Below, one piece after another: positions 1 to 64,000 of a stretch of DNA of 64,000 nucleotides; positions within the stretch are counted from its first letter, which is position 1; every line of letters starts with the position of its first letter. Below the pieces are notes generated by a model. The model did no database searches. It worked only from the letters and a program-made list of their open reading frames with translations, and was not told the origin of the DNA. The stretch is from Chryseosolibacter indicum (GTDB taxonomy: Bacteria; Bacteroidota; Bacteroidia; Cytophagales; Cyclobacteriaceae): the NCBI RefSeq assembly GCF_018598585.1, contig NZ_JAHESD010000018.1:1-64000 (forward strand). The letters are read 5' to 3'. A program made the translations under genes and the position numbers.

Positions 1-522
1 ATTGAAGATATCGTTGATAATACGCTCAAAAATCTGCCGAACGTATCTTTCTTCGACATCACTTAAGTTTACTTCGTTAGGAAAATCTACGTAGAAGGAA
101 AAGCTCTTGTCTTTAAAACTCATCTTTTCGTCTAATGTATTAATGTACGTAGCTTTAACAGTAATTGTTAAGCGTGTAGATGAGGCAGTTGTAAATGCGT
201 TATCCTCTCCGGTTGTGGTAGGAGAAATAGGAGTAAGGCGAAAATCAGTAACCTCTCCTTCGAGTTGCAACTCACCATCTTCCGGTACAACGCGAAGGCT
301 CGAGTTTGAGACAAAATAATTCTTGAGATCGTTTGTAAGAATTTGTCCCATGTTGGCAGGCCCCAAATCTGCATTGTTGTAAAACTCAACAATGCTAATG
401 GTTTTTGCAGCAGTGGTAGATCCTGTCATGGAGTAACTTGCAGATACACCACATGAACTAAGCATTGCCAATAGCGCTGGTATAATAATTATAGAACTCA
501 AATAAGATACGAGTGTTCTCAT
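1..522 (-). CDS. lptE: LptE-like LPS-assembly lipoprotein, 3' end cut by window edge
   Basis: Translation of the minus strand from the ATG at 522 stays open for 174 codons to the window edge. It begins with a lipoprotein signal (hydrophobic stretch, then LSSCG, lipidated Cys at about residue 24). The body contains the features of the Bacteroidota LptE-like family: ISIVEFYNNADLGP, a LTNDLKNYF helix and an EGEVTDFRLTPIS strand. LptE forms the plug of the LptD translocon that puts lipopolysaccharide into the outer membrane. The gene lies 13 bp downstream of the sigma-54 activator gene and two genes after miaB, an order often seen in this phylum, which supports the call. The C-terminus is not in the window. 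Confidence 0.8.
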   Translation of the reverse strand, partial: MRTLVSYLSSIIIIPALLAMLSSCGVSASYSMTGSTTAAKTISIVEFYNNADLGPANMGQILTNDLKNYFVSNSSLRVVPEDGELQLEGEVTDFRLTPISPTTTGEDNAFTTASSTRLTITVKATYINTLDEKMSFKDKSFSFYVDFPNEVNLSDVEERYVRQIFERIINDIFN

Positions 523-535
523 TTGATTAACGGTA

Positions 536-1795
536 CTATTCTTCAATTTCGTATTGTTTGATCTTGCGGTAAAGTGTTCTTTCTGAAATGCCCAAATCGC
601 GTGCCGCATATTTTCTTTTATTGTTATTTTTTTGAAGAGCTCTCATTATCAATTCCTTTTCTTTTTTCTCTATCGATAATGAATCGTCTTCTGTTTCATG
701 CGTTATATCATGAACATCTTCAATATCATCATCAATAGCTTTTTGAGAAGGAATATTTAATACTACAGGCTCTTTGCCGCGCGAAGTATCTTCATCGCCT
801 ACATCTTCAAATAACCCCGGATTATCTTTAACTAACTGGCCAGCCTGACCATTGCCATTCATTAAATCCAAAACGATTTTCTTAAGGTCTGTCATATCCT
901 TCTTCATGTCAAACAGAACCTTGTAAAGTATGTCTCTTTCAGATAGGCCTTCGTTTTCAAATGACCTTTCTCGGCCATACAATGCAGGCAGGCTAGACTC
1001 TTTAGGCAAATATCGTTGTAAGATTTCTCCTGTTATTTCAGTAGTATCAGTTGACAAGACAGAGATTTGTTCCACCAGGTTTTTAAGCTGACGAATATTG
1101 CCAGGAAATCGGTACTTCAACAAAATCTCTTTTGCTTCTTCCGTTAAGGCTATCGGCTTTACTTTATATTTCTCTGCAAAGTCAGTAGCAAACTTTCTGA
1201 ATAACAGCTCGGCATCTCTTCCTCGCTCGCGCAAAGGAGGAACGAAGATGGGAACCGTACTGAGTCGATAGTATAAATCTTCACGGAATTTCCCCTGCTC
1301 AACGCTTGCCATCAGGTTAACGTTGGTGGCAGCTACTACGCGCACATCAGTCTTTTGAACTTTTGATGATCCTACTTTAAGAAACTCGCCGTTTTCCAAA
1401 ACCCTTAGTAAGCGCGCTTGTGTTCCCAATGGCATTTCACCAATCTCGTCAAGAAATATGGTGCCACCATTTGTAACTTCAAAGTATCCTTTACGAGCTT
1501 CATGGGCTCCTGTAAATGAGCCTTTTTCATGGCCAAAAAGTTCAGAGTCTATCGTTCCTTCCGGAATTGAGCCACAGTTAATAGCAATAAATTGCCCGTG
1601 CTTGCGAGGGCTTAAAGAATGTATGATCTTAGAAAATGATTCTTTCCCGCTTCCGCTTTCTCCCGTAATTAACACCGACATGTCTGTTGGCGCAACCTGC
1701 ATAGCTACACGAACAGCATTATTCAGCAACGGACTATTTCCTATTATTCCGAATCGTTGTTTAACGCTTTGTATTTCTAAATCTGATATTGTCAT
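536..1795 (-). CDS. Sigma-54-dependent transcriptional activator (NtrC-like, no receiver domain)
   Basis: A 419-residue bacterial enhancer-binding protein. The AAA+ domain occupies about residues 10-245, with Walker A GESGSGKE (45-52), the sigma-54 contact loop as GSFTGA (92-97, Ser in place of the usual Ala) and Walker B IFLDE (113-117). An acidic linker follows (about 290-375). A Fis-type helix-turn-helix closes the protein (about 385-417, ending in ISERTLYRKIKQYEI). There is no receiver, GAF or PAS domain at the N-terminus, so how its ATPase is controlled is not visible. Its start codon shares a base with the miaB stop (TAATG), so the two are probably translationally coupled. Targets cannot be read from this window. 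Confidence 0.9.
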   Translation of the reverse strand: MTISDLEIQSVKQRFGIIGNSPLLNNAVRVAMQVAPTDMSVLITGESGSGKESFSKIIHSLSPRKHGQFIAINCGSIPEGTIDSELFGHEKGSFTGAHEARKGYFEVTNGGTIFLDEIGEMPLGTQARLLRVLENGEFLKVGSSKVQKTDVRVVAATNVNLMASVEQGKFREDLYYRLSTVPIFVPPLRERGRDAELLFRKFATDFAEKYKVKPIALTEEAKEILLKYRFPGNIRQLKNLVEQISVLSTDTTEITGEILQRYLPKESSLPALYGRERSFENEGLSERDILYKVLFDMKKDMTDLKKIVLDLMNGNGQAGQLVKDNPGLFEDVGDEDTSRGKEPVVLNIPSQKAIDDDIEDVHDITHETEDDSLSIEKKEKELIMRALQKNNNKRKYAARDLGISERTLYRKIKQYEIEE

Positions 1796-3252
1796 TAGTG
1801 AATAACTTTACCAAACAATGTAGCACCTGTACATTCTTCAACCAATACGTTAACATACTGGCCTTTCGTATAGTTTTCCGCAGGGAAAATAACTACTTTG
1901 TTTGCTGTGTTTCTACCTTGTAAGTGTAAGTCAGAACGCTTTGAAACGCCCTCAATTAACACCTTATGTATTTTACCAATGTCTCTTTTGTTTCGCTGAA
2001 GAGAATGCGCTGTTTGCTTTTGTATGATCTCATTGAGGCGGCGTTTTTTCACGTCAAGAGAGATATCGTCCGCAAATTTTTTCTCTGCCAGGGTACCAGG
2101 TCTTTCTGAATAATAGAACATGTAGGCAAAGTCGTACTGAACTAAATCCATAAGCGATAAGGTTTCCGCATGTTCCTCTTCTGTTTCAGAACAAAAACCT
2201 GTTATCATGTCTGATGAAATACCGCAGTCTTCTCCCAGAATTTCTCTTATTCTGCTTATTTTTTCGAGATACCATTCTCTTGAATAACCCCTGTTCATTA
2301 AATCAAGAATACGTGTATTCCCACTTTGAACAGGAAGGTGAATGTATTTGCAGATGTTTTCATACTTTGCCATGGTATGCAAAACATCATCTGTAATATC
2401 TTTAGGATGAGAGGTTGAGAAACGGACTCTCAGTTCAGGGCTCACTTCAGCCACCATCGACAGGAGCATGGCAAAATTGATGATGTTGCTACTGCCATTT
2501 TTCTCAAGACGTGCTTTATTGTTTTCATCAGGGCTCCATTTATAGGAGTCTACATTCTGTCCGAGAAGCGTTACCTCTTTGTAGCCCCTTTCGAAAAGAT
2601 TTTTTGCTTCTGCCACTACCGAATAAGGGTCGCGGCTTCTTTCTCTTCCCCGGGTAAACGGTACAACGCAAAAAGAACACATGTTGTCACAGCCCCTCAT
2701 GATAGAGATAAACGCTGTAACACCATTTGAATTAAGGCGCACCGGACTTATATCTGCATAGGTTTCCTCACGAGACAAAAAGGTATTAATTGCCTTTTCA
2801 CCTTCGTCAACCTGCGAAATTAACTTTGGTAAATCCCGATATGCGTCCGGTCCTGCTACCAAGTCAACTATTTTCTCTTCTTCAAGAAGCTTCGACTTAA
2901 GTCTTTCGGCCATGCAACCCAAAATACCAACCAGCAACTCGGGTTTATGTTTCTTTAGGCCATTAATATGATTAAGCCTGTTCCTTACTGTTAACTCTGC
3001 CTTTTCCCTGATAGAACAGGTATTAAGTAAAACAACATCAGCCTTTGTAATTTCGGAAGTTGTATCAAAACCTTCCTTTGAAAGAATTGAAGCAACAATC
3101 TCACTGTCAGAGAAATTCATCTGACATCCGTAACTTTCTATATAAAGCTTTCGCAGTTTTCCGGTGTTCTTTTCCTCTGTTACCTTAAAAGTCTCGCAGT
3201 TGCTGTTTGCATCCTCACTTAAAATACCAATATCTTCAATTAGCTTTTCCAT
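1795..3252 (-). CDS. miaB: tRNA-2-methylthio-N6-dimethylallyladenosine synthase MiaB
   Basis: A 485-residue radical-SAM methylthiotransferase that converts i6A37 to ms2i6A37 in tRNAs reading UNN codons. The N-terminal UPF0004 domain carries the three auxiliary-cluster cysteines (C43 in YGCQMN, C79 in NTCSIR, C113 in LGCMAE). The radical-SAM CxxxCxxC is at C188/C192/C195 ([14 protein letters not shown]), followed by [13 protein letters not shown] domain forms the C-terminus. The first 33 or so residues are an acidic extension before the conserved domain; the only upstream ATG consistent with the family is the one used. First gene of the miaB / sigma-54 activator / lptE unit. Confidence 0.97.
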
Positions 3253-3271
3253 TCTATCTTCCTAAAGTCCG

Positions 3272-3279
3272 CAAAAATA
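3272..3279 (-). promoter_or_regulatory. Candidate -7 box upstream of miaB
   Basis: On the minus strand this reads TATTTTTG, a match to the Bacteroidota -7 consensus TAnnTTTG, with the miaB ATG 19 bp further on. No clear TTG -33 element is found at the expected distance, so the call is weak. Confidence 0.3.
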
Positions 3280-3367
3280 CATTTTTTAGTTAAAACTTAA
3301 TGACATCTTGTCAGGGATTTTAATTTATGACGCTGATCTGTAGATTGCGCTCTTAATTAAATGAAAC

Positions 3368-3880
3368 ATGGCCATCATTAAAGAAGTTAGAGGCTTTTCA
3401 CCAAAATTCGGAAAAGATTGCTTTCTGGCAGAAAACGCAGTAGTTGTAGGTGAGGTAGTAATGGGCGACAATTGTACGGTTTGGTTTAATGCTGTTGTAA
3501 GGGGAGACGTTCATTCAATTACTATTGGTGACAATACTAATATTCAGGATGGCGCTGTTATTCACTGCACGTATCAAAAAGCAAAAACAGTTATTGGCAG
3601 CAATGTATCAATTGCTCACAATGCCATTGTTCACGGTTGCACTATTAAAGACAACGTACTTATTGGAATGGGTGCTATTGTGATGGACGATGCTGTGATT
3701 GGAAGTAATTCTGTAATTGCGGCAGGTGCCATTGTATTGCCAGGGACGAAAGTAGAACCAGGAAGCACTTATGCAGGTATACCGGCTAAACGGATTAAAG
3801 ATACGTCACCTGAGATGAAGGAAGTGATACAAAGAACAGCACGCAACTACCCCATGTATGCGGGATGGTATAAAGACTAA
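3368..3880 (+). CDS. Gamma-carbonic-anhydrase-like left-handed beta-helix protein
   Basis: 170 residues made almost entirely of hexapeptide repeats ([LIV]GxxxxI type), the signature of a left-handed beta-helix trimer. It has the RGD of the family (VVRGDVHSI), the IQDGAVIH segment and the paired histidines in IAHNAIVHG, which together supply the three zinc-binding His of gamma-class carbonic anhydrases and their YrdA/PaaY relatives. Cytosolic: no signal peptide. Some family members are active anhydrases and others have no known activity, so the enzyme activity is inferred only. It is divergent from miaB. Confidence 0.88.
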   Translation: MAIIKEVRGFSPKFGKDCFLAENAVVVGEVVMGDNCTVWFNAVVRGDVHSITIGDNTNIQDGAVIHCTYQKAKTVIGSNVSIAHNAIVHGCTIKDNVLIGMGAIVMDDAVIGSNSVIAAGAIVLPGTKVEPGSTYAGIPAKRIKDTSPEMKEVIQRTARNYPMYAGWYKD

Positions 3881-3971
3881 CTGATTTGAAAGATATATTA
3901 GAATTAAACTTCTCTCTTTACAATTTTTCGCTTTAATTTAACTATCAAATATTACATCACGCTGATAAACT

Positions 3972-4523
3972 ATGGATAATAAAGGATTTGACCCTGTTGT
4001 GATAGAGGATTATAAAACCAGGATGAAACAAAAAGGGCAGAACTATCTGCTTGACGAATCAGAAGAACCATCAGATGAATATGTACATTTCTATTTCATA
4101 GGTAACTACGAGAACAAAGAAGTAATTTATGATACAGTAATGTATACCCTTAGAATGCAGCATGAGAGTGAGTTGTTTGAGATCGCAGAACACAGGGCAG
4201 CCAAACATTTTCCGCAATATAAAAAGATAACTTACGACGAAGACGAAAATGGTAATCTTGAAAATCTGGATGCACTTGAAGAAGAAATTGGATTATTTAT
4301 GGCTGAGGTGATTATGGAATTAGAAGAAGAGGAAGCGGTTAAAGTAAAGGAGCATGTAGATATGGATATTCATACTGACTTTGGAATAGCTCTTGATGTT
4401 GGTTTTCACCTTGATAAGATCACCTCTAAAGACATTGAAAAGTTTATAAAGGATTTTAATGAGGATACTTTAAGTTTGGATGAAACTCTCTACTCATTCC
4501 AAACGGAGGATATGGAAGAATAA
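3972..4523 (+). CDS. Acidic protein of unknown function
   Basis: 183 residues, not recognised. No signal peptide or membrane segment. Very rich in Glu/Asp, especially residues 90-125 (LEEEIGLFMAEVIMELEEEE), with predicted helices and little low-complexity apart from the acid runs. The ATG start follows a 91-bp gap after the beta-helix gene. It sits 81 bp before ompH but that gene appears to have its own promoter, so co-transcription is uncertain. Codon use looks like its neighbours. Confidence 0.75.
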   Translation: MDNKGFDPVVIEDYKTRMKQKGQNYLLDESEEPSDEYVHFYFIGNYENKEVIYDTVMYTLRMQHESELFEIAEHRAAKHFPQYKKITYDEDENGNLENLDALEEEIGLFMAEVIMELEEEEAVKVKEHVDMDIHTDFGIALDVGFHLDKITSKDIEKFIKDFNEDTLSLDETLYSFQTEDMEE

Positions 4524-4545
4524 ACCATTGATTCTGAAATAAATC

Positions 4546-4576
4546 TTGAATCCTGTAAAAATACTAGGCATATTTG
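4546..4576 (+). promoter_or_regulatory. Candidate promoter for the ompH gene
   Basis: TTG at 4546-4548, a 20-bp spacer, then CATATTTG at 4569-4576, one base off the Bacteroidota -7 consensus TAnnTTTG. The ompH ATG is 28 bp downstream. Confidence 0.45.
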
Positions 4577-4604
4577 CGCGCAGAACTAGAAACCCTGCAC
4601 TTTA

Positions 4605-5240
4605 ATGAAGAATTTCTCGATTGGATTAAACATCATACTGCTGGTAGCAGTTATTGTACTTTATGTATTACACTTTAGCGGAGGAAAAACAACCAATACT
4701 AAGTCCTCTTCTTCAGATACTTCAGCTGTTGATCTAAAAGTAGCGTATATTAATTCTGATACTGTATTGAAGTATTACGAATACCTTAAGGTAAATAAAC
4801 AGCAACTTGAGGAGAGAACCAAGAAAATGGATCAGGACTACCGTAACCGTGCAATGGGTTTACAGAATGAAATTGCCGCCTACCAGCGCAATGTTAAAAA
4901 TATGACCTATGGCCAAGTACAGGCAACTGAAGAAGATCTTGGTAAAAAACAACAGAACCTTCAAATGTATCAACAAAGCCTTGCCCAGCAGTTAATGCAG
5001 GAAGAAGCGAAATTAAACAAGGAGCTATATGACAGAGTAACTGCTTTTCTAAAGAACTATGGCGAAGAAAAAGGTTTACAATTGGTTCTGAAATATGATC
5101 CAACCAGTGATATGCTCTATGGAAGTAATGTTCTGGATATCACAAAAGAAGTTATTGATGGGCTGAATGATTCTTATAAGAAGGAGGGTGCTCCTGCTGC
5201 AAGCGCAACAAAGACTGACACCACGAAAAAAAGTAAGTAA
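4605..5240 (+). CDS. OmpH/Skp-family periplasmic chaperone
   Basis: 211 residues. An N-terminal hydrophobic segment (about residues 5-24) acts as signal sequence or anchor. A short Ser/Thr linker follows, then the family's opening strand (KVAYINSDTVLKYYEYL, about 47-63) and a long Gln/Lys/Glu-rich coiled coil (about 65-145) that forms the tentacles of the Skp trimer. The C-terminus returns to a beta segment (LQLVLKYDPTSDMLYG). Skp/OmpH proteins hold unfolded outer-membrane proteins in the periplasm. A strong terminator follows 22 bp after the stop, so this is the end of its transcript. Confidence 0.88.
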   Translation: MKNFSIGLNIILLVAVIVLYVLHFSGGKTTNTKSSSSDTSAVDLKVAYINSDTVLKYYEYLKVNKQQLEERTKKMDQDYRNRAMGLQNEIAAYQRNVKNMTYGQVQATEEDLGKKQQNLQMYQQSLAQQLMQEEAKLNKELYDRVTAFLKNYGEEKGLQLVLKYDPTSDMLYGSNVLDITKEVIDGLNDSYKKEGAPAASATKTDTTKKSK

Positions 5241-5261
5241 AAACATATAAAAGCTTACATC

Positions 5262-5306
5262 AGCCGCCTCTGAAGTTAAATTTTCAGAGGCGGCTTTTTT
5301 TTATAT
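5262..5306 (+). terminator. Strong intrinsic terminator after ompH
   Basis: A 13-bp perfect stem (AGCCGCCTCTGAA / TTCAGAGGCGGCT) with a 7-8 base AT loop, running directly into a run of eight T. Confidence 0.93.
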
Positions 5307-5309
5307 TTG
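5302..5309 (+). promoter_or_regulatory. Candidate -7 box for the NTT-like transporter gene
   Basis: TATATTTG matches TAnnTTTG exactly and lies 25 bp before the GTG start. It overlaps the T-tail of the preceding terminator. No clear -33 TTG is present; the region where it should be is the terminator stem. Confidence 0.4.
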
Positions 5310-5334
5310 ATAATCACAAACACCTAAACTACCT

Positions 5335-8300
5335 GTGGGTTTTATTAAAGGGCAATCTCAGGAGCAGAAGCAGATTATTCTCATGCTGGCTACTGGTTTC
5401 TTTATGGGAGCGTTCATAGCTACCTACCAGGTAACTGCAGATTCACTTTTCTTAAATAGACTTGGCAGTGAATTAAACAAAGCATTTCTTGTATCCGGTG
5501 CATTAGGAATAGTTACTACAGGTTTATTTTCCTTTTTTCAGAGCCGTGTTAAGTTTACAACCCTTGTACTTAGCAGTGTCTTGCTGATATTCGTATTCTC
5601 TCTGGGTGCATACATGTTATTGGAATTTGGAGGTAAGCAGTGGCACAATGCTTATATCTTCGCGTTATATTGTATGTCTGGCCCATTAACAGCCATACTC
5701 TTACTGAGCTTCTGGGGCTTGTTTGGTCGTCTGTTTAATTTCAGGCAGTCAAAACGTATTATCGGGTGGATTGATACCGGCCAGCTAATTGCTGCAATTC
5801 TGGCCACCCTTATAGTTATACCTTTTACCTCTGAAGTGATAAAGAATACAACGAAGTACTTATTACTTTGCAGCGTAAGCATATTCATTGTTTCCATTTT
5901 ATTAATAATAATCTCATCTATTTTCAATGTTTCTAAAAATAATCCCAGAGAATTTGGAAAAGAAGTAAGAAAAGCTTCAAGGCTTACTAAGATTATTAAA
6001 GACAAGTACATTCTATTGCTATCGCTGTTCCTGCTAATTTCTATGACCACCTTCATGTTGGGACAGTACTCATTTCAAAACCTTGTTCAAGAACAGTATC
6101 CTAACGAAAGAGATTTGACCACGTTCAATTCCTTTGTCACCGGTGCTGTTTATGGCCTTAGTCTCATTATGCAGACATTCATAAACAACAGGATAATTAC
6201 CACCTATGGTATTCGTATAGCATTATTTATACTTCCCATTATTGTAGGGACTTTTGCTACTGGGGCTTTGATAATGGGATCAGTATTGGGATTCGACAAA
6301 CAAACATCGCCTGCTGGCTTTATTTACTTTTTCCTTTTTATTACGATCACCCGTCTGTTTAACTGGACTTTACGTGATTCACTAGAGAACCCCGTATTTA
6401 AACTTCTGTTTATCCCGTTAGATAATCGGATAAGATTTAATATTCAATCTAAAGTAGAAGGTCTTGTAAATGAATCTTCACGATTTGTAGCTGGAATTTT
6501 AATTTTTGTTCTGGCGTATGTTTCTTCCCTTACGGTCATTCATTTCACTGTACTTCTTCTTATACTGGTGGCCGCTTATTTTTTGGTGGTTAATAAATTG
6601 TACATCGGTTACCGGAATAGAATTCATGAGAAGCTTGAAAGCTCTACTGAATTTGTTCAGGACAAACTCGACAAAGGCTTTCGTCAGATAAGTGTTAAGC
6701 TCGAAAAGATGTTGCAGGAAAAGAGGGAAGGTAAAGCAGTATTTTCATTTAGGTTGTTGGAGAAAATTAATACAGGCAATACGACGACATTAATTAATAA
6801 TTTAATAAAGAACGAAGATGCAGCCGTGCGACATTACGCGCAAGAGAAATTGAATGAGATGAAGGGACTTTCCGTATCAGATAGGTATGTAATAAAGATG
6901 GACCCTGAGAAGGTGATCGACGAAAAGAATGTACTTTCAAATCTTGATATACAACTCATTCTTGAGAACGGAGGCGATATAACCAAAACCAGAATACAAC
7001 GCCTCGCCCGGTCAGCAGATGCCAATGACAGACATTATGCTGCCGAGCTTCTGTTACATGCTGAAAGAGAACTGGGTTCTATATTTCTCATGGAGCTGTT
7101 AACAGATATTGAACCCAAGGTGCGGATAACTGCTATAAAGACTTCTATTAAACATTTCACGCCTGAAATAATTAACCAGCTCATTGATAACCTTAGTAAT
7201 CCAATATACAGTAGCCAGGCAATGAATGCGCTTGTGCAAATAGGGGAGACTGTACTAAGCGCACTTGATACTGCGTTTTACCGGAGCGGGCAGCATACGC
7301 AAGCTATGCTACGCATTGTTCAAACAATGGGAAGAATTGGCGGACAGCGTGTTAAAGAATTGCTCTGGAATAAGATAGATTATCCGAACAAGCTTGTTGT
7401 GTCTCAGGTATTACTTTCTCTGGGAGAGTCTGGTTTTAAGGCAGGCATTTCTCAGATTACTCGTATTAAACACGCGATAGAAGCAGATATAGCTGACATT
7501 CGTTGGAATTTAAGTGCCATACAGGAGATAGCAAATGAAGGAATTGCTCGTGATATAAGAAAAGCATTGCGTTGGGAGATAGCAAACGATATTGAACACA
7601 TATACATGCTTCTTGCCATGCTGTATGATACCCGTTCCATACAACTTGTTAAGGAAAATATTGATAGTGGTACAGCAGATGGTGTTACTTATGCTATAGA
7701 GCTGCTCGATGTTTTCCTTTCTGAACAGTTAAAACAAAGGGTAATCCCTGTACTCGACGATCTGTCGGACCAGGACAGGATTAACAGGCTCGATCATTTT
7801 TATCCCAGGGTGCGATTGGATCCAAAATTAGTATTAAAATTTATTATCAATAGAGACTTTACACAAGCAAACCGGTGGACTAAAGCATGTATAATTCATC
7901 AGATAGGATTGTTAAAGATGAATGATTTTAAGCTAGACCTTATTGCTCAGCTTTACAATCCTGATCCTTTGATCAAAGAAATATCTGCACGATCACTTTA
8001 TGAATTAAACCCTGACGATTATTACGAAAACACAAGACGGCTAGGTGAGGAACAAAGAAGAGAACTGGATGAGCTCATCTTATTATCCAGCAGAATGTTA
8101 AGATTTGATAAAGTATCGTTTTTTCAGGATCGGTCCATTTTTAATCGTGTTGCTGGCATTACGCTTTCTTACCTTGCCGACATTAGCGAAGAATTTACTT
8201 TAAAGGATGGTGAGACTTTAATTCTTGATGATCGCTTAAATAATAATTTTTACCTTGTAATTAAAGGTTCCATTAATTTCTTCCAGCACGGGCGTCTGGT

Positions 8301-8478
8301 TTCTGGTTATAATAGTGGCCAGTTTATAGGAGAGATGCTTGCCGTTCCTGCTTTCGTAAATACAAGTATACTTATAGCTTCTACCGATTCAACAGTTCTT
8401 AAATTCAATAAAGATCAGTTCTATGAGTTGCTTGCCGATAATGCAAACCTTGCTGACAAGGTTATTGAACTTATTTAA
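5335..8478 (+). CDS. NTT/ATP-ADP-translocase-like transporter fused to HEAT repeats and a cyclic-nucleotide-binding domain
   Basis: 1047 residues, GTG start. Residues about 15-430 form some 11-12 membrane helices with the layout of the Npt1/Npt2 (nucleotide transporter-like) branch of the major facilitator fold. Residues about 490-880 are helical pairs typical of HEAT repeats (for example DAAVRHYAQEKL, EPKVRITAIKTSI, DPLIKEISARSLYEL). The last 140 residues (about 905-1047) match a cNMP-binding beta-roll: LKDGETLILDDRLNNNFYLV, a hairpin, then GQFIGEMLAVPAF at the phosphate-binding cassette position. The cassette lacks the Arg of the canonical RTA motif, so nucleotide binding may be altered. 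Cytoplasmic HEAT and roll domains probably regulate the membrane part. Transported substrate is unknown; nucleotide exchange should not be assumed. Confidence 0.82.
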   Translation: MGFIKGQSQEQKQIILMLATGFFMGAFIATYQVTADSLFLNRLGSELNKAFLVSGALGIVTTGLFSFFQSRVKFTTLVLSSVLLIFVFSLGAYMLLEFGGKQWHNAYIFALYCMSGPLTAILLLSFWGLFGRLFNFRQSKRIIGWIDTGQLIAAILATLIVIPFTSEVIKNTTKYLLLCSVSIFIVSILLIIISSIFNVSKNNPREFGKEVRKASRLTKIIKDKYILLLSLFLLISMTTFMLGQYSFQNLVQEQYPNERDLTTFNSFVTGAVYGLSLIMQTFINNRIITTYGIRIALFILPIIVGTFATGALIMGSVLGFDKQTSPAGFIYFFLFITITRLFNWTLRDSLENPVFKLLFIPLDNRIRFNIQSKVEGLVNESSRFVAGILIFVLAYVSSLTVIHFTVLLLILVAAYFLVVNKLYIGYRNRIHEKLESSTEFVQDKLDKGFRQISVKLEKMLQEKREGKAVFSFRLLEKINTGNTTTLINNLIKNEDAAVRHYAQEKLNEMKGLSVSDRYVIKMDPEKVIDEKNVLSNLDIQLILENGGDITKTRIQRLARSADANDRHYAAELLLHAERELGSIFLMELLTDIEPKVRITAIKTSIKHFTPEIINQLIDNLSNPIYSSQAMNALVQIGETVLSALDTAFYRSGQHTQAMLRIVQTMGRIGGQRVKELLWNKIDYPNKLVVSQVLLSLGESGFKAGISQITRIKHAIEADIADIRWNLSAIQEIANEGIARDIRKALRWEIANDIEHIYMLLAMLYDTRSIQLVKENIDSGTADGVTYAIELLDVFLSEQLKQRVIPVLDDLSDQDRINRLDHFYPRVRLDPKLVLKFIINRDFTQANRWTKACIIHQIGLLKMNDFKLDLIAQLYNPDPLIKEISARSLYELNPDDYYENTRRLGEEQRRELDELILLSSRMLRFDKVSFFQDRSIFNRVAGITLSYLADISEEFTLKDGETLILDDRLNNNFYLVIKGSINFFQHGRLVSGYNSGQFIGEMLAVPAFVNTSILIASTDSTVLKFNKDQFYELLADNANLADKVIELI

Positions 8479-8510
8479 GTGCTGTAGCTCGCTTCTGTCG
8501 CAAGGAGATT

Positions 8511-8539
8511 TTGCAATAGAAAGCTCTTGATTAACTTTG
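8511..8539 (+). promoter_or_regulatory. Promoter of the small membrane protein gene
   Basis: TTG at 8511-8513, 18-bp spacer, TAACTTTG at 8532-8539: a full match to the Bacteroidota promoter pattern. The ATG of the 60-residue gene is 19 bp further on. Confidence 0.65.
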
Positions 8540-8558
8540 TAGTCATTCAGGATTCTAT

Positions 8559-8741
8559 ATGACTAAATCAAAAAAGATATTTATTGCAATCGCTATACTT
8601 TTCCTTATCCTGCTTTTTTATGCGAGCTATGATATCGGATCAAGAACAACTTTTCCCGGATCAAAATCACAATTGAAGGAAAGGATTAAGAAGAATTATG
8701 TCAACGAAGATTCCCTTTCCAATCAAGACTCTATTCGTTAG
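8559..8741 (+). CDS. Small single-pass membrane protein
   Basis: 60 residues: a Lys-rich N-terminus (MTKSKKIF), one strongly hydrophobic helix (about 7-23), then a polar, positively charged tail (KSQLKERIKKNY) ending in an acidic segment. Orientation by the positive-inside rule is ambiguous. Function unknown. It is supported as a real gene by its own good promoter (8511-8539) and the clean signal-anchor architecture. It could be a signal-anchored periplasmic peptide. Confidence 0.65.
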   Translation: MTKSKKIFIAIAILFLILLFYASYDIGSRTTFPGSKSQLKERIKKNYVNEDSLSNQDSIR

Positions 8742-8770
8742 TTCTAAAAAGATTATTTAAATGTTACCAG

Positions 8771-8800
8771 TTGTGGTATTAAATAATTGTTATAGATTTG
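8771..8800 (+). promoter_or_regulatory. Promoter of candidate small RNA 1
   Basis: TTG at 8771-8773, spacer of exactly 19, TAGATTTG at 8793-8800: a complete Bacteroidota promoter. No open reading frame follows; the conserved RNA repeat starts 3 bp after the -7 box. Confidence 0.65.
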
Positions 8801-8803
8801 AAG

Positions 8804-8870
8804 AAGATTAAAGCCAACTATAGACACGAAAAATCCCCCTTTGTCGAGAACTCAGGGGGATTTTTCTTTT
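8804..8870 (+). ncRNA. Candidate small RNA 1 of a tandem pair
   Basis: About 66 nt from the predicted start to the T-run. The first 23 bases (8804-8826) are identical to those of a second copy at 8983-9005. Then comes a 13-bp hairpin (8828-8840 with 8854-8866, core ATCCCCCT / AGGGGGAT, 13-nt loop containing GTCGAGAACT) and a TTTT tail, i.e. a built-in terminator. Preceded immediately by a full promoter. No coding potential. A simple terminator for the upstream gene would not explain the conserved 5' segment or the promoter. Confidence 0.6.
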
Positions 8871-8970
8871 GTATAAGTACGTGTTTATGTTTTTCATCTG
8901 TAATGGCCGCAGTTTAACTTCTCCTATTTCCGATAGTCGATACTTGTGTGCATGATTAACGGTCCCCATA

Positions 8971-8978
8971 TATCTTTG
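8971..8978 (+). promoter_or_regulatory. -7 box of candidate small RNA 2
   Basis: TATCTTTG matches TAnnTTTG exactly and sits 4 bp before the second repeat copy, mirroring copy 1. The nearest TTG (8944-8946) leaves a 24-bp spacer, longer than usual. Confidence 0.5.
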
Positions 8979-8982
8979 ATTC

Positions 8983-9050
8983 AAGATTAAAGCCAACTAT
9001 AGACAATGATTATCCCCCGTCGTCAAGGACTTCGGGGGATTTTCAATTTT
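8983..9050 (+). ncRNA. Candidate small RNA 2 of a tandem pair
   Basis: Same architecture as the copy 179 bp upstream: an identical 23-base 5' segment (8983-9005), then a hairpin (ATCCCCCG 9012-9019 / CGGGGGAT 9033-9040, 13-nt loop) and a T-rich tail. Relative to copy 1 the closing base pair of the loop has changed from T-A to G-C, with both sides altered, which indicates selection for the structure. The loop is the same length in both and shares GTC-AGRACT. Ends about 100 bp before the cytochrome lipoprotein gene and is separated from it by its own terminator. Confidence 0.6.
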
Positions 9051-9149
9051 ATACCCTTCCATAGTTTTGTCTCCTATTGCGTGACGCGACATCTTCATCT
9101 ACGTTTAAACATCCTTCCAATCTTTGTATAACACTTATTAATCCAGTTT

Positions 9150-9515
9150 ATGCAAAGACTTAAAATTTCAATAACAGCAGCTATAGTAGTGCTGGTTATA
9201 CTAACAGCCGGATCATGTTCCAATGATGATCTTGAAAAAATGGAAGATAAAACTTGTAGCGACGAAATAAGCTATGCAAGTGATGTCAACACAATCGTTC
9301 AAACAAAATGTGCTGTTTCTGGTTGTCATAACGGATCTTTAGGCCCGCAACGTGACTGGACTAATTTTGGTACGTTTCAATCAAGGGCACAAGCGGTAAA
9401 GCAATCAGTAGTCACTCGGCAAATGCCTCCCGCGGGAAGTCCTGTGGGGCAGCTTACAGATGACCAGATCCAAACTATTTCTTGTTGGGTAGATCAGGGA
9501 GCTAAAAACAATTAA
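9150..9515 (+). CDS. Lipoprotein c-type cytochrome-like protein with CX4CH heme motif
   Basis: 121 residues with a lipoprotein signal (LTAGSC, Cys23). The heme-binding motif is CAVSGCH (C54-H60), a CX4CH variant of the usual CX2CH; a Met-Pro-Pro at about 92 can supply the distal Met ligand. Two further cysteines (36 and 112) could form a disulfide. The protein is therefore a small membrane-anchored periplasmic electron carrier or sensor. First gene of a run with two YceI paralogues and a DUF5777 barrel, which suggests a periplasmic redox or lipid-binding role for the cluster. Its stop lies 2 bp before the next start. Confidence 0.78.
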   Translation: MQRLKISITAAIVVLVILTAGSCSNDDLEKMEDKTCSDEISYASDVNTIVQTKCAVSGCHNGSLGPQRDWTNFGTFQSRAQAVKQSVVTRQMPPAGSPVGQLTDDQIQTISCWVDQGAKNN

Positions 9516-9517
9516 TC

Positions 9518-10057
9518 TTGAAAAAGAAAATTCAACTAGTTGTCTATTTGGCCCTGGCTTGTAGTGCTGTACAGGCGCAGAAGTTTGTTTCTGAAAAGAA
9601 CTCAATATCTTTTTTCTCAGACGCGGCCATTGAAGATATAGCAGCCGTTAATAACAAGTGCTCCAGTATTTTTAATGCTGCTACTGGTGATATTGTATTC
9701 TCTGTTCCTATAAACGGTTTTGAGTTTGAAAAGTCTTTAATGCAGGAACACTTTAATGAAAAGTACATGGAGTCTGATAAATATCCTAAGTCAACTTTTC
9801 AGGGAGCCATTGCAGGTTTTGACATCTCAAAAAAGGAGATTCAAAATGTTAGCGCTTCAGGGAAATTAACTATCCATGGTGTTACTAAAGACTTAACAAT
9901 ACCAGGAACGATACAACAACAAGGAGACAAGCTTTTGCTGAAGGCAAAATTTGTAGTAAAGCTTGTCGATTATAAGATCACCATTCCTCAATTACTATGG
10001 CAAAATATAGCTGAACAGGTAGACGTAACTATTGATTTTACCTTTAAACCCCAATAA
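9518..10057 (+). CDS. YceI-family periplasmic protein (copy 1)
   Basis: 179 residues, TTG start 2 bp after the cytochrome stop, so coupled translation is likely. Signal peptide ends near VQAQ (about residue 20). The lipocalin-like YceI domain is complete: FVSEKNSISFFSD, FNEKYMESDKYPKSTFQG and GKLTIHGVTKDLTIPG. YceI proteins bind long isoprenoid or other lipids in a beta-barrel. It is a clear paralogue of the next gene, and both retain the signature segments. Confidence 0.9.
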   Translation: MKKKIQLVVYLALACSAVQAQKFVSEKNSISFFSDAAIEDIAAVNNKCSSIFNAATGDIVFSVPINGFEFEKSLMQEHFNEKYMESDKYPKSTFQGAIAGFDISKKEIQNVSASGKLTIHGVTKDLTIPGTIQQQGDKLLLKAKFVVKLVDYKITIPQLLWQNIAEQVDVTIDFTFKPQ

Positions 10058-10065
10058 ATGTAGCA

Positions 10066-10602
10066 ATGAGAAAGTACGTGGTTCTTTATCTGTTTATACT
10101 CATCTCCGGTATTTTAAACGCGCAGCGATACACATCCGAAAAGGGACATATTACTTTCTTTTCCGATGCTACCATCGAAGATATTGAGGCCGAAAATACC
10201 ATCGTTGGAAGCTTGTTTAACGCAACATCAGGAGAGGTAGTATATATAATAAAGATTCGTGATTTTGTCTTTGACAAAGCCTTAATGCGCGAACATTTCA
10301 ATGAAAAGTATATGGAGTCTGAAAAATACCCAAAGGCAACTTTTCAGGGGCGAGTAGTAGGTTTCAAGCCAGATATTATCGGAGCACAGAAGGTTAGGGC
10401 TGTTGGAAAACTATCTATGCATGGCGTGGTAAGGGATATTGATGTACCAGGCAGTGCTGAAAATGTGAATGGCAAGATTCATATGAAATCTAAGTTTATT
10501 ATGAAGCTTGAAGATTATAATATTAAAATACCTACACTTGTATGGCAGAATATAGCAGAGCAAATAGAGGTAAGCGTAGATTTTATTTATAAACCGGCAT
10601 AA
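10066..10602 (+). CDS. YceI-family periplasmic protein (copy 2)
   Basis: 178 residues, ATG start 8 bp after the first YceI gene. Signal peptide ends at about LNAQ. It aligns with the previous protein along its whole length (shared REHFNEKYMESEKYPKATFQ, SMHGVVRDIDVPG, IPTLVWQNIAEQ segments, the last with a single change), so the pair arose by tandem duplication and has since diverged. The two may bind different lipids or act as partners; the sequence does not decide. Confidence 0.9.
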   Translation: MRKYVVLYLFILISGILNAQRYTSEKGHITFFSDATIEDIEAENTIVGSLFNATSGEVVYIIKIRDFVFDKALMREHFNEKYMESEKYPKATFQGRVVGFKPDIIGAQKVRAVGKLSMHGVVRDIDVPGSAENVNGKIHMKSKFIMKLEDYNIKIPTLVWQNIAEQIEVSVDFIYKPA

Positions 10603-10667
10603 ACACTATAGTTAATTAAGTAATACAATTTACAATCCTAGGTCACACGAGCTAATAAATTTAACTT

Positions 10668-11552
10668 ATGAAAAAACACTTCCTTATTGTTCTCGCTTTG
10701 TTCTTTGGCAACTATCTTTTGATGGCGCAGGATGATCTGATGAAAGAATTGGAACAGAGTCAGGATAAAGACACTGAATATGCCTTTCAAACTTTTAAAG
10801 GTACAAGACTGGTAAATGGCCATACAATAGAAACGAAAAACAAAGGAACACTTGAATTTATTTTTGCCCATCGTTTCGGGCCGGTAAACGGTGGTTTATA
10901 CGAATTGTTTGGTCTCGATGATGCTTATGTAAGGCTCGGTCTCGATTATGGTATCACAGATAACCTTAGTGTTAGTATTGGGAGAAACTCTGTCGACAAA
11001 ACTATGGATGGCTATGTAAAGTATAAATTATTGAGACAAAGTAAAGGGGCAAGAAATTTTCCCTTAACAATTACTGCCCTTGGAGGTACTGCTTATAAGA
11101 CCTCACCTAAGAAAGAAGATGCGCTGCCAGGTTTCGAGAATGTTCACCGGTTAGCATATGTAGGTCAGTTATTAATTGCCAGAAAAATAACACCGAGTCT
11201 ATCATTGCAAATCATGCCTTCGTTTGTTCACAGAAATGCAGTTAATAAATCATTTGAAAACAATGATGATATTGCCATAGGAGCAGGGGGTAGAATTAAA
11301 CTTACTAAAAGTGTTGCCTTTACAAGTGAGTACTATTACCGACTCAACGTGCCGGACGGAAATCCTTACAAGAACACACTTGGCTTTGGAATTGACATAG
11401 AAACAGGAGGACATGTTTTCCAGATTGTGATGACCAATACGCGTGGTCTAACGGAGCGGGCCTTCCTTACTGAAACAGAAGGAGATTTTGGCGATGGAGA
11501 TATTCATTTCGGATTTAATGTAACCCGAACGTTTCAGCTGAAGCGTAAATAA
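10668..11552 (+). CDS. DUF5777-family outer-membrane beta-barrel protein
   Basis: 294 residues with a signal peptide (ends MAQ, about residue 21). The mature part consists of alternating amphipathic strands, starting with FKGTRLVNGHTIETKNKGTLEF and containing HRFGPVNGGLYELFGLDDAYVRLGLDYGITDN, which I associate with DUF5777 barrels that accompany YceI and cytochrome genes in this phylum. Ends with a barrel-type aromatic strand (FGFNVTRTFQL). Function unknown; probably an outer-membrane partner of the lipoprotein cytochrome and YceI pair upstream (65-bp gap). Confidence 0.75.
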   Translation: MKKHFLIVLALFFGNYLLMAQDDLMKELEQSQDKDTEYAFQTFKGTRLVNGHTIETKNKGTLEFIFAHRFGPVNGGLYELFGLDDAYVRLGLDYGITDNLSVSIGRNSVDKTMDGYVKYKLLRQSKGARNFPLTITALGGTAYKTSPKKEDALPGFENVHRLAYVGQLLIARKITPSLSLQIMPSFVHRNAVNKSFENNDDIAIGAGGRIKLTKSVAFTSEYYYRLNVPDGNPYKNTLGFGIDIETGGHVFQIVMTNTRGLTERAFLTETEGDFGDGDIHFGFNVTRTFQLKRK

Positions 11553-11630
11553 TTCTGCTCGCGTTACTTTATGTCTTGAAAAGACAATTCTGTTTTTTAC
11601 TTTTAATGTTCATTGAAGTAAAAAACAAAG

Positions 11631-13040
11631 TTGTTACTATTTTCTATTATTGGTTATCTGGTGCTTACCATAGTGGTAGGCTTCTGGTCTTCAAGAAGAG
11701 TCAATACATCATCAGACTATATGTTGGCAGGCAGAAGCCTGCCGTTAATGCTAAGCTCTTCCGCCATGTTTGCAACATGGTTTGGGTCAGAGACAGTTTT
11801 TGGAGCATCGTCTGAGTTTTTAGAAGGAGGCTTATATGCAGTTATTGAAGACCCCTTTGGCGCAGCTCTGTGTCTCATACTCTTTGGACTCTTCTTCGCG
11901 CCAAGACTCTACAAGATGAATTTACTTACACTTGGTGATTTTTTTCGCGTCAGGTTTGGTAAGAATACAGAGTTGGTTGCAAGTTTTTTCCTGGCTCCCC
12001 CTTATGTCGGCTATATTGCTGCCCAGCTTGTTGCTATGGGATTAATCATTCATGTAGTTACTGGTTTGGTACTTTGGCAAGGTGTTGTAATCAGTGCGGT
12101 TGTAGTTACGATCTACACGTACGTGGGCGGTATGTGGGCTATCACGATTACTGACTTCATTCAAACTGTAATTATTATTGGCGGACTGCTTGTGCTGGCA
12201 GTAATTATGGGTGATAAAGCAGGAGGAGTTACGCATGTTCTGTCACAGGTTCCACAGGAAGACCTTAAGTTCTTGCCTTCATTAGATTTGAAGGAGATAC
12301 TCACTTACGTTGCAGCTTGGAGTGTGTTGGGGCTTGGTTCGCTTCCTTCACAGGATGTGTTTCAGCGTTCCATGTCGTCAAAATCAGCGAAAGTCGCAGA
12401 GTGGTCTTGCTACATAGCGGCATTACTCTACCTTACCATTGCTATGCTTCCGTTGTTTATCAGCCTTTGCACCAAAATGCTTTACCCTGAGCAGATAACA
12501 GGAGATACCCAGCTCACCCTTCCAAATATGGTGTTAAAGCACACGTCCCTTCCTGTTCAGATCCTTTTTTTCGGCTCCTTGATTTCTGCCATCATGAGCA
12601 CTACCAGCTCTTCCATTCTTGCTCCTGCAGCAATTTTTTCTGAAAATCTTATCAGACCCTTATCAAAACGGAGGTTTACAGACAAGCAACTTCTTAACAT
12701 CACGAGAATATGCGTTCTCTTATTTAGCATTGTTTCTACTATAATGACTTGTCTTCGGTCAAACATTTATGAGCTGGTAGGTGAGTCGTCAATCCTAAGC
12801 CTTGTTTCATTATTTGCACCGCTTACGTTTGGATTGTACTGGAAACGTGCAAATGCCGCTGGAGCATTACTCTCCATGCTTTTAGGTATGGTTACCTGGA
12901 TAATATTTGAATTTAGCCATTCTTCGTGGCCTTCTTTAGTACCAGCAACTATTGTGAGTATATTTGCGTTGATTGCAGGAAGCCTTTTATGGACACCAAA
13001 AGTAGAACATGGTAAAAATAGAACTCAACCGATTGAATGA
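11631..13040 (+). CDS. Sodium:solute symporter family protein
   Basis: 469 residues, about 13 membrane helices. The N-terminus has the family hallmark DYMLAGRSLPL after the first helix, and helix 2 carries SSSAMFATWFGSETVFG. GSLPSQDVFQRSMSSKSAKVAEWS matches the conserved central signature of the SSS family (GxxxPQxxxRxxxxxS type). Members co-transport sugars, amino acids, nucleosides or carboxylates with sodium; the substrate is not clear here. The frame opens with TTG, the only suitable start after an in-frame stop at 11619. The 3' end overlaps the OsmC gene by 32 bp. Confidence 0.9.
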   Translation: MLLFSIIGYLVLTIVVGFWSSRRVNTSSDYMLAGRSLPLMLSSSAMFATWFGSETVFGASSEFLEGGLYAVIEDPFGAALCLILFGLFFAPRLYKMNLLTLGDFFRVRFGKNTELVASFFLAPPYVGYIAAQLVAMGLIIHVVTGLVLWQGVVISAVVVTIYTYVGGMWAITITDFIQTVIIIGGLLVLAVIMGDKAGGVTHVLSQVPQEDLKFLPSLDLKEILTYVAAWSVLGLGSLPSQDVFQRSMSSKSAKVAEWSCYIAALLYLTIAMLPLFISLCTKMLYPEQITGDTQLTLPNMVLKHTSLPVQILFFGSLISAIMSTTSSSILAPAAIFSENLIRPLSKRRFTDKQLLNITRICVLLFSIVSTIMTCLRSNIYELVGESSILSLVSLFAPLTFGLYWKRANAAGALLSMLLGMVTWIIFEFSHSSWPSLVPATIVSIFALIAGSLLWTPKVEHGKNRTQPIE

Positions 13041-13431
13041 TGCTTATCATTTTGAAGCATTAAATGAACAGGGGAATAAAGTATACATGGATGCATCGCC
13101 TGACGTTGGAGGCGAAAACCTGGGCATGCGTCCTATGCAAATGTTGCTCGCTGCCATGGGTGGTTGCAGCGCCATTGATGTTATAGGTATTCTAAAAAAA
13201 CAAAAGCAGGACCTTAAGGATATTAAGATTACCGTAACAGGTGAGCGTGAGCAAGATGCAGTGCCATCTCTTTATGTTGAAGTACATGCTCATTTTAAAT
13301 TATTCGGAAATATTGATAAGGATAAAGCCAATAAGGCAGTAAGTTTGTCAATAGAGAAATATTGTTCAGTAGCAAAGACACTCGAGGCTAAAGCCAAAAT
13401 AACATATAGCATAGAAATTATTCCAGCGTAA
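13009..13431 (+). CDS. OsmC-family peroxide-reducing protein
   Basis: 140 residues, cytosolic. The two cysteines characteristic of OsmC/Ohr proteins are present: C53 in MGGCSAIDV and C119 in EKYCSVAKTL. The fold is expected to be a dimer that reduces organic hydroperoxides with thiols. The ATG lies inside the end of the symporter gene, and the stop overlaps the next gene by one base (TAATG), so symporter, OsmC and sulfhydrylase form one tightly packed unit. Confidence 0.9.
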   Translation: MVKIELNRLNDAYHFEALNEQGNKVYMDASPDVGGENLGMRPMQMLLAAMGGCSAIDVIGILKKQKQDLKDIKITVTGEREQDAVPSLYVEVHAHFKLFGNIDKDKANKAVSLSIEKYCSVAKTLEAKAKITYSIEIIPA

Positions 13432-14615
13432 TGAGCGAAGAAAGAAGTTTTGAAACCGATGCGATTCGTCTCCAACACGAGCGCACAGATTTCCGTGAAC
13501 ATTCCGTTCCCCTTTACCTAACATCAAGTTTTGTATTTGAAAGTGCTGAGCAGGCTCGTGCCATGTTCGCGGATGAGATACCTGGTAACATCTACAGCAG
13601 ATACTCAAATCCCAACACCAATGAATTTGTTGAGAAGCTTTGTGCTATGGAGGGTACTGAAGATGGTATAGCTACTGCATCAGGAATGGCAGCAATGTAT
13701 TGCAGCATGGCGGGCTTGTTAAAATCAGGAGACCATGTGCTCGCATGCCGTTCGGTATTTGGGTCAACCCATCAAATACTGAATACGATATTTCCAAAGT
13801 TCGGCATATCACATACTTATGCTGACATTAACGAACCAGATAGCTGGGAAGGTAAAATTCAAAAGAACACAAAGATGATCTTTGTAGAAACACCTTCTAA
13901 TCCCGCACTTGATATCCTTGATCTCGAATGGTTGGGTAAGCTTGCATCTAAACACAATCTCATTCTTAATGTTGATAATTGTTTTGCAACACCTTATTTA
14001 CAAAACCCAGCAAAGTGGGGTGCGCATATTGTAACCCATTCTGCTACCAAGTTTATGGATGGGCAGGGTAGAGTTATTGGTGGCGCTATACTGGGTAAAA
14101 AGGAACTGATTAAAGAAATAAGATTTTTTGCAAGGCATACCGGGCCCAGCATGTCGCCTTTTAATGCCTGGGTGTTGTCGAAGAGTCTTGAGACGCTGGC
14201 GGTAAGAATGGACAGGCATTGTGATAACGCGCTTGCTATTGCGCAATACCTCGAACAGCATCATGATGTAGCCAAAGTGAAATATCCTTTTCTAAATTCT
14301 CATCCACAACATGCATTAGCAAAGAAGCAGATGAGAAAGGGAGGAGGCTTAGTAACTTTTGAAATTAAAGGAGGCCTCGAGCAGGGCAGAAGATTTCTGA
14401 ATTCACTCAAGCTTATATCGCACACGCCAAACCTTGGTGACACAAGAACAATTGCCATACATCCTGCATCTACAACACATTCAAAATTAACAGATCAGGA
14501 ACGTGCAGCGGTAGGTATCATGCCTGGATTAATAAGAATTTCTGCCGGGCTTGAAAACGTAAACGATATTATAGCTGATATCGGTCAGGCCATTGCAAGT
14601 AGCAAGTTAGTCTGA
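13431..14615 (+). CDS. metZ: O-succinylhomoserine sulfhydrylase-like PLP enzyme
   Basis: 394 residues of the Cys/Met metabolism PLP family (aspartate aminotransferase fold). The PLP lysine is K207 in HSATKFMDGQGRVIGGA; the GQGRxxGG continuation is typical of MetZ rather than MetB. YSRYSNPNTNEFVEKLCAMEG and SGMAAMYCSMAGLLKSGDHV are the N-terminal signatures. MetZ makes homocysteine directly from an acylhomoserine and sulfide. The OsmC neighbour handles thiol-linked peroxide, which fits sulfur metabolism. Cystathionine gamma-synthase or lyase activity is the main alternative. Confidence 0.85.
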   Translation: MSEERSFETDAIRLQHERTDFREHSVPLYLTSSFVFESAEQARAMFADEIPGNIYSRYSNPNTNEFVEKLCAMEGTEDGIATASGMAAMYCSMAGLLKSGDHVLACRSVFGSTHQILNTIFPKFGISHTYADINEPDSWEGKIQKNTKMIFVETPSNPALDILDLEWLGKLASKHNLILNVDNCFATPYLQNPAKWGAHIVTHSATKFMDGQGRVIGGAILGKKELIKEIRFFARHTGPSMSPFNAWVLSKSLETLAVRMDRHCDNALAIAQYLEQHHDVAKVKYPFLNSHPQHALAKKQMRKGGGLVTFEIKGGLEQGRRFLNSLKLISHTPNLGDTRTIAIHPASTTHSKLTDQERAAVGIMPGLIRISAGLENVNDIIADIGQAIASSKLV

Positions 14616-14645
14616 TAGCATAGTATAGTAAGGCACACATGCTCC

Positions 14646-14694
14646 TTATAAAATTAAAAAGGCTTCAATTACTGAGGCCTTTTTAATTTTATAA
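14646..14694. terminator. Bidirectional intrinsic terminator
   Basis: A long near-perfect hairpin (TATAAAATTAAAAAGGC arm, AATTAC loop region) with A-rich and T-rich flanks. It can end the metZ unit on the plus strand and also the ThiF/MoeB gene arriving from the other side. Confidence 0.88.
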
Positions 14695-14809
14695 ATGATG
14701 GGAAGATTTAAGTCCTTTGGATGTTAAATTAAGACATGTGTAATTACTCACGAGGAGCTTCACCCTGATAAATCAGCTATCCGTGCATTGTAAACGCTAA
14801 AGGAGGAAA

Positions 14810-15967
14810 TTAGTAAACAGGCATTGCAGGGTCAATTTCCCTTGCCCACGCTAAAATTCCACCTCTAAGATTATAAAGATTATCGAGTCCATGGTTCTTC
14901 TCTAACCAAAGCAACATATCACCACTTCGCTTGCCGCTGCGGCAATGAATAATAACCTGTTTATCTTTCGCTATCTTGTCAACATTGTTTGGTATTTCCG
15001 ACATAGGAATGAGTTCACCTTCAATATTGCAGATATCATATTCGTAGGGTTCGCGCACATCAATAAGTTGAAAGTCAGCACCTTCTTCTTTAAGTTTTTG
15101 CAATTCCTGTACAGTGATCTCTTTCATAACCTGATCTTTTTTTGTGTTCAAAGATTTGATATTATCCTGACTTATGCCACAAAAATCTTCATAATCAATT
15201 AAAGATTTTATTGATTCCCTGGCATTTCTATTCTTTATCGAAATTTTGGTTTGTTCCATCTGTAACCCGTCAAATATCAAAAGTTGGTTTGCTAATGGTT
15301 CACCTTTCGCCGCAATAATTTTAATTACTTCAAGAGCCTGCATACTTCCTATAATTCCAGGAAGCACACCGATTACGCCTGCCTGGCTGCAATCCGGCAC
15401 GGCTTCAGGAGGGGGCGGCTCTGGGAAAAGGTCACGGTAGTTAGCACTATAATCCCCATCTTCCTGCTTCAGATTAAAAACTGCAACCTGTCCTTCAAAC
15501 TCCAGGATGGACCCATATACAAGGGGTTTGTTTAAAATTACGCAAGCATCATTGAGTAGATATCGTGTTGGAAAATTGTCTGTACCATCAAGTACTACAT
15601 TATAAGGCGTAATTATAGAAAGCGCATTCTCAGAAGTAATCTTCTCTTTATAGACGGCAATCTGACTATGGGGATTAATTAGCTTTAACCTTTGCGCTGC
15701 CTGCTCCGCTTTACTTTTTCCCAAGTCATCTTCTGTATACAAAACCTGACGTTGAAGATTTGAAATATCGACAACATCATGATCAACAATTCCAATAGAG
15801 CCAACTCCCGCGGCAGCAAGATACAGAAGGGCAGGGGAGCCAAGGCCACCTGCACCTACCACCAGAACTTTTGAAGCCTTAAGCCTTTGTTGTGCTTCTA
15901 CTCCAAAACCTTTTAATATAAGGTGCCTGTTGTAGCGTTTAAGTTCTTCTAAAGATAATATTGACAT
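14810..15967 (-). CDS. ThiF/MoeB-type adenylyltransferase fused to a rhodanese domain
   Basis: 385 residues. The E1-like domain (about 1-255) has the nucleotide loop VGAGGLGSP (37-45), DxVDxSNLQRQ (64-74) and the conserved Cys in VPDCSQAGV (C193). No CxxC zinc pairs as in classical MoeB are seen. The C-terminal rhodanese (about 285-385) has LIDVREPYEYDI and the active loop HCRSGKRS with C342. Such proteins adenylate the C-terminal Gly of ThiS or MoaD and pass sulfur to it for thiamine or molybdopterin synthesis. Which carrier it serves is not clear because no thi or moa gene is nearby. A full promoter lies so close to the ATG that the mRNA may be leaderless. Confidence 0.88.
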   Translation of the reverse strand: MSILSLEELKRYNRHLILKGFGVEAQQRLKASKVLVVGAGGLGSPALLYLAAAGVGSIGIVDHDVVDISNLQRQVLYTEDDLGKSKAEQAAQRLKLINPHSQIAVYKEKITSENALSIITPYNVVLDGTDNFPTRYLLNDACVILNKPLVYGSILEFEGQVAVFNLKQEDGDYSANYRDLFPEPPPPEAVPDCSQAGVIGVLPGIIGSMQALEVIKIIAAKGEPLANQLLIFDGLQMEQTKISIKNRNARESIKSLIDYEDFCGISQDNIKSLNTKKDQVMKEITVQELQKLKEEGADFQLIDVREPYEYDICNIEGELIPMSEIPNNVDKIAKDKQVIIHCRSGKRSGDMLLWLEKNHGLDNLYNLRGGILAWAREIDPAMPVY

Positions 15968-15972
15968 TATAT

Positions 15973-16002
15973 CAAAGGTAATTGCGATCTTTAAATTGCC
16001 AA
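15973..16002 (-). promoter_or_regulatory. Promoter of the ThiF/MoeB gene, probably leaderless
   Basis: On the minus strand TTTG (16003-16000), a 19-bp spacer and TACCTTTG (15980-15973) match the Bacteroidota consensus exactly. The start ATG begins only 5 bp after the -7 box, so transcription should start at or within a base or two of the start codon. Confidence 0.65.
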
Positions 16003-16069
16003 ATCCGTAAATGGTATAGAATATAAATAAATGGCGCTATAATTGCTGCTCACACCCCAAACCCTAGAT

Positions 16070-16786
16070 ATGGCAAAAATCTTTACCCTCTTTTTGTTGG
16101 TCATGCTTTTGAACGTACCTGTGTTTGCACAGATAGATGAAATTAAAAGCGCATCTCGTTCAAATAGCAACTTGGATGGAATATCAGGAAGTGGCTCTGG
16201 TCTTGTTGTAGATCTGTTTTTCAATTTCATGCTTAGTGGTATGATTGAAACGCAGCAACAAAAACTTGCACAAAAAGAAGATAATCCCAGTATCGTTTCT
16301 CTTGATGTTATTCTGCAAACTGCAGTACACCCTACTGATTATTATATCGTAAATCCCAGGGTACGGGCAAACTGGGGGTTGTTCTCAACGGACTTTCGCC
16401 TAAACTATCTTATCAGGGACGACATTGATGGCGTACAATATTTAAGAACGAATGACTGGCAAATCCTGCAACTCAACCTTATAACAAAGAAAGATGTTAC
16501 ACTACGCGTTGGTGGAGGTTTTATGCAGGAAGCTTTTAATGATCATTCTGCTTTCACGGAATGGACAGTAGGCGTTCAGGCATTCCCTGTAAATAGTAAA
16601 ATGGGAGGTGCCTTCGAATATAGAGATGCTGAGCCAAGGAAAGAGGTCAGTGCACAGGCCCTGTTCAAATTATTTGATTTTCGAGCCCTTCATGGATATT
16701 TTTCCGCCGGAGCTGTATATCAGCGGTATTATCGCAGTATTAGTACCTGGGGCCTTCAGGGTGGCTTAATTTGCAGACTTTATTAA
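16070..16786 (+). CDS. Exported protein of unknown function
   Basis: 238 residues from the ATG at 16070; a longer frame from a TTG at 16043 is possible, but the ATG gives a standard signal peptide (MAKIFTLFLLVML, cleavage after FAQ). The mature part has a Ser/Gly-rich start, an amphipathic segment and alternating strands with aromatic ends (VRANWGLFSTDFRLNYLI, GGFMQEAFNDH, GYFSAGAVYQRYYRS), so an outer-membrane-associated beta-protein is likely. Not recognised as a named family. The 3' end overlaps that of the convergent lhgO by 4 bp. Confidence 0.7.
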   Translation: MAKIFTLFLLVMLLNVPVFAQIDEIKSASRSNSNLDGISGSGSGLVVDLFFNFMLSGMIETQQQKLAQKEDNPSIVSLDVILQTAVHPTDYYIVNPRVRANWGLFSTDFRLNYLIRDDIDGVQYLRTNDWQILQLNLITKKDVTLRVGGGFMQEAFNDHSAFTEWTVGVQAFPVNSKMGGAFEYRDAEPRKEVSAQALFKLFDFRALHGYFSAGAVYQRYYRSISTWGLQGGLICRLY

Positions 16787-18006
16787 AACCTCCTTCCTGC
16801 AAGTTCGGCTACTGTTTCTCCTATGGACAATGACGACGTTGCAGCCGGCGAAGGCGCATTGCAAACATTAATAACCTTACTCTCTTCAAGAATAAGGAAA
16901 TCATCAACAAGGCCTCCTGTTCTGTCGCACGCCTGTGCCCGTACACCTGCACCACCTTCTACAAGATCGCTTTCCTGAATTTCTGGTATAAGTTTCTGCA
17001 ATGCTTTTGTAAATGCTGCCTTTGAGAAAGAGCGGTACATTTCACCAAGTCCTGTGCGCCAGTATTTCTTTGCTACTTTCTGAAAACCCGGCCAGGCCAG
17101 AGATTCACCAAGCTCTTTTAAATTAATATCAGACTTCTTGTATCCTTCACGACTAAATGCGAGCACAGCATTAGGCCCTGCCTCAACACCGCCTCTCATC
17201 ATTCTGGTAAAGTGAACACCAAGAAAAGGAAAATTAGGATCAGGCACAGGGTAAATAAGATTCTTGACGAGATACTCCTTGTCTTCTCTTAGCTTATAGT
17301 ATTCACCTCTGAACGGAATGATCTTGACATTCACATCCCGGGTTGTAAGTCCGGCAATCTTATCAGAATATAATCCTGCGCAGTTTACCAGCAACTTACT
17401 TTCATAAGAGCTCTTGTCAGTCTCAACAAATACACCTGCGTTTTCAATTTTTATATTCACTACACGCTGCCCAAAAACAATTTCACCACCACGCTTTCTG
17501 ATTTCCTCGGCATAATGTTGTGCTACAACCTTATAGTCTACAATTCCTGTTTGAGGAACAAAGAATCCGGCCAGGCCCGTTACATGCGGCTCATATTCTT
17601 TAAGCTCTTCGGGCTTTAGCATTTTAAATCCCGTTAGGCCATTCTGTTGCCCGCGTTCATACAGGTTTTTAAGCAAGGGTAATTCTCTCTCTTCGGTCGC
17701 GACTACTATTTTACCACAAAGCTCATAGGGTATGTTATGTTGTTGGCAGAAGTTGATAAGGAGGTTGTATCCATGAATGCAATTTCTTGCTTTCAAGCTA
17801 CCGGGTTTATAATAAAGCCCTGAATGAATAACACCGCTGTTATTGCCTGTCTGATGTTTGCCCACCTCGTTCTCCTTTTCTATTACAAGAACTTTTAACG
17901 ACGGGTTTTCGGTGAGCTTTAAAGCTGTGGCAAGTCCTACAATTCCGCCACCAACAACTATAATATCGTAACGCACAAATGAGAAAATTTCCGCGAAGCT
18001 AAGCAT
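16783..18006 (-). CDS. lhgO: L-2-hydroxyglutarate oxidase/dehydrogenase
   Basis: 407 residues, FAD-dependent DAO-type fold. The dinucleotide loop is VVGGGIVGLATALKL (about 17-31) and is followed by KHQTGNNSGVIHSGLYY, a signature of the LhgO family. The C-terminal GGAGVRAQACDRTGGLVDD and NAPSPAATSSLSIGE segments close the FAD site. The enzyme oxidises L-2-hydroxyglutarate to 2-oxoglutarate and passes electrons to the quinone pool or oxygen, removing a by-product of central metabolism. An 11-bp-phased repeat block lies upstream of its start. Confidence 0.93.
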   Translation of the reverse strand: MLSFAEIFSFVRYDIIVVGGGIVGLATALKLTENPSLKVLVIEKENEVGKHQTGNNSGVIHSGLYYKPGSLKARNCIHGYNLLINFCQQHNIPYELCGKIVVATEERELPLLKNLYERGQQNGLTGFKMLKPEELKEYEPHVTGLAGFFVPQTGIVDYKVVAQHYAEEIRKRGGEIVFGQRVVNIKIENAGVFVETDKSSYESKLLVNCAGLYSDKIAGLTTRDVNVKIIPFRGEYYKLREDKEYLVKNLIYPVPDPNFPFLGVHFTRMMRGGVEAGPNAVLAFSREGYKKSDINLKELGESLAWPGFQKVAKKYWRTGLGEMYRSFSKAAFTKALQKLIPEIQESDLVEGGAGVRAQACDRTGGLVDDFLILEESKVINVCNAPSPAATSSLSIGETVAELAGRRF

Positions 18007-18198
18007 TTTGAAAGTAAATCAGAGGGATGTATAGGCGGGTTAGCACATAAAATCATGTATTTCATGCGAGGTCAAGTCTCTGCAGCATTAACGCTTAAAA
18101 TGGCCTATTTAAGACGACATTTTAACAACCTATGTAGCCCAGGTCAAATACGTTATACCGGAATTAACCGCAACGATTTATGGCTTTTAAGGACTACC

Positions 18199-18348
18199 TG
18201 AGCCGGGTGGTTCCGGCACTTGAGCCCAAGATCAGCCATACTTGAGCCGTATATGAGCCGTATAAGCTGCGTTTTTAGCGTAATTTGGGGCCTTATACGG
18301 CTCATATACGGCTCAGATACGGCTCAACCCCCACTGAAATACGGCTTA
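18199..18348. repeat. 11-bp-phased TGAGCC repeat block with a 23-bp perfect inverted repeat
   Basis: TGAGCC-type hexamers start at 18199, 18221, 18232 (degenerate), 18243 and 18254, all multiples of 11 bp apart. The reverse form GGCTCA starts at 18299, 18310, 18321 and (as GGCTTA) 18343, again spaced by 11 or 22. The two halves create perfect 23-bp arms (18244-18266 and 18292-18314) around a 25-bp loop, so RNA or single-stranded DNA would form a long hairpin. The unit is close to TGAGCCGTATA. The remainder of the 18007-18408 gap holds no gene that I can see. Confidence 0.85.
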
Positions 18349-18408
18349 ACCCCTAAATTCTTCGGTTTTTACGCCTTTTAAAAGTTCGAGCTTTCCGGGC
18401 TCCCACAG

Positions 18409-19233
18409 CTAGTAAAAGAAGTATTTACTGGGCTTTAAATTAATACCTAGCCGAAGCATGTTTGTGTGTTGCTTGAAGTTCAGAAGGTTTTCCGCATAGC
18501 CTTTAAACCATTGCATGGAGATGTAAATATTCCCCTTTTTACCGAGGCGGTAACTCACCTGTGTTCGCATAGAGCCTTTCCAATCCCACTCTGTTCCTTT
18601 TCTGGCGGCCATATCAAATATCAGTTTTTCCTGTAGCACTCGCCAGTTGATTGTAACTTCTCCATAACCAATATATTTTAGATAGTTGGATGAATAGGAA
18701 AAGGGAATCCATGCCTGCCCTGTAATAATCAAATTCTGCCGTAACACTTGGGCATAAGTAAAGCTTACGCGATTTATGCTTCTGGAATAAATGCTGTCTC
18801 TCCCGTTCGATTCATGTTCAATAAGCACAGAGCCAGCTCCTTTAAATTCATGATTATTGAAGATTAATCTACCTAAACCAAGCCCTGGATTATAATTGCT
18901 TTCGGAGAAAGGACTAGAGGATTCGTATACATTCCAAAAAGAGCGTTGTGTGTAAGTGAGAAAAAGGTAAGTGTTAAAAGGAAGCACGGCATTTGTAAGA
19001 CGGTGCTTGAAACTGATCTGAAATTTTACATCAGCACTTTGACGTGTGATCTCTTCATTTAACGGAATGCCCGTGATAAAATAATTATCCTGAAAGATTG
19101 TAAATGCAGGAGCGTTTTTCAGAATGGCATTGACGGAGTCTTCAGAAATGTTTTGAGCTTGTGTGAATGAAGAAGTAGATATACAAATCCAAATACAGAA
19201 GCATTTGAATGTGTGTGCGTGGTAGTCAGGCAT
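18409..19233 (-). CDS. pldA: Outer-membrane phospholipase A
   Basis: 274 residues with an N-terminal signal segment. The family hallmarks are clear: YTQRSFWNVYESSSPFSESNY (calcium/dimer region) and EHESNGRDSIYSRSINR, which supplies the catalytic triad His140, Ser142 and Asn154 with the same His-Asn spacing of 14 as in E. coli OMPLA. The remaining sequence is a 12-strand barrel ending in an aromatic residue. The enzyme hydrolyses phospholipids that reach the outer leaflet and so guards outer-membrane asymmetry. It appears to be monocistronic. Confidence 0.88.
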   Translation of the reverse strand: MPDYHAHTFKCFCIWICISTSSFTQAQNISEDSVNAILKNAPAFTIFQDNYFITGIPLNEEITRQSADVKFQISFKHRLTNAVLPFNTYLFLTYTQRSFWNVYESSSPFSESNYNPGLGLGRLIFNNHEFKGAGSVLIEHESNGRDSIYSRSINRVSFTYAQVLRQNLIITGQAWIPFSYSSNYLKYIGYGEVTINWRVLQEKLIFDMAARKGTEWDWKGSMRTQVSYRLGKKGNIYISMQWFKGYAENLLNFKQHTNMLRLGINLKPSKYFFY

Positions 19234-19520
19234 TTAAAAGCGTGATGGCGAAAAGTAAATAAAATCACGGGCGAAAATAAAGAAATTCAGCATCTGCAAG
19301 AAGGGAAGACGAAGAGGTAAAATATGAAGAACGAATTAAATTGTTTCCTTAATCTTATCATGTAATAGCAACATCACTGCAATTTGACAGCGGAATATTA
19401 AAACGGACGGCAATTTTTACTTTATTCCTAAAAATAAAATTTCAATAGCTTATTATTGTCAGGATAAGTTGGGATACTTTCAATTTAACTTTAGCGCATC
19501 TGGGTTTTAAATACTTAAAC

Positions 19521-22205
19521 ATGATATTACGAAAGGTATTACTTGTTCTGTTGTTCATTCCATTTTTTGTTTCAGGTCAGACACGTGTGCGACAATCTCT
19601 TAATACCAGTTGGAGTTTTTATAGAGGTTCCCTTGACGTAAGTAAACTTGAAGATACACTGCAACAATGGACTACCATTTCCATTCCTCACAGTTATAAC
19701 ACACACGATGTGCTTGACGATACGCCTTCGTATTACAGAGGCGATGCATGGTATAAAAAAGTTTTGTATGTGTCTCCATCACTTAGAAACAAGGAGCTGT
19801 ATTTGTATTTCGAAGGCGTAAACCAGGTAGCTACTGTTTTTGTAAATGGAAAACTGGCAGGAGAACATAAAGGTGGATACACCTCGTTCAGACTAAAGAT
19901 TAATGAACATTTAAGGCCAGACCAATCGTTAAATGTTATCGCGGTAAAAGTGAATAATGCTTTTAACGAAGACATTCCCCCATTAACGGCTGACTTCACT
20001 TTCTTCGGAGGCATATATAGAGATGTTTATCTTGAAGCCTATAGTCCCGTTCACTTTGATGTAGATAATTTTGCTTCTGATGGTGTTTTTGTTACTACAC
20101 CCTCGGTAAGTGAGGGCAAAGCGCTTGCAAATGTTGGAGGAAAAATTGTAAACACATCTTCGAACGAAAAGACACTTCTTATCACAAACCGTTTATTTGA
20201 TAGAGAAAGCCAGCTTATAAGTTCACAGGAAACAAAAATAAAACTGAAGGGTACGGCAACCACGTCTTTTAATCATAGTAATATTTCTGTTGCAAATCCA
20301 ACATTATGGAGTCCCGAAAATCCTTACCTGTACAGAGTGGTAACTACCATTGCAGATGCTAAAACAAAAGAAGTTTATGATGAGGTTAGTAATCCTGTTG
20401 GCTTCAGGTGGTACTCATTTACTGCAGACAATGGTTTTATTCTTAATGGAAAACCCTGCAAACTTTGGGGAACATCGCGTCATCAGGATTATCCCTTGAT
20501 GGCAAATGCGCTTCCTGATGCTTTGCATGTAAGGGACGTTGAGATATTGAAAGAGATGGGAGGTAACTTTTTAAGGATAGCACATTACCCGCAAGACCCT
20601 GCAGTATTGGAAGCTTGCGACAGGCTTGGTATCCTTACATCAGTTGAAATTCCTGTAGTAAATACAATTACGGAATCAAAAGCATTTACTGATAATGCGG
20701 TCAACATGCAGCTTGAGATGATCAGGCAAAATTATAATCATCCAAGTATTGTAAGCTGGGCGTACATGAACGAGGTATTGCTTCGCTTGCCTTTTGCGAA
20801 CGATAAGCCGAGACAGGAGGTGTACTTTAAAAATGTTGTAAAGCTGGCGAAAACGTTGGATAGTTTAACGCGCAAGGAAGACAAGGAGCGTTACACCATG
20901 GCAGCTTTTCATGGCAACTACGACTTGTATAAACGTCTCGGTCTTATTGATATTCCCATGGTAGCAGGTTGGAATTTATACCAGGGATGGTACAGTCCTA
21001 ACATTCACGGCTTTGGTGAATTTCTGGACAAGCACTATAAAGAATTTCCTCATAAGCCGGTAATCATTACTGAGTACGGTGCAGATGGTGATCCGCGTAT
21101 ACGAGGTTTTGCTCCGATTCGTTTTGACAAGACTGTTGAGTATGAAACCTATTACCACAAGGTATACCAGGAGGCAATTGCACGGAGACCATTTGTGAGC
21201 GGAGGTTTGATTTGGAATCTTGCTGACTTTAATTCAGAGACCCGTGCTGAGACAATGCCTCACATCAACAATAAAGGCATTCTGGATTCTTACCGAAATC
21301 CGAAGGATACATACTATTATTACCAGGCCTTCTTGCTGAAGAAACCATTTTTAAAAATAGGATCTCGTGGCTGGACTTTAAGAAGTGGTGTTGCTGTATC
21401 GGAAGATAGTCTGATTAATAGGCAACAAATCGAGGTTTATACCAACCAGCAGAACAGCATTAAAATGACGAATAACGGTAAGGTTGTAGGGGTAGGAAAA
21501 CCCGTGAATAATGTAGTAACCTTTGATGTGCCCTTTACAAATGGCATAAACCAATTGGTGGCGCAGACAGAAGATGGAGGGGTGAGCGATTTTGTCGAGA
21601 TCAAATTTTTACTGCAACCCCATCAGCTCACTTCAGTTAAACTTCCTTTTAGAGAAATTAATGTAAGCCTGGGTGATAATAGGTGTTTTACGGATCCTGT
21701 ATTGCAACAAGTGTGGCTGCCAGAAAAGCCCTATGAGAAAGGAAGCTGGGGATATGTAGGAGGGAAAGTATTTGAGCCGGCAAATAAGGCGAGGCAGCAA
21801 TATGGTTCTGATAAAAACATTCTTAATACTGAGTATGATCCCATATACGAGACACAGCGCGTAGGAATTAATGAGTTTAAGCTTGATGTGCCCGATGGTT
21901 ATTATGAAGTAGTGTTACATTTTGCCGAGTTACTCGGCGGGGCTGTAAAGGAGGCACTCGTTTACAACCTTGGTAATAATGATAATGCAACCTCTGGTTT
22001 AAAAGGAAACAGAGCGTTTAATGTTACCATTAATGGGCATCAAGTAATAGAGAATCTTTCAACAATCAATTATCTTGTACCTGAGTCAGCGTATGCTGTC
22101 AAGACTCAAATTTGGGTTAAAGATAAAAGAGGTATTACTCTGGGTTTTAAAGCGATTGAAGGAGAAACTATTTTGAATGGTTTACAGGTAAGGAAAATAT
22201 TTTAA
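19521..22205 (+). CDS. Exported glycoside hydrolase family 2 enzyme with C-terminal malectin-like domain
   Basis: 894 residues; signal peptide ends near VSGQ (about 20). Sugar-binding jelly roll about 25-180, Ig-like domain about 185-295, TIM barrel about 300-590. The GH2 acid/base is E418 (SWAYMNEVL) and the nucleophile E518 (ITEYGADGDPR). The C-terminal part (about 710-890) resembles a malectin/carbohydrate-binding domain (GYYEVVLHFAEL, GNRAFNVTINGHQVIEN). Likely a beta-galactosidase, beta-glucuronidase or related exo-enzyme acting on glycans in the periplasm; which linkage is not readable. It stands alone, without SusCD. Confidence 0.9.
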   Translation: MILRKVLLVLLFIPFFVSGQTRVRQSLNTSWSFYRGSLDVSKLEDTLQQWTTISIPHSYNTHDVLDDTPSYYRGDAWYKKVLYVSPSLRNKELYLYFEGVNQVATVFVNGKLAGEHKGGYTSFRLKINEHLRPDQSLNVIAVKVNNAFNEDIPPLTADFTFFGGIYRDVYLEAYSPVHFDVDNFASDGVFVTTPSVSEGKALANVGGKIVNTSSNEKTLLITNRLFDRESQLISSQETKIKLKGTATTSFNHSNISVANPTLWSPENPYLYRVVTTIADAKTKEVYDEVSNPVGFRWYSFTADNGFILNGKPCKLWGTSRHQDYPLMANALPDALHVRDVEILKEMGGNFLRIAHYPQDPAVLEACDRLGILTSVEIPVVNTITESKAFTDNAVNMQLEMIRQNYNHPSIVSWAYMNEVLLRLPFANDKPRQEVYFKNVVKLAKTLDSLTRKEDKERYTMAAFHGNYDLYKRLGLIDIPMVAGWNLYQGWYSPNIHGFGEFLDKHYKEFPHKPVIITEYGADGDPRIRGFAPIRFDKTVEYETYYHKVYQEAIARRPFVSGGLIWNLADFNSETRAETMPHINNKGILDSYRNPKDTYYYYQAFLLKKPFLKIGSRGWTLRSGVAVSEDSLINRQQIEVYTNQQNSIKMTNNGKVVGVGKPVNNVVTFDVPFTNGINQLVAQTEDGGVSDFVEIKFLLQPHQLTSVKLPFREINVSLGDNRCFTDPVLQQVWLPEKPYEKGSWGYVGGKVFEPANKARQQYGSDKNILNTEYDPIYETQRVGINEFKLDVPDGYYEVVLHFAELLGGAVKEALVYNLGNNDNATSGLKGNRAFNVTINGHQVIENLSTINYLVPESAYAVKTQIWVKDKRGITLGFKAIEGETILNGLQVRKIF

Positions 22206-22650
22206 ACAATAGCAGGATTATTTCACTGCCAGAGATGGAAGGGCATTAGTTAGCATGCCTCTGAATACAGTACTTTCGATCGTGATCACTTAAGCAAATT
22301 TATCATCCGCTTGGTATGAAGGCCGTTCAACGGAAGCAAGATGAGTTGGTGTAATCTTCTGTTAGTTTAAATTTTTAACCCAAGGCACACTTGAAATTCC
22401 TATCTGGATGGTTTTACCTCTCAATTGAATCATGCCCGATGATGTAGCAGCAAATTTAAAATAAGTGATTATTGCTTTATCAATTCCGAGGGAGCGGCGT
22501 AACAAGAGCCAGGAAACACTTGCACAAAACCCGGCATATTTATGAGCATACTAATTTACTATTTTGACGAAGTCTGTTGTTAATTAACTTGTTTTAGTTA
22601 AACCTTCATACTCCCGGTTTTGTAGGCACAGTATTTTTTTAGGCCATGGC
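22206..22650 (+). other. Intergenic gap without recognised feature
   Basis: 445 bp. No convincing small gene, promoter consensus or terminator hairpin was found. A short AT palindrome (GTTAATTAAC, near 22579) precedes the next gene by about 65 bp and is the only structure noted. Confidence 0.5.
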
Positions 22651-22902
22651 ATGGAAGCAGTCGAATTGAATAATACTATTATCCAGGAAATGACACAGCT
22701 GTTGGAGAAGACTTCAGTTGAATCATTTGCTCCTGTTATTACGGAAACAGCTTCTGATGAACAAACTTTAGAAGCTATTCTCATAAGCCTTAAGACTATC
22801 AACGCCCGGTACGATAAAAACGATGCAATTGTACAGATACGAGGTTTGATGGAGAAGTATAACATTCAAATTGATGAAATACTTGAACAGATTAAATATT
22901 AA
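22651..22902 (+). CDS. Small protein of unknown function, tandem paralogue A
   Basis: 83 residues, no signal or membrane segment, predicted all-helical and acidic. Its C-terminal half (ISLKTINARYDKNDAIVQI, LMEKYNIQIDEI) aligns with that of the next gene: both have a Lys before an acidic/Ala-Ile stretch, then Leu, then Tyr-Asn. ATG at 22651; a second ATG 5 bp upstream is out of frame. Not recognised as a named family. Codon use resembles its neighbours. Confidence 0.6.
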   Translation: MEAVELNNTIIQEMTQLLEKTSVESFAPVITETASDEQTLEAILISLKTINARYDKNDAIVQIRGLMEKYNIQIDEILEQIKY

Positions 22903-22923
22903 ACGCATCGGATAGGAGTAAAC

Positions 22924-23205
22924 ATGGAGCAGACATTGATCAACGAGTTAATCAAGTTAATGTGCCGTAGTGGGGGAGAACATTTTGTGGGTAATTTCCA
23001 GAAGGAGATTAATGAAGAAGGTGAGGCTGAGGCATGGACAAAAAAAGAAATTGAGGAGGCAGTGAATCACATTAGGTATATGAACGATTATTTTGGTAAG
23101 GAAGAGGCAATAGCAGTTATTACCAATTTAATTGCTCGGTATAATGTTGATGTAAAAGAAGTATCATTAAGAGAGAATACTGCGCACCAAAAAATAGGTA
23201 TGTAA
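22924..23205 (+). CDS. Small protein of unknown function, tandem paralogue B
   Basis: 93 residues, 21 bp after the previous gene with a GGAG-like purine run before the ATG. Shares the pattern IRYMNDYFGKEEAIAVI and LIARYNVDVKEV with the upstream protein, so the two are probably an old tandem duplication. Acidic, helical, cytosolic. The N-terminal half differs (CRSGGEHFVGNF). A terminator follows, which supports the pair as a two-gene operon. Confidence 0.6.
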   Translation: MEQTLINELIKLMCRSGGEHFVGNFQKEINEEGEAEAWTKKEIEEAVNHIRYMNDYFGKEEAIAVITNLIARYNVDVKEVSLRENTAHQKIGM

Positions 23206-23244
23206 TTTTAGAATAAAGATTTTGGGATTGATTGAGGGGAAGGC

Positions 23245-23284
23245 AAGGGGTTATAGCTAAAAGCTATAGCCCTTTTGTTTTTTG
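23245..23284 (+). terminator. Intrinsic terminator after the small-protein pair
   Basis: GGGTTATAGCT, a 3-base loop region and AGCTATAGCCC form an 11-bp stem with one wobble pair, followed by TTTTGTTTTTT. Confidence 0.88.
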
Positions 23285-23391
23285 TGGGGAGCAGATGTTG
23301 GTAGGGCCAGTTGAATTAATCTTTTAACTAAAAACAACAATTTCTTTTACGTCGCGTTAGAAAACGTGTTCGAATTGTGGGGACTGACTGT

Positions 23392-23399
23392 TAACTTTG
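23392..23399 (+). promoter_or_regulatory. Candidate -7 box for the DUF5916 gene
   Basis: TAACTTTG matches TAnnTTTG exactly, 19 bp before the ATG. The nearest TTG upstream gives only a 14-bp spacer, so the -33 element is doubtful. Confidence 0.4.
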
Positions 23400-23418
23400 A
23401 CACTCAAGACGCTACCCC

Positions 23419-26055
23419 ATGACTAAAAGAATACCTCTTTTTCTGTTCCTGCTTTTTTGCAGTGATGCGTTGCTGTTTGCCCAGCAGGATAGCGTCAGAA
23501 GCTACGTCACAAAACGGTTGGAAGGAGATCCTCCAAAAATTGATGGTATCTTAAATGATGCAGCATGGGAGCAAGTTCCTTGGGGTGGCGGCCAATTCAG
23601 GCAAAAATTACCAGATGCAGGGGCTCCGGCTTCAGTAGAAACATTCTTCAAGATTTTATACGACGACAAGAATTTATACATCGCCTTCAGAAACTTAGAC
23701 CCGGAACCAGGCAAGATAGTTAGTCGTATGTCCAGGCGTGATGGTTTTGAAGGAGATTGGGTAGAAATTAACATTGATAGTTATAACGATAAGCGTACAG
23801 CTTTCTCTTTTACTTCTTCTGTTTCCGGTGTTAAGGGAGACGAATATGTGTCCAATAATGGAGACAACTGGGATGCAAATTGGGATCCTATCTGGTATCT
23901 TAAAACTAGTATAAATAGTGAGGGTTGGATCGCTGAATTGCGAATACCTTTAAGTCAGTTAAGGTTTGCAGACAAGCCGGAACTTGTATGGGGTTTTCAG
24001 ATTCAACGTCATTTTTTTAGAAATCAGGAAGTTTCTAATTTTCAATACATACCACCTGATGCGGCAGGATGGGTTCATCTCTTTGCAGAGCTTAGAGGTA
24101 TTAAGGGAATTAAGCCACAAAAACAACTGGAGGTTCTTCCATATATTGTAACAAAGGCAGAGCGATTTGAAAAGGAGGAAGGAAATCCGTTTATGACGGG
24201 CAGCTCTTCGGGAGTTGATGTAGGTGTTGATGCAAAAATTGGTATCACAAGTGATATTACACTCGACTTATCCGTAAATCCTGACTTCGGACAGGTGGAA
24301 GCAGATCCTTCCCAGGTTAACCTTTCCGCCTTCCGGCTTTTCTTTGAAGAGAGAAGGCCATTCTTTATTGAAGGTAATAATACTTTAAACTTTCCAATTG
24401 TAAGTTTTAATAGCAACAACCTATTCTATTCAAGAAGAATCGGGAGGACTCCTCAGAGGGAAATAGAAACAGATGAAAGTGGTGAGGATAATACTGATGA
24501 ATATGTAAAAACAACGAAGAATAGCACCATTCTTGGCGCAGTAAAACTTACCGGTAAGAACAAGAAAGGATTTTCATGGGGACTGTTAGAATCCGTAACG
24601 GCACCTGAAAGAGCTAGTGTTGATAGTTTAGGACACAGGCAAAAACAAATGGTAGAACCTCTTACAAACTATTTTGTAGGTCGCGTACAACAGGATATAA
24701 ACAAGGGGAATACAGTAGTTGGGGGAATGATTACGGCCACAAACCGGCGTATTGAAGACAAAGGACTGAACTGGCTACACGATAAGGCATATACAACAGG
24801 TGTTGACTTTCTTCATCATTGGAAGAATAGAACATATTTTATTAATGCACGTGGTGTTTTGAGTTATGTAGGTGGTTCAACTGAAGCAATTACAAATACG
24901 CAAAAGGCCTCTGAGCGGTATTTTCAACGCCCTGACAATAATCATAAGAATGTAGACACTACGCTCACTTCTCTTTCCGGTACGGGAGGGGTGTTGATGC
25001 TGGGAAAGAAAAGTGGTAAACTTATTTTTGATGTAGGGTATACGTGGCTTTCTCCTGAACTGGAGCTTAATGATATTGGCTTTCTTTCCCAAACCGACAT
25101 GAATTCCGAATGGGTTTGGATGGAGTACCGTATGCTTAATCCTGTTGGAATCTTTAGATCTATGCGTTACAGTTTAGTGCAGTGGCAGGATTGGGATTTT
25201 GATTGGAAAAATATCGGCCATGGTTATGAGTTAAATGCTAATCTTGAGTTTAAGAATTTCTGGAATTTTAGTGCCGGAACTTCGTATACGACACATGGAA
25301 TATCCAATGCCGATCTAAGGGGTGGTCCTTCAATTCGTTATCCTGGAAACTTTACTTATTGGTTTTCGCTGGCCACTGATAGAAGGAAAAAACTGAGCGC
25401 CGATATAGAGCCACAATGGAAACGAGGCTTCGAAAACTACATGAAAAGTACTACTGTAAATGTTAATTTAAATTATACACCTATAAATGCTTTTCGGATA
25501 ACTGTTTCACCGAGTATTAGTAAAAACAGGAATCAAATGCAGTACGTGGCCACAGGCGATAGTGAGTACGGTCAGAAATTCGTTGTTGCTGAGTTAAACC
25601 AAACAATTGCACGTGTAACTGTAAGAATGACATATATGGTTACACCAGATCTTTCAATACAATATTACGGACAACCTTTTGGTACATCAGGAAGATATAC
25701 TAAGTATAAAGGTATAATTAATGGAAGCGCCTCTCGTTATAATGACCGTTTTGCTTACTTACCACACAATGGAATGACGATGAAGGAAGATGTTTATCAT
25801 GTTGATGATGATCTTGATGGAGTAACAGATTTTACATTTGATAAACCCGATTTTAATATAGGCCAGTTTAGGTCTAATCTTGTTATGCGATGGGAGTATG
25901 TTCCAGGATCGGTTGTGTTCCTTGTCTGGTCTCAGGAAGTAAACGGAGAGTTTTATAGCAAGACTGGTAGTATGACAGAGGGCTACAATTTTTACTTCCC
26001 GGATAAGGCTCACAATATTTTTCTGCTAAAGTTTACTTACAGGTTTGTCAGGTAA
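23419..26055 (+). CDS. Exported DUF5916 protein with N-terminal CBM9-like domain
   Basis: 878 residues; signal peptide ends near LFAQQ (about 22). Residues about 35-215 match the CBM9-like sugar-binding domain found in front of DUF5916: PPKIDGILNDAAWEQVP, FKILYDDKNLYIAFRNLDPEP and WIAELRIPLSQLRF. From about 240 the protein is DUF5916, including DLSVNPDFGQVEADPSQVN and LFFEERRPFFIEGNNTL, then many strands of a likely outer-membrane barrel ending in FTYRFVR. The family is widespread in this phylum, and its function is unproven; it may bind or process surface glycans or peptides. No partner genes are adjacent. Confidence 0.88.
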   Translation: MTKRIPLFLFLLFCSDALLFAQQDSVRSYVTKRLEGDPPKIDGILNDAAWEQVPWGGGQFRQKLPDAGAPASVETFFKILYDDKNLYIAFRNLDPEPGKIVSRMSRRDGFEGDWVEINIDSYNDKRTAFSFTSSVSGVKGDEYVSNNGDNWDANWDPIWYLKTSINSEGWIAELRIPLSQLRFADKPELVWGFQIQRHFFRNQEVSNFQYIPPDAAGWVHLFAELRGIKGIKPQKQLEVLPYIVTKAERFEKEEGNPFMTGSSSGVDVGVDAKIGITSDITLDLSVNPDFGQVEADPSQVNLSAFRLFFEERRPFFIEGNNTLNFPIVSFNSNNLFYSRRIGRTPQREIETDESGEDNTDEYVKTTKNSTILGAVKLTGKNKKGFSWGLLESVTAPERASVDSLGHRQKQMVEPLTNYFVGRVQQDINKGNTVVGGMITATNRRIEDKGLNWLHDKAYTTGVDFLHHWKNRTYFINARGVLSYVGGSTEAITNTQKASERYFQRPDNNHKNVDTTLTSLSGTGGVLMLGKKSGKLIFDVGYTWLSPELELNDIGFLSQTDMNSEWVWMEYRMLNPVGIFRSMRYSLVQWQDWDFDWKNIGHGYELNANLEFKNFWNFSAGTSYTTHGISNADLRGGPSIRYPGNFTYWFSLATDRRKKLSADIEPQWKRGFENYMKSTTVNVNLNYTPINAFRITVSPSISKNRNQMQYVATGDSEYGQKFVVAELNQTIARVTVRMTYMVTPDLSIQYYGQPFGTSGRYTKYKGIINGSASRYNDRFAYLPHNGMTMKEDVYHVDDDLDGVTDFTFDKPDFNIGQFRSNLVMRWEYVPGSVVFLVWSQEVNGEFYSKTGSMTEGYNFYFPDKAHNIFLLKFTYRFVR

Positions 26056-26645
26056 GAGAAACAGTTTTCTTACCTTCAACTACTACTACACCCCACACCA
26101 TCTTCATACAGTATTACCTACTATTAGTTCTGCGGTCATCTGCAGTAATGCTTTATAAGGAATAACTCCATAAGTCACTACTCATATAACTTCCGTCAAA
26201 TGATGTTGTAAGATTATTAAGTAAGGTTATTACAGTAAAAGCTTGTAAAGTAAAGTATTATTGACACTGTCCTAATGCAACCCATATAATAATGAAGACG
26301 ATTATGGTGCCGAAACATCCGCCTCCTAGTTTTTTGGCTCCGTATCCTGCAATAAGGGCGCGAAAGAAATTGTTCATAAATTGAGTGTATTAATATGTTT
26401 TAGAGCCATGCTTAAAACTTTGTGCCAAAGCAGCAATGTCGTAGATGCCATTTTACTTGTTTAGTGTCTCTTTCTTTCCTTGACACTGTCCGTTAATTAC
26501 ACAAGTAAAGCGTATCACCTTTGCTTGTTCAGCAATCCATAGCCATTCATCCGGCAATTGGTCGAAGGAAAAGCCCTTACATCATCGGAGCTTTGAATCA
26601 GGTATAATTTTTAATACTTGCTTCGTTAAACAAAGAAGTAGTTTC
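26056..26645. other. Long intergenic gap containing one very small gene
   Basis: 590 bp. It holds the 39-codon gene at 26258-26377 (minus) and a 12-bp direct repeat, TTGACACTGTCC, at 26261-26272 and 26480-26491. The first copy is the 3' end of the small gene; the second, 219 bp away, also lies in a short minus-strand frame that ends near 26461. Nothing else was recognised. Confidence 0.5.
26258..26377 (-). CDS. 39-residue membrane protein, AGYGAKKLGGGC type
   Basis: Minus-strand ATG at 26377 to TAA at 26258. The translation starts MNNFFRALIAGYGAKKLGGG, then CFGTI and a hydrophobic helix (IVFIIIWVALG) and ends with GQCQ. The N-terminal part is Gly-rich with two Lys, followed by a single membrane helix. 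The composition, lack of stop codons and clean start argue for a real gene. I believe similar mini-proteins exist in other Bacteroidota, but this could not be checked here. Function unknown. Confidence 0.55.
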   Translation of the reverse strand: MNNFFRALIAGYGAKKLGGGCFGTIIVFIIIWVALGQCQ

Positions 26646-27908
26646 ATGTATCTTAAAGCGACAATTAATCATGTAATTGTCATATGTATTTTATCTTTCT
26701 TATCCTTTAAAAGCCATGCTCAAGAAGTCTCTATTAATACAAGAGAGCTAGAAGCATTAATTAAGGAATGGAATTATGCCAATAATGTTAGAAGTTCGAA
26801 AGCTTTTGAAAGAGTGTATGCAGAGCAATTATTGTTTTATGCAGCTAATCTTACTAAGCAACAGAGTATTGAGCTTAAGAAGGAATTCTTTCAAAAGAAT
26901 AGGGATGCAAAACAACGTATTGTATCAGGCCTTGTTTTTACTCCATATGCCAGAGGAGTAGTTAAATGCGATTTTAAAAAAGAGGTGTATCTAGACTCGC
27001 AGTGGAAGAGCTTCACATCGTATCTACTTTTTAGTAAAGAAAATGGTAGATATAGAATTGTAGGGGAGAGTGATTCCGACACCGACCGTAAACAGAGGTT
27101 TACATTACCTTTAGGAGAGCCCCTTGCCGGCGCTGTAAAGTCAGGTGCTTCTTTTAATATTGAAACGAAAAAAGAAAGTGCTTCGACTGATACAACGTTA
27201 GTGAAAATTGATACTACTTCATCAAAACCTTCTGTCAAAGAAGTAGCAGAAGAAGAAGAACCTAAACAATTACTTGATTCTGCAATTTCAAACGTTGAGG
27301 CTGTGGCTAAGCAATCTCTGGGCGATACTGTAACAATTCCTACAGCTCTCTTGTACGGCTTAATCGGATTTGCTGTTTTTATAATTATACTGGTGATCTT
27401 AATGAAGAGGAAATCAGGTGAACCAAGCGATTTTCAGTCGACAACGGGTAAGCGTATTACGAATTTATCTAAGAGAAGGAAAAAAGACCGATATCAGGAG
27501 AGTCAACATTTGTTTGAAAACTTTGTCATTACACTCTTTGATCCGCTTTATTTTCAATTAATGTATAGGAATACTGAGAATATTGAAATGGGTAATCCTG
27601 ACCTAAGGTTTGAGTATAGACAAAAGGACGTAAATTTAAAGTTGGCAGTTAAGTGTTTTTATCTTGCTTCTGCCAACAAAGACACAACTATTCATGTCAG
27701 CGATCTCAATTTATTCGTGCAGTATTGTTTAGAGAGAAATCTGGATCCATATTATATACTTGGTGTAGATGGAGATCCAGATGATCCTAAAGAATTATAC
27801 TTTATTCCTCTTAAAGCAATTAAAGCATCAGTAATAGGATATGAGCAGCTTGCACCTTATCGCAAATCGGGGATGTTTTATTATAACAGCTCGCTACAGC
27901 TTAAATAA
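26646..27908 (+). CDS. Signal-anchored protein with central membrane helix and possible degenerate nuclease-like C-terminal domain
   Basis: 420 residues. N-terminal signal (about 1-25), a periplasmic domain (about 28-150) resembling a SnoaL/NTF2-type cup (LEALIKEWNYANNVRSSKAFERVY), a Ser/Thr/Glu-rich linker (160-210), one membrane helix (about 235-253), a basic cytoplasmic stretch (KRRKKDR) and a soluble C-terminal domain (about 280-420). The C-terminal part has a pattern like PD-(D/E)xK folds: NPDLRFEY (P318-D319), then KLAVKC in which the usual acidic residue is Ala (334) before K336, then YFIPLKAIK. An active nuclease is therefore unlikely; a nucleic-acid-binding or scaffold role is possible. 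Overall function unknown. Confidence 0.65.
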   Translation: MYLKATINHVIVICILSFLSFKSHAQEVSINTRELEALIKEWNYANNVRSSKAFERVYAEQLLFYAANLTKQQSIELKKEFFQKNRDAKQRIVSGLVFTPYARGVVKCDFKKEVYLDSQWKSFTSYLLFSKENGRYRIVGESDSDTDRKQRFTLPLGEPLAGAVKSGASFNIETKKESASTDTTLVKIDTTSSKPSVKEVAEEEEPKQLLDSAISNVEAVAKQSLGDTVTIPTALLYGLIGFAVFIIILVILMKRKSGEPSDFQSTTGKRITNLSKRRKKDRYQESQHLFENFVITLFDPLYFQLMYRNTENIEMGNPDLRFEYRQKDVNLKLAVKCFYLASANKDTTIHVSDLNLFVQYCLERNLDPYYILGVDGDPDDPKELYFIPLKAIKASVIGYEQLAPYRKSGMFYYNSSLQLK

Positions 27909-27932
27909 GAACAAAGAACCATTACGTTGCAG

Positions 27933-28355
27933 TTAATTACCAAAAGCGGAAATAACAAGATCGCGCTCTCCACCATAATCTCTATGTTCGCATAAGTAGA
28001 TACCTTGCCAGGTGCCAATATTTAGTCGGCCTCTTGTAATTGGTAAAGTTACCATACTCCCTAACAACGAAGCTTTCAAGTGAGCTGGCATATCATCGGA
28101 ACCTTCTGTAGTATGTTTATAATAAGAGGCATTCTCAGGAACAATTTTATTAAAATGACTTTCAAAGTCAGCTCGCACAGTAGGGTCAGCATTCTCATTG
28201 ACCGTTAGGCTTGCTGATGTATGTTTAATAAATACTTGTAATTGGCCCACATTTATTTCCTGTAGCTCGGGAATTGCTTTTTCTATAATAGAGGTAATAA
28301 GATGAAAGCCTCGTTTGTAAGGCGGGAGGGTAATCTCTTTCTGAAAGTATTTCAT
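27933..28355 (-). CDS. YjbQ-family (UPF0047) protein
   Basis: 140 residues covering the whole family. Conserved segments are IKHTSASLTVNENADP, YKHTTEGSDDMPAHLKASLLG and LGTWQGIYLCEHRD-like (here NIGTWQGIYLCEHRDYGGERD). The fold is a trimeric beta-sandwich with a His-lined metal or phosphate site. E. coli YjbQ has weak thiamine-phosphate synthase activity, but the physiological role is unsettled. The gene is convergent with the preceding one (24-bp gap) and follows the nucleoid protein gene. Confidence 0.92.
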   Translation of the reverse strand: MKYFQKEITLPPYKRGFHLITSIIEKAIPELQEINVGQLQVFIKHTSASLTVNENADPTVRADFESHFNKIVPENASYYKHTTEGSDDMPAHLKASLLGSMVTLPITRGRLNIGTWQGIYLCEHRDYGGERDLVISAFGN

Positions 28356-28399
28356 AGTAATAAGCCAGGTGTTAGTAATTGAATAACAACTTAAATAAA

Positions 28400-29443
28400 C
28401 TATGACTCTTCATTATAGTATATTTTATAAAATTTTCTGCCATCCTCCTCGATTCCCTTTTCTATAAGGTTTTTATCTCCATGAATGTAAATGTGAAAGT
28501 TTCTATCAAGTTTGAGAACGCTTTTAAAAACACGCGATTGTCTCTTTACAGCAGACGATGAGATGTCAAATTCGCTGACAATATGTATATCATTTTCGTC
28601 CTGAAACTCATTCTTAAATTTCTTAAAAGATTGAATCACCTCCTGGTGCTCAAAGACGGAAGATGCAAACTCCTGCTCATCGAACTGTTCATTCTTTTTA
28701 AAGTAAGCTATAGATCGATTGAGATAGTCTATCTGGTCAGCCTTCGTAACTTCAAAGTCTTCATCCAAACGACTTGTTACGAAATCTTTAGCAAGGCTCA
28801 AGTAATTTTGAGTTTGATAATAATTGTCAGCAACCGGCTTTAACTTCAGAAACTGGTCCTTCCAGTATTGTGCCTCACCTGAGTTTTGGTTATCAACTAC
28901 ACATACGCGATAACCTTCCGCCTGGTCCATATTAAGGATAAGGCAACCTTTTTCAAGACGTTTTATATTGACACCGTTATCGTGTTCAACAAAATATTGT
29001 GTTTCTTCTTCGAGTATCTTTAGAAACGTGTCCTTATTCTCTGATTTAAATATTCCGATAGCATCGACAAATTCGTTTTTGAAATTGCAATCTTCGAAGT
29101 GTACAATGTAAAGTTCACCTGTTTTTATCTTTGGATGGTCAGAGTATTCATAAAGAATGTTCGCCAGGTCTTTAGACTTTTCTACAAATGAGGTTGCCGA
29201 GTCGAACATTGTCATTGCTATCGTGTAGACCTCATTTAAGTCGAGGGAAGTGACGTGATGAAAATTATAATATATTGGCTCTTTAAATGGAGACAGAAAA
29301 TAGGAGTGAAGTACTTTTGATAACTCTGGCTGCATTGAAACGTCTACAATTTCATCAGAAAGTTGCACCCCATCCTCCAATATTTTGTTTCCTACTTTAT
29401 GGATAATCAGCTTACTGATTTTTGCTTCCCCGAAGTCTAGCAT
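28400..29443 (-). CDS. NdpA/YejK-like nucleoid-associated protein
   Basis: 347 residues. The N-terminal segment (ISKLIIHKVGNKILEDGVQLSDEIVD) and the SFVEKSKDLANILYEYSDHPKIKTGELYIVHF region are typical of the 37-kDa nucleoid-associated protein family. No signal or membrane segment; mixed charge. The family binds DNA and RNA polymerase in enterobacteria, and its function in Bacteroidota is not known. It is divergent from the ECF sigma factor gene, and 44 bp before yjbQ, so those two may be co-transcribed. Confidence 0.85.
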   Translation of the reverse strand: MLDFGEAKISKLIIHKVGNKILEDGVQLSDEIVDVSMQPELSKVLHSYFLSPFKEPIYYNFHHVTSLDLNEVYTIAMTMFDSATSFVEKSKDLANILYEYSDHPKIKTGELYIVHFEDCNFKNEFVDAIGIFKSENKDTFLKILEEETQYFVEHDNGVNIKRLEKGCLILNMDQAEGYRVCVVDNQNSGEAQYWKDQFLKLKPVADNYYQTQNYLSLAKDFVTSRLDEDFEVTKADQIDYLNRSIAYFKKNEQFDEQEFASSVFEHQEVIQSFKKFKNEFQDENDIHIVSEFDISSSAVKRQSRVFKSVLKLDRNFHIYIHGDKNLIEKGIEEDGRKFYKIYYNEES

Positions 29444-29627
29444 TCTATCTTCTTAAATTGCAATTATAATACAATTGGCTGCATGATGATACTCTAAGTA
29501 GTATTCCGGTCTGATTTTGCACCGCAAACCGAATAGTAACCGCAAAATTATTTTAAAGATATTCCTAAACAAACGTTTTCGGAATCGATATTTTTATTAA
29601 ATTCGGTTATCCCAAACAAACTTCCCA

Positions 29628-30245
29628 ATGTTCGCAAATTACCCTTTAACCGAACTTAAACAGGATTCTTTACCTCTTCAGGATGAATCTGCAAAACTTG
29701 GAGATAGCGTTCTTTGGCAAAGATTTAAGCAGGGAAATGATCTTGCTTTTTCCATTTTGTATAAGAAGTACGTTCAACGTCTCTTTAATTATGGAATGCA
29801 CACCTGTTACGACAGAGAGCTTGTGCTTGATACTTTACAGGAGTTGTTTGGTAGACTTTGGTCAAAGCGGAGTGAGGTCGCTGATGTTGATGTAGTAAAT
29901 TCTTATCTCTATAAATCTTTTAGAAGGTTACTGGTTAACAAAATCATAAACAAAAGAAAACAGACATTTATCCTTATTAATAATGGGGATCAGTCTTTCG
30001 AAATTCTGTCTTCTATTGAGGATTCCATTGTGTTGCAAGAAACTACAGTAGAACAGTTTACCAAACTCAAACGTGCTATTGCAACCTTAACAAAACGCCA
30101 GCGTGAAGTAATCTTCCTTCGATTCTACAATGATTTAAGCTGCAAGGATGTGGCTTCGGTGATGGAAATGTCGGTTGAATCAGTTTATAATCTTGTAGCA
30201 AAAGCAATAGAAGCCCTGCGGATTACACTCAAGGGTAATCGATAA
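29628..30245 (+). CDS. ECF-type RNA polymerase sigma factor (FecI/RagA-linked group)
   Basis: 205 residues. Region 2 includes LFNYGMHTCYDRELVLDTLQELFGRLWSKR (about 50-85) and region 4 has the TKRQREVIFLRFYNDLSCKDVA helix followed by the HTH MSVESVYNLVAKAIEALR. No region 3, as expected for ECF sigmas. Followed by FecR, SusC with an STN domain, and SusD, so it is expected to be released when the cognate substrate binds SusC and to transcribe the SusCD operon. Start ATG at 29628. Confidence 0.93.
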   Translation: MFANYPLTELKQDSLPLQDESAKLGDSVLWQRFKQGNDLAFSILYKKYVQRLFNYGMHTCYDRELVLDTLQELFGRLWSKRSEVADVDVVNSYLYKSFRRLLVNKIINKRKQTFILINNGDQSFEILSSIEDSIVLQETTVEQFTKLKRAIATLTKRQREVIFLRFYNDLSCKDVASVMEMSVESVYNLVAKAIEALRITLKGNR

Positions 30246-30440
30246 GCGTCCCCTCTCAAATTTGTTAATGGTGTGTTCTGAAAATTTCATTTCAGCGTTA
30301 TCCCTTTTTCGTTTTCAAACCCGGAAAGGCATCTCTTTAATTAAATTCTTTTTTTTTAAAAAAAAATAATTGATTAAAAATGATGAGAACGTTTGTGTAA
30401 GGCTCTCTTATATGATAAGATCTAAACTTTAATAGATATC

Positions 30441-31445
30441 GTGAAGGATTACTCACTCTTTTCAGAAGAGGACTTTGTCAATGATGAATTCTTTCGTTCA
30501 TGGGTACTTACACCAAATGAAAGAACAATAGCATTTTGGACAAGCTGGCTGGCAGATCATCCAGAGAAGAAAGAACACGTAGAAGAAGCAAAACGAATTC
30601 TGAAACACTTACGGTTCAGTCAACACTCCCTTTCAAATGATGATATTAGTGCCTTATGGAATAATATTAAGTTATTTGAACATACTGAAAGTAAAGTTCC
30701 GACAAAGAAACGAGGCAAAAGGTTATTGCTAAAAATAGCAGCTTCTATCATAGTCTTCATCTCTTTTGGAATCACTTATTACTTTATACAATCATCCGTT
30801 TACTTAACAACCTATAATACTGCTTTTGGTGAGACTAAAATGATTCAACTTCCTGATAGTTCTACCGTCATTTTGAATTCTAATTCAGCCCTCCGTTTTT
30901 CTGATGAATGGGAATCAAAAGGTAGCCGGGAAGTGTGGCTTGATGGTGAGGCTTTTTTCTCGGTGGTTCATCTCAAGAACAATAAACCTTTTAAAGTACT
31001 TACAGGAGAAGGAGTGGCAGTGGAAGTGCTTGGCACCTCATTTAACGTCTATCATCGAGTCAAAGAAACAAAAGTAGTACTCAATTCAGGAAAGATTAAG
31101 TTGCAATTATCAGAACAGAATGCTTCTCAAAATATAGAGATGAAGCCTGGTGATTTTATTGAATACAAAAATAAAAGCTTCAGTAAAAAGAAAGTTAATC
31201 CAAAAACATATAGTGCATGGACAGAGAATAAATTGATACTAGACCACACGAGTCTGCGCGAAATGGTAAGCATGCTACGTATGAACTACGGTGTAGAAGT
31301 TACTGTAAATGATGAGCGACTACTGAATCAAACTGTCTCCGGATCTATGCCCATTACCAATGTAGAAAGTTTAATTCAACAGATAGCACAATCATTTCAA
31401 ATAAAAGTCGAAAGAAAACCAACCGGATATGTAATGTACGAATAG
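30441..31445 (+). CDS. FecR-family anti-sigma factor
   Basis: 334 residues, GTG start. Cytoplasmic N-terminus (about 1-92) for sigma binding, one membrane helix (about 94-115), then the periplasmic FecR domain (SVYLTTYNTAFGETKMIQLPDSSTVILNSNS, VWLDGEAFFSV, VLGTSFNVYHR) and a C-terminal STN-like DUF4974 part (LRMNYGVEVTVNDERLLNQTVSGS). It transmits the state of the TonB receptor to the sigma factor encoded 195 bp upstream. A 32-bp gap separates it from susC. Confidence 0.93.
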   Translation: MKDYSLFSEEDFVNDEFFRSWVLTPNERTIAFWTSWLADHPEKKEHVEEAKRILKHLRFSQHSLSNDDISALWNNIKLFEHTESKVPTKKRGKRLLLKIAASIIVFISFGITYYFIQSSVYLTTYNTAFGETKMIQLPDSSTVILNSNSALRFSDEWESKGSREVWLDGEAFFSVVHLKNNKPFKVLTGEGVAVEVLGTSFNVYHRVKETKVVLNSGKIKLQLSEQNASQNIEMKPGDFIEYKNKSFSKKKVNPKTYSAWTENKLILDHTSLREMVSMLRMNYGVEVTVNDERLLNQTVSGSMPITNVESLIQQIAQSFQIKVERKPTGYVMYE

Positions 31446-31477
31446 AAGTAACTAAACTAAACTTAACCCAAACAACT

Positions 31478-34400
31478 ATGAAAAATTGTTACTTATTAAT
31501 TAGTGTATTCCTGCTGATCTTGTACCAAGGGACAGCACAGTCGCCTGAAGTGTATGCATCAGCGCATGAAACTTGGCGAACAAAAGAAAAGCACTTTGGC
31601 TCTAATTCTCTAAAAGAGAGCCTGGAAGAGGTGGAAAAGGTTTTTCACATCTCAATTGCCTATAAAGACGAGTGGGTAGAAGGGCGAAAGGTCAACCTTG
31701 ACATAGCTTCTTATAAAACTGTGGAAGATGTTTTAAAAGCCTTGCTTCAAGATACTGATCTACATTATAAAAAGGCAGGGGATTCATTTTATGTGATTAC
31801 AAAAGCGAAGGCAATGACAAGCTTGAGTGATTTTCAAACAACATCAGCTTCTACGCTTACTTCCCCTAACATCTCGTTTACATCATTAACTGAAGCATTT
31901 GATGTGCTTCATGGATTAGAGGAAGATGGTAACTCTAATAACTACTATTCTGCAATTACTATTACTGGTACGGTGACTGATGAGTCAGGAGTAGCCTTTC
32001 CTGGCGTGAACATCATTGTCAAAGGAACCTCTGTAGGGGCTTCTACTGACACTGACGGAAAGTACACGATTGCAGTAGATAATGAGAGTGCCGTTCTTGT
32101 TTTTTCATTTGTAGGTTATGCTTCTAAAGAAGTAGTTGTTGGAAATCGTACAGTAATAGATGTTGCTTTAGAGCCAGATGTACGGTCACTGGGTGAAATT
32201 GTGGTAACTGCTTTGGGTATTGAGAAGTCGACCAAAAGCCTTGGTTATGCTACAGCAAAAGTGAATTCGGATGAACTAGCCATTAACAGAACACCTAACG
32301 TTATGAACGCTCTGCAGGGCAAGATTGCAGGCGTTAGCATCTCTGCCTTGGGTACCGGCCCTGGGGGAACTTCTAAGATTCGTATTCGCGGACAATCATC
32401 CATATCAGGACAAAATAATCCACTGATTGTTGTCAACGGTGTTCCCATTGATAATACAAATTTTGGAACAAACCCAAACAACCTCGGTTCCGATGGTTCC
32501 TTAGGTGTACGAGGAGGCGGTGGTGGTAATGGAAATACTTCTGACGGTGGTGATGGTCTTCAAAGCATTAACCCCGATGACATCGAAAGTATGACGATTC
32601 TAAAAGGTGCGGCAGCAGCTGCGTTGTACGGGTCACGTGCGAAGGATGGTGTAATTATGATTACAACCAAAACAAAAGGTGAAAGCCGAGGTATTGGAAT
32701 AACGTATAACATGAATTATACAAATGAAACTCCCTTGGATTTTACGGATTATCAGTACCAATATGGCCAGGGTGAAAATGGAGTTCGCCCAACAACGCCC
32801 AATCCAACATCTGGTCAATGGTCTTTCGGGGAGAAGTTTCAGCCCGGCATGACGCAAATACTATTTGATGGAGTTGAAGTTCCTTATGTACCTCAACGGA
32901 ACATTATAAAGAAGTTTTTCAGGCATGGTCAGAATCTTACTAATACAATTACATTATCGTCTGGCGGAGATAAAGGAGGATTTAACCTTTCACTCTCTAA
33001 TCTTGACAGCAAAGGTATAGTACCTAACAACTCTTTTACACGAAGAACTGTTAATCTTGGTTTTGAACATAAACTTTCGGAGCGGTTAAGCTTTACAGGA
33101 AACATCAACTACTCTAATGAGTATAATAAAAATGCTCCTAATGTTGGACAACAGGATAACACAATACCGGTGTCTTTATACAATCTAGCTAACTCGATGC
33201 CACTGTGGTTATTGGATGCCAAGAAGTACAACGCTCAAGGAAACGAGTACCCTTACTCACGGTTTATGAACCGTACAAATCCTTACTGGACATTGGCTGA
33301 GCAATTCCAAAACATCCGCAGAGATAGGATCTTTGGAAATATTGCTATTAAATATGATATCCTTCCATGGTTGTCTGTACAAGGTCGTATAGGCCAGGAT
33401 TACTGGTCTCGTGATCAAGACTACAATAACTTCCCTACAGGACAAGCTTCCCGAGGACCGGCTCCTTTAGGATACGTAAATGGTATTTACACCCAGGAAC
33501 AAAGAAGATTTAGAGAAATAAACGCAGACTTTCTCGTAACCGCTACCCGTAACTTTGGTGACTTCGGGGTTAATGTAAACTTTGGTGGAAATCAAATGAG
33601 AAGGCGTTCTGATCTGAATAGTGTTCAGGTTACTGACTTTATCGTTAAAGATTTGTATACAGTACAGAACGGACGAGGTAAGGACCCTCTTTATGATAGG
33701 ATTGAACGTGGTGTTAACTCTTTGTACGGATCTGCTGAAGTATCCTACAAGCAGTTCTTGTTCTTGACAGGAACATTGAGGAATGACTGGTTCTCAACCC
33801 TTTCTCCAGCTAACAGAAGTATCTTATATCCTTCCGTTACTGCAGCTTATGCATTTACAGAGTCGTTTGAAGCACCATCATGGCTATCTTTTGGTAAGCT
33901 AAGAGCGGCGTATGCCAAGGTAGGTAGTGATACCGATGTACCTCCTTATTCTAATGTGCAGTTTTTTGGACCAAATGCTAATCTTGCTCCAAGTCCAACA
34001 GGTGCGCTTCTTCCACTTGGTGCTGCACTGAGCACTACACTGTATAATCCTAATTTAAGACCAATGACTTCTGAAGAAGTTGAAGTAGGCCTTGAGTTAA
34101 AACTCTTTAATAACAGAGTAGGTGTTGACATTGCTGCTTATAATAAACTTACTACTGATCAAATTGTTCAGGCTCAAATTTCTGATGCATCTGGTTATGT
34201 AGACCAACGTATTAATAGTGGTAAAAGCAGAAACAGAGGCATTGAAGCAATGGTTAATCTTGTGCCTTTTGAAACAAACAATTTTACCTGGGAATTTACA
34301 GCCAACGGTGCATATAACATCACCAAAGTGCTAAGTCTTATTACTGATACACCAGGTGAGAGAATTACAGTAGGTACGCACATATTTAATGGTGAATTAA

Positions 34401-35056
34401 GACAAGTTGTTGGAGAAGAAATGGGTCAACTTGCAGGCTTTGGCTTTAGAAGAGATGATCAGGGAAGAAAGATTTTTGGATCAAACGGTCTTCCATTACG
34501 TACCAATGATCTTGTTTACTTTGGAAGCGCACTGCCAAAATGGGTAGGAGGCTTTACCAATAACTTTACATACAAAGGGATAAACCTTTCTGTACTCATT
34601 GACTTCAAGCTCGGCGGCAAGATGATTTCTGGTACTAACTTTAATGCGGTTCGTCATGGACTACATAAGATGACGCTTGAAGGGAGAGAAGGTGGCGTAA
34701 TAGGACAAGGTGTAACAGTAACTGGAGAACCTAATACCGTTGCTGCACCTGTTCAAACTTATTGGGAAGTAGTACGGTCTCAACAATTAATTGAACCCAT
34801 TGTGTATAACTCTGGCTACTGGAAGTTGCGCCAGATTACACTCGGTTATGACTTTACACGATTCTTACCACAGCAATTCCCTATAAAATCTGTAAGACTG
34901 AGTTTTGTAGCAAACAATGTGTTGATGTTGAAGAAGTGGGTTCCTAATATCGACCCGGAAAGTTTTGGGTATAGCTCCGACAATCTTGTTGGTATGGAGT
35001 CAACGGGACTTCCTACAACAAGAAGCATGGGATTCAATTTGAACGTTAAATTATAA
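31478..35056 (+). CDS. SusC/RagA TonB-dependent receptor with STN signalling domain
   Basis: 1192 residues. Signal peptide ends near GTAQ (about 21). STN domain about 44-107 (LEEVEKVFHISIAYKDEW), then a linker. Carboxypeptidase-regulatory-like domain about 162-235 (GTVTDESGVAFPGVNIIVKG), SusC signature and plug about 238-400 (LQGKIAGVSISALG, IRIRGQSSI, ILKGAAAAALYGSRAKDGVIMITTK), then a 22-strand barrel ending in FNLNVKL. The STN domain marks it as a signal-transducing receptor that talks to FecR. Together with SusD it imports an oligomer or other ligand; no substrate can be deduced from the receptor alone. Confidence 0.95.
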   Translation: MKNCYLLISVFLLILYQGTAQSPEVYASAHETWRTKEKHFGSNSLKESLEEVEKVFHISIAYKDEWVEGRKVNLDIASYKTVEDVLKALLQDTDLHYKKAGDSFYVITKAKAMTSLSDFQTTSASTLTSPNISFTSLTEAFDVLHGLEEDGNSNNYYSAITITGTVTDESGVAFPGVNIIVKGTSVGASTDTDGKYTIAVDNESAVLVFSFVGYASKEVVVGNRTVIDVALEPDVRSLGEIVVTALGIEKSTKSLGYATAKVNSDELAINRTPNVMNALQGKIAGVSISALGTGPGGTSKIRIRGQSSISGQNNPLIVVNGVPIDNTNFGTNPNNLGSDGSLGVRGGGGGNGNTSDGGDGLQSINPDDIESMTILKGAAAAALYGSRAKDGVIMITTKTKGESRGIGITYNMNYTNETPLDFTDYQYQYGQGENGVRPTTPNPTSGQWSFGEKFQPGMTQILFDGVEVPYVPQRNIIKKFFRHGQNLTNTITLSSGGDKGGFNLSLSNLDSKGIVPNNSFTRRTVNLGFEHKLSERLSFTGNINYSNEYNKNAPNVGQQDNTIPVSLYNLANSMPLWLLDAKKYNAQGNEYPYSRFMNRTNPYWTLAEQFQNIRRDRIFGNIAIKYDILPWLSVQGRIGQDYWSRDQDYNNFPTGQASRGPAPLGYVNGIYTQEQRRFREINADFLVTATRNFGDFGVNVNFGGNQMRRRSDLNSVQVTDFIVKDLYTVQNGRGKDPLYDRIERGVNSLYGSAEVSYKQFLFLTGTLRNDWFSTLSPANRSILYPSVTAAYAFTESFEAPSWLSFGKLRAAYAKVGSDTDVPPYSNVQFFGPNANLAPSPTGALLPLGAALSTTLYNPNLRPMTSEEVEVGLELKLFNNRVGVDIAAYNKLTTDQIVQAQISDASGYVDQRINSGKSRNRGIEAMVNLVPFETNNFTWEFTANGAYNITKVLSLITDTPGERITVGTHIFNGELRQVVGEEMGQLAGFGFRRDDQGRKIFGSNGLPLRTNDLVYFGSALPKWVGGFTNNFTYKGINLSVLIDFKLGGKMISGTNFNAVRHGLHKMTLEGREGGVIGQGVTVTGEPNTVAAPVQTYWEVVRSQQLIEPIVYNSGYWKLRQITLGYDFTRFLPQQFPIKSVRLSFVANNVLMLKKWVPNIDPESFGYSSDNLVGMESTGLPTTRSMGFNLNVKL

Positions 35057-35066
35057 TTTGAGCAAC

Positions 35067-36611
35067 ATGAGAAAATTAATTATATATAATATAGTGGTTT
35101 TGTCTCTGTGCATAACCACCTCTTGCGATAATGGTTTCGATGAGCTTAATACAAGCAAAGTAAATGCGACAGAGCTTAATCCGATTCTTCAGTTAAATTT
35201 TGCGGTCATCAACTCCTCTTTTTACACCGGTGATGGTGGTGGTACTCCGATTATTTATGACATGGCTATCGTTCAACAGCTAGTAACACCAAATTCAGGT
35301 GTGGTGTCAGGCGGAAATTACAACCAGGATAACCGTGATGCATCATCAAGATTATGGCAAAATTACTACCGTAACGTAATCAGAAATACGAGGGATGTAA
35401 TACGGCTTACCCAGGGATCGCCAGAGCGAAGCAACTTGTATAACATGAGTCGCATTTTCCAGGCTTATGGATTTATGGTTCTGACTGATACTTATGGAGA
35501 TATCCCATATTTTCAAGCTGGGCAAGCTTATCCCAACAGGGCGAACCTCTTTCCTGAATATGATCCACAGGAGAATATCTATACTGATATTATTAAAGAA
35601 TTAACGGAAGCTTCCGCTGCCATAACAACAACAGGTAATCCGGAACCTATAGATCTTCTATTTGGTGGTGATATGGCTAAATGGAAGCGATTTGGCTATT
35701 CGCTGCTGTTACGTGCGGGAATGCGCTTGAGCAAAGTTGCTCCTGATAGGGCAGCCTTAGCGGTGCAAGCTGCTTTTCAGGGAGGTGTCATGACTTCCAA
35801 TGCAGATAATGCGCTTATAAAGCATGATGCTAATTACCCTAATACGTTAGGCAATACGTTGAATGGATCCGAATCTTCAAGTTTTTATCTAGCAGCTCCA
35901 TTTGTTAATCAATTGAAGAGCACGAATGATCCACGCTTGGAGTCAATCGCGATACGCTACAAAGGAGCATCGTCAGGTGCGGAACAAACTGTAGACAGGT
36001 CTACCAAGGCGGCTGCCGATCAGGTTGGTATGCCTATGGGATATGATGGAAGCACTATAAAAAATGCAGTAACAGCTTTAGGTTTAAAAAGCTTCTATGA
36101 CTTTAGTCAGGTTGATCGCAGGCGTATGGCAAAGAGAGATGCACCTATGTTTCTTGTTACATATGCACAAACGCAATTGCTCTTGGCTGAGGCAAGATAC
36201 AGGGGTTGGATTACCACTGGTACAGCAGAAGATTATTATCAAAAAGGAGTACGAGCACACATGGAGCAACTTGCCACCTATGATGTAGGTGCAGCTGTAC
36301 CTGAGGCATCGATCCAACCTTATCTTGATAACAATCCATTGGTTGAGGCTACAGCACTTGAACAGATTAATACGCAATATTGGATCGCTTCGTTTATGAA
36401 CGCACCAGAAACTTTTGCGAATTTCAGGAGAAGCGGATTTCCTCAGTTAGCACCTAATCCGTATCCTGGAAAAACTATTACTGGAAGTTTTATCAGGAGA
36501 ATAACATACCCTAATTCAGAGATATCAGTCAACAATGAAAATGTAAAACGAGCTACGGACAAAATGGGACCAGACAATTTAGACACCCATGTATGGTGGG
36601 ATAGCCTATAA
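35067..36611 (+). CDS. SusD/RagB-like substrate-binding lipoprotein
   Basis: 514 residues from the ATG at 35067 (a TTG 9 bp earlier is also in frame but gives a poorer signal). Lipoprotein signal with TTSC (Cys about 20). The helical TPR-like scaffold has family signatures: NYYRNVIRNTRDVI, IFQAYGFMVLTDTYGDIPYFQA and KWKRFGYSLLLRAGMRLSK; C-terminal part with QTQLLLAEARYRGW. This belongs to the SusD_2-type branch. It sits 10 bp after susC and forms the surface lid of the complex. Confidence 0.93.
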   Translation: MRKLIIYNIVVLSLCITTSCDNGFDELNTSKVNATELNPILQLNFAVINSSFYTGDGGGTPIIYDMAIVQQLVTPNSGVVSGGNYNQDNRDASSRLWQNYYRNVIRNTRDVIRLTQGSPERSNLYNMSRIFQAYGFMVLTDTYGDIPYFQAGQAYPNRANLFPEYDPQENIYTDIIKELTEASAAITTTGNPEPIDLLFGGDMAKWKRFGYSLLLRAGMRLSKVAPDRAALAVQAAFQGGVMTSNADNALIKHDANYPNTLGNTLNGSESSSFYLAAPFVNQLKSTNDPRLESIAIRYKGASSGAEQTVDRSTKAAADQVGMPMGYDGSTIKNAVTALGLKSFYDFSQVDRRRMAKRDAPMFLVTYAQTQLLLAEARYRGWITTGTAEDYYQKGVRAHMEQLATYDVGAAVPEASIQPYLDNNPLVEATALEQINTQYWIASFMNAPETFANFRRSGFPQLAPNPYPGKTITGSFIRRITYPNSEISVNNENVKRATDKMGPDNLDTHVWWDSL

Positions 36612-36617
36612 TTTAAA

Positions 36618-36657
36618 AATGTATCAGTCCTTAAGGATAAGGCTGATACATTTCTTA
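36618..36657 (+). terminator. Hairpin after susD
   Basis: AAATGTATCAG at 36618-36628 pairs with CTGATACATTT at 36643-36653, and an inner CCTT/AAGG pair extends the stem after a one-base bulge. Only a short T-run (TTTCTT) follows, so it may attenuate rather than end transcription into the next gene. Confidence 0.6.
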
Positions 36658-36732
36658 ACAAATAATCCAACTTAAAAAATTCCTAACTTTTTTAGCTATG
36701 TAGCTACATCAAGCACAACAACCATTGAGACT

Positions 36733-37656
36733 ATGAAGAGAGTTTATTTAGCGTTGATTTTCAGTTTCATTTTTTGTCAGATTATCGCGCAGCAGGTAGC
36801 GTTGACTAAGGAACAAATAATTGGTATGACTCCCGAATGGAAAGGTGATCGTTTACCAGATGGGAGACCCAATGTTCCAGATAAATTTTTGCAACGTCTT
36901 AAAAATATATCACTCGAGGAAGCTTGGGGTATACTGCGCAATGCAGGTTATAATAATCAATTTGAGGGTGACTGGATGGTGTTAAAACCAGAAAAGGTTT
37001 TGGTAGGACGTGCCCTTACTGTTCAATACCTGCCCAAAAGAACTGACTTTGATAAATTGATCAGAGAAAAAGGTAAAGCCGAAGGCCGCATTGGAAATTT
37101 CAACTCATGGCCAATAGATATGCTGAAGCCTGGTGACATCTATGTTGCGGATAGTTACGGCAAGATTGTAGATGGAACCCTTATTGGCGACAATCTTGGA
37201 AATTCAATTTATGCAAAATCAAAAAATGGGGTGATCTTTTATGGTTCTGTCAGGGACGCAGAAGGTCTTGAAAAAATTGATGGATTTAATGCTTGGGTGA
37301 AAGGTTATGACCCTTCTTATATACAAGAAATGATGTTGGGTGGAATAAATGTTCCGATTCGTATCGGCAGGGCTACCGTTTTGCCAGGTGATGCTATTTT
37401 AGCAAAAAAGGGAGGTGTTGTTTTTATTCCTGCGCATCTTGTAGAAGATGTTGTTCTTAACGCAGAATTTATTGCTTTACGCGATCAGTTTGGACACCAA
37501 CGGCTGCGTGAGGGAAAGTATACTCCTGGAGAAATCGATCAACAATGGAGTGATCCAATTAAAAAGGACTTCTTAAGTTGGCTAGATCAAAATACTTCAA
37601 AGCTTCCAATGACGCGCCAGGAGCTTGACGAGTTTATGAAGAAGAGAACCTGGTAA
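36733..37656 (+). CDS. Exported RraA/HMG-aldolase-family protein
   Basis: 307 residues; signal peptide MKRVYLALIFSFIFCQ, cleavage near IIAQ (about 20). The RraA-type fold occupies about 60-250, with DGTLIGDNLGN (GDN at 152-154) and GSVRDAEGLE, which keeps the R174-D175 pair used by class II pyruvate aldolases (4-hydroxy-4-methyl-2-oxoglutarate/4-carboxy-4-hydroxy-2-oxoadipate type) to bind substrate and metal. Most family members are cytosolic; a secreted form is unusual. Neighbours (Tat-exported enolase-superfamily enzyme, BASS transporter) suggest cleavage of a 2-oxo-acid in the periplasm. RNase E regulation is not a plausible role outside the cytosol. Confidence 0.82.
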   Translation: MKRVYLALIFSFIFCQIIAQQVALTKEQIIGMTPEWKGDRLPDGRPNVPDKFLQRLKNISLEEAWGILRNAGYNNQFEGDWMVLKPEKVLVGRALTVQYLPKRTDFDKLIREKGKAEGRIGNFNSWPIDMLKPGDIYVADSYGKIVDGTLIGDNLGNSIYAKSKNGVIFYGSVRDAEGLEKIDGFNAWVKGYDPSYIQEMMLGGINVPIRIGRATVLPGDAILAKKGGVVFIPAHLVEDVVLNAEFIALRDQFGHQRLREGKYTPGEIDQQWSDPIKKDFLSWLDQNTSKLPMTRQELDEFMKKRTW

Positions 37657-37733
37657 AAAGGTTTAATATTTTTTGCAGTAAAACTACTATCCCACTAGTA
37701 GTATTCAAGTACCTAAACAAAACCAATACAGAC

Positions 37734-39212
37734 ATGAAAACACCATCTCAGAAAATGTTAAATAAGTTAGGAGTGAAAGATCCTGTTCGGGATGAAATTA
37801 TTAGCCCTGATGAACACCAGGGCCAGCAGAAAGAGAATGGACGCAGGGAGTTCTTTAAGAAATCTGCGCTGGGAGGGATGATGCTAAGTGGGTTTATGTT
37901 TAGTTCAATGGAAGATACCATTGCTCAATCTACATCAAAAGTTAACAGGAATTCGTCACCTTCTGATTTACGCATTACGGATATGCGATATGCTGTTGTA
38001 ATGAATGGCTATGCGCGGTGTCCTGTTATTCGTATTGATACGAATCAGGGAATTTATGGTCTTGGAGAAGTAAGAGACGGTGCCTCATGGAGATATGCAA
38101 TGTTTTTAAAGAGCCGTATTGTTGGGATGAACCCTTGTAATGTAGAAATGATCTTTAAGCGCATAAAACAATTTGGTTTTCATGGAAGGCAAGGTGGCGG
38201 CGTATGTGGTGTTGAAATGGCGTTGTGGGATCTTGCCGGAAAGGCGTATAACGTTCCTTGCTACCAGCTCCTTGGAGGAAAGTACAGGGATAAAGTTCGT
38301 TTATATGCAGATACACCGGAAGGTGAAAATGAAGCAGATTTTGTGGCGCGAATTAACCGACGTCTTAACGAAGAAGGATTTACCTTTATGAAAATGGATT
38401 TCGGTATTGAATTACTGAAGGGCATACCTGGAACAACAAGCAATAGCAACTTTTGGGATATTGGACGGCAATGGACAAATGAACCAATGACATATGGAGG
38501 AACAGAGCATCCTTTTACCCAGGTTCAAATAACTGACAAAGGCCTCGATATCCTTACACAACGTATTGCGTTGGTCCGTGAAAAGATGGGTTATGAGATT
38601 CCGTTAGCGTCTGACCATTACGGCCATTTTGATCATAACAATGCCATACGTCTCGGCAGGGCAGTAGAGAAATACCGCCTTGCCTGGCTTGAAGATTTGA
38701 TTCCCTGGAAATTTACGGATCAATGGAGACAGATTACCGATGCTATTGAAACACCAACGTTAACAGGTGAAGATATTTATCTGAAAGAAGAATTTATCAA
38801 GCTTATTGATACGCACGCAGTAGATATTGTTCATCCTGATCTTGCTACTTCGGGTGGCCTTCTCGAAACCAAGAAAATCGGGGATTACGCCGAGGAAAGG
38901 GGCGTTGCCATGGCAATGCACTTTGCAGGAACTCCAGTGTCATTTATGGCCAATGTACATTGCGCAGCAGCAACACAAAATTTTATGGCACTCGAGCATC
39001 ACTCGGTAGACGTGGATTACTGGATGAATCTGGTGAAAACGAAAAAGCCGATGGTTGAAAAAGGATTTGCTATTGTTCCTGAAAGTCCAGGCCTTGGTGT
39101 AGAGCTAAATGATGAAGTAGTAAAGGCGCATCTTGATCCTGAGAATAAAAATTATTTTGCGCCAACACCTGAGTGGGATAAAGATCGTTCATGGGACAGA
39201 CTATGGAGTTAA
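37734..39212 (+). CDS. Tat-exported enolase-superfamily enzyme (mandelate racemase/muconate lactonizing type)
   Basis: 492 residues. A 35-residue leader is followed by a twin-arginine signal RREFFKKSALGG (R37-R38) and a hydrophobic stretch. The capping domain is about 78-200 and the barrel about 205-470. Metal ligands are visible as D294 (ASDHY), E320 (WLED) and E346 (LTGED); catalytic residues include the lysine at 220 (FMKMDFG) and H396 (MHFAGTPVSF). That His plus PVSFMANVHCAAA resembles sugar-acid dehydratases such as galactonate dehydratase. Expected activity is dehydration (or epimerisation) of an aldonic or uronic acid in the periplasm. Substrate not readable. Confidence 0.82.
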   Translation: MKTPSQKMLNKLGVKDPVRDEIISPDEHQGQQKENGRREFFKKSALGGMMLSGFMFSSMEDTIAQSTSKVNRNSSPSDLRITDMRYAVVMNGYARCPVIRIDTNQGIYGLGEVRDGASWRYAMFLKSRIVGMNPCNVEMIFKRIKQFGFHGRQGGGVCGVEMALWDLAGKAYNVPCYQLLGGKYRDKVRLYADTPEGENEADFVARINRRLNEEGFTFMKMDFGIELLKGIPGTTSNSNFWDIGRQWTNEPMTYGGTEHPFTQVQITDKGLDILTQRIALVREKMGYEIPLASDHYGHFDHNNAIRLGRAVEKYRLAWLEDLIPWKFTDQWRQITDAIETPTLTGEDIYLKEEFIKLIDTHAVDIVHPDLATSGGLLETKKIGDYAEERGVAMAMHFAGTPVSFMANVHCAAATQNFMALEHHSVDVDYWMNLVKTKKPMVEKGFAIVPESPGLGVELNDEVVKAHLDPENKNYFAPTPEWDKDRSWDRLWS

Positions 39213-39267
39213 CAAGTTTTACATCTGCGCTTCATCATTTATTATGAGTGTTTAACATACAACTTAA

Positions 39268-40380
39268 ATGAACGGAACATATAGAACCTGGTATATAGCT
39301 GCTATTGTATTCTTACTTGCCTACATTCTTGTTACCATGCAGGCGCATCATGCATATGCAGGATGGTTACTGATGTTATTTTTTGTTTCCCTGGCGTTGG
39401 CTTTCCGAGGCAATGAAATATTGAAAGGCTACTCGTACACAATAATGATTTTTGCAGCGGTAAGTCTTTCAATGTATTATCCGCAATATTTCATTCAGAT
39501 CGGTAGCTTTAAATTCTCAACCTTAATTGTACCGCTTCTGCAACTCATTATGTTTGGTATGGGAGCAGCGCTAAGCTGGAAAGATTTTGAAGGCGTGCTT
39601 CATATGCCAAAAGGCGTATTGCTGGGTATTGTTTGTCAATATTCTATCATGCCTTTTGTAGGGTGGGGGCTTACCAAACTTTTTAGTTTTCCTGCCGAGG
39701 TAGCCGCAGGAATTATTCTTGTAGGCAGTTGCCCGAGTGGTTTGGCCTCCAATGTGATGTCATACCTTGCAAGAGCAAATTTAGCGCTCTCTGTTACACT
39801 TACTGCTATCGCCACATTAATGGCCCCGATAATGACACCTTTCTATATGAACTTGCTGGCGGGACAATATGTAGAAGTAGATTTCTGGGCAATGGTATGG
39901 GATATAACTAAAATCATAATCATACCTGTAGGAGCAGGGTTAATCTTCAATCACTTCCTTCATGGAAGGTTTAAGGCATTGGATAAAGTGATGCCACTGG
40001 TATCGATGATCAGTATCGCGCTAATCATCGTAGTTATAACTTCTGCCGGAAGAGATGGATTGCTAACCGTAGGACCTTTGTTGATCCTGGCTACGTTTAT
40101 TCATAATACATCAGGTTATGTATTAGGGTACTGGAGTGGGCGGCTCTTCAGAATGGCAGAAAAAGATTGTAGAACTATAGCGATTGAAGTAGGATTGCAG
40201 AACGGCGGGCTCGCATCAGGGTTAGCTTTAGCCATGGGTAAACTTGCTACCGTTGGCCTCGCACCTGCAGTTTTTGGTCCTACCATGAACATCACGGGTT
40301 CGTCACTTGCACTTTGGTGGCGCAGCAGGCCCCCGGCTGATGAACCTAGCAAAACAACCGTGGCTCCTCAGGCTTTATAA
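39268..40380 (+). CDS. Bile acid:sodium symporter (BASS) family transporter
   Basis: 370 residues, about 10 membrane helices. Two extra hydrophobic helices (about 8-45) precede the conserved BASS core, which contains GMGAALSWKDFEGVL, GIILVGSCPSGLASNVMSYLARANLALSVTLTAIATLMAPIMTP-type discontinuous helices (spelled in part only: VGSCPSGLASNVMSYLA) and EVGLQNGGLASGLA. Family members carry organic carboxylates with sodium, including pyruvate and 2-oxoacids. It follows the exported dehydratase and aldolase, so it may import the acid they produce. Confidence 0.9.
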   Translation: MNGTYRTWYIAAIVFLLAYILVTMQAHHAYAGWLLMLFFVSLALAFRGNEILKGYSYTIMIFAAVSLSMYYPQYFIQIGSFKFSTLIVPLLQLIMFGMGAALSWKDFEGVLHMPKGVLLGIVCQYSIMPFVGWGLTKLFSFPAEVAAGIILVGSCPSGLASNVMSYLARANLALSVTLTAIATLMAPIMTPFYMNLLAGQYVEVDFWAMVWDITKIIIIPVGAGLIFNHFLHGRFKALDKVMPLVSMISIALIIVVITSAGRDGLLTVGPLLILATFIHNTSGYVLGYWSGRLFRMAEKDCRTIAIEVGLQNGGLASGLALAMGKLATVGLAPAVFGPTMNITGSSLALWWRSRPPADEPSKTTVAPQAL

Positions 40381-40402
40381 TGCGTTTTAAGCGCACTTCT
40401 TT

Positions 40403-40445
40403 AAAAGGGACGCTTGAGTATCAATTAAACGATGCGTCCCTTTTT
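40403..40445 (+). terminator. Intrinsic terminator after the SusCD island
   Basis: AAAAGGGACGC pairs with GCGTCCCTTTT (11 bp) across a 20-base loop region and ends in a T-run. It closes the plus-strand unit. Confidence 0.88.
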
Positions 40446-40592
40446 GCGCCCTTTAAACGGTATATATTCTGGTATGTAGTAGTCTTAAAAGAGGCCGACT
40501 TTATATCTCTACCTTAAGATCAAGCATTTGCCTAAGGAGTACGGTATTAAAGGTTGAAACACTAAATTTGATATATGAGGGGGCTGGCTGTC

Positions 40593-40728
40593 AAGTCTCC
40601 TCTAAGTCTCCTCTAACTCTCCTCTAAGTCTCCTCCAATACTTTCCCAATACTTTCAAAGACTTTTCCATACTTCCTAATACTTTGAGAAACGCTGAGTG
40701 CTTCAAATACTTTCAAGTACTTTGCAAT
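40593..40728. repeat. 10-11 bp phased repeat block
   Basis: Four tandem copies of AAGTCTCCTCT (40593, 40604, 40615, 40626; two with a single base change) continue into imperfect copies around TACTTTC at 40639, 40650, 40660, 40670, 40680, 40699, 40708 and 40718, i.e. a step of 10 or 11 bp. The block lies between two convergent genes. It has no spacers and no cas genes nearby, so it is not a CRISPR array. Rest of the 40446-40752 gap: nothing recognised. Confidence 0.82.
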
Positions 40729-40752
40729 GAATTACGGTATCAAAAGTAGTTA

Positions 40753-42117
40753 CTAAACCTTATTGGGATCAGGATGTTCCCAAGGCCCGCGATATGAACG
40801 TTTCAATAGGGCTGTTGCCTCTGCATCGCCGACTACCTGTTTCGTTTTAGGATCGTATACCAACGGTCTTCCCAGCTTCATGGACAAATTAGCAAGAATG
40901 CAGGAAGCTGTAGAGATATGGCCTTCTTCAATATCGGCCACGGGCCTTCCCTTGTCTTCAATTGCTTTTAAGAAATTTAACATGTGCGCCCGTGTTGCAG
41001 GAGCAGCCTGTAATTCGATTCGTTCTTCTTTAAGATCTTCCGGATACTTTTCTTTCTCATACAAAACATCTTTATGGATTTTATTACCATCACCGTCAGG
41101 AACAAAATCATACTTCATTGTACTTAGGGCAAGGGTTCCTTTATCTCCGTATATTTTAAGAGCCCAGGGGTATTCAGGATCTGCCGGTGTTCCCCAAGTT
41201 CTGTGTTGCCAAACGCAGTTCAATTCATCGTATTCAAAAACTGCCGTTTGCGTATCTGAGATATCGGAACTGCTTTCTTTTTGTACGTAGATACCCCCTG
41301 TTGATGTAATCCGTTTCGGCCAACCCAGGTTTAACAGCCAACGGGCAGCATCGAACATGTGAACGCACATATCGCCTACAATTCCATTTCCATATTCAGT
41401 AAACGATCTCCATCTTCCATGAGGCAGACCATCAAAAGCTCTTAAAGGCGCGGGTCCTGTCCATAAGTCGAAGTCAAAAAAGTCAGGTACTGGCTCCTGA
41501 TGCAGTTTGTTGTTTAACCGCATGTGGTAATAGCAACACATTTCTACATGAGATATTTTTCCTAACAGACCAGCATCGATAATATTTTGTTTGGCTTCAA
41601 TCCAATGAGGTGTGCTTCTTCTTTGCAACCCTACCTGTACTACCCTGTTATATTTTCTTGCAGCAGCAAGCATTGCTTCGCCTTCTATTACATCAACACT
41701 TATTGGTTTTTGAACATATACATGAGCTCCTGCTTTCATTGCTTCTATTGCTGTGAGTGCATGCCAATGGTCTGGTGTTCCTATCAGAACAATATCGAAT
41801 TTATGGTTGGAGAGCATCTTTCTATAGTCGCTATACAACAAGGGTGTTTTAGAAAGACTCATTCGTTCTTTTACAAGGGCTCCTGCCTTGTTCAGCATGT
41901 TCTTATCAGGGTCGCATAGCGCAACTACTTCAACAGGCACCACTTGTATTAATCGAAACAGGTCGCTTTTGCCATACCAGCCACAGCCGATTAAACCCAC
42001 TCTAATAGATTTTGCGGGATTAATTATATCAGTTCCATAGGCAGCGAACGTGGTTAACGCGAGGGAAGCTGTTGCGCCCTTTAGAAAAAGTCTTCTGTTG
42101 ATATTGAAATCTCTCAT
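40753..42117 (-). CDS. Tat-exported Gfo/Idh/MocA-family oxidoreductase
   Basis: 454 residues. The N-terminus MRDFNINRRLFLKGATASLA is a twin-arginine-type signal. The Rossmann part starts RVGLIGCGWYGKSDL (about 37), with the KPISVDVIEGEAM segment (catalytic Lys in KP) and the C-terminal domain with GDMCVHMFDAARWLLNLGWP. NAD(P)-dependent sugar or cyclitol dehydrogenases and some glycoside-cleaving enzymes belong to this family. Secreted forms in this phylum are usually hydrolytic or epimerising enzymes that hold their cofactor tightly. It is convergent with the BASS gene and separated from it by a repeat block. Confidence 0.85.
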   Translation of the reverse strand: MRDFNINRRLFLKGATASLALTTFAAYGTDIINPAKSIRVGLIGCGWYGKSDLFRLIQVVPVEVVALCDPDKNMLNKAGALVKERMSLSKTPLLYSDYRKMLSNHKFDIVLIGTPDHWHALTAIEAMKAGAHVYVQKPISVDVIEGEAMLAAARKYNRVVQVGLQRRSTPHWIEAKQNIIDAGLLGKISHVEMCCYYHMRLNNKLHQEPVPDFFDFDLWTGPAPLRAFDGLPHGRWRSFTEYGNGIVGDMCVHMFDAARWLLNLGWPKRITSTGGIYVQKESSSDISDTQTAVFEYDELNCVWQHRTWGTPADPEYPWALKIYGDKGTLALSTMKYDFVPDGDGNKIHKDVLYEKEKYPEDLKEERIELQAAPATRAHMLNFLKAIEDKGRPVADIEEGHISTASCILANLSMKLGRPLVYDPKTKQVVGDAEATALLKRSYRGPWEHPDPNKV

Positions 42118-42204
42118 GCTGTGAAATATATCTTAGGCGATAATATATGTTTAATAATATTGATGGGCAATGTTTTAATGTAAGATTCTGCATCTATGGA
42201 TATA

Positions 42205-42235
42205 TAAAAAAGGTCTGCGTTATAAGCGCAGACCT
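42205..42235 (-). terminator. Intrinsic terminator after the beta-helix gene
   Basis: AGGTCTGCG / CGCAGACCT 9-bp stem with a 7-base loop; on the minus strand it is followed by TTTTTTATATA. It sits 26 bp after the stop of the beta-helix lipoprotein gene. Confidence 0.9.
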
Positions 42236-42260
42236 GGACTCGCAATAAAATTATACTTAC

Positions 42261-43652
42261 TTATTGAAGTTCATAAGCTCCGATGTCATAAGCGGTGCCT
42301 TTTAAACGTGGCTTCTGAATATAATCTACAGGAATATTTAATGTAGAGATGCTTGTGCCTTTATTAACAACAGGAGAAGAACTTGTGAGCGCAAAATTAT
42401 CACTGGAAGGGCTCGCAAATTTTAGAGAGCTAATGTCCCTCGTCTGGTAGTTGTTCAGCATTTTTACAGGCACTGCTTTGCTAAGTAAAAAGATAAAAGC
42501 CTTCTCGCCATTTTTTGCATAAGCACCTGGATTAACAATCAGGTTGTTATAAACATAGTTCATCTTTACTTCATCTGCATAGATACGGATTCCATTACCA
42601 CCCGGATTTATTATCGTGTTATTAACGAAATGAAAACCTGCGCCTATGCTGCGATCTTCACAGAAGATCCCATCTTCACCAGCGTTTATTATTACGTTGT
42701 CATGTACAAAGTTTTGAGGGTTACCGATAATCATAACCGCATTGCCTTTGCCACCTTTAATGAAGTTGCCGTAAAACTTGCCAATGCCTGCTTCGCTAAA
42801 TTGTACACCGTGATTCTGATACAATTCATTTTTAACCCCGTAGTTGTAAATCTTATTATTATATACTTCAGAGCCCGATGGTGTTGAGCCTACCTGGATG
42901 GCTTCCCAACCAGAGTTCCTCACCACGTTATTATATATTTTGAGTCCTTCAATAGGGTGAGGATAACGTACTCCGCAAGAAGTATTAACGCCCTTGCTCC
43001 AAAATGTATGACCTACATAAAATCCTTCTCCTTGTGTATCATGAACATAATTATCGTGAAGACGAACATCTTTCATAACGAAGTTACCACGAATAGTAGC
43101 ATCATCACAACTTGGATCTGTCTTCGCCATAATTCCGGAGAAACCCGAATTGGCAACTTCAACATGATCAAACTCAACATTGGTAGTTAAGTATTCAAGG
43201 GTAACGCTATGGTGACCACCATTTACTTTAATTCCATAAGTAGTTCCGGTACCTCCTGTGATTCTGAAGAACGAGCTAAGCTGTGTTTTTATACCAAAGT
43301 ATGTTCCAGTTCCATTTATAGTAACCGTGCCACCACAGTTTTTTATAACAACAGGAGCTGATGCAGTTCCTCTGATGTTTTTAAATACAATATTTCCGTA
43401 TGTTGCCCCACCTTTCAAGCAAATTACATTACCTGGTTTTATACCTAAGGTTTTCCCGTCAACAGTACTTGTCTTTGTCGATACGGGAACGGTATAAGTA
43501 CAACCACAGTCATTGGTTGCAGTTGCTGAAATAGTAGGGTCATTAATCTCGTCCTGTGGGAGAACCTCTTCGTCATTGCATTGGGAAAACAAAAATGTGA
43601 TACACACGAGTATTGCACTCATGAAGCGATTTACGTTGAGATGTTTTAGCAT
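42261..43652 (-). CDS. Right-handed parallel beta-helix lipoprotein
   Basis: 463 residues. Lipoprotein signal with Cys at about residue 25 (LFSQCND). The body is a chain of short strands with N, G and V turns (HVEVANSGFSGIMAK, VRLHDNYVHDTQGEGF, LKIYNNVVRNSGWEAIQV, NTIINPGGNGIRI), which is the PbH1 repeat pattern of polysaccharide lyases and related proteins. The last 30 residues (PRLKGTAYDIGAYELQ) are a known C-terminal ending of such proteins (RxxxxxDIGAYE). It may be a lyase or carbohydrate-binding protein for pectin-like material, but no catalytic residues can be named. Confidence 0.85.
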   Translation of the reverse strand: MLKHLNVNRFMSAILVCITFLFSQCNDEEVLPQDEINDPTISATATNDCGCTYTVPVSTKTSTVDGKTLGIKPGNVICLKGGATYGNIVFKNIRGTASAPVVIKNCGGTVTINGTGTYFGIKTQLSSFFRITGGTGTTYGIKVNGGHHSVTLEYLTTNVEFDHVEVANSGFSGIMAKTDPSCDDATIRGNFVMKDVRLHDNYVHDTQGEGFYVGHTFWSKGVNTSCGVRYPHPIEGLKIYNNVVRNSGWEAIQVGSTPSGSEVYNNKIYNYGVKNELYQNHGVQFSEAGIGKFYGNFIKGGKGNAVMIIGNPQNFVHDNVIINAGEDGIFCEDRSIGAGFHFVNNTIINPGGNGIRIYADEVKMNYVYNNLIVNPGAYAKNGEKAFIFLLSKAVPVKMLNNYQTRDISSLKFASPSSDNFALTSSSPVVNKGTSISTLNIPVDYIQKPRLKGTAYDIGAYELQ

Positions 43653-44004
43653 TAAAAGAATTTTGATTTGATGATGATTATTTTGCAGCCGTTAATGTGG
43701 GGTTTCTGTTCTATGTAATCTTCATAGATTAATTTTTTTTCGAATAATAGTGTGCTAACGCCTTAATGATAAACTTTAGTTCGCTAAAAGATAATGGCAC
43801 CGGTAAACAACAGAATATATCGATGAAAGTAGCAACCAGAGCAAGCAGGTATTGTTAAGCCGTGCTAATAATTAGTATGTAATGCTTGGGAAGTGGTAAG
43901 CACAGGGAGAAACGGCAATACCGAAAAATAACAGGACTCCTAAGGGTTGCTTAGAAGTCCTTTGACTAAAAGGGAGTGTTTAGTCAACTCACTGATTAAT
44001 GTAA
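43653..44004 (-). other. Intergenic region with terminator only
   Basis: 351 bp between two minus-strand units. It contains the terminator at 43922-43960 and a second small hairpin (GACTAAA / TTTAGTC, 43964-43985). No gene or promoter consensus was seen in the remainder. Confidence 0.5.
43922..43960 (-). terminator. Terminator of the RND efflux operon
   Basis: GGACT, one mismatch, CTAAG pairs with CTTAG, mismatch, AGTCC around a short loop; on the minus strand a T-rich tail (TGTTATTTTT) follows. It is 45 bp after the TolC-like gene stop. Confidence 0.75.
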
Positions 44005-45333
44005 CTATAATTCAATTTTTCCTTTGATTTTATCAAGGGCTATACTTGCAGCCAGATAGTCATACACTGCTTCAAGGTAATTTGATTGAGCCGTAGATAG
44101 AGCCAACTCAGCATCAGTTAATTCAAGCCTGGATGAAATGCCACTCTTGTATCTATATTGTATGATATTGTAACTGACTTTTGCCGTCTGTTGAACAATA
44201 GCTGTATTCTCGACCCTGAGTGACGATTCCCGGAGGTTGGCTATAGCCTGATGAACCTGAGCTGTAAGTTGCGCTTGTTTGTTTTGCACCAACAATTGTG
44301 ACTGATCTCTTTCAATTCTTGCCTGCTTTACCTTTGCCTGTGTACTAAATCCCGCAAATAGTGGCACTGACAATTGTAAACCGACATAAGATGACGAAGG
44401 ATAATGTGCGTTCGAGTATTCAAAATCATTCGTTTGACTTTGAATCTGATATTGAGCAACGAGCGAAAGCGTAGGCTTGCGAAGGGCAGAGGATACCTTA
44501 ATCTGTTGCCTTTCAATTTGTTCTTGGAGTTTTAGTAACTGCAATTCCGGATTGTTCAGCCGTACATCTTCAAGCACCTGCTGCTCACTTTCATTGGGTA
44601 TTGATGTAGGAACGGTAAGAGAATCGGTCAATGTAAAATCTGCTAATGAATCTACACCAATCAAAGCCTTGAGTTCCAGTTTAGCCGTCTCTGAAAGAAA
44701 GGAAAGCTTAACAAGATCAGGTTCAAGATTCTTTACAGATGTATAGGCTCTCAAAGTGTCTACCCGCAACCCTTTTCCCTGTATAAACAGCGACCGTGAA
44801 TCTTGCAGTACGCGTTTGTTCCGGTTGATGCTTTCCTGTTGCAGACGGATTCTTTCCTGCAATACAAGAATCTGGAGATAACGGGTTTTAATTTGTGACA
44901 GTATGTCTAACTGCTTTGCTTTTGCTGCAACCACTTTATGCTGCAGTTGAATCTGCGCTTCATGAAGGGCAGGAAAAGCCATGGGATTAAAGAGGGGCTG
45001 AACAGCTGAAACGTAAGTGCTTAGCTGATCTTTTCCTCCAAATCTTCCGTACGGTATTTTTCCACCTTCTGCATTTGTGCCAAATCCAAAGAAAGCGGGA
45101 AGATCAAAATAATGATTAGCAAGCGCATTAGCAGAGACAGAAGGAAGTAAAAAACTTCGCGCTATGGTGCGTTGTTGCTGCGCTCTTTCTATTTCGAGCT
45201 GACTTGCTTTTAACTCAGGGTTATTTGAAGAAGCCAGTGTCAATGCATCAGCCAGCGACAAATTTTGACCTTGTGTGTTATTGCTTAATAAAAATGCAAG
45301 TACAGCCAGGATCAGATATGTTCTAGAGTTCAT
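44005..45333 (-). CDS. TolC-family outer-membrane efflux protein
   Basis: 442 residues, signal peptide ending near NTQGQ (about 22). The two internally repeated helical hairpins of the TolC family are seen: LTLASSNNPELKASQLEIERAQ in the first half and LNNPELQLLKLQEQIERQQIKV in the second, plus YKSGISSRLELTDAELALSTAQSNYL near the end. It forms the trimeric outer-membrane channel of the pump. Last gene of the adaptor / RND / TolC operon, 9 bp after the RND gene. Confidence 0.92.
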   Translation of the reverse strand: MNSRTYLILAVLAFLLSNNTQGQNLSLADALTLASSNNPELKASQLEIERAQQQRTIARSFLLPSVSANALANHYFDLPAFFGFGTNAEGGKIPYGRFGGKDQLSTYVSAVQPLFNPMAFPALHEAQIQLQHKVVAAKAKQLDILSQIKTRYLQILVLQERIRLQQESINRNKRVLQDSRSLFIQGKGLRVDTLRAYTSVKNLEPDLVKLSFLSETAKLELKALIGVDSLADFTLTDSLTVPTSIPNESEQQVLEDVRLNNPELQLLKLQEQIERQQIKVSSALRKPTLSLVAQYQIQSQTNDFEYSNAHYPSSSYVGLQLSVPLFAGFSTQAKVKQARIERDQSQLLVQNKQAQLTAQVHQAIANLRESSLRVENTAIVQQTAKVSYNIIQYRYKSGISSRLELTDAELALSTAQSNYLEAVYDYLAASIALDKIKGKIEL

Positions 45334-45342
45334 GGTTATTTC

Positions 45343-48300
45343 TTAAACGGTAATGGGTTGTGTTTTCGAGAACTCATTTTCCTGCACATCCTTATGAACA
45401 TAAGCACGTGAGAAGTAAGAGTATACTGAAGGTATGACATACAAAGTGAGTAGACCTGCAAAGAGGAGCCCACCAACTACAGCAATACCCAAAGAAGTTC
45501 TGCTTCCTGAAGACGTGCCAAGTGATAGTGCAATTGGTAGTGTACCAAAGATCATGGCTAAAGTAGTCATGAGGATAGGACGGAAGCGGGAGCTTGCTGC
45601 TGACAATACAGCATCTTTTACATTAAGGCCCTCTTCTTTTCTTTGGTTTGCAAATTCCACTATCAGAATACCATTCTTGGTAATGAGGCCAATCAGCATG
45701 ATAATACCAATCTGACTGAAGACGTTAATTGATTGTTCAGTAATCCACAAGCTAAGAACTGCACCCGTTAACGCCATAGGAACAGTTAATAAGATAATAA
45801 ATGGATCGATGAGACTTTCAAACTGCGCTGCGAGTACAAGATAAATTAACACAATAGCGAATATGAATGCGAAGATCAGGCTTGAGCTACTTTCTGCGTA
45901 GTCGCGGCTTTGTCCTCCCAATGCTGTAGTAAATCCAGCAGGCAATGTGCGCTTTGCTATTTCATCCATTTCTTTTATGGCTTCACCAAGACTAACACCT
46001 GCAGAGGGTGTTGCTGAGATGGTTACACTATAAGATTGGTTGTAGCGGTATATGGCAGGAGGACTAACACTTTCTTTCATTGATACCAGGTTATCTAATG
46101 ACACCATTTCACCAGTTTGTGATTTAAGGAAAAGAGAATGGAGATTCGCTGGCGCCGAACGCTCTTCTCTCTCTAACTGACCAATCACCTCATATTGCCT
46201 GTCGTTGTAGATAAAGTATCCATATCGTCTTCCACTAAGCGCAAGTTGTAACGTACGTCCAATTTCCTGCGTAGAGATTCCGAGCTGCGCAGCTCGTTGA
46301 CGGTCTATGTTTATACTTATTTCGGGCCTGTTGATTTTAAAATCAGGATCCTGAAAACTTAGTTTTTTACTTTGATAAACCTCATTCATTATCTTCGGAG
46401 TGATGTTTACCAGGCTTTGCAGATCGGGAGCTTGTATGATGTATTGAAGAGGTTGTGAGCTTGAGAAGCCCCCAATTGTTGGGATTTGAATAGGAATGAT
46501 GATAACGTTCCTGAATCTCCCTGATGCAGCTACAAGTTTTTCGTAAACCTGTTGTTGCGTCATCCCACTCTTCCTTTCTTTAGGGTCTTTTAAAAAGATC
46601 CACTGAAAGCCTCCATTCACTGGTTGTACGAGAGTTCCTGATGATGCTGCTACTGCGGCGTAAGTACGATTTTCATTAAGATCAGGAATAGAATCTGATA
46701 CAAAGTTATTAATCTCTTTCATGGTTTGCTCCATGCTTTCGTAGGAGGTTCCCTCTGGTGCGATAACAGCAAGACCAATCATCGATCTGTCTTCAAGCGG
46801 TGCGAGCTCTGATGGTAACTTAGGCAGGAGAAACCACGCAATGGCAAATGAAAGTACCAGTAAAACAAAGCCCAGCCACCTCACCTTAAAGAATGCATTC
46901 AATGAGCGCTCATAGGCATGGTTGAGTCTTTCAAACCAAGGCTCTGTTTTTCGATACAACCAACCCTGCGATGCATTCGCTTTTAAAAGATAGGCGCTCA
47001 TCATAGGGGAAAGGGTTAAAGCAACGAAGGCTGAGATTAGCACAGAACCTGCTACTACAATTGCAAATTCTTTAAACAGCTTACCGGTTATTCCGCCAAG
47101 GAATAGAATAGGAAGAAACACGGCAGCAAGCGTCACCGTAGTAGATATTACAGCGAAGTAAATTTCGTCGGAGCCTTTTCTTGCGGCTTCTATCGGCTTC
47201 ATTCCCTTTTCAATTTTACTGTAGATATTTTCAAGAACTACAATAGCATCATCCACTACCAGACCTATGGCAAGCACCAATGCCAGTAATGTGAGCACGT
47301 TAATTGAGAAGTCAGCCAGGTACATAATAAAGAAGGCTGAGATAATAGAGACGGGAATAGCTACCAATGGAATGATTGTACTACGCCAGTCGCGAAGGAA
47401 AATGAAAATGATTAGCGCAACCAATACGAAAGCGAGAATCAAAGTCTCTTCCACTTCTGTTAGTGAGTTCCGAACAGGCACAGTAAAATCTTTTCCCAAA
47501 GCAATGGTATATTCTTTTGGTGCTGATTTAACAATTTCCTCAAAGCGTTTCTTGAACTCATCAACAATAGCAAGTGAGTTGGCACCCCGTTGAGGTGAGA
47601 CACCCGTACCTACTCCATAGGCGGCTGTTTTACCTTCGCCAATAATCATTGCAGTTCTTTCATTCTGTGATGACATCACCGCTGTACCAATATCTTTAAA
47701 TCTAACAATGGCACCATCTTTCTGCACAATGATCATGTTATTGAAGTCGTCTTCCGTTACAAGTCTTCCCTGCGTGCGTAAGGTAACTTCTGTGTTTTCG
47801 CCTTCAATTCTTCCGCTTGGAAGGTCTACATTTTCTCTTTGTAATGCGGCCTGTACATCAGCAGGAGTAAGGCCAAGCGCAGCGAGTCTAAGCGGGTCCA
47901 TGCGTAGTCTCATGGCGCGCTTGCGTCCTGCATAGGTATCTACCAGACGAACACCAGGAATAGATTGTAGCTTTTCTTTTATATTGATGTTTACAAAATC
48001 AGTAACATCTTCCAGGCTTTTGGTATTACTTTGAACAGTGAGGAAAACCAGAAAATCTGCAGGCCCTGCCTTTTCAACAATAGTAGGTTCTATGTCGGAA
48101 GGAAGTTGCTGACGTGATTTTGAAACCTTATCACGAACATCATTAGCCGCAGCTTCCAGGTCTGTATCAAGGTTAAACTCTACTGTAATAATACTTACCT
48201 GCTCGCGCGATACAGACGAAAGGGCACGGATACCATTTGCTTCTGCGATTGCCTCTTCGAGTGGTTTAGTAACCTGCGATGCGATGATATCGGCGCTCGC

Positions 48301-48462
48301 ACCGGGGTACACCGTGGTTACCATAACAATAGGAGAATCAGTTACCGGATATTCTCTTGTTCCAAGAAATGTATAACCAACTATTCCAAAGAGAATCAGT
48401 AGTACTGACATTACGCCAGCTAACACCGGTCTCGATATACTTATTTGCGATATTGCACTCAT
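45343..48462 (-). CDS. RND-family efflux permease (HAE1/AcrB-like)
   Basis: 1039 residues, two halves of six membrane helices with two large periplasmic loops. Helix 4 contains the proton-relay pair in LVVDDAIVVLENI, and the first helix leads into SVLLILFGIVGYTFLGTREYP. The N-terminal ISRPVLAGVMSVLL and the QRTAQLGIS-like porter motifs (here QRAAQLGIS) are family-typical. It exports drugs, detergents or lipids using proton motive force; no metal-RND (CusA) signature Met triplet was seen. Middle gene of the ArsR-controlled operon. Confidence 0.95.
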   Translation of the reverse strand: MSAISQISISRPVLAGVMSVLLILFGIVGYTFLGTREYPVTDSPIVMVTTVYPGASADIIASQVTKPLEEAIAEANGIRALSSVSREQVSIITVEFNLDTDLEAAANDVRDKVSKSRQQLPSDIEPTIVEKAGPADFLVFLTVQSNTKSLEDVTDFVNINIKEKLQSIPGVRLVDTYAGRKRAMRLRMDPLRLAALGLTPADVQAALQRENVDLPSGRIEGENTEVTLRTQGRLVTEDDFNNMIIVQKDGAIVRFKDIGTAVMSSQNERTAMIIGEGKTAAYGVGTGVSPQRGANSLAIVDEFKKRFEEIVKSAPKEYTIALGKDFTVPVRNSLTEVEETLILAFVLVALIIFIFLRDWRSTIIPLVAIPVSIISAFFIMYLADFSINVLTLLALVLAIGLVVDDAIVVLENIYSKIEKGMKPIEAARKGSDEIYFAVISTTVTLAAVFLPILFLGGITGKLFKEFAIVVAGSVLISAFVALTLSPMMSAYLLKANASQGWLYRKTEPWFERLNHAYERSLNAFFKVRWLGFVLLVLSFAIAWFLLPKLPSELAPLEDRSMIGLAVIAPEGTSYESMEQTMKEINNFVSDSIPDLNENRTYAAVAASSGTLVQPVNGGFQWIFLKDPKERKSGMTQQQVYEKLVAASGRFRNVIIIPIQIPTIGGFSSSQPLQYIIQAPDLQSLVNITPKIMNEVYQSKKLSFQDPDFKINRPEISINIDRQRAAQLGISTQEIGRTLQLALSGRRYGYFIYNDRQYEVIGQLEREERSAPANLHSLFLKSQTGEMVSLDNLVSMKESVSPPAIYRYNQSYSVTISATPSAGVSLGEAIKEMDEIAKRTLPAGFTTALGGQSRDYAESSSSLIFAFIFAIVLIYLVLAAQFESLIDPFIILLTVPMALTGAVLSLWITEQSINVFSQIGIIMLIGLITKNGILIVEFANQRKEEGLNVKDAVLSAASSRFRPILMTTLAMIFGTLPIALSLGTSSGSRTSLGIAVVGGLLFAGLLTLYVIPSVYSYFSRAYVHKDVQENEFSKTQPITV

Positions 48463-48490
48463 GCAAACTTTAAATTAATGCGTTTTATTT

Positions 48491-49570
48491 TTATTTGATG
48501 GCGAGAAGATTCACCTGTGTTCCAGGCGCAAGTCTTAAGAGGTTGCTTGTAATCACTGTATCTCCTGCAGTAAGACCTTTAACTATTTCTATAGAACCGG
48601 TACTACGCTGACCAATCTCAATTGGTTGTAACTGCGCTTTCTTATTTTTTGACACAAATACAACGTATCCGCCAGGAGAAGGAATTAGTGCATGTGAAGA
48701 AATAGCAAGTGCATTAGGAGATGTTTTTAAGGACAGCGTTATACGAGCACTTTGACCAGGAAGAAGTTTGCCTTCTGGATTAGGAGAAACTCCTCTCACC
48801 AGGAGACTTCTTGTATCGGTATCTAAGCTTGCCGCTTTTGCTGTGATCCTGGCTTTATAAACTTTTTCATCAGAGGGGGTAGTAAAGGATTGTTCACTTC
48901 CCACTGATACAGTATTTGAGTATTTTTCAGGGATTGAGAAGTCTACTTTTACAACACTGTTGTCTTCAATGTTAGCAAGTACTGTGTTAGTAGATACAAC
49001 AGCACCGGGATAGGTGTTAATGATTCCCACCTGCCCATCAAACGGTGCAACAATTCTTGTCTTATCAATGATGGTAAGTAGTTCCTGAATCTGAGCCTGA
49101 AGTACTTTTAAATTGGTAGAAGCTTCATCATAATCCTGTTGCGCAATTGCTTCTTTTTCAAGTAGATCCTTTAGTCTTCCTTCATTAAGCAACGCGAGTT
49201 TCTCTTGTTGTCTTAATTTCTCTAACTGGGCCAGTAAGTCTGAATTATCAAGTTGAAAAAGTAATGTGCCTTTCCTTACCTTACTTCCTTCTTTTACATT
49301 TACTTTGGTTACTTTTCTTGTTAACTCGCTCACGATACTTACTTGTTGATTTGCAAGAATTGATCCTGTTACAACAAGTTCGTCACTTACTACGCCGGGC
49401 TTTACTACCATTGCGTCTACGGGTATTCCTGTAAATGCAGGGGCCGATGTTTCTGTTGCAGGCATTTCTTCAGCTTTGATGGTACATGCAGCAACGCCAG
49501 CAACCAGTAGCGCATAGCCTGCTAAAATTTGCAGGTCAATAAATAGTCGATGTCTAAAAAATGAATTCAT
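48491..49570 (-). CDS. RND efflux periplasmic adaptor (membrane-fusion protein)
   Basis: 359 residues. N-terminal lipid or signal anchor (about 10-30, ending VAACTIK, so likely a lipoprotein with Cys29). Lipoyl-like motif GSILANQQVSIVSELTRKVTKVNVKEGSKVRKG, coiled-coil hairpin about 110-155, second half of the lipoyl domain (IVAPFDGQVGIINTYPGAVV), then beta-barrel and membrane-proximal domains. It joins the RND pump to TolC. First gene of the operon; a 16-of-18 match to the ArsR operator lies about 115 bp upstream of its ATG. Confidence 0.92.
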   Translation of the reverse strand: MNSFFRHRLFIDLQILAGYALLVAGVAACTIKAEEMPATETSAPAFTGIPVDAMVVKPGVVSDELVVTGSILANQQVSIVSELTRKVTKVNVKEGSKVRKGTLLFQLDNSDLLAQLEKLRQQEKLALLNEGRLKDLLEKEAIAQQDYDEASTNLKVLQAQIQELLTIIDKTRIVAPFDGQVGIINTYPGAVVSTNTVLANIEDNSVVKVDFSIPEKYSNTVSVGSEQSFTTPSDEKVYKARITAKAASLDTDTRSLLVRGVSPNPEGKLLPGQSARITLSLKTSPNALAISSHALIPSPGGYVVFVSKNKKAQLQPIEIGQRSTGSIEIVKGLTAGDTVITSNLLRLAPGTQVNLLAIK

Positions 49571-49684
49571 AGGTTAATTGTGGTTTTTATTGAAGGCTTT
49601 TGTTATGTTATTTTTTTTGATTTGCTTGATTTTGTTGATCGGGGGTAACATTGGTGTCGATTCATTCATTCGCTTTATTTTATA

Positions 49685-49702
49685 TATTTAAATATTTCGA
49701 TA
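49685..49702. promoter_or_regulatory. ArsR operator upstream of the RND operon
   Basis: Matches the perfect palindrome TATCGAAATATTTCGATA found upstream of the arsR gene at 16 of 18 positions; the right half (AATATTTCGATA) is identical. It lies between the arsR gene and the adaptor gene, at the place where a repressor could block the pump promoter. Confidence 0.65.
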
Positions 49703-49718
49703 CATTTTGTTAAAAAAA

Positions 49719-49997
49719 TTAGTCTTTTTTAAGGCACTTTAGGAAGTCTATATATTCATCAAGAAGTTTATCGTTTAAAGTATATCGGACGTTCCTTCCT
49801 TGTTTCTCACTGATTACAATTTCAGTATCCGTTAACAATTTCATGTGGTGGCAGATTGAAGGCTGAGCGAGGTTTAGTACGTTGTCGATGTCACAACAAT
49901 AAAGCGGATCGCCTTTCTTCCTGATCTCCTGGATAATGATAAGACGATTGGGATCACCTAAAGCTTTTGATATCTTCTCAGCCTTCTTCGCGTTCAT
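49719..49997 (-). CDS. ArsR-family winged-helix repressor of the RND operon
   Basis: 92 residues, one winged-helix domain. The recognition helix region reads LAQPSICHHMKLLTDTEIV and the wing QGRNVRYTL. A Cys-Cys pair (C34-C35 in LYCCDID) and the Cys in SICHHM, with the two adjacent His, could sense metal, thiol or oxidant, but the classic ELCVC metal box is absent. It stands directly upstream of the pump operon, and the same palindrome flanks its own start and that of the adaptor, so autoregulation and pump control are inferred. Confidence 0.9.
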   Translation of the reverse strand: MNAKKAEKISKALGDPNRLIIIQEIRKKGDPLYCCDIDNVLNLAQPSICHHMKLLTDTEIVISEKQGRNVRYTLNDKLLDEYIDFLKCLKKD

Positions 49998-50022
49998 AAC
50001 AGATACGATTTAGTTATCTATT

Positions 50023-50040
50023 TATCGAAATATTTCGATA
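50023..50040. promoter_or_regulatory. ArsR operator upstream of the arsR gene
   Basis: TATCGAAATATTTCGATA is a perfect 18-bp palindrome located 26 bp upstream of the ArsR start codon, typical of a homodimeric winged-helix repressor site overlapping its own promoter. Confidence 0.72.
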
Positions 50041-50204
50041 TGTCTAAATACGCTCGATTTTTATAAAAGGTTCAGTTGCCTTGAAAAAAATTTAAATAAA
50101 TTAACCTATCAGATGTTAGTACCTCAATCTATCATCAAGGTCTGCCTCCCCTAGATGTTTATATAAGGAACTAGGAGTTTAAACAGATAAAACAATTGGC
50201 TATA

Positions 50205-50239
50205 AATAAAGAAGGGCTGTCCTTGTAAGAACAGCCCTT
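50205..50239 (-). terminator. Intrinsic terminator after the GH57 gene
   Basis: AAGGGCTGT / ACAGCCCTT 9-bp stem with a 10-base loop (50212-50239), followed on the minus strand by CTTTATTTATAG. It is 24 bp after the GH57 stop. Confidence 0.85.
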
Positions 50240-50263
50240 GGCTTATTTTGGAGATAAAGTAAA

Positions 50264-51532
50264 TTATGCTGTTAATCCTTCAAGCAAGGACTTGGCCTTT
50301 TTCTTTCTTGCTTTTACAGGCTTCAGTAGGCTCTTTCTTAGATCTAATTTTACAGAAAAATCCGTCAAAGCATTCATATAATTTATAAACGCCTCGTAAG
50401 GAGAAGGATAAGGACTAAAGTAATTATGTATTGTTCCGTCAGTTCCTTTTTTTGTCGACATATAATAGAAATGATCACTGGTTTGTAACAATCTCCATTG
50501 CTTTAATGTCTCTGCATCGTTTAATGCTTTAACAGAAGAGTCAAGCTTTACGAGCGTTTCAAAAGCATCACGTTGAAGGTCATTGCCTACCCAAGCTGAT
50601 AGATCTCTTTCATTATCAGCCCATGACACAAAATGAGGGCAATCTAAAACGGCTTGAGGTTTTATGGTGTCTACAGCTTCAGTAGGAGTGAGCATCTTAA
50701 AAGTGCTGTCAGAAGCTATACCCGACAACATGTTCTCAAGGAATTGGAAAATGCCACTTTCCTTTTTGTGATGCTCGCCAAATGTTTCGTAGTCCATGGC
50801 AACATTAACAACCCTTTCATGGGTTGGAATATCTTTAAGCCATGTTATATATTGATCCGCTGTAAGACCACTATAGTGCGAAAAGCGGAAGGCAATGTCA
50901 TCACTTAAAATAAAGTTACGTAACAAAATGCTTAAACCTTCCTCTGTCGGGTGTTGATAAACCTGGTTAGGGCTCTTATCATTACTAAGAACTCTCGCAA
51001 CACCATCTGTGAAAACACCTTTAAAGCCCAACAGAGCCGCACGTCTGCCAACATCATCGCTGTAAATCAACTCAGTGTTTCTGAATACGGTTGGCCTTTT
51101 GCCAAAATGTTTCTCGATGAGCTCCGTATGCTTGAGTGTCTGAATTTCGAATTCATGTCCAGGAATAAGTGTTGCCAAAGAGTGGTAATAAGTTTCTCCG
51201 AGAAATTCAACCGATCCTGTTTCGGCAAGGTCTTTAAAGCTTTCAAGGACCTCAGGAGCAAACGCCTCAAACTGATCCAGTGTAACACCTGAAATCGAAA
51301 AAGCTATCTTGATGCCAGGGTATTTCTTAATGAGCTTAAGCAGAAGTTGGTTGGTTGGAAGGTAGCATGATGCTGCAACACGCTCCAATATCTGTTGGTT
51401 TTGTTGATCATCAAAAAGACCAGAATCCGTACCTATGTCAAATAGCCTAACAGTACGAAGTCTACGAGGCTGATGAACTTGAAAATAGAATACTAGATTT
51501 CTGCTGCGATCACTATTGTTCAATAAGCTCAT
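50264..51532 (-). CDS. Glycoside hydrolase family 57 protein
   Basis: 422 residues. Conserved GH57 regions appear in order: FQVHQPRRLR (region 1), EFLGETYYHS (region 2), FRNTELIYSDD (region 3 position, with E as candidate nucleophile) and VAMDYETFGEHH (region 4, with D as candidate acid/base). A helical C-terminal part completes it. GH57 enzymes include alpha-amylases, 4-alpha-glucanotransferases and branching enzymes. The adjacent glycosyltransferase (20-bp overlap) makes an alpha-glucan (glycogen or maltodextrin) synthesis or turnover unit likely. Cytosolic. Confidence 0.9.
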   Translation of the reverse strand: MSLLNNSDRSRNLVFYFQVHQPRRLRTVRLFDIGTDSGLFDDQQNQQILERVAASCYLPTNQLLLKLIKKYPGIKIAFSISGVTLDQFEAFAPEVLESFKDLAETGSVEFLGETYYHSLATLIPGHEFEIQTLKHTELIEKHFGKRPTVFRNTELIYSDDVGRRAALLGFKGVFTDGVARVLSNDKSPNQVYQHPTEEGLSILLRNFILSDDIAFRFSHYSGLTADQYITWLKDIPTHERVVNVAMDYETFGEHHKKESGIFQFLENMLSGIASDSTFKMLTPTEAVDTIKPQAVLDCPHFVSWADNERDLSAWVGNDLQRDAFETLVKLDSSVKALNDAETLKQWRLLQTSDHFYYMSTKKGTDGTIHNYFSPYPSPYEAFINYMNALTDFSVKLDLRKSLLKPVKARKKKAKSLLEGLTA

Positions 51533-53084
51533 GATATAGGTTATTAAGTTTTTTAGCGGCGTTATCCCAGGTAATCCCTTTTATATGCTTTTTACTGTTT
51601 TTCTTTAGTGTTTTATGCAGGCTCTTATACTTTAATACGCTACAAATAGACTCAGCTAATTCATTGGTATTCCAGAAATCTACCGTTATTGCATGCGGCA
51701 TAACTTCGGCTACGCCAGACTGCTTTGAAATTATAACAGGTACCCCAGCCTGAATAGCTTCTAATGGAGCAATACCAAAAGGCTCGGATACTGAAGGCAT
51801 AACATAAAGATTTGACATCTTCCATACCTTCTGAATATCATTACCTTTTAGAAAACCAGTAAAGTGAAAATGCGATGACATCTTCAGCTGCGCCACGCGT
51901 TGAATCATTGCAGGAAGCAGATCTCCTGAACCAGCCACGATAAAACGTGCGTCTGGAATTTCCTTTAGAACCTTTCTTGCGGCTTCTACAAAATAAAGTG
52001 GACCTTTCTGATGTGTTACCCTTCCGAGAAAAGTAACTACCGGAGCTTTTCTTAAAGGAGACTTAAACTCAACTTTTTGTTTTTTCTGTGGAATAATTCC
52101 GTTGTGAACTACGCAAACCTTTTGTTCAGCGATGTTATATTTATTAACTGCAATTCTTTTAGTCCATTCACTTACAGTTACAACACGGTCGGCTTTTTGC
52201 ATACCCCGTTGTTCAATTGCATGTACTCTGGTATCTACGTTATCGCCAGTGCGATCAAATTCTGTTGCATGAACATGTACTACCAGTGGCTTACCGCTTA
52301 CCTCTTTTGCCGCAATGCCTGCCGGGTATGTCATCCAATCATGGGCATGAATTACATCGAAAGAAAACCGTCTTGCTATTTCTTCTGCTACCTGTGCATA
52401 GCGTTCAACTTCGAGTAATAGGTTGGCACCATAAGAACCTGAAAATGTATAAGTAACTTCTTTTACAGAATCCGATTCTTCAATTGCATTATCACTATTA
52501 ATGTGTTCTTGTGGTTGTGTTTCTTGTGCTTCAGTTTGATCGGCAGAAGTTGTAAGTTGTGATGCCTTACTTGCCAATTCTGATGACGTATTAGATTCTG
52601 TATTGGATTCAATTGGGCTATTATTTTTTCTATCACCGAATGAATAATTCCAATGGTTAACTTCACTAGAGTGCTGTTCGAAGTCAGGAGCGCGATAAGC
52701 TGATAATCCAGAAGGAATTTCTATGTATGTAAAATTATCTTCTTCTTTTACTGAAATTATGTCTCCAGTATTTGTTGTATAGATAGTGGAGGGTTTAACG
52801 TCCTGTTTTCTTGAATCTGAAGGAATTGTATTAACGGCTGATTTGTTTTCCTTCTTTGAGTCAATATTAATATCAGGAGAATTTAACTTAATAGTTTTAT
52901 AAGGAATAGCGCTTGCATTAATCAAGCTCGTTTTTACCGTTGGTTCATCACCATGTAGTTTAGGTACCACGAAAAGAACATCTACATCCTCTTTCCCAAG
53001 TGAATGAGTAAGGCCATAGCAGGCTGTTCCAAGACCACCGGAAATGTGGGGAGGGAACTCCCACCCAAACATCAATACTTTCAT
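51513..53084 (-). CDS. GT4/GT5-type glycosyltransferase (glycogen/alpha-glucan synthase-like)
   Basis: 523 residues. N-terminal glycogen-synthase-like segment (LMFGWEFPPHISGGLGTACYGL, with the K/G loop that binds ADP- or UDP-glucose) and DVIHAHDWMTYPAG at about 243-256. The C-terminal GT-B domain has FLGRVTHQKGPLYFVEAA and MPSVSEPFGIAPLEAIQAGVPVI with the E-x7-E nucleotide-sugar motif. Two low-complexity polar inserts (about 72-100 and 150-208) lengthen the N-terminal domain. Overlaps the GH57 start by 20 bp, so the two are translationally coupled. Confidence 0.88.
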   Translation of the reverse strand: MKVLMFGWEFPPHISGGLGTACYGLTHSLGKEDVDVLFVVPKLHGDEPTVKTSLINASAIPYKTIKLNSPDINIDSKKENKSAVNTIPSDSRKQDVKPSTIYTTNTGDIISVKEEDNFTYIEIPSGLSAYRAPDFEQHSSEVNHWNYSFGDRKNNSPIESNTESNTSSELASKASQLTTSADQTEAQETQPQEHINSDNAIEESDSVKEVTYTFSGSYGANLLLEVERYAQVAEEIARRFSFDVIHAHDWMTYPAGIAAKEVSGKPLVVHVHATEFDRTGDNVDTRVHAIEQRGMQKADRVVTVSEWTKRIAVNKYNIAEQKVCVVHNGIIPQKKQKVEFKSPLRKAPVVTFLGRVTHQKGPLYFVEAARKVLKEIPDARFIVAGSGDLLPAMIQRVAQLKMSSHFHFTGFLKGNDIQKVWKMSNLYVMPSVSEPFGIAPLEAIQAGVPVIISKQSGVAEVMPHAITVDFWNTNELAESICSVLKYKSLHKTLKKNSKKHIKGITWDNAAKKLNNLYHELIEQ

Positions 53085-53459
53085 GCAACGTATAGGTTAT
53101 TCAAGATTATCAGGTTCAGTTGTTAAAGTTTCTGTTTCTTTAGCCTGCTTTACTTCCAAAGCTGATCAAATGACAACCGCAACAGTTAAAAAGTCATGCC
53201 TGTATTGAAGAATATCAATATTTAGATAGCAAGAATAAGATTATCGGATTACTATTCCCTTAAAAAGTATACACAATCGTAATAGTAACCCGGTTAGAAG
53301 TAGCCCACGTCTAAAAAAGGTATAGCAAGAACATCGTATTGTAGAATCAAGTCTACAAACAGCCGCTTTAAATTGCACGAAGTAGAGTCAATAAAACTAG
53401 TTTCAAGTATTTTGGGAGTTCCGTTTTAATGTACCTAAGAAAGACGGAAAAGCTTAGAA
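53085..53459 (-). other. Intergenic gap without recognised feature
   Basis: 375 bp between the glycosyltransferase start and the NDH-2 stop, both on the minus strand. It must contain the promoter of the GT4/GH57 unit, but no exact -7 consensus was found; the best is TAATCTTG near 53110, one base off. No hairpin or gene was seen. Confidence 0.45.
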
Positions 53460-54794
53460 CTAGTTGACGACAGCCTTCTCTGCCACACTTTCTGTCGAAA
53501 GGTTTTCTCTTTTTTCTCCAATTATCAACCGCATGCCCTTATCGTAGCTAAAGTAGCTAAACATCCAATTAAGCAGAACGATAGTTTTATTGCGGAAACC
53601 AATAATAGACAATAGGTGGATAACCATCCAGATTAGCCAGGCAATTAAACCTGTGTATCTTAATTCTTTACCGAATACCTTGAGATCGGCTACTGCCCTG
53701 TTTCGCCCGATGGTAGCCATTGAACCCTGATCGCGGTATTTAAAGGGGGACATTTTTTTTCCTTTAAGATGATTTTTAAGGTTTTTCGCTAGTAATTTCC
53801 CTTGTTGCATAGCAGGCTGAGCCATCATGGGATGTCCATGAGGGTGTTCGGGAGTAATCATTGCAGCGATGTCGCCAACAGCAAATACGTTTTCATATCC
53901 GACCACCCTGTTGTACTCATCAACTTTTATTCGATTGCCGGAAACAACGCATTCTTTATTTAACCCATCAATAAGAGATCCTGTAACGCCGGCGGCCCAT
54001 ATTAAGGTGTGGCTATGCAAACGTTCTCCGGTATCAAGAAGAACTGTCCGTCCATCATAATACTTTACTTTTGAATTAAGCCAAACCTTAACGCCATATT
54101 TCTCCAAGCTATGTAGGGCTTCCGCTGATGCTTTTTGTGACATACCCTTGAGTAGTTCCTGTCCGCTTTGCACCAAGTGGATGTCCATGTTCACAAAATC
54201 CAGCTCTTTATAATCTTTCGGAAATACATGCTTCTTTAATTCACTAAGCGCTCCTGCTATTTCAACACCAGTTGGTCCGCCACCTACAATTACATAGTCC
54301 ATGAGACTATTAAGCTGTTCCTGATCATCTGTTTGAAGTGCCTTCTCAAAGTTGTAGAGAATTGTATTTCTTAATGACAAAGCGTCTTCAATCGTCTTTA
54401 TACTAATTGCCTTCTCCTTAATCTTATCGTTACCATAAAAATTAGTTGTAGCTCCTGTTGCAATTATTAAATAGTCATAACGGAATAATCCTATGGATGT
54501 GAACACGACCTGCTGCAGCGTATCAACAGACTGTACTTCAGCAAGCCGAAAATAAAAGTTATCCTGTTCGTCAAACATCTTCCGGAAAGGGTAAACAATG
54601 GACTCCGCTTCTAGTGCAGCCGTTGCCACCTGATAGAGGAGGGGTTGAAAAGTGTGGAAGTTTTGCTTGTCGATAAGCACCACCTGAACAGCCGCGCTGC
54701 ATAACTTTTTAGCAAGCTCAAGCCCTGCGAACCCGCCCCCAACTATTACTACCCGTGGTTTACCCGTTTCCGGAATTATAGCATGTTCTGTCAT
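53460..54794 (-). CDS. ndh: Type II NADH:quinone oxidoreductase
   Basis: 444 residues. FAD loop VVIVGGGFAGLELAKKL near the N-terminus, NADH-binding loop YVIVGGGPTGVEIAGALSEL (about 172-191) and the FAD-closing VFAVGDIAAM. The quinone-site motif appears as MAQPAMQQGKLLAKNL. A C-terminal amphipathic/hydrophobic segment (LIAWLIWMVIHLLSIIGF) anchors it to the membrane. It feeds electrons from NADH to menaquinone without pumping. The gene is 2 bp downstream of mqo, so the two are one unit. Confidence 0.92.
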   Translation of the reverse strand: MTEHAIIPETGKPRVVIVGGGFAGLELAKKLCSAAVQVVLIDKQNFHTFQPLLYQVATAALEAESIVYPFRKMFDEQDNFYFRLAEVQSVDTLQQVVFTSIGLFRYDYLIIATGATTNFYGNDKIKEKAISIKTIEDALSLRNTILYNFEKALQTDDQEQLNSLMDYVIVGGGPTGVEIAGALSELKKHVFPKDYKELDFVNMDIHLVQSGQELLKGMSQKASAEALHSLEKYGVKVWLNSKVKYYDGRTVLLDTGERLHSHTLIWAAGVTGSLIDGLNKECVVSGNRIKVDEYNRVVGYENVFAVGDIAAMITPEHPHGHPMMAQPAMQQGKLLAKNLKNHLKGKKMSPFKYRDQGSMATIGRNRAVADLKVFGKELRYTGLIAWLIWMVIHLLSIIGFRNKTIVLLNWMFSYFSYDKGMRLIIGEKRENLSTESVAEKAVVN

Positions 54795-54796
54795 GA

Positions 54797-56311
54797 TTAG
54801 TGATTAACTGTTGCAGTTTCCAATCCTAAAACTTCACTGGTCATTGATCTGATGTTCTTTAATAATTGCGCATCCTTATCTAATGGTTGTGCATATGAGG
54901 GAATTAGTTCTTTTAATTTGCTTTGCCATTGAGGCGATTTAATATTCTCAGGGAAACATTTATTTATAAGGTTCAGCATAATAGACACTGCTGTGGATGC
55001 CCCCGGCGAGGCTCCTAACAAGGCTGCAAGACTTCCGTCTGCTGAACTGATTACTTCAGTTCCAAACTCCAGCACCCCAATATTCTCCTTATCTCTTTTA
55101 ATAACCTGGACACGTTGTCCGGCGACTTCCAACTCCCAATCTTCCATTTTTGCATTAGGAAAATACTCCCGTAACGCTTCAAACCGATCTTCCGGAGATT
55201 GTCTTACCTGATTGATCAGATATTTTGTCAGCGGTATATTATCAAGACCCGCCGCAATCATAGGAATAATGTTATCTGGCTGAATTGATTTAATCAAATC
55301 AAAGTAGGATCCCTTCTTTAGAAATTTAGTAGAGAAGCCTGCATAAGGTCCGAAGAGTAAGGCTTTCTTGCCATTGATCATCCGGGTATCCAGGTGAGGA
55401 ACCGACATAGGCGGCGATCCCACGGAAGCTTTTCCATAAACTTTCGCGTAATGCCTTTCTATCACATCAGGGTTTGTACATTTTAGCCATTGACCGCTTA
55501 CTGGAAATCCTCCATAACCTTTTCCTTCAGGTATATCAGATTTCTCAAGTAGACGAAGTGATCCACCACCCGCACCTATAAATACAAACTTTGCGTTAAG
55601 TTTGGTTTTGTCTCCGGTTTGTCTGTTTTTAATCTTTACTCTCCATGAACCGTCTTTGTTTCTTTTGAGGCCTTTAACATCATGATTGAATAGAGAAGTA
55701 ACTTCGTCCATCTGTTGAAGGCAATTAAACATGCATCTTGTCAAAGCGCCGAAGTTAACATCTGTTCCTAGGGACATGCGGGTGGCAGCATACTTCTGAA
55801 ACTTATCCCGGCCTTCCATTGTAAGAGGCATCCAAACCTGCAAATCCTCTGGATGTTCGGAATATTCCATTCCCTTGAATAGATGGCAATCCTGAAGAGC
55901 CTCATAGCGCTTCCATAAATAATCAACGTTTTCTTCGCCCCACACAAAACTTATATGTGGTATTCTATTAATAAAGCTGGATGGAACTTTTATAATCTTA
56001 CTTGTAATCAAATGAGACCAATACTGCTTTGAGATCTCAAATGATTCAGCAATTTTTACTGCCTTAGAAATATCAATAGAACCATCGGCTCTCATAGGCG
56101 TGTAATTAAGTTCACAGAAGGCTGAGTGCCCGGTACCGGCATTATTCCAGGCATCGGAACTTTCCGCTGCCGCTACATCTAGTCTTTCAACGATTGTTAT
56201 TTTAAGATTAGGCTGAAGCTCCTTTAAAAGAAGTCCCAGTGTAGCGCTCATAATACCTGCGCCTATTAAAATTACGTCAGAACCAACAGGTGTTTTTTCG
56301 TTTAAATCCAT
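54797..56311 (-). CDS. mqo: Malate:quinone oxidoreductase
   Basis: 504 residues. FAD loop VILIGAGIMSATLGLLLKEL, then ERLDVAAAESSDAWNNAGTGHSAFCELNYTP, a hallmark of Mqo. Further signatures are GKASVGSPPMSVPHLDTR and LAALLGASPGASTAVSIML at the C-terminus. It oxidises L-malate to oxaloacetate on the membrane and reduces the quinone pool, replacing NAD-linked malate dehydrogenase in part of the TCA cycle. Transcribed with ndh. Confidence 0.96.
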   Translation of the reverse strand: MDLNEKTPVGSDVILIGAGIMSATLGLLLKELQPNLKITIVERLDVAAAESSDAWNNAGTGHSAFCELNYTPMRADGSIDISKAVKIAESFEISKQYWSHLITSKIIKVPSSFINRIPHISFVWGEENVDYLWKRYEALQDCHLFKGMEYSEHPEDLQVWMPLTMEGRDKFQKYAATRMSLGTDVNFGALTRCMFNCLQQMDEVTSLFNHDVKGLKRNKDGSWRVKIKNRQTGDKTKLNAKFVFIGAGGGSLRLLEKSDIPEGKGYGGFPVSGQWLKCTNPDVIERHYAKVYGKASVGSPPMSVPHLDTRMINGKKALLFGPYAGFSTKFLKKGSYFDLIKSIQPDNIIPMIAAGLDNIPLTKYLINQVRQSPEDRFEALREYFPNAKMEDWELEVAGQRVQVIKRDKENIGVLEFGTEVISSADGSLAALLGASPGASTAVSIMLNLINKCFPENIKSPQWQSKLKELIPSYAQPLDKDAQLLKNIRSMTSEVLGLETATVNH

Positions 56312-56387
56312 ATATCTATTTAAGAATAAATTCTATGCCTTTTTGCGGAAATATAGCCGCTTTTCCGGCATTATTCTTTTATGAATG

Positions 56388-56402
56388 AGTTTAAGTTAAA
56401 CT
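56388..56402. promoter_or_regulatory. Short perfect palindrome upstream of csbD-like gene
   Basis: AGTTTAAGTTAAACT (two 7-bp arms, one central base) ends 15 bp before the CsbD start. It could be an operator or chance in AT-rich DNA. Confidence 0.35.
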
Positions 56403-56417
56403 AAAACCAGTTGATTT

Positions 56418-56603
56418 ATGGAGAAGTTACAAGTTAAAGGAGCATGGAATGAAATGAAGGGAAAATTGAAGCAGAAGTATGGTCAATTAACTGATGATGA
56501 TTTAGCTTTTGCTGAAGGAAAGGAAGATGAGTTCTATGGCCGTCTTCAGCAAAAACTAGGAAAGTCTAAAGAAGAGTTAAGGAACGAGATAGAAAAGCTT
56601 TAG
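56418..56603 (+). CDS. CsbD-family stress protein
   Basis: 61 residues, the full length of the family. Contains [22 protein letters not shown] and the [26 protein letters not shown] segment that define CsbD-like proteins, which are small helical general-stress proteins of unknown mechanism. No signal peptide. Leads a short run of stress-type genes (51-residue basic protein, pyridoxamine-oxidase-like protein). Confidence 0.93.
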
Positions 56604-56685
56604 GGCTCACGCTGCTTTATAATTTTAAGTAGGTAAAGGTCTGCATTAGCAGTCTTTACCTTACCATTTATTAATTCTCGAACTG

Positions 56686-56841
56686 ATGGCTACTAAAGCA
56701 AAAAACAAATTGGGTGTAAAAAATTCCTTGGTGAATAACATCAATGCCAGAAAGAAAAAAGGTATTTCCAGGTCAAAGAAGAAATCGCCGGTAAGCAAGA
56801 AGGCTTATAATGATATGGAACATAACTGGATTAAAAAATAA
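56686..56841 (+). CDS. Small basic protein, 51 residues
   Basis: ATG at 56686 to TAA at 56841. The translation is MATKAKNKLGVKNSLVNNIN followed by ARKKKGISRSKKKSPVSKKA and YNDMEHNWIKK. It is about one-third Lys/Arg with a conserved-looking YNDMEHNW end, and resembles small basic stress-linked proteins seen near CsbD in this phylum. Possible nucleic-acid binding is inferred from charge alone. The composition and position between two stress genes support a real gene. Confidence 0.7.
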   Translation: MATKAKNKLGVKNSLVNNINARKKKGISRSKKKSPVSKKAYNDMEHNWIKK

Positions 56842-56877
56842 AACATTTGAGGTAGGAAAATATAAAGAACTAATGTT

Positions 56878-57399
56878 ATGAAAAGCGAAGAGGGAGAAGA
56901 TGTTCAGCATCTGGAACATCACGAATCGATAGATAAATTAAAAGAACTAGTCAAACATAATAATATTTGTTTGTTCACTACGCACCTTACTGACGTTCCA
57001 TTACAAACCAGGCCAATGAGCGTGCAGGAGGTTGATGATGAGGGAAATTTTTGGTTCCTCAGTGATAAAGACAGCAATAAGAATTGGGAGATAGACGAGG
57101 ATCCAAGGGTACAACTATTTTTCTCTAATAAAGGGGCGAACGAATATCTCAGTGTTTATGGTCATGCAACCATGTATACCGATCGTAAAAAGGTTGAGGA
57201 CATTTGGAGCCCTATTGCCAAAGCGTGGTTCCAGGAGGGCAAAGATGATCCCCACATCTCTGTTATAAAAGTAGCTCCTGAGGATGCCTACTATTGGGAT
57301 ACAAAAAATAACAAAGCAGTCTCGTTAATTAAAATTATGGCTTCAGTGGTAGGAGGTAGAACAATGGACGATGGCATAGAAGGAAAGATGAAGTTTTAA
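56878..57399 (+). CDS. General-stress pyridoxamine-5'-phosphate-oxidase-like flavoprotein
   Basis: 173 residues. The split-barrel flavin-binding fold shows as LFTTHLTDVPLQTRPMSVQEVDDEGNFWFLSDKDSNK, VQLFFSNKGANEYLSVYGHA and WFQEGKDDPHISVIKVAPEDAYYWD, typical of the general-stress protein 26 group (bind FMN or FAD; not necessarily PNP oxidase). Cytosolic. The 36-bp gap from the small basic gene and a following hairpin suggest that both belong to one stress operon. Confidence 0.9.
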   Translation: MKSEEGEDVQHLEHHESIDKLKELVKHNNICLFTTHLTDVPLQTRPMSVQEVDDEGNFWFLSDKDSNKNWEIDEDPRVQLFFSNKGANEYLSVYGHATMYTDRKKVEDIWSPIAKAWFQEGKDDPHISVIKVAPEDAYYWDTKNNKAVSLIKIMASVVGGRTMDDGIEGKMKF

Positions 57400-57421
57400 T
57401 ATCAAATACAAATTGGTATAA

Positions 57422-57444
57422 AAGCCCGGGGTTTAGCCGGGCTT
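57422..57444. terminator. Hairpin between convergent stress genes
   Basis: AAGCCCGG / CCGGGCTT 8-bp stem with a 7-base loop. A/T tails are short on both sides, so termination strength is uncertain. Confidence 0.6.
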
Positions 57445-57482
57445 ATTGATACCGCTTCTCTATAAGTAAAATCTCCATTAAA

Positions 57483-57698
57483 TCAATTGTTACTAATATT
57501 TCTAATTGCAAAGATTTCATTCTTCAATTCTACCAAAGCAATAATAATATCGTCAATATCATTCTCATCGAATTCAATGTAGTGAAACCGATCGGGATTT
57601 TCAGTCTCATCAGTTTGCATCATAATTGACTGTTTCTCATAATCGACATACAATTCGAAACCGACACCTTCTTTGTCATAGAATTTTAGTGCTTTCAT
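57483..57698 (-). CDS. Small acidic protein of unknown function
   Basis: 71 residues, cytosolic, acidic (FDENDIDDIIIALVELKNEI), with an N-terminal beta hairpin pattern (LKFYDKEGVGFELYVDYEKQ). Not recognised as a named family. It is convergent with the preceding stress gene and has a clean ATG. Real gene likely from composition, but no functional clue. Confidence 0.6.
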   Translation of the reverse strand: MKALKFYDKEGVGFELYVDYEKQSIMMQTDETENPDRFHYIEFDENDIDDIIIALVELKNEIFAIRNISNN

Positions 57699-57848
57699 AG
57701 TTCTGTTTTTTTACATGAAGCTACAAGTTCAGAGCGTAAATTCTATTTCTCATGTGAACAAGTGATCCACAAAAGCAATTGTTGATAAGTTTTAAATCTC
57801 TATATGTAGGAATTGAAGAAAAAGTATATTAGGATCGCGTGAAATTGA

Positions 57849-59090
57849 ATGAGAATGAATTCAGGTAAAGGGAAGAATACTTATATTATTTGGATCCTAG
57901 GGTTGCTTTCAACCATTAGTCCGTTCGCGATAGATTTATATTTGCCTGCTTTTGCAGAAATAGCCGATCATTTTCATACTACTCCTGCCAAAATATCACT
58001 TTCGGTTTCAAGCTATTTCGTTGGAATGGCACTAGGACAAATTCTTTATGGGCCTTTGCTTGATCGGTTTGGAAGAAAGCCTCCTTTATATGCAGGCCTT
58101 ACTGTATTTATCATTGCAAGTATTACATGTACGCTGTCTACAAGTGATCAGTTTCTGATCATCGCAAGGTTCTTTCAGGCGATTGGCGGAAGTGTGGCAT
58201 GGGTGGCTGCTGTAACAATGGTAAGAGATTTCTTTCCTGTTTCTGAAAGTTCAAAAGTTTTCTCATTGCTTATTCTAATTCTTGGTGTATCTCCATTACT
58301 TGCTCCAACTATAGGAGGTTTTATTGCCACAAGCCTAGGTTGGAAGGCTATATTTTTTATGCTGGCGGTGCTTGCGTTGCTAACGCTCTCTATTGTTTAC
58401 ACATTGTTGCCTGCAGCGAGAGAACCAGATAGAAGCGTATCTTTAAAAGCTGGCCCCATGCTTTCCACTTTTACTTCTGTGTTAAGGAATGCTCAATTCT
58501 CTACCTATGCTTTTGCAGGAGCGTTCTCCTTTTCAACGCTTTTTATCTATGTTGCAGGCTCACCTATCATTTTTATGGACATTTTCCACGTAAGCCCACA
58601 AACGTATGGCGGTATCTTTGCTTTATTATCTGTAGGTTTTATAGGAGGAAGTCAGCTAAACATCTTTCTGACAAAAACATATCCGAATGAGCAGGTGTTT
58701 AAAGTAGCGCTTATTGTGCAAATCGCTACAAGTACACTGTTTTTTCTTTTTGCATGGAATGATTGGCTCGTTTTAAATAATACACTGTTGTTTTTCTTCA
58801 TTTGCCTGACTTGCATTGGTCTTATTAATCCAAATGCTTCTGCATTGGCTATTGCTCCGTTTACAAGAAACATTGGCAGTGCGTCTGCTCTACTGGGATT
58901 TATACAACTAGGTACCGCAGCACTAACTTCAAGTGGTGTCGGAATTTTTGAATCAAAAGAGACTTACCCGATAATTTGTCTTATGCTAATCACCAGTGCA
59001 ATAGCGGGACTCATACTTGGTGTTGGAAGAAAGATAATAGGAGAGGGGACAGTAACCGTCAACGATACTGCTACACCCTCAATGCACTGA
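57849..59090 (+). CDS. Bcr/CflA-family multidrug efflux transporter (MFS)
   Basis: 413 residues, 12 membrane helices. Helix 1 has SPFAIDLYLPAF and the loop 2-3 motif reads GPLLDRFGRKPPLYAGL, the drug:H+ antiporter-1 signature. QAIGGSVAWVAAVTMVRDFF (helix 4) and GVSPLLAPTIGGFI (motif C-like in helix 5) place it in the Bcr/CflA branch. It exports drugs or metabolites with protons. Start ATG at 57849; a second ATG 6 bp later is equally possible. Confidence 0.92.
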   Translation: MRMNSGKGKNTYIIWILGLLSTISPFAIDLYLPAFAEIADHFHTTPAKISLSVSSYFVGMALGQILYGPLLDRFGRKPPLYAGLTVFIIASITCTLSTSDQFLIIARFFQAIGGSVAWVAAVTMVRDFFPVSESSKVFSLLILILGVSPLLAPTIGGFIATSLGWKAIFFMLAVLALLTLSIVYTLLPAAREPDRSVSLKAGPMLSTFTSVLRNAQFSTYAFAGAFSFSTLFIYVAGSPIIFMDIFHVSPQTYGGIFALLSVGFIGGSQLNIFLTKTYPNEQVFKVALIVQIATSTLFFLFAWNDWLVLNNTLLFFFICLTCIGLINPNASALAIAPFTRNIGSASALLGFIQLGTAALTSSGVGIFESKETYPIICLMLITSAIAGLILGVGRKIIGEGTVTVNDTATPSMH

Positions 59091-59094
59091 TGGT

Positions 59095-59664
59095 TTAGTA
59101 ATTCTTACTATAAAGTGTGACGTCCTTCATCATATTTCTCGCGAAGGCATATGAGAGACCTTTTGATACATACGATTTTGAGGGCTCATTTAAAACGAAC
59201 GACACTGAATTAGGCACTTGAAAGCCCCAGGTGCCGGAGAATTGTAATTCTCCTGGAACAATTATAGCAACATGTTTTATTCCTTCCTCTGTTGTATAAA
59301 CTGCAACCACCGCTTTGTGAGCGTTGGCTAGTTCTTGCGCTTCCGTCAACGTTTTCTGTTCGTATGCGTGCCCAAGCAATTTCCATTGAGAGGATTCAGA
59401 GAACAAGCTAGCCATTTCGTTAAGCATAAGGTAGCGCTTCGCCTTATCGGAATAAAGAGCATTTATTTTGTAAACTTTTGCCAGAGATTCACCAACATAC
59501 GAACTACAACCTAGATTTTCCTTTGATCCATTAGCACATTCAAGAAATTTATCCATGAGTTGCGACAAGTCTGTTTCCCATTTAGGATTGATGGATTGTG
59601 AATAGCTATTTAAAAATGGAACCGATAAAAGACTGAATATTAATGCAATGGATTTTAAACGCAT
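59095..59664 (-). CDS. Secreted protein with Cys/His pair, possibly papain-like
   Basis: 189 residues from the ATG at 59664 (a GTG 21 bp earlier is in frame but would spoil the signal). Signal peptide MRLKSIALIFSLLSVPFLNS, cleavage near YSQS. GCSSYVGESLAKVY (C53) and KHVAIIVPG (H131) are placed as Cys and His would be in NlpC/P60-like or CHAP-type peptidoglycan hydrolases, and the VPNSVSF segment follows. A third catalytic residue is not obvious. Not recognised as a named family, so the enzyme idea is only a lead. Convergent with the MFS gene (4 bp apart). Confidence 0.6.
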   Translation of the reverse strand: MRLKSIALIFSLLSVPFLNSYSQSINPKWETDLSQLMDKFLECANGSKENLGCSSYVGESLAKVYKINALYSDKAKRYLMLNEMASLFSESSQWKLLGHAYEQKTLTEAQELANAHKAVVAVYTTEEGIKHVAIIVPGELQFSGTWGFQVPNSVSFVLNEPSKSYVSKGLSYAFARNMMKDVTLYSKNY

Positions 59665-59825
59665 ACCATGTAAAGTTAGCGACACAAAAGTGCAAATTTT
59701 AATCTAAGCGACCATTCATTAAAACTATACATATCGTTACAAATCTTACATCAGAAATATATAAGCGGCAATTTAAAGAAGCTATCCACTAGATATTTCC
59801 TCCCAAAAAAATGAAAGAATAATTG

Positions 59826-59841
59826 GTAACTAAATGGTTAC
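59826..59841. promoter_or_regulatory. ArsR operator, site 1 upstream of arsR/SRPBCC/ABC unit
   Basis: GTAACTAAATGGTTAC: inverted GTAAC/GTTAC arms, 13 of 16 positions identical to site 2 (59853-59868). Centre-to-centre distance is 27 bp, so two repressor dimers could bind on nearby faces. Confidence 0.65.
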
Positions 59842-59852
59842 GTATTAACATT

Positions 59853-59868
59853 GTAACCGATTGGTTAC
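59853..59868. promoter_or_regulatory. ArsR operator, site 2 upstream of arsR/SRPBCC/ABC unit
   Basis: GTAACCGATTGGTTAC has perfect 6-bp arms around four bases and lies 79 bp before the ArsR ATG. The related palindrome at 63096-63111 matches it at 13 of 16 positions. Confidence 0.7.
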
Positions 59869-59947
59869 ATGACATCAAAATGATTGCAGGGAGTTTAGCT
59901 AATGTATGTATTAAAGAGGCTTTTTTATTCATAACAACAATTAAACT

Positions 59948-60316
59948 ATGAGAAGAGATGTATTTCAGGCAATAGCAGATCCAACAAGAAGAGAGATCAT
60001 AAACTTAGTGGCTCATAGGTCTTTAAACCTAAATGCAGTTGCCGAAAAATTTGATATCAGCCGACCAGCTATTTCAAAACATATTAAGATCCTGACGGAG
60101 TGCGGGCTTGTTGTGATCAAACAACAGGGCAGAGAACGTTATTGCGAAGCACGGCTACAGAAATTAAATGAGGTCTCGAAGTGGATTGATCAGTATCGGG
60201 AATTCTGGACCAAGAAACTCGATGCTCTTGAGAATTTTCTTGCAACTGATGCAGAGTTGGACATCAAAGATGAAACTAAAGGTAGAAGTACAAAATCAAA
60301 AAGAAGGAAAAAATGA
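59948..60316 (+). CDS. ArsR-family repressor of the SRPBCC/VOC/ABC operon
   Basis: 122 residues. Winged-helix domain about 1-85: FQAIADPTRREIINLVAHRSLNLNAVAEKFDISRPAISKHIKIL, then wing GRERYCEA. No Cys metal box. A basic tail (KSKRRKK) follows. This SRPBCC-linked ArsR type usually pairs with an AHSA1 gene; here their frames overlap by 4 bp (ATGA). It probably binds the 16-bp palindromes upstream and responds to a ligand of the SRPBCC or VOC partner rather than to metal. Confidence 0.92.
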   Translation: MRRDVFQAIADPTRREIINLVAHRSLNLNAVAEKFDISRPAISKHIKILTECGLVVIKQQGRERYCEARLQKLNEVSKWIDQYREFWTKKLDALENFLATDAELDIKDETKGRSTKSKRRKK

Positions 60317-60741
60317 AAATAGAACCTTTTGTTATTGAGCGCACCTTCAATGCTTCCGTTGAGAAAGTATGGAAGGCAATTACTGATAAAGACAAAATGA
60401 AGCATTGGTATTTCGATCTTGCAGAATTTAAGCCAGAAATTGGTTTTGAGTTTCACTTTGAAGCAGGGGAAAAGGGTAAATGTTATGTGCATCTATGTAA
60501 AGTTACAGCGGTTATACCCAATCGAAAATTACAGTACAGCTGGCGTTATCAGGGCTATACAGGTATTTCATTTGTAACATGGGAACTCTTTCCGGAAGGA
60601 GAGTCTAAGACAAGGCTCAAATTAACGCATGAAGGCCTTGAAACATTCCCTGTCGATAATCCTGATCTCGCACCTCATAATTTCGAACGAGGATGGAATG
60701 CAATAGTAGGACAATCACTTCAGAATTTTTTGGAAAACTAA
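60313..60741 (+). CDS. SRPBCC-fold (AHSA1-like) protein
   Basis: 142 residues, full length of the Activator-of-Hsp90-like subgroup of SRPBCC. Conserved ERTFNASVEKVWKAITDKDKMKHWYFD at the start and GWNAIVGQSLQNFLEN at the end. The helix-grip fold encloses a hydrophobic pocket, so it may bind the small molecule sensed or exported by the operon. Start overlaps arsR by 4 bp. Confidence 0.92.
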   Translation: MKIEPFVIERTFNASVEKVWKAITDKDKMKHWYFDLAEFKPEIGFEFHFEAGEKGKCYVHLCKVTAVIPNRKLQYSWRYQGYTGISFVTWELFPEGESKTRLKLTHEGLETFPVDNPDLAPHNFERGWNAIVGQSLQNFLEN

Positions 60742-60765
60742 ACCGATACAACTAACCCATAATTT

Positions 60766-61146
60766 ATGAAAATTGCACTAACAAGTATTTTTGTAAACAA
60801 CCCTATTGAAGCACATAAGTTTTACACAGAAAAACTAGGCTTTACAAGCAGGATGTTCATGCCTGAAGCCTTTCTGGCAATTGTGGCATCTCCCGAACAA
60901 CCTGATGGAGCCGGGCTACTTCTTGAACCTAACATGAATCTTGGTGCTAAGGAATTTCAGGAAAACATTTATAAAGCGGGGCTGCCTATAATAGTATTTG
61001 GAGTTGATGACATCAACAAGGAATATGAACGATTAAAGAACCTGGGAGTGATATTTAAAAACCCTCCTACAAAACGTGATTGGGGAACCGAAGCGGTATT
61101 TGATGATACCTGTGGAAACTACGTTCAAATCATGCAGAACAATTAA
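60766..61146 (+). CDS. VOC-superfamily (glyoxalase/bleomycin-resistance-like) protein
   Basis: 126 residues with paired beta-alpha-beta-beta-beta units: IFVNNPIEAHKFYTEKLGF and IVFGVDDINKEYERLKNLGV, ending CGNYVQIMQNN. Members isomerise or bind small toxic compounds, or confer antibiotic resistance by binding. Metal ligands are not certain. Placed between SRPBCC and the ABC exporter in one transcription unit (24 bp after the former). Confidence 0.9.
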   Translation: MKIALTSIFVNNPIEAHKFYTEKLGFTSRMFMPEAFLAIVASPEQPDGAGLLLEPNMNLGAKEFQENIYKAGLPIIVFGVDDINKEYERLKNLGVIFKNPPTKRDWGTEAVFDDTCGNYVQIMQNN

Positions 61147-61260
61147 GATTAATTGATCAAGCAAGCTTATTCCGGACTTTATTGTTTCAAATGCACATCA
61201 GGTAAGAGGTAGTATGGCAAATTAAACTCTTTACATTAAATTCATGTTACTCATGAATAG

Positions 61261-63084
61261 ATGAAAAAAAGTTTATTTACAGTTGCAGGAAAATCCCTGA
61301 CCTTTGCCTGGAATACAAACCGGAAACTATTCCTCCTTATTATCTTTCTTAATCTTTTTATTGGATCTACAGTATATGTCCAATACACAAGTTTTGCCTC
61401 GATCGTTGATGAGATAGTGAAAATAAAAGAAGGGGCGAATAATATGACTCCTTTAATTAAATCCGCTATTATGCTAGGGCTGTCTTTCCTGATTCCTACA
61501 ATTGCTAGCAATATTCTTGCTTATAGTCGCGTGGTATTCAGAATGCAGCAGAGTTTACATCTTGAGATGTACAAAATAGAAAAACAAAGCAACCTCGATA
61601 TTGGTACAATTGAAAGTAATTCATATCAAACTTTGCTAAGAGGTGCTAAAGAATGGGGTAGTAGCAGCGTGCTTAACCTACAAGATTTTGTCTTTACTTC
61701 GGCATCCAGTTTTGCTGGTATTGCTACATCCATGGTCATTCTGGGATCGCTAAACAAGTGGCTTGTACTATTTGCTTTTATGGCGGCAGCTCCGGTTTAC
61801 TTCTTCTATAAAAAATACAGCAAGGAAGTCTTTCGAGTGCGATATTTATCTATAGATGATCAAAGGATTATAGGAAACAGGATTTCGCATTTTGAAGAAC
61901 TACAGAAAGCTGTAGATGTTATTCTTCTGCAACTGAAGTACTGGCTTAAAGAGCAGATATTTGAACGAAAGAATTCATACAATAAGAAAATAGCCGAAGC
62001 TGAGAAAAAGAAATGGCTCTCTTACGGATTATTAAGTGTGTGGTATCTGGTATTTCTTTTCGCCGCGATTGCACTAATGACGCGTGAAGCACTTGCAGGG
62101 ACAATAGCAGTAGGTGGGTTGTTGCTCGCATTTAATACTTACACGCGTTTTTATCAAACAATTAACAGTTATGTTGAGTCAATTTCATTTACCGAAGAAG
62201 CAGCTCGATATGCTTCAAAGTGGTTTGAATTATTTGAATTAAAACCAAAAATCATTTCCAATAAAGATGCTTTGCGATTTACCTTTAATCAGGCTCCGCT
62301 TATAGAATTTAAAAATGTATCGTTTCGATATCCGAATGAAGATGGTGCTCGGCCCTATGTACTTCAAAATTTATCCTTTACTATAAAGCCTGGGGAGAAA
62401 ATAGCTATAGTGGGAGTAAATGGAGCAGGTAAAACAACGCTTATAAAGTTGCTATGTAGGGTCTATGACCCTACTGATGGAAGTATACTTATTAACGGAA
62501 CAAACTTACGAGATATTAATCTTCATGACTGGCATGAAGCACTGGGCATACTGTTTCAGGATTTCCCCGTATACAACTCAACCATACTTGAGTCGATAGG
62601 TATAGGAAGAGTTTCCGTTGATATCAATCAAATAAAAGTAAAAGAGGCAGCAGTGTTTTCCGGCGCTGATGAATTTATTAATAACTATAACCAGTTGATC
62701 TGGAAAGACTTTAAAGATGGTGTTGATCTGTCAAAGGGCCAGCATCAACGGCTTGCCGTAGCAAGAATGTTTTATCGCAATGCTCCTGTTACTATATTAG
62801 ATGAACCTACAGCTTCTATTGATGCTGTAACAGAAGAAAAGATTTTTGCGTCACTCGAGCAAAATATGGAGGGTAGGAGTGTTGTATTAATCACCCATCG
62901 CTTTAGCACAGTAAAAAATGCTGATACAATTCTCGTGCTGGAGCACGGTAAAATTATTGAGCAGGGAATGCACCAAGAGCTTATAAAGCGAGAAGGAAGA
63001 TATGCAGAATTGTATAACATGCAGGCTAAACGGTATCTTGAAGATATGCAGAAGCATGTTTTACAGCCAGGATTGAGTGAGTAG
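61261..63084 (+). CDS. ABC exporter, fused membrane and ATPase domains
   Basis: 607 residues. The membrane domain is about 10-310 (six helices) and the ATPase about 345-590. Walker A GVNGAGKTT (385-393), signature LSKGQ (490-494) and Walker B TILDE (511-515) are intact, with the switch His in LITHRFST. The Gln of the Q-loop lies in LFQDFPVYN. A homodimeric type IV exporter of lipids, peptides or drugs is expected. Because it follows the ArsR/SRPBCC/VOC genes, it may export the compound they sense, and the next gene encodes another membrane protein. Confidence 0.92.
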   Translation: MKKSLFTVAGKSLTFAWNTNRKLFLLIIFLNLFIGSTVYVQYTSFASIVDEIVKIKEGANNMTPLIKSAIMLGLSFLIPTIASNILAYSRVVFRMQQSLHLEMYKIEKQSNLDIGTIESNSYQTLLRGAKEWGSSSVLNLQDFVFTSASSFAGIATSMVILGSLNKWLVLFAFMAAAPVYFFYKKYSKEVFRVRYLSIDDQRIIGNRISHFEELQKAVDVILLQLKYWLKEQIFERKNSYNKKIAEAEKKKWLSYGLLSVWYLVFLFAAIALMTREALAGTIAVGGLLLAFNTYTRFYQTINSYVESISFTEEAARYASKWFELFELKPKIISNKDALRFTFNQAPLIEFKNVSFRYPNEDGARPYVLQNLSFTIKPGEKIAIVGVNGAGKTTLIKLLCRVYDPTDGSILINGTNLRDINLHDWHEALGILFQDFPVYNSTILESIGIGRVSVDINQIKVKEAAVFSGADEFINNYNQLIWKDFKDGVDLSKGQHQRLAVARMFYRNAPVTILDEPTASIDAVTEEKIFASLEQNMEGRSVVLITHRFSTVKNADTILVLEHGKIIEQGMHQELIKREGRYAELYNMQAKRYLEDMQKHVLQPGLSE

Positions 63085-63095
63085 AGGATTTTGCT

Positions 63096-63111
63096 TTAAC
63101 CAATTGGTTAA
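63096..63111. promoter_or_regulatory. ArsR-type palindrome after the ABC gene
   Basis: TTAACCAATTGGTTAA is a perfect palindrome, shares AACC-N4-GGTT with the operator at 59853-59868, and lies 84 bp before the next start codon, so it may control that gene. Confidence 0.6.
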
Positions 63112-63194
63112 TGATAACACCAATACATAAAACAGTACAGGTTTATTTGATGTATTGTAATTAGCAGTGTGTGCCAGCGACAAACCTTAAGATA

Positions 63195-64000
63195 ATGATG
63201 TCGTCTGCTAACGTACTACTTAAACTATTTGCACGAGGTTTCTATAAGGAACACGCAGGATTATTCATTTTCCTTTTCGTTACTTTTGTCAGCTACTTCT
63301 TCTTTATTCAGATTCTTAATCCTCACATAGAACCAGATGAGATAATCCTTTACAATCTTATCCTTGGAATAGCATTCATTAGCACGCCTATAGTCACACT
63401 TTTTATCGCTGGCATTTGGTTCGTATACGCTGTAAAAAGTTGTACCTATATCATGTCGCAATTGTTATTAGACAGTAATCAGTTTTTAAGATGCAGTCTT
63501 ACAGCATGGCCCAAAATCAATCAGTATAAATTCTGGGTGCTCGTTCAGGCCGCAATATTGGCTCCTTTAATAGCCTATAGCGTTTTCTCATTTATACTTG
63601 GTTTAATATTTCACCATTACATCATCCCAATCGCTATTCTTACATATATATCACTTCTTGTAGGCCTAAGTGCGTTAACATGTTTAGTGGTTTCGAACCG
63701 TTCTCATGAAGTTTTACAATTTCACATGTTTCGAAAGGTTATAATTCCGCTTTCCAAACCCCAATTCAGCCTTTTCCTTTATTATGTTTTAGACGAGATG
63801 GGCTTAACATTTATAGTAACAAAAACGCTATCTCTTTCCGTTAGCGTAGCTATGTTGATGTTGCTTGATAACTTTATAACTGATTCAAGGTTCAGCTTCC
63901 TGGTTGTACTGGCTGTGAGTGTTTCACATGCCGTTCTCATCTTTCATTCCCATGCCTTTGAAGAGAAGTATCTAAGTATCATAAGAAATCTTCCTATTTT
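63195..64000 (+). CDS. Polytopic membrane protein, 3' end cut by window edge
   Basis: Plus-strand translation from ATG 63195 stays open for 268 codons to the window edge (start MMSSANVLLKLFARGFYKEH). It has at least six hydrophobic segments (for example LFIFLFVTFVSYFF, ILGIAFIS-like, AAILAPLIAYSVFSFILGLIF, IAILTYISLLVGLSAL), polar basic loops and no recognised motif. It follows the ABC exporter and an ArsR-type palindrome; it might be a permease or accessory part of the same export system. Unrecognised family. The C-terminus is not in the window. Confidence 0.75.
   Translation, partial: MMSSANVLLKLFARGFYKEHAGLFIFLFVTFVSYFFFIQILNPHIEPDEIILYNLILGIAFISTPIVTLFIAGIWFVYAVKSCTYIMSQLLLDSNQFLRCSLTAWPKINQYKFWVLVQAAILAPLIAYSVFSFILGLIFHHYIIPIAILTYISLLVGLSALTCLVVSNRSHEVLQFHMFRKVIIPLSKPQFSLFLYYVLDEMGLTFIVTKTLSLSVSVAMLMLLDNFITDSRFSFLVVLAVSVSHAVLIFHSHAFEEKYLSIIRNLPI

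Follow-up and report, generated by a model that had tools for sequence, protein, structure and literature searches.

The window, i.e. the whole stretch of 64,000 nt analysed here, carries two closely similar short units between a small ORF and the gene for a cytochrome-c-like lipoprotein, which is followed by a YceI-family gene (Table 1). The units are spaced by 179 bp, and the 61-nt stretches 8804-8864 and 8983-9043 are 82% identical. The preliminary description had assigned to each of them a -7 box, a shared 23-nt segment and a terminator, and these assignments were borne out: the 23-nt segments are exactly the same, the boxes end 3 nt (unit A) and 4 nt (unit B) ahead of them, and what follows folds into a strong, GC-rich hairpin with a T tail. 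Likewise, the reported switch from a U-A to a G-C pair above five C-G pairs is present. By sequence signals, each unit thus has a predicted promoter and terminator of its own, in addition to conserved sequence and structure.

Table 1 Features of the locus (positions in the 64,000-nt window)
Feature	Position	Strand	Basis
60-aa ORF, apparently with a single membrane span (MTKSKKIF...YDIGSRTTFPGSKSQLKERI); context	8559..8741	+	Conserved ahead of the units at many loci
Putative -33 TTG of the unit A promoter, 19 nt ahead of the -7 box	8771..8773	+	Read from the sequence; TTG statistics in relatives
-7 box TAGATTTG, unit A	8793..8800	+	Sequence; box statistics in relatives
Small RNA unit A, predicted transcript of ~66 nt	8804..8870	+	Covariance model R1 match at 8805-8874, 79.9 bits; fold
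Conserved unpaired 5' core, unit A	8804..8826	+	Identical in unit B; inner 17 nt conserved in relatives
Terminator-like hairpin with apical GUCGAGAAC, then T tail, unit A	8828..8866	+	Fold; pair counts; apical class
-7 box TATCTTTG, unit B	8971..8978	+	Sequence; box statistics in relatives
Small RNA unit B, predicted transcript of ~66 nt	8983..9048	+	Covariance model R1 match at 8984-9053, 88.6 bits
Conserved unpaired 5' core, unit B	8983..9005	+	Identical in unit A; inner 17 nt conserved in relatives
Terminator-like hairpin with C[AAG]G triloop, then T tail, unit B	9007..9045	+	Fold; apical class
Small cytochrome-c-like lipoprotein gene, downstream; context	9150..9515	+	NCBIfam match far below cut-off
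YceI-family gene; context	9518..10057	+	PF04264

No ORF of at least 60 aa covers the units on the + strand, as expected for non-coding RNAs. Possible start codons are a TTG in unit A (8841) and an ATG in unit B (9006), neither of which is kept across the aligned units; a very short peptide may be encoded by unit B alone. When up to three mismatches to the 23-mer were allowed, a third place was found neither in the window (100 shuffles also gave 0) nor elsewhere in the 5.8-Mb assembly of 183 contigs.

Promoter signals were analyzed in 120 of 124 units after removal of duplicates. A TAnnTTTG box with 5-6 of 6 matches was located 0-6 nt before the core in 111 of these 120 units and in 22 of them in an equally wide upstream control window. 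A TTG 17-21 nt before the box was observed in 56 of the 120, whereas shuffled upstream sequence gave an expectation of 12.7; since the units are related by descent, the counts are not independent. In unit B no TTG lies 17-21 nt ahead of the box, the nearest one upstream being at 24 nt, and its -33 element is therefore weak. Judged by the box, a promoter of the type used by the primary σ factor of Bacteroidota probably lies directly upstream of each unit. Since the consensus box of Flavobacterium spans -12 to -5 (PMC9723704, in excerpt), transcription is predicted to start at about 8804-8805 and 8983. A generic scan lent the units no support, as it produced 0 terminator-like sites and 3 promoter sites of the σ70 type, compared with 3.0 expected; such a scan is probably ill-suited to Bacteroidota promoters or to stems with mismatches.

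Relatives of the units were collected by pattern and by covariance model. With up to three core mismatches tolerated, the pattern was present in 38 of the 196 GTDB-family genomes, in some through a single match in coding sequence, and the reversed pattern in 2 of 196. The exact core occurred on 14 contigs, mostly from metagenome assemblies, representing Chryseolinea (placed by NCBI in Cytophagales, Fulvivirgaceae), Ohtaekwangia, Dawidia, Parachryseolinea, Pseudochryseolinea, Chryseosolibacter and other genera. Five loci (L004, L026, L028, L060 and L061) were dropped as coding or chance matches, and a T-run filter removed the L004 row together with three rows of real units in L006, L007 and L045. 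The covariance model R1, built from 50 units, matched at E ≤0.001 in 123 of 390 family genomes and 19 of 84 genera. Removal of seven single matches (E 5.8e-5 to 9.3e-4) left 116 genomes, accepted on score, in 14 genera. These results agree with the possible Cytophagales family of the preliminary description: within one taxonomic family of this order, many loci share the same 5' segment, the promoter box and compensatory stem changes.

Outside the GTDB family matches were rare. Of the 291 genomes in the order sample 15 matched, three of them from outside (G404, G432 and G305). On reading, these three lacked the full core and were rejected as terminators that resemble the units by chance; G404 (E 9.2e-6) is the least clear case. 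The phylum sample gave matches in 5 of 395 genomes, with a single weak one from outside (G771), which was excluded from the counts together with the weak family singletons G054, G075, G115, G171, G851 and G925. Another weak match, in the family genome G348, keeps ATAAAGCCAACTA. Weak relatives may have been missed in the large samples, because stricter filters are used there.

Copy number is low in most genomes: of the 116, 50 have a single unit, 41 have two, 11 have three and 14 have between four and twelve. Single copies come mostly from genus g18 (46 of its 55 genomes), and all 14 genomes with four to twelve units belong to genus g37, of which G185 has up to 13 copies by pattern. Two loci of this genus, in G185 and G142, contain nine near-identical units each, in groups of 3+4+2 and 5+4, with similar promoter regions. 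The g37 arrays are partly organized in groups of 2 to 5 with a spacing of 262-308 bp, further loci are present as well, and the genes beside the arrays presumably encode glycoside hydrolases.

The inner 17 nt of the core were intact in 98 of 109 distinct units, with one change in seven and two changes in four, while the stems vary; this conservation is partly built in, because the search for relatives used the core or a model containing it. However, the pattern tolerated up to three mismatches, and G107, found by the model and missed by the pattern, had cores matching at 17/17 and 16/17 positions. Divergent members exist, too. Genome G019 has three divergent copies, of which two contain AAAGCCAACTGTTAGAC. 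Two sister units in L003 (1794-1867 and 2118-2192, minus strand) show this sequence as a shifted core, and their hairpin is different. They score poorly with R1 and possibly represent a subfamily; because of misalignment by MAFFT, L003 was left out of the model alignment A2, although it is a divergent member.

The hairpins have predicted energies of -21.7 kcal/mol (z -4.4) in unit A and -21.9 kcal/mol (z -4.0) in unit B. The opposite strand folds equally well (-24.2 and -21.8, respectively), so that strand and transcription are inferred from the box, the T tail and the conservation. In an alignment of the 109 distinct units, which was fitted to the covariance model, 98.4% of the paired cells could pair versus 81.6% in shuffles, double-sided changes occurred in all 11 pairs, and the covariation score was 0.516 compared with 0.189 in shuffled and at most 0.120 in slid controls. 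RNAalifold, applied to the MAFFT alignment, recorded compensatory changes in 10 of 11 pairs. Covariation of the stem indicates a kept terminator and does not by itself prove that the structure acts in trans; stronger signs are the unpaired core and the apical loops, both of which are conserved. Regarding the latter, 36 tandem pairs spaced by 166-190 bp were present among 52 loci. The first unit carried the apex GUCGNGNAC in 32 of these 36, and its partner then had a C[NAG]G triloop in 27 of the 32 pairs or GUAGRYGA in the other 5, all from genus g34. The g37 units that were read have the C[NAG]G apex throughout.

The genomic setting is conserved in part. In at least 28 of the 55 loci scanned, an ORF of 60-65 aa, which has the motif YDIS.RTTFPGSK and apparently a single membrane span, precedes the unit or pair. 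This count is too low, because the ORF picker took a wrong overlapping frame in several loci, and not independent, because L032-L045 partly repeat other genomes. The ORF of the window had no Pfam or NCBIfam match; it has matches (E up to 1e-4) in 53 of 148 order genomes. Fourteen of 30 small-ORF loci were examined by eye, and in six of them another reading frame directly follows the ORF; these six come from g83, g79 and g58, genera whose order-sample genomes lack a covariance-model match. The RNA was therefore gained on one branch or lost elsewhere. Downstream, the cytochrome-c-like lipoprotein (25 rows) or the YceI gene is often found, and in other genomes a transporter or a gene resembling a σ factor, as named from the sequences.

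The closest analogue in architecture is FopS, a paralogous sRNA family of Bacteroides thetaiotaomicron which represses translation of susC and is bound by the RRM-1 protein RbpB (PMC11697453, in excerpt). Like FopS and GibS, the units belong to the phylum Bacteroidota; with FopS, as far as the excerpted text describes it, they share a conserved single-stranded 5' segment followed by an intrinsic terminator (predicted in our case), several copies and a promoter of the primary σ type. A sequence relation to FopS was detected neither in the Rfam scan nor with the covariance model on the phylum sample of 395 genomes. Copy numbers differ as well, with mostly one to three per genome here and 12-15 at several loci for FopS (PMC11697453, in excerpt). 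Targets were searched for in several ways. When start regions of susC homologues were paired with the core, the mean duplex energy was -8.18 versus -8.72 for shuffled cores, and 0.9 of the shuffles were at least as good; unlike for FopS, susC starts are thus not favoured by the core. For response regulators, taken as control, the values were -8.96 and -8.80, with 0.365 of the shuffles at least as good. These tests covered 30 of 57 susC and 30 of 124 response-regulator matches and used simple duplex energies and rule-chosen starts, a few of which in the susC test are apparently wrong (far upstream of the domain). Among the neighbouring genes, shuffled cores did at least as well in a fraction of 0.275 for the small ORF, 0.04 for the cytochrome-like gene and 0.945 for YceI. 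The cytochrome-like gene was rejected as a target, its value being marginal and one of three groups, and its pairing site moving between species.

Longer antisense sites were sought with a wobble-tolerant 17-mer and one mismatch. In 14 family genomes 31 places outside the units were found, compared with 19 for the reversed control, which is a small excess; 19 of them fall within the longest frame of the strand with the sense of the sRNA. In three cases the complement lies upstream of the first ATG of a frame on the target strand, by 57 nt (L130), 93 nt (L141) and 29 nt (L146). No gene recurred on the target strand among the 31 places, compared by eye and without a homology search, and long antisense targets were rejected. 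In the own genome the wobble-tolerant 17-mer hit the two units and three places with one mismatch, nothing more. Hfq gave 0 matches in this genome, RRM-1 gave three.

Altogether, the data support the interpretation in the preliminary description of a pair of small regulatory RNAs from a Cytophagales family, for which, as judged from sequence, a small RNA family is the best-supported statement. Family, conservation, covariation, promoter signals, copy number and synteny are observations; for transcription of the units, their action in trans and a protein partner we infer the following. With a probability of roughly 0.6, the locus encodes two paralogous, independently transcribed sRNAs of ~66 nt whose 5' segment pairs in trans with mRNAs. 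Each RNA would start 3-4 nt past the Bacteroidota-type -7 box and end at its own intrinsic terminator. The unpaired conserved 5' segment (ATTAAAGCCAACTATAGACA) would be the working part and would base-pair with several mRNAs close to where their translation begins. An RRM-1 RNA-binding protein may assist, a helper proposed because Hfq was not found. The hairpin would end transcription and protect the 3' end, its conserved apical loop may contact a protein, and additional copies may provide more dosage or separate promoter control.

The units most probably act by pairing in trans; the main rival is titration of a protein, in which the RNAs would bind e.g. an RRM-1 protein through the 5' segment and the apical loop without pairing to any mRNA. 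The high share of intact 17-nt cores, the apical motif kept in two main classes, the raised copy number in one genus, the three RRM-1 matches and a recurring antisense site not being seen are all in favour of titration. FopS, however, represses by pairing and is bound by RbpB at the same time (PMC11697453, in excerpt), so that protein binding need not be the function, and we regard titration as rather doubtful. Since 20 conserved bases are more than a short seed requires, a protein or another ligand may be involved. We also entertain, tentatively, that the RNAs act throughout the lineage as an Hfq-independent global regulator of Cytophagales. One dedicated RNA-binding protein or ligand would then read the conserved 20-nt 5' end and touch the RNA a second time at the C[NAG]G or GUCGNGNAC apex, and regulation would work by dosage, set via 1 to 13 copies per genome, and not by ordinary multi-target seed pairing.

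Explanations without a separate RNA are less probable. The units could be cis elements that serve the downstream gene as attenuators or leaders or that terminate transcription of the upstream ORF, as their position between the small ORF and the cytochrome-like or YceI gene in many loci might suggest; here, the second hairpin ends ~105 bp ahead of the cytochrome-like gene. This is unlikely, as nearly all units come with their own promoter box, the downstream genes are different or convergent elsewhere (L021-L023, L052), arrays occur also away from this locus, and a conserved unpaired core of 20 nt would be superfluous for a read-through terminator. Repetitive DNA of the REP or MITE type, spread by a mobile element, would account for the arrays of near-identical copies in one genus; it is very improbable given that only two copies exist here, at a position kept across several genera, that the exact core is absent from viral contigs and 8771-9050 had no blastn match in plasmids or phages (E up to 0.01), and that covariation and promoter conservation indicate an RNA gene.

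The comparison with Rfam suggested in the preliminary description gave 0 matches to any Rfam 15 family at gathering score in the whole window. A permissive scan (E up to 5, 451 bases) returned 14 matches below the gathering scores, which were dismissed as terminator look-alikes or chance; FopS was not among them, the presence of its model in the library copy being assumed. Sibling sRNAs that occur in repeated copies and have a segment in common are also known from other phyla, namely OmrA/B, Qrr and LhrC, some of which depend on Hfq; their relation to the units was judged through the Rfam scan only. The same three are named as sibling sRNAs in the excerpted text of PMC11697453. The Rfp sRNAs of Flavobacterium psychrophilum, newly found by transcriptomics, resemble the units in being conserved stand-alone sRNAs of Bacteroidota. 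According to the excerpt of PMC9723704 their median length is 176 bp and the predicted pairing region of Rfp18 is the third stem-loop, not an unpaired 5' end, by which description Rfp18 is set apart.

In the library of papers searched, the text of the 14-nt core in three spellings was not found, nor was a paper combining Cytophagales, sRNA and transcription start sites. For Chryseolinea and small RNA only a rhizosphere study came up, assessed by title, and the main text of two genome-wide ncRNA discovery papers contained none of the terms Bacteroidetes, Bacteroidota, Cytophag-, Chryseolinea and Flavobacter-. With relatives in many Cytophagales, the units therefore appear to represent an undescribed family of small regulatory RNAs, which looks like a new family and not a new kind. 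It offers a defined sRNA that is easy to track, has sister copies and comes with a covariance model ready for use. Members occur in strains with DSM numbers (Ohtaekwangia koreensis, Chryseolinea serpens), and the family would open post-transcriptional control, RRM-protein partners and the evolution of copy number to tests outside Bacteroides.

Some further features of the surroundings were recorded. In L021, L022, L023 and L052 single copies lie at a different conserved place, beside a convergent gene that we take to be sugar-kinase-like, and in L021 a gene with a domain resembling the SusC N-terminus flanks the copy. In the window, 5335-8478 encode a protein of 1047 aa with HEAT repeats and a C-terminal cNMP-binding domain, the N-terminal half of which is presumably transporter-like; in nearer relatives, a homologue of this protein is found upstream of the units.
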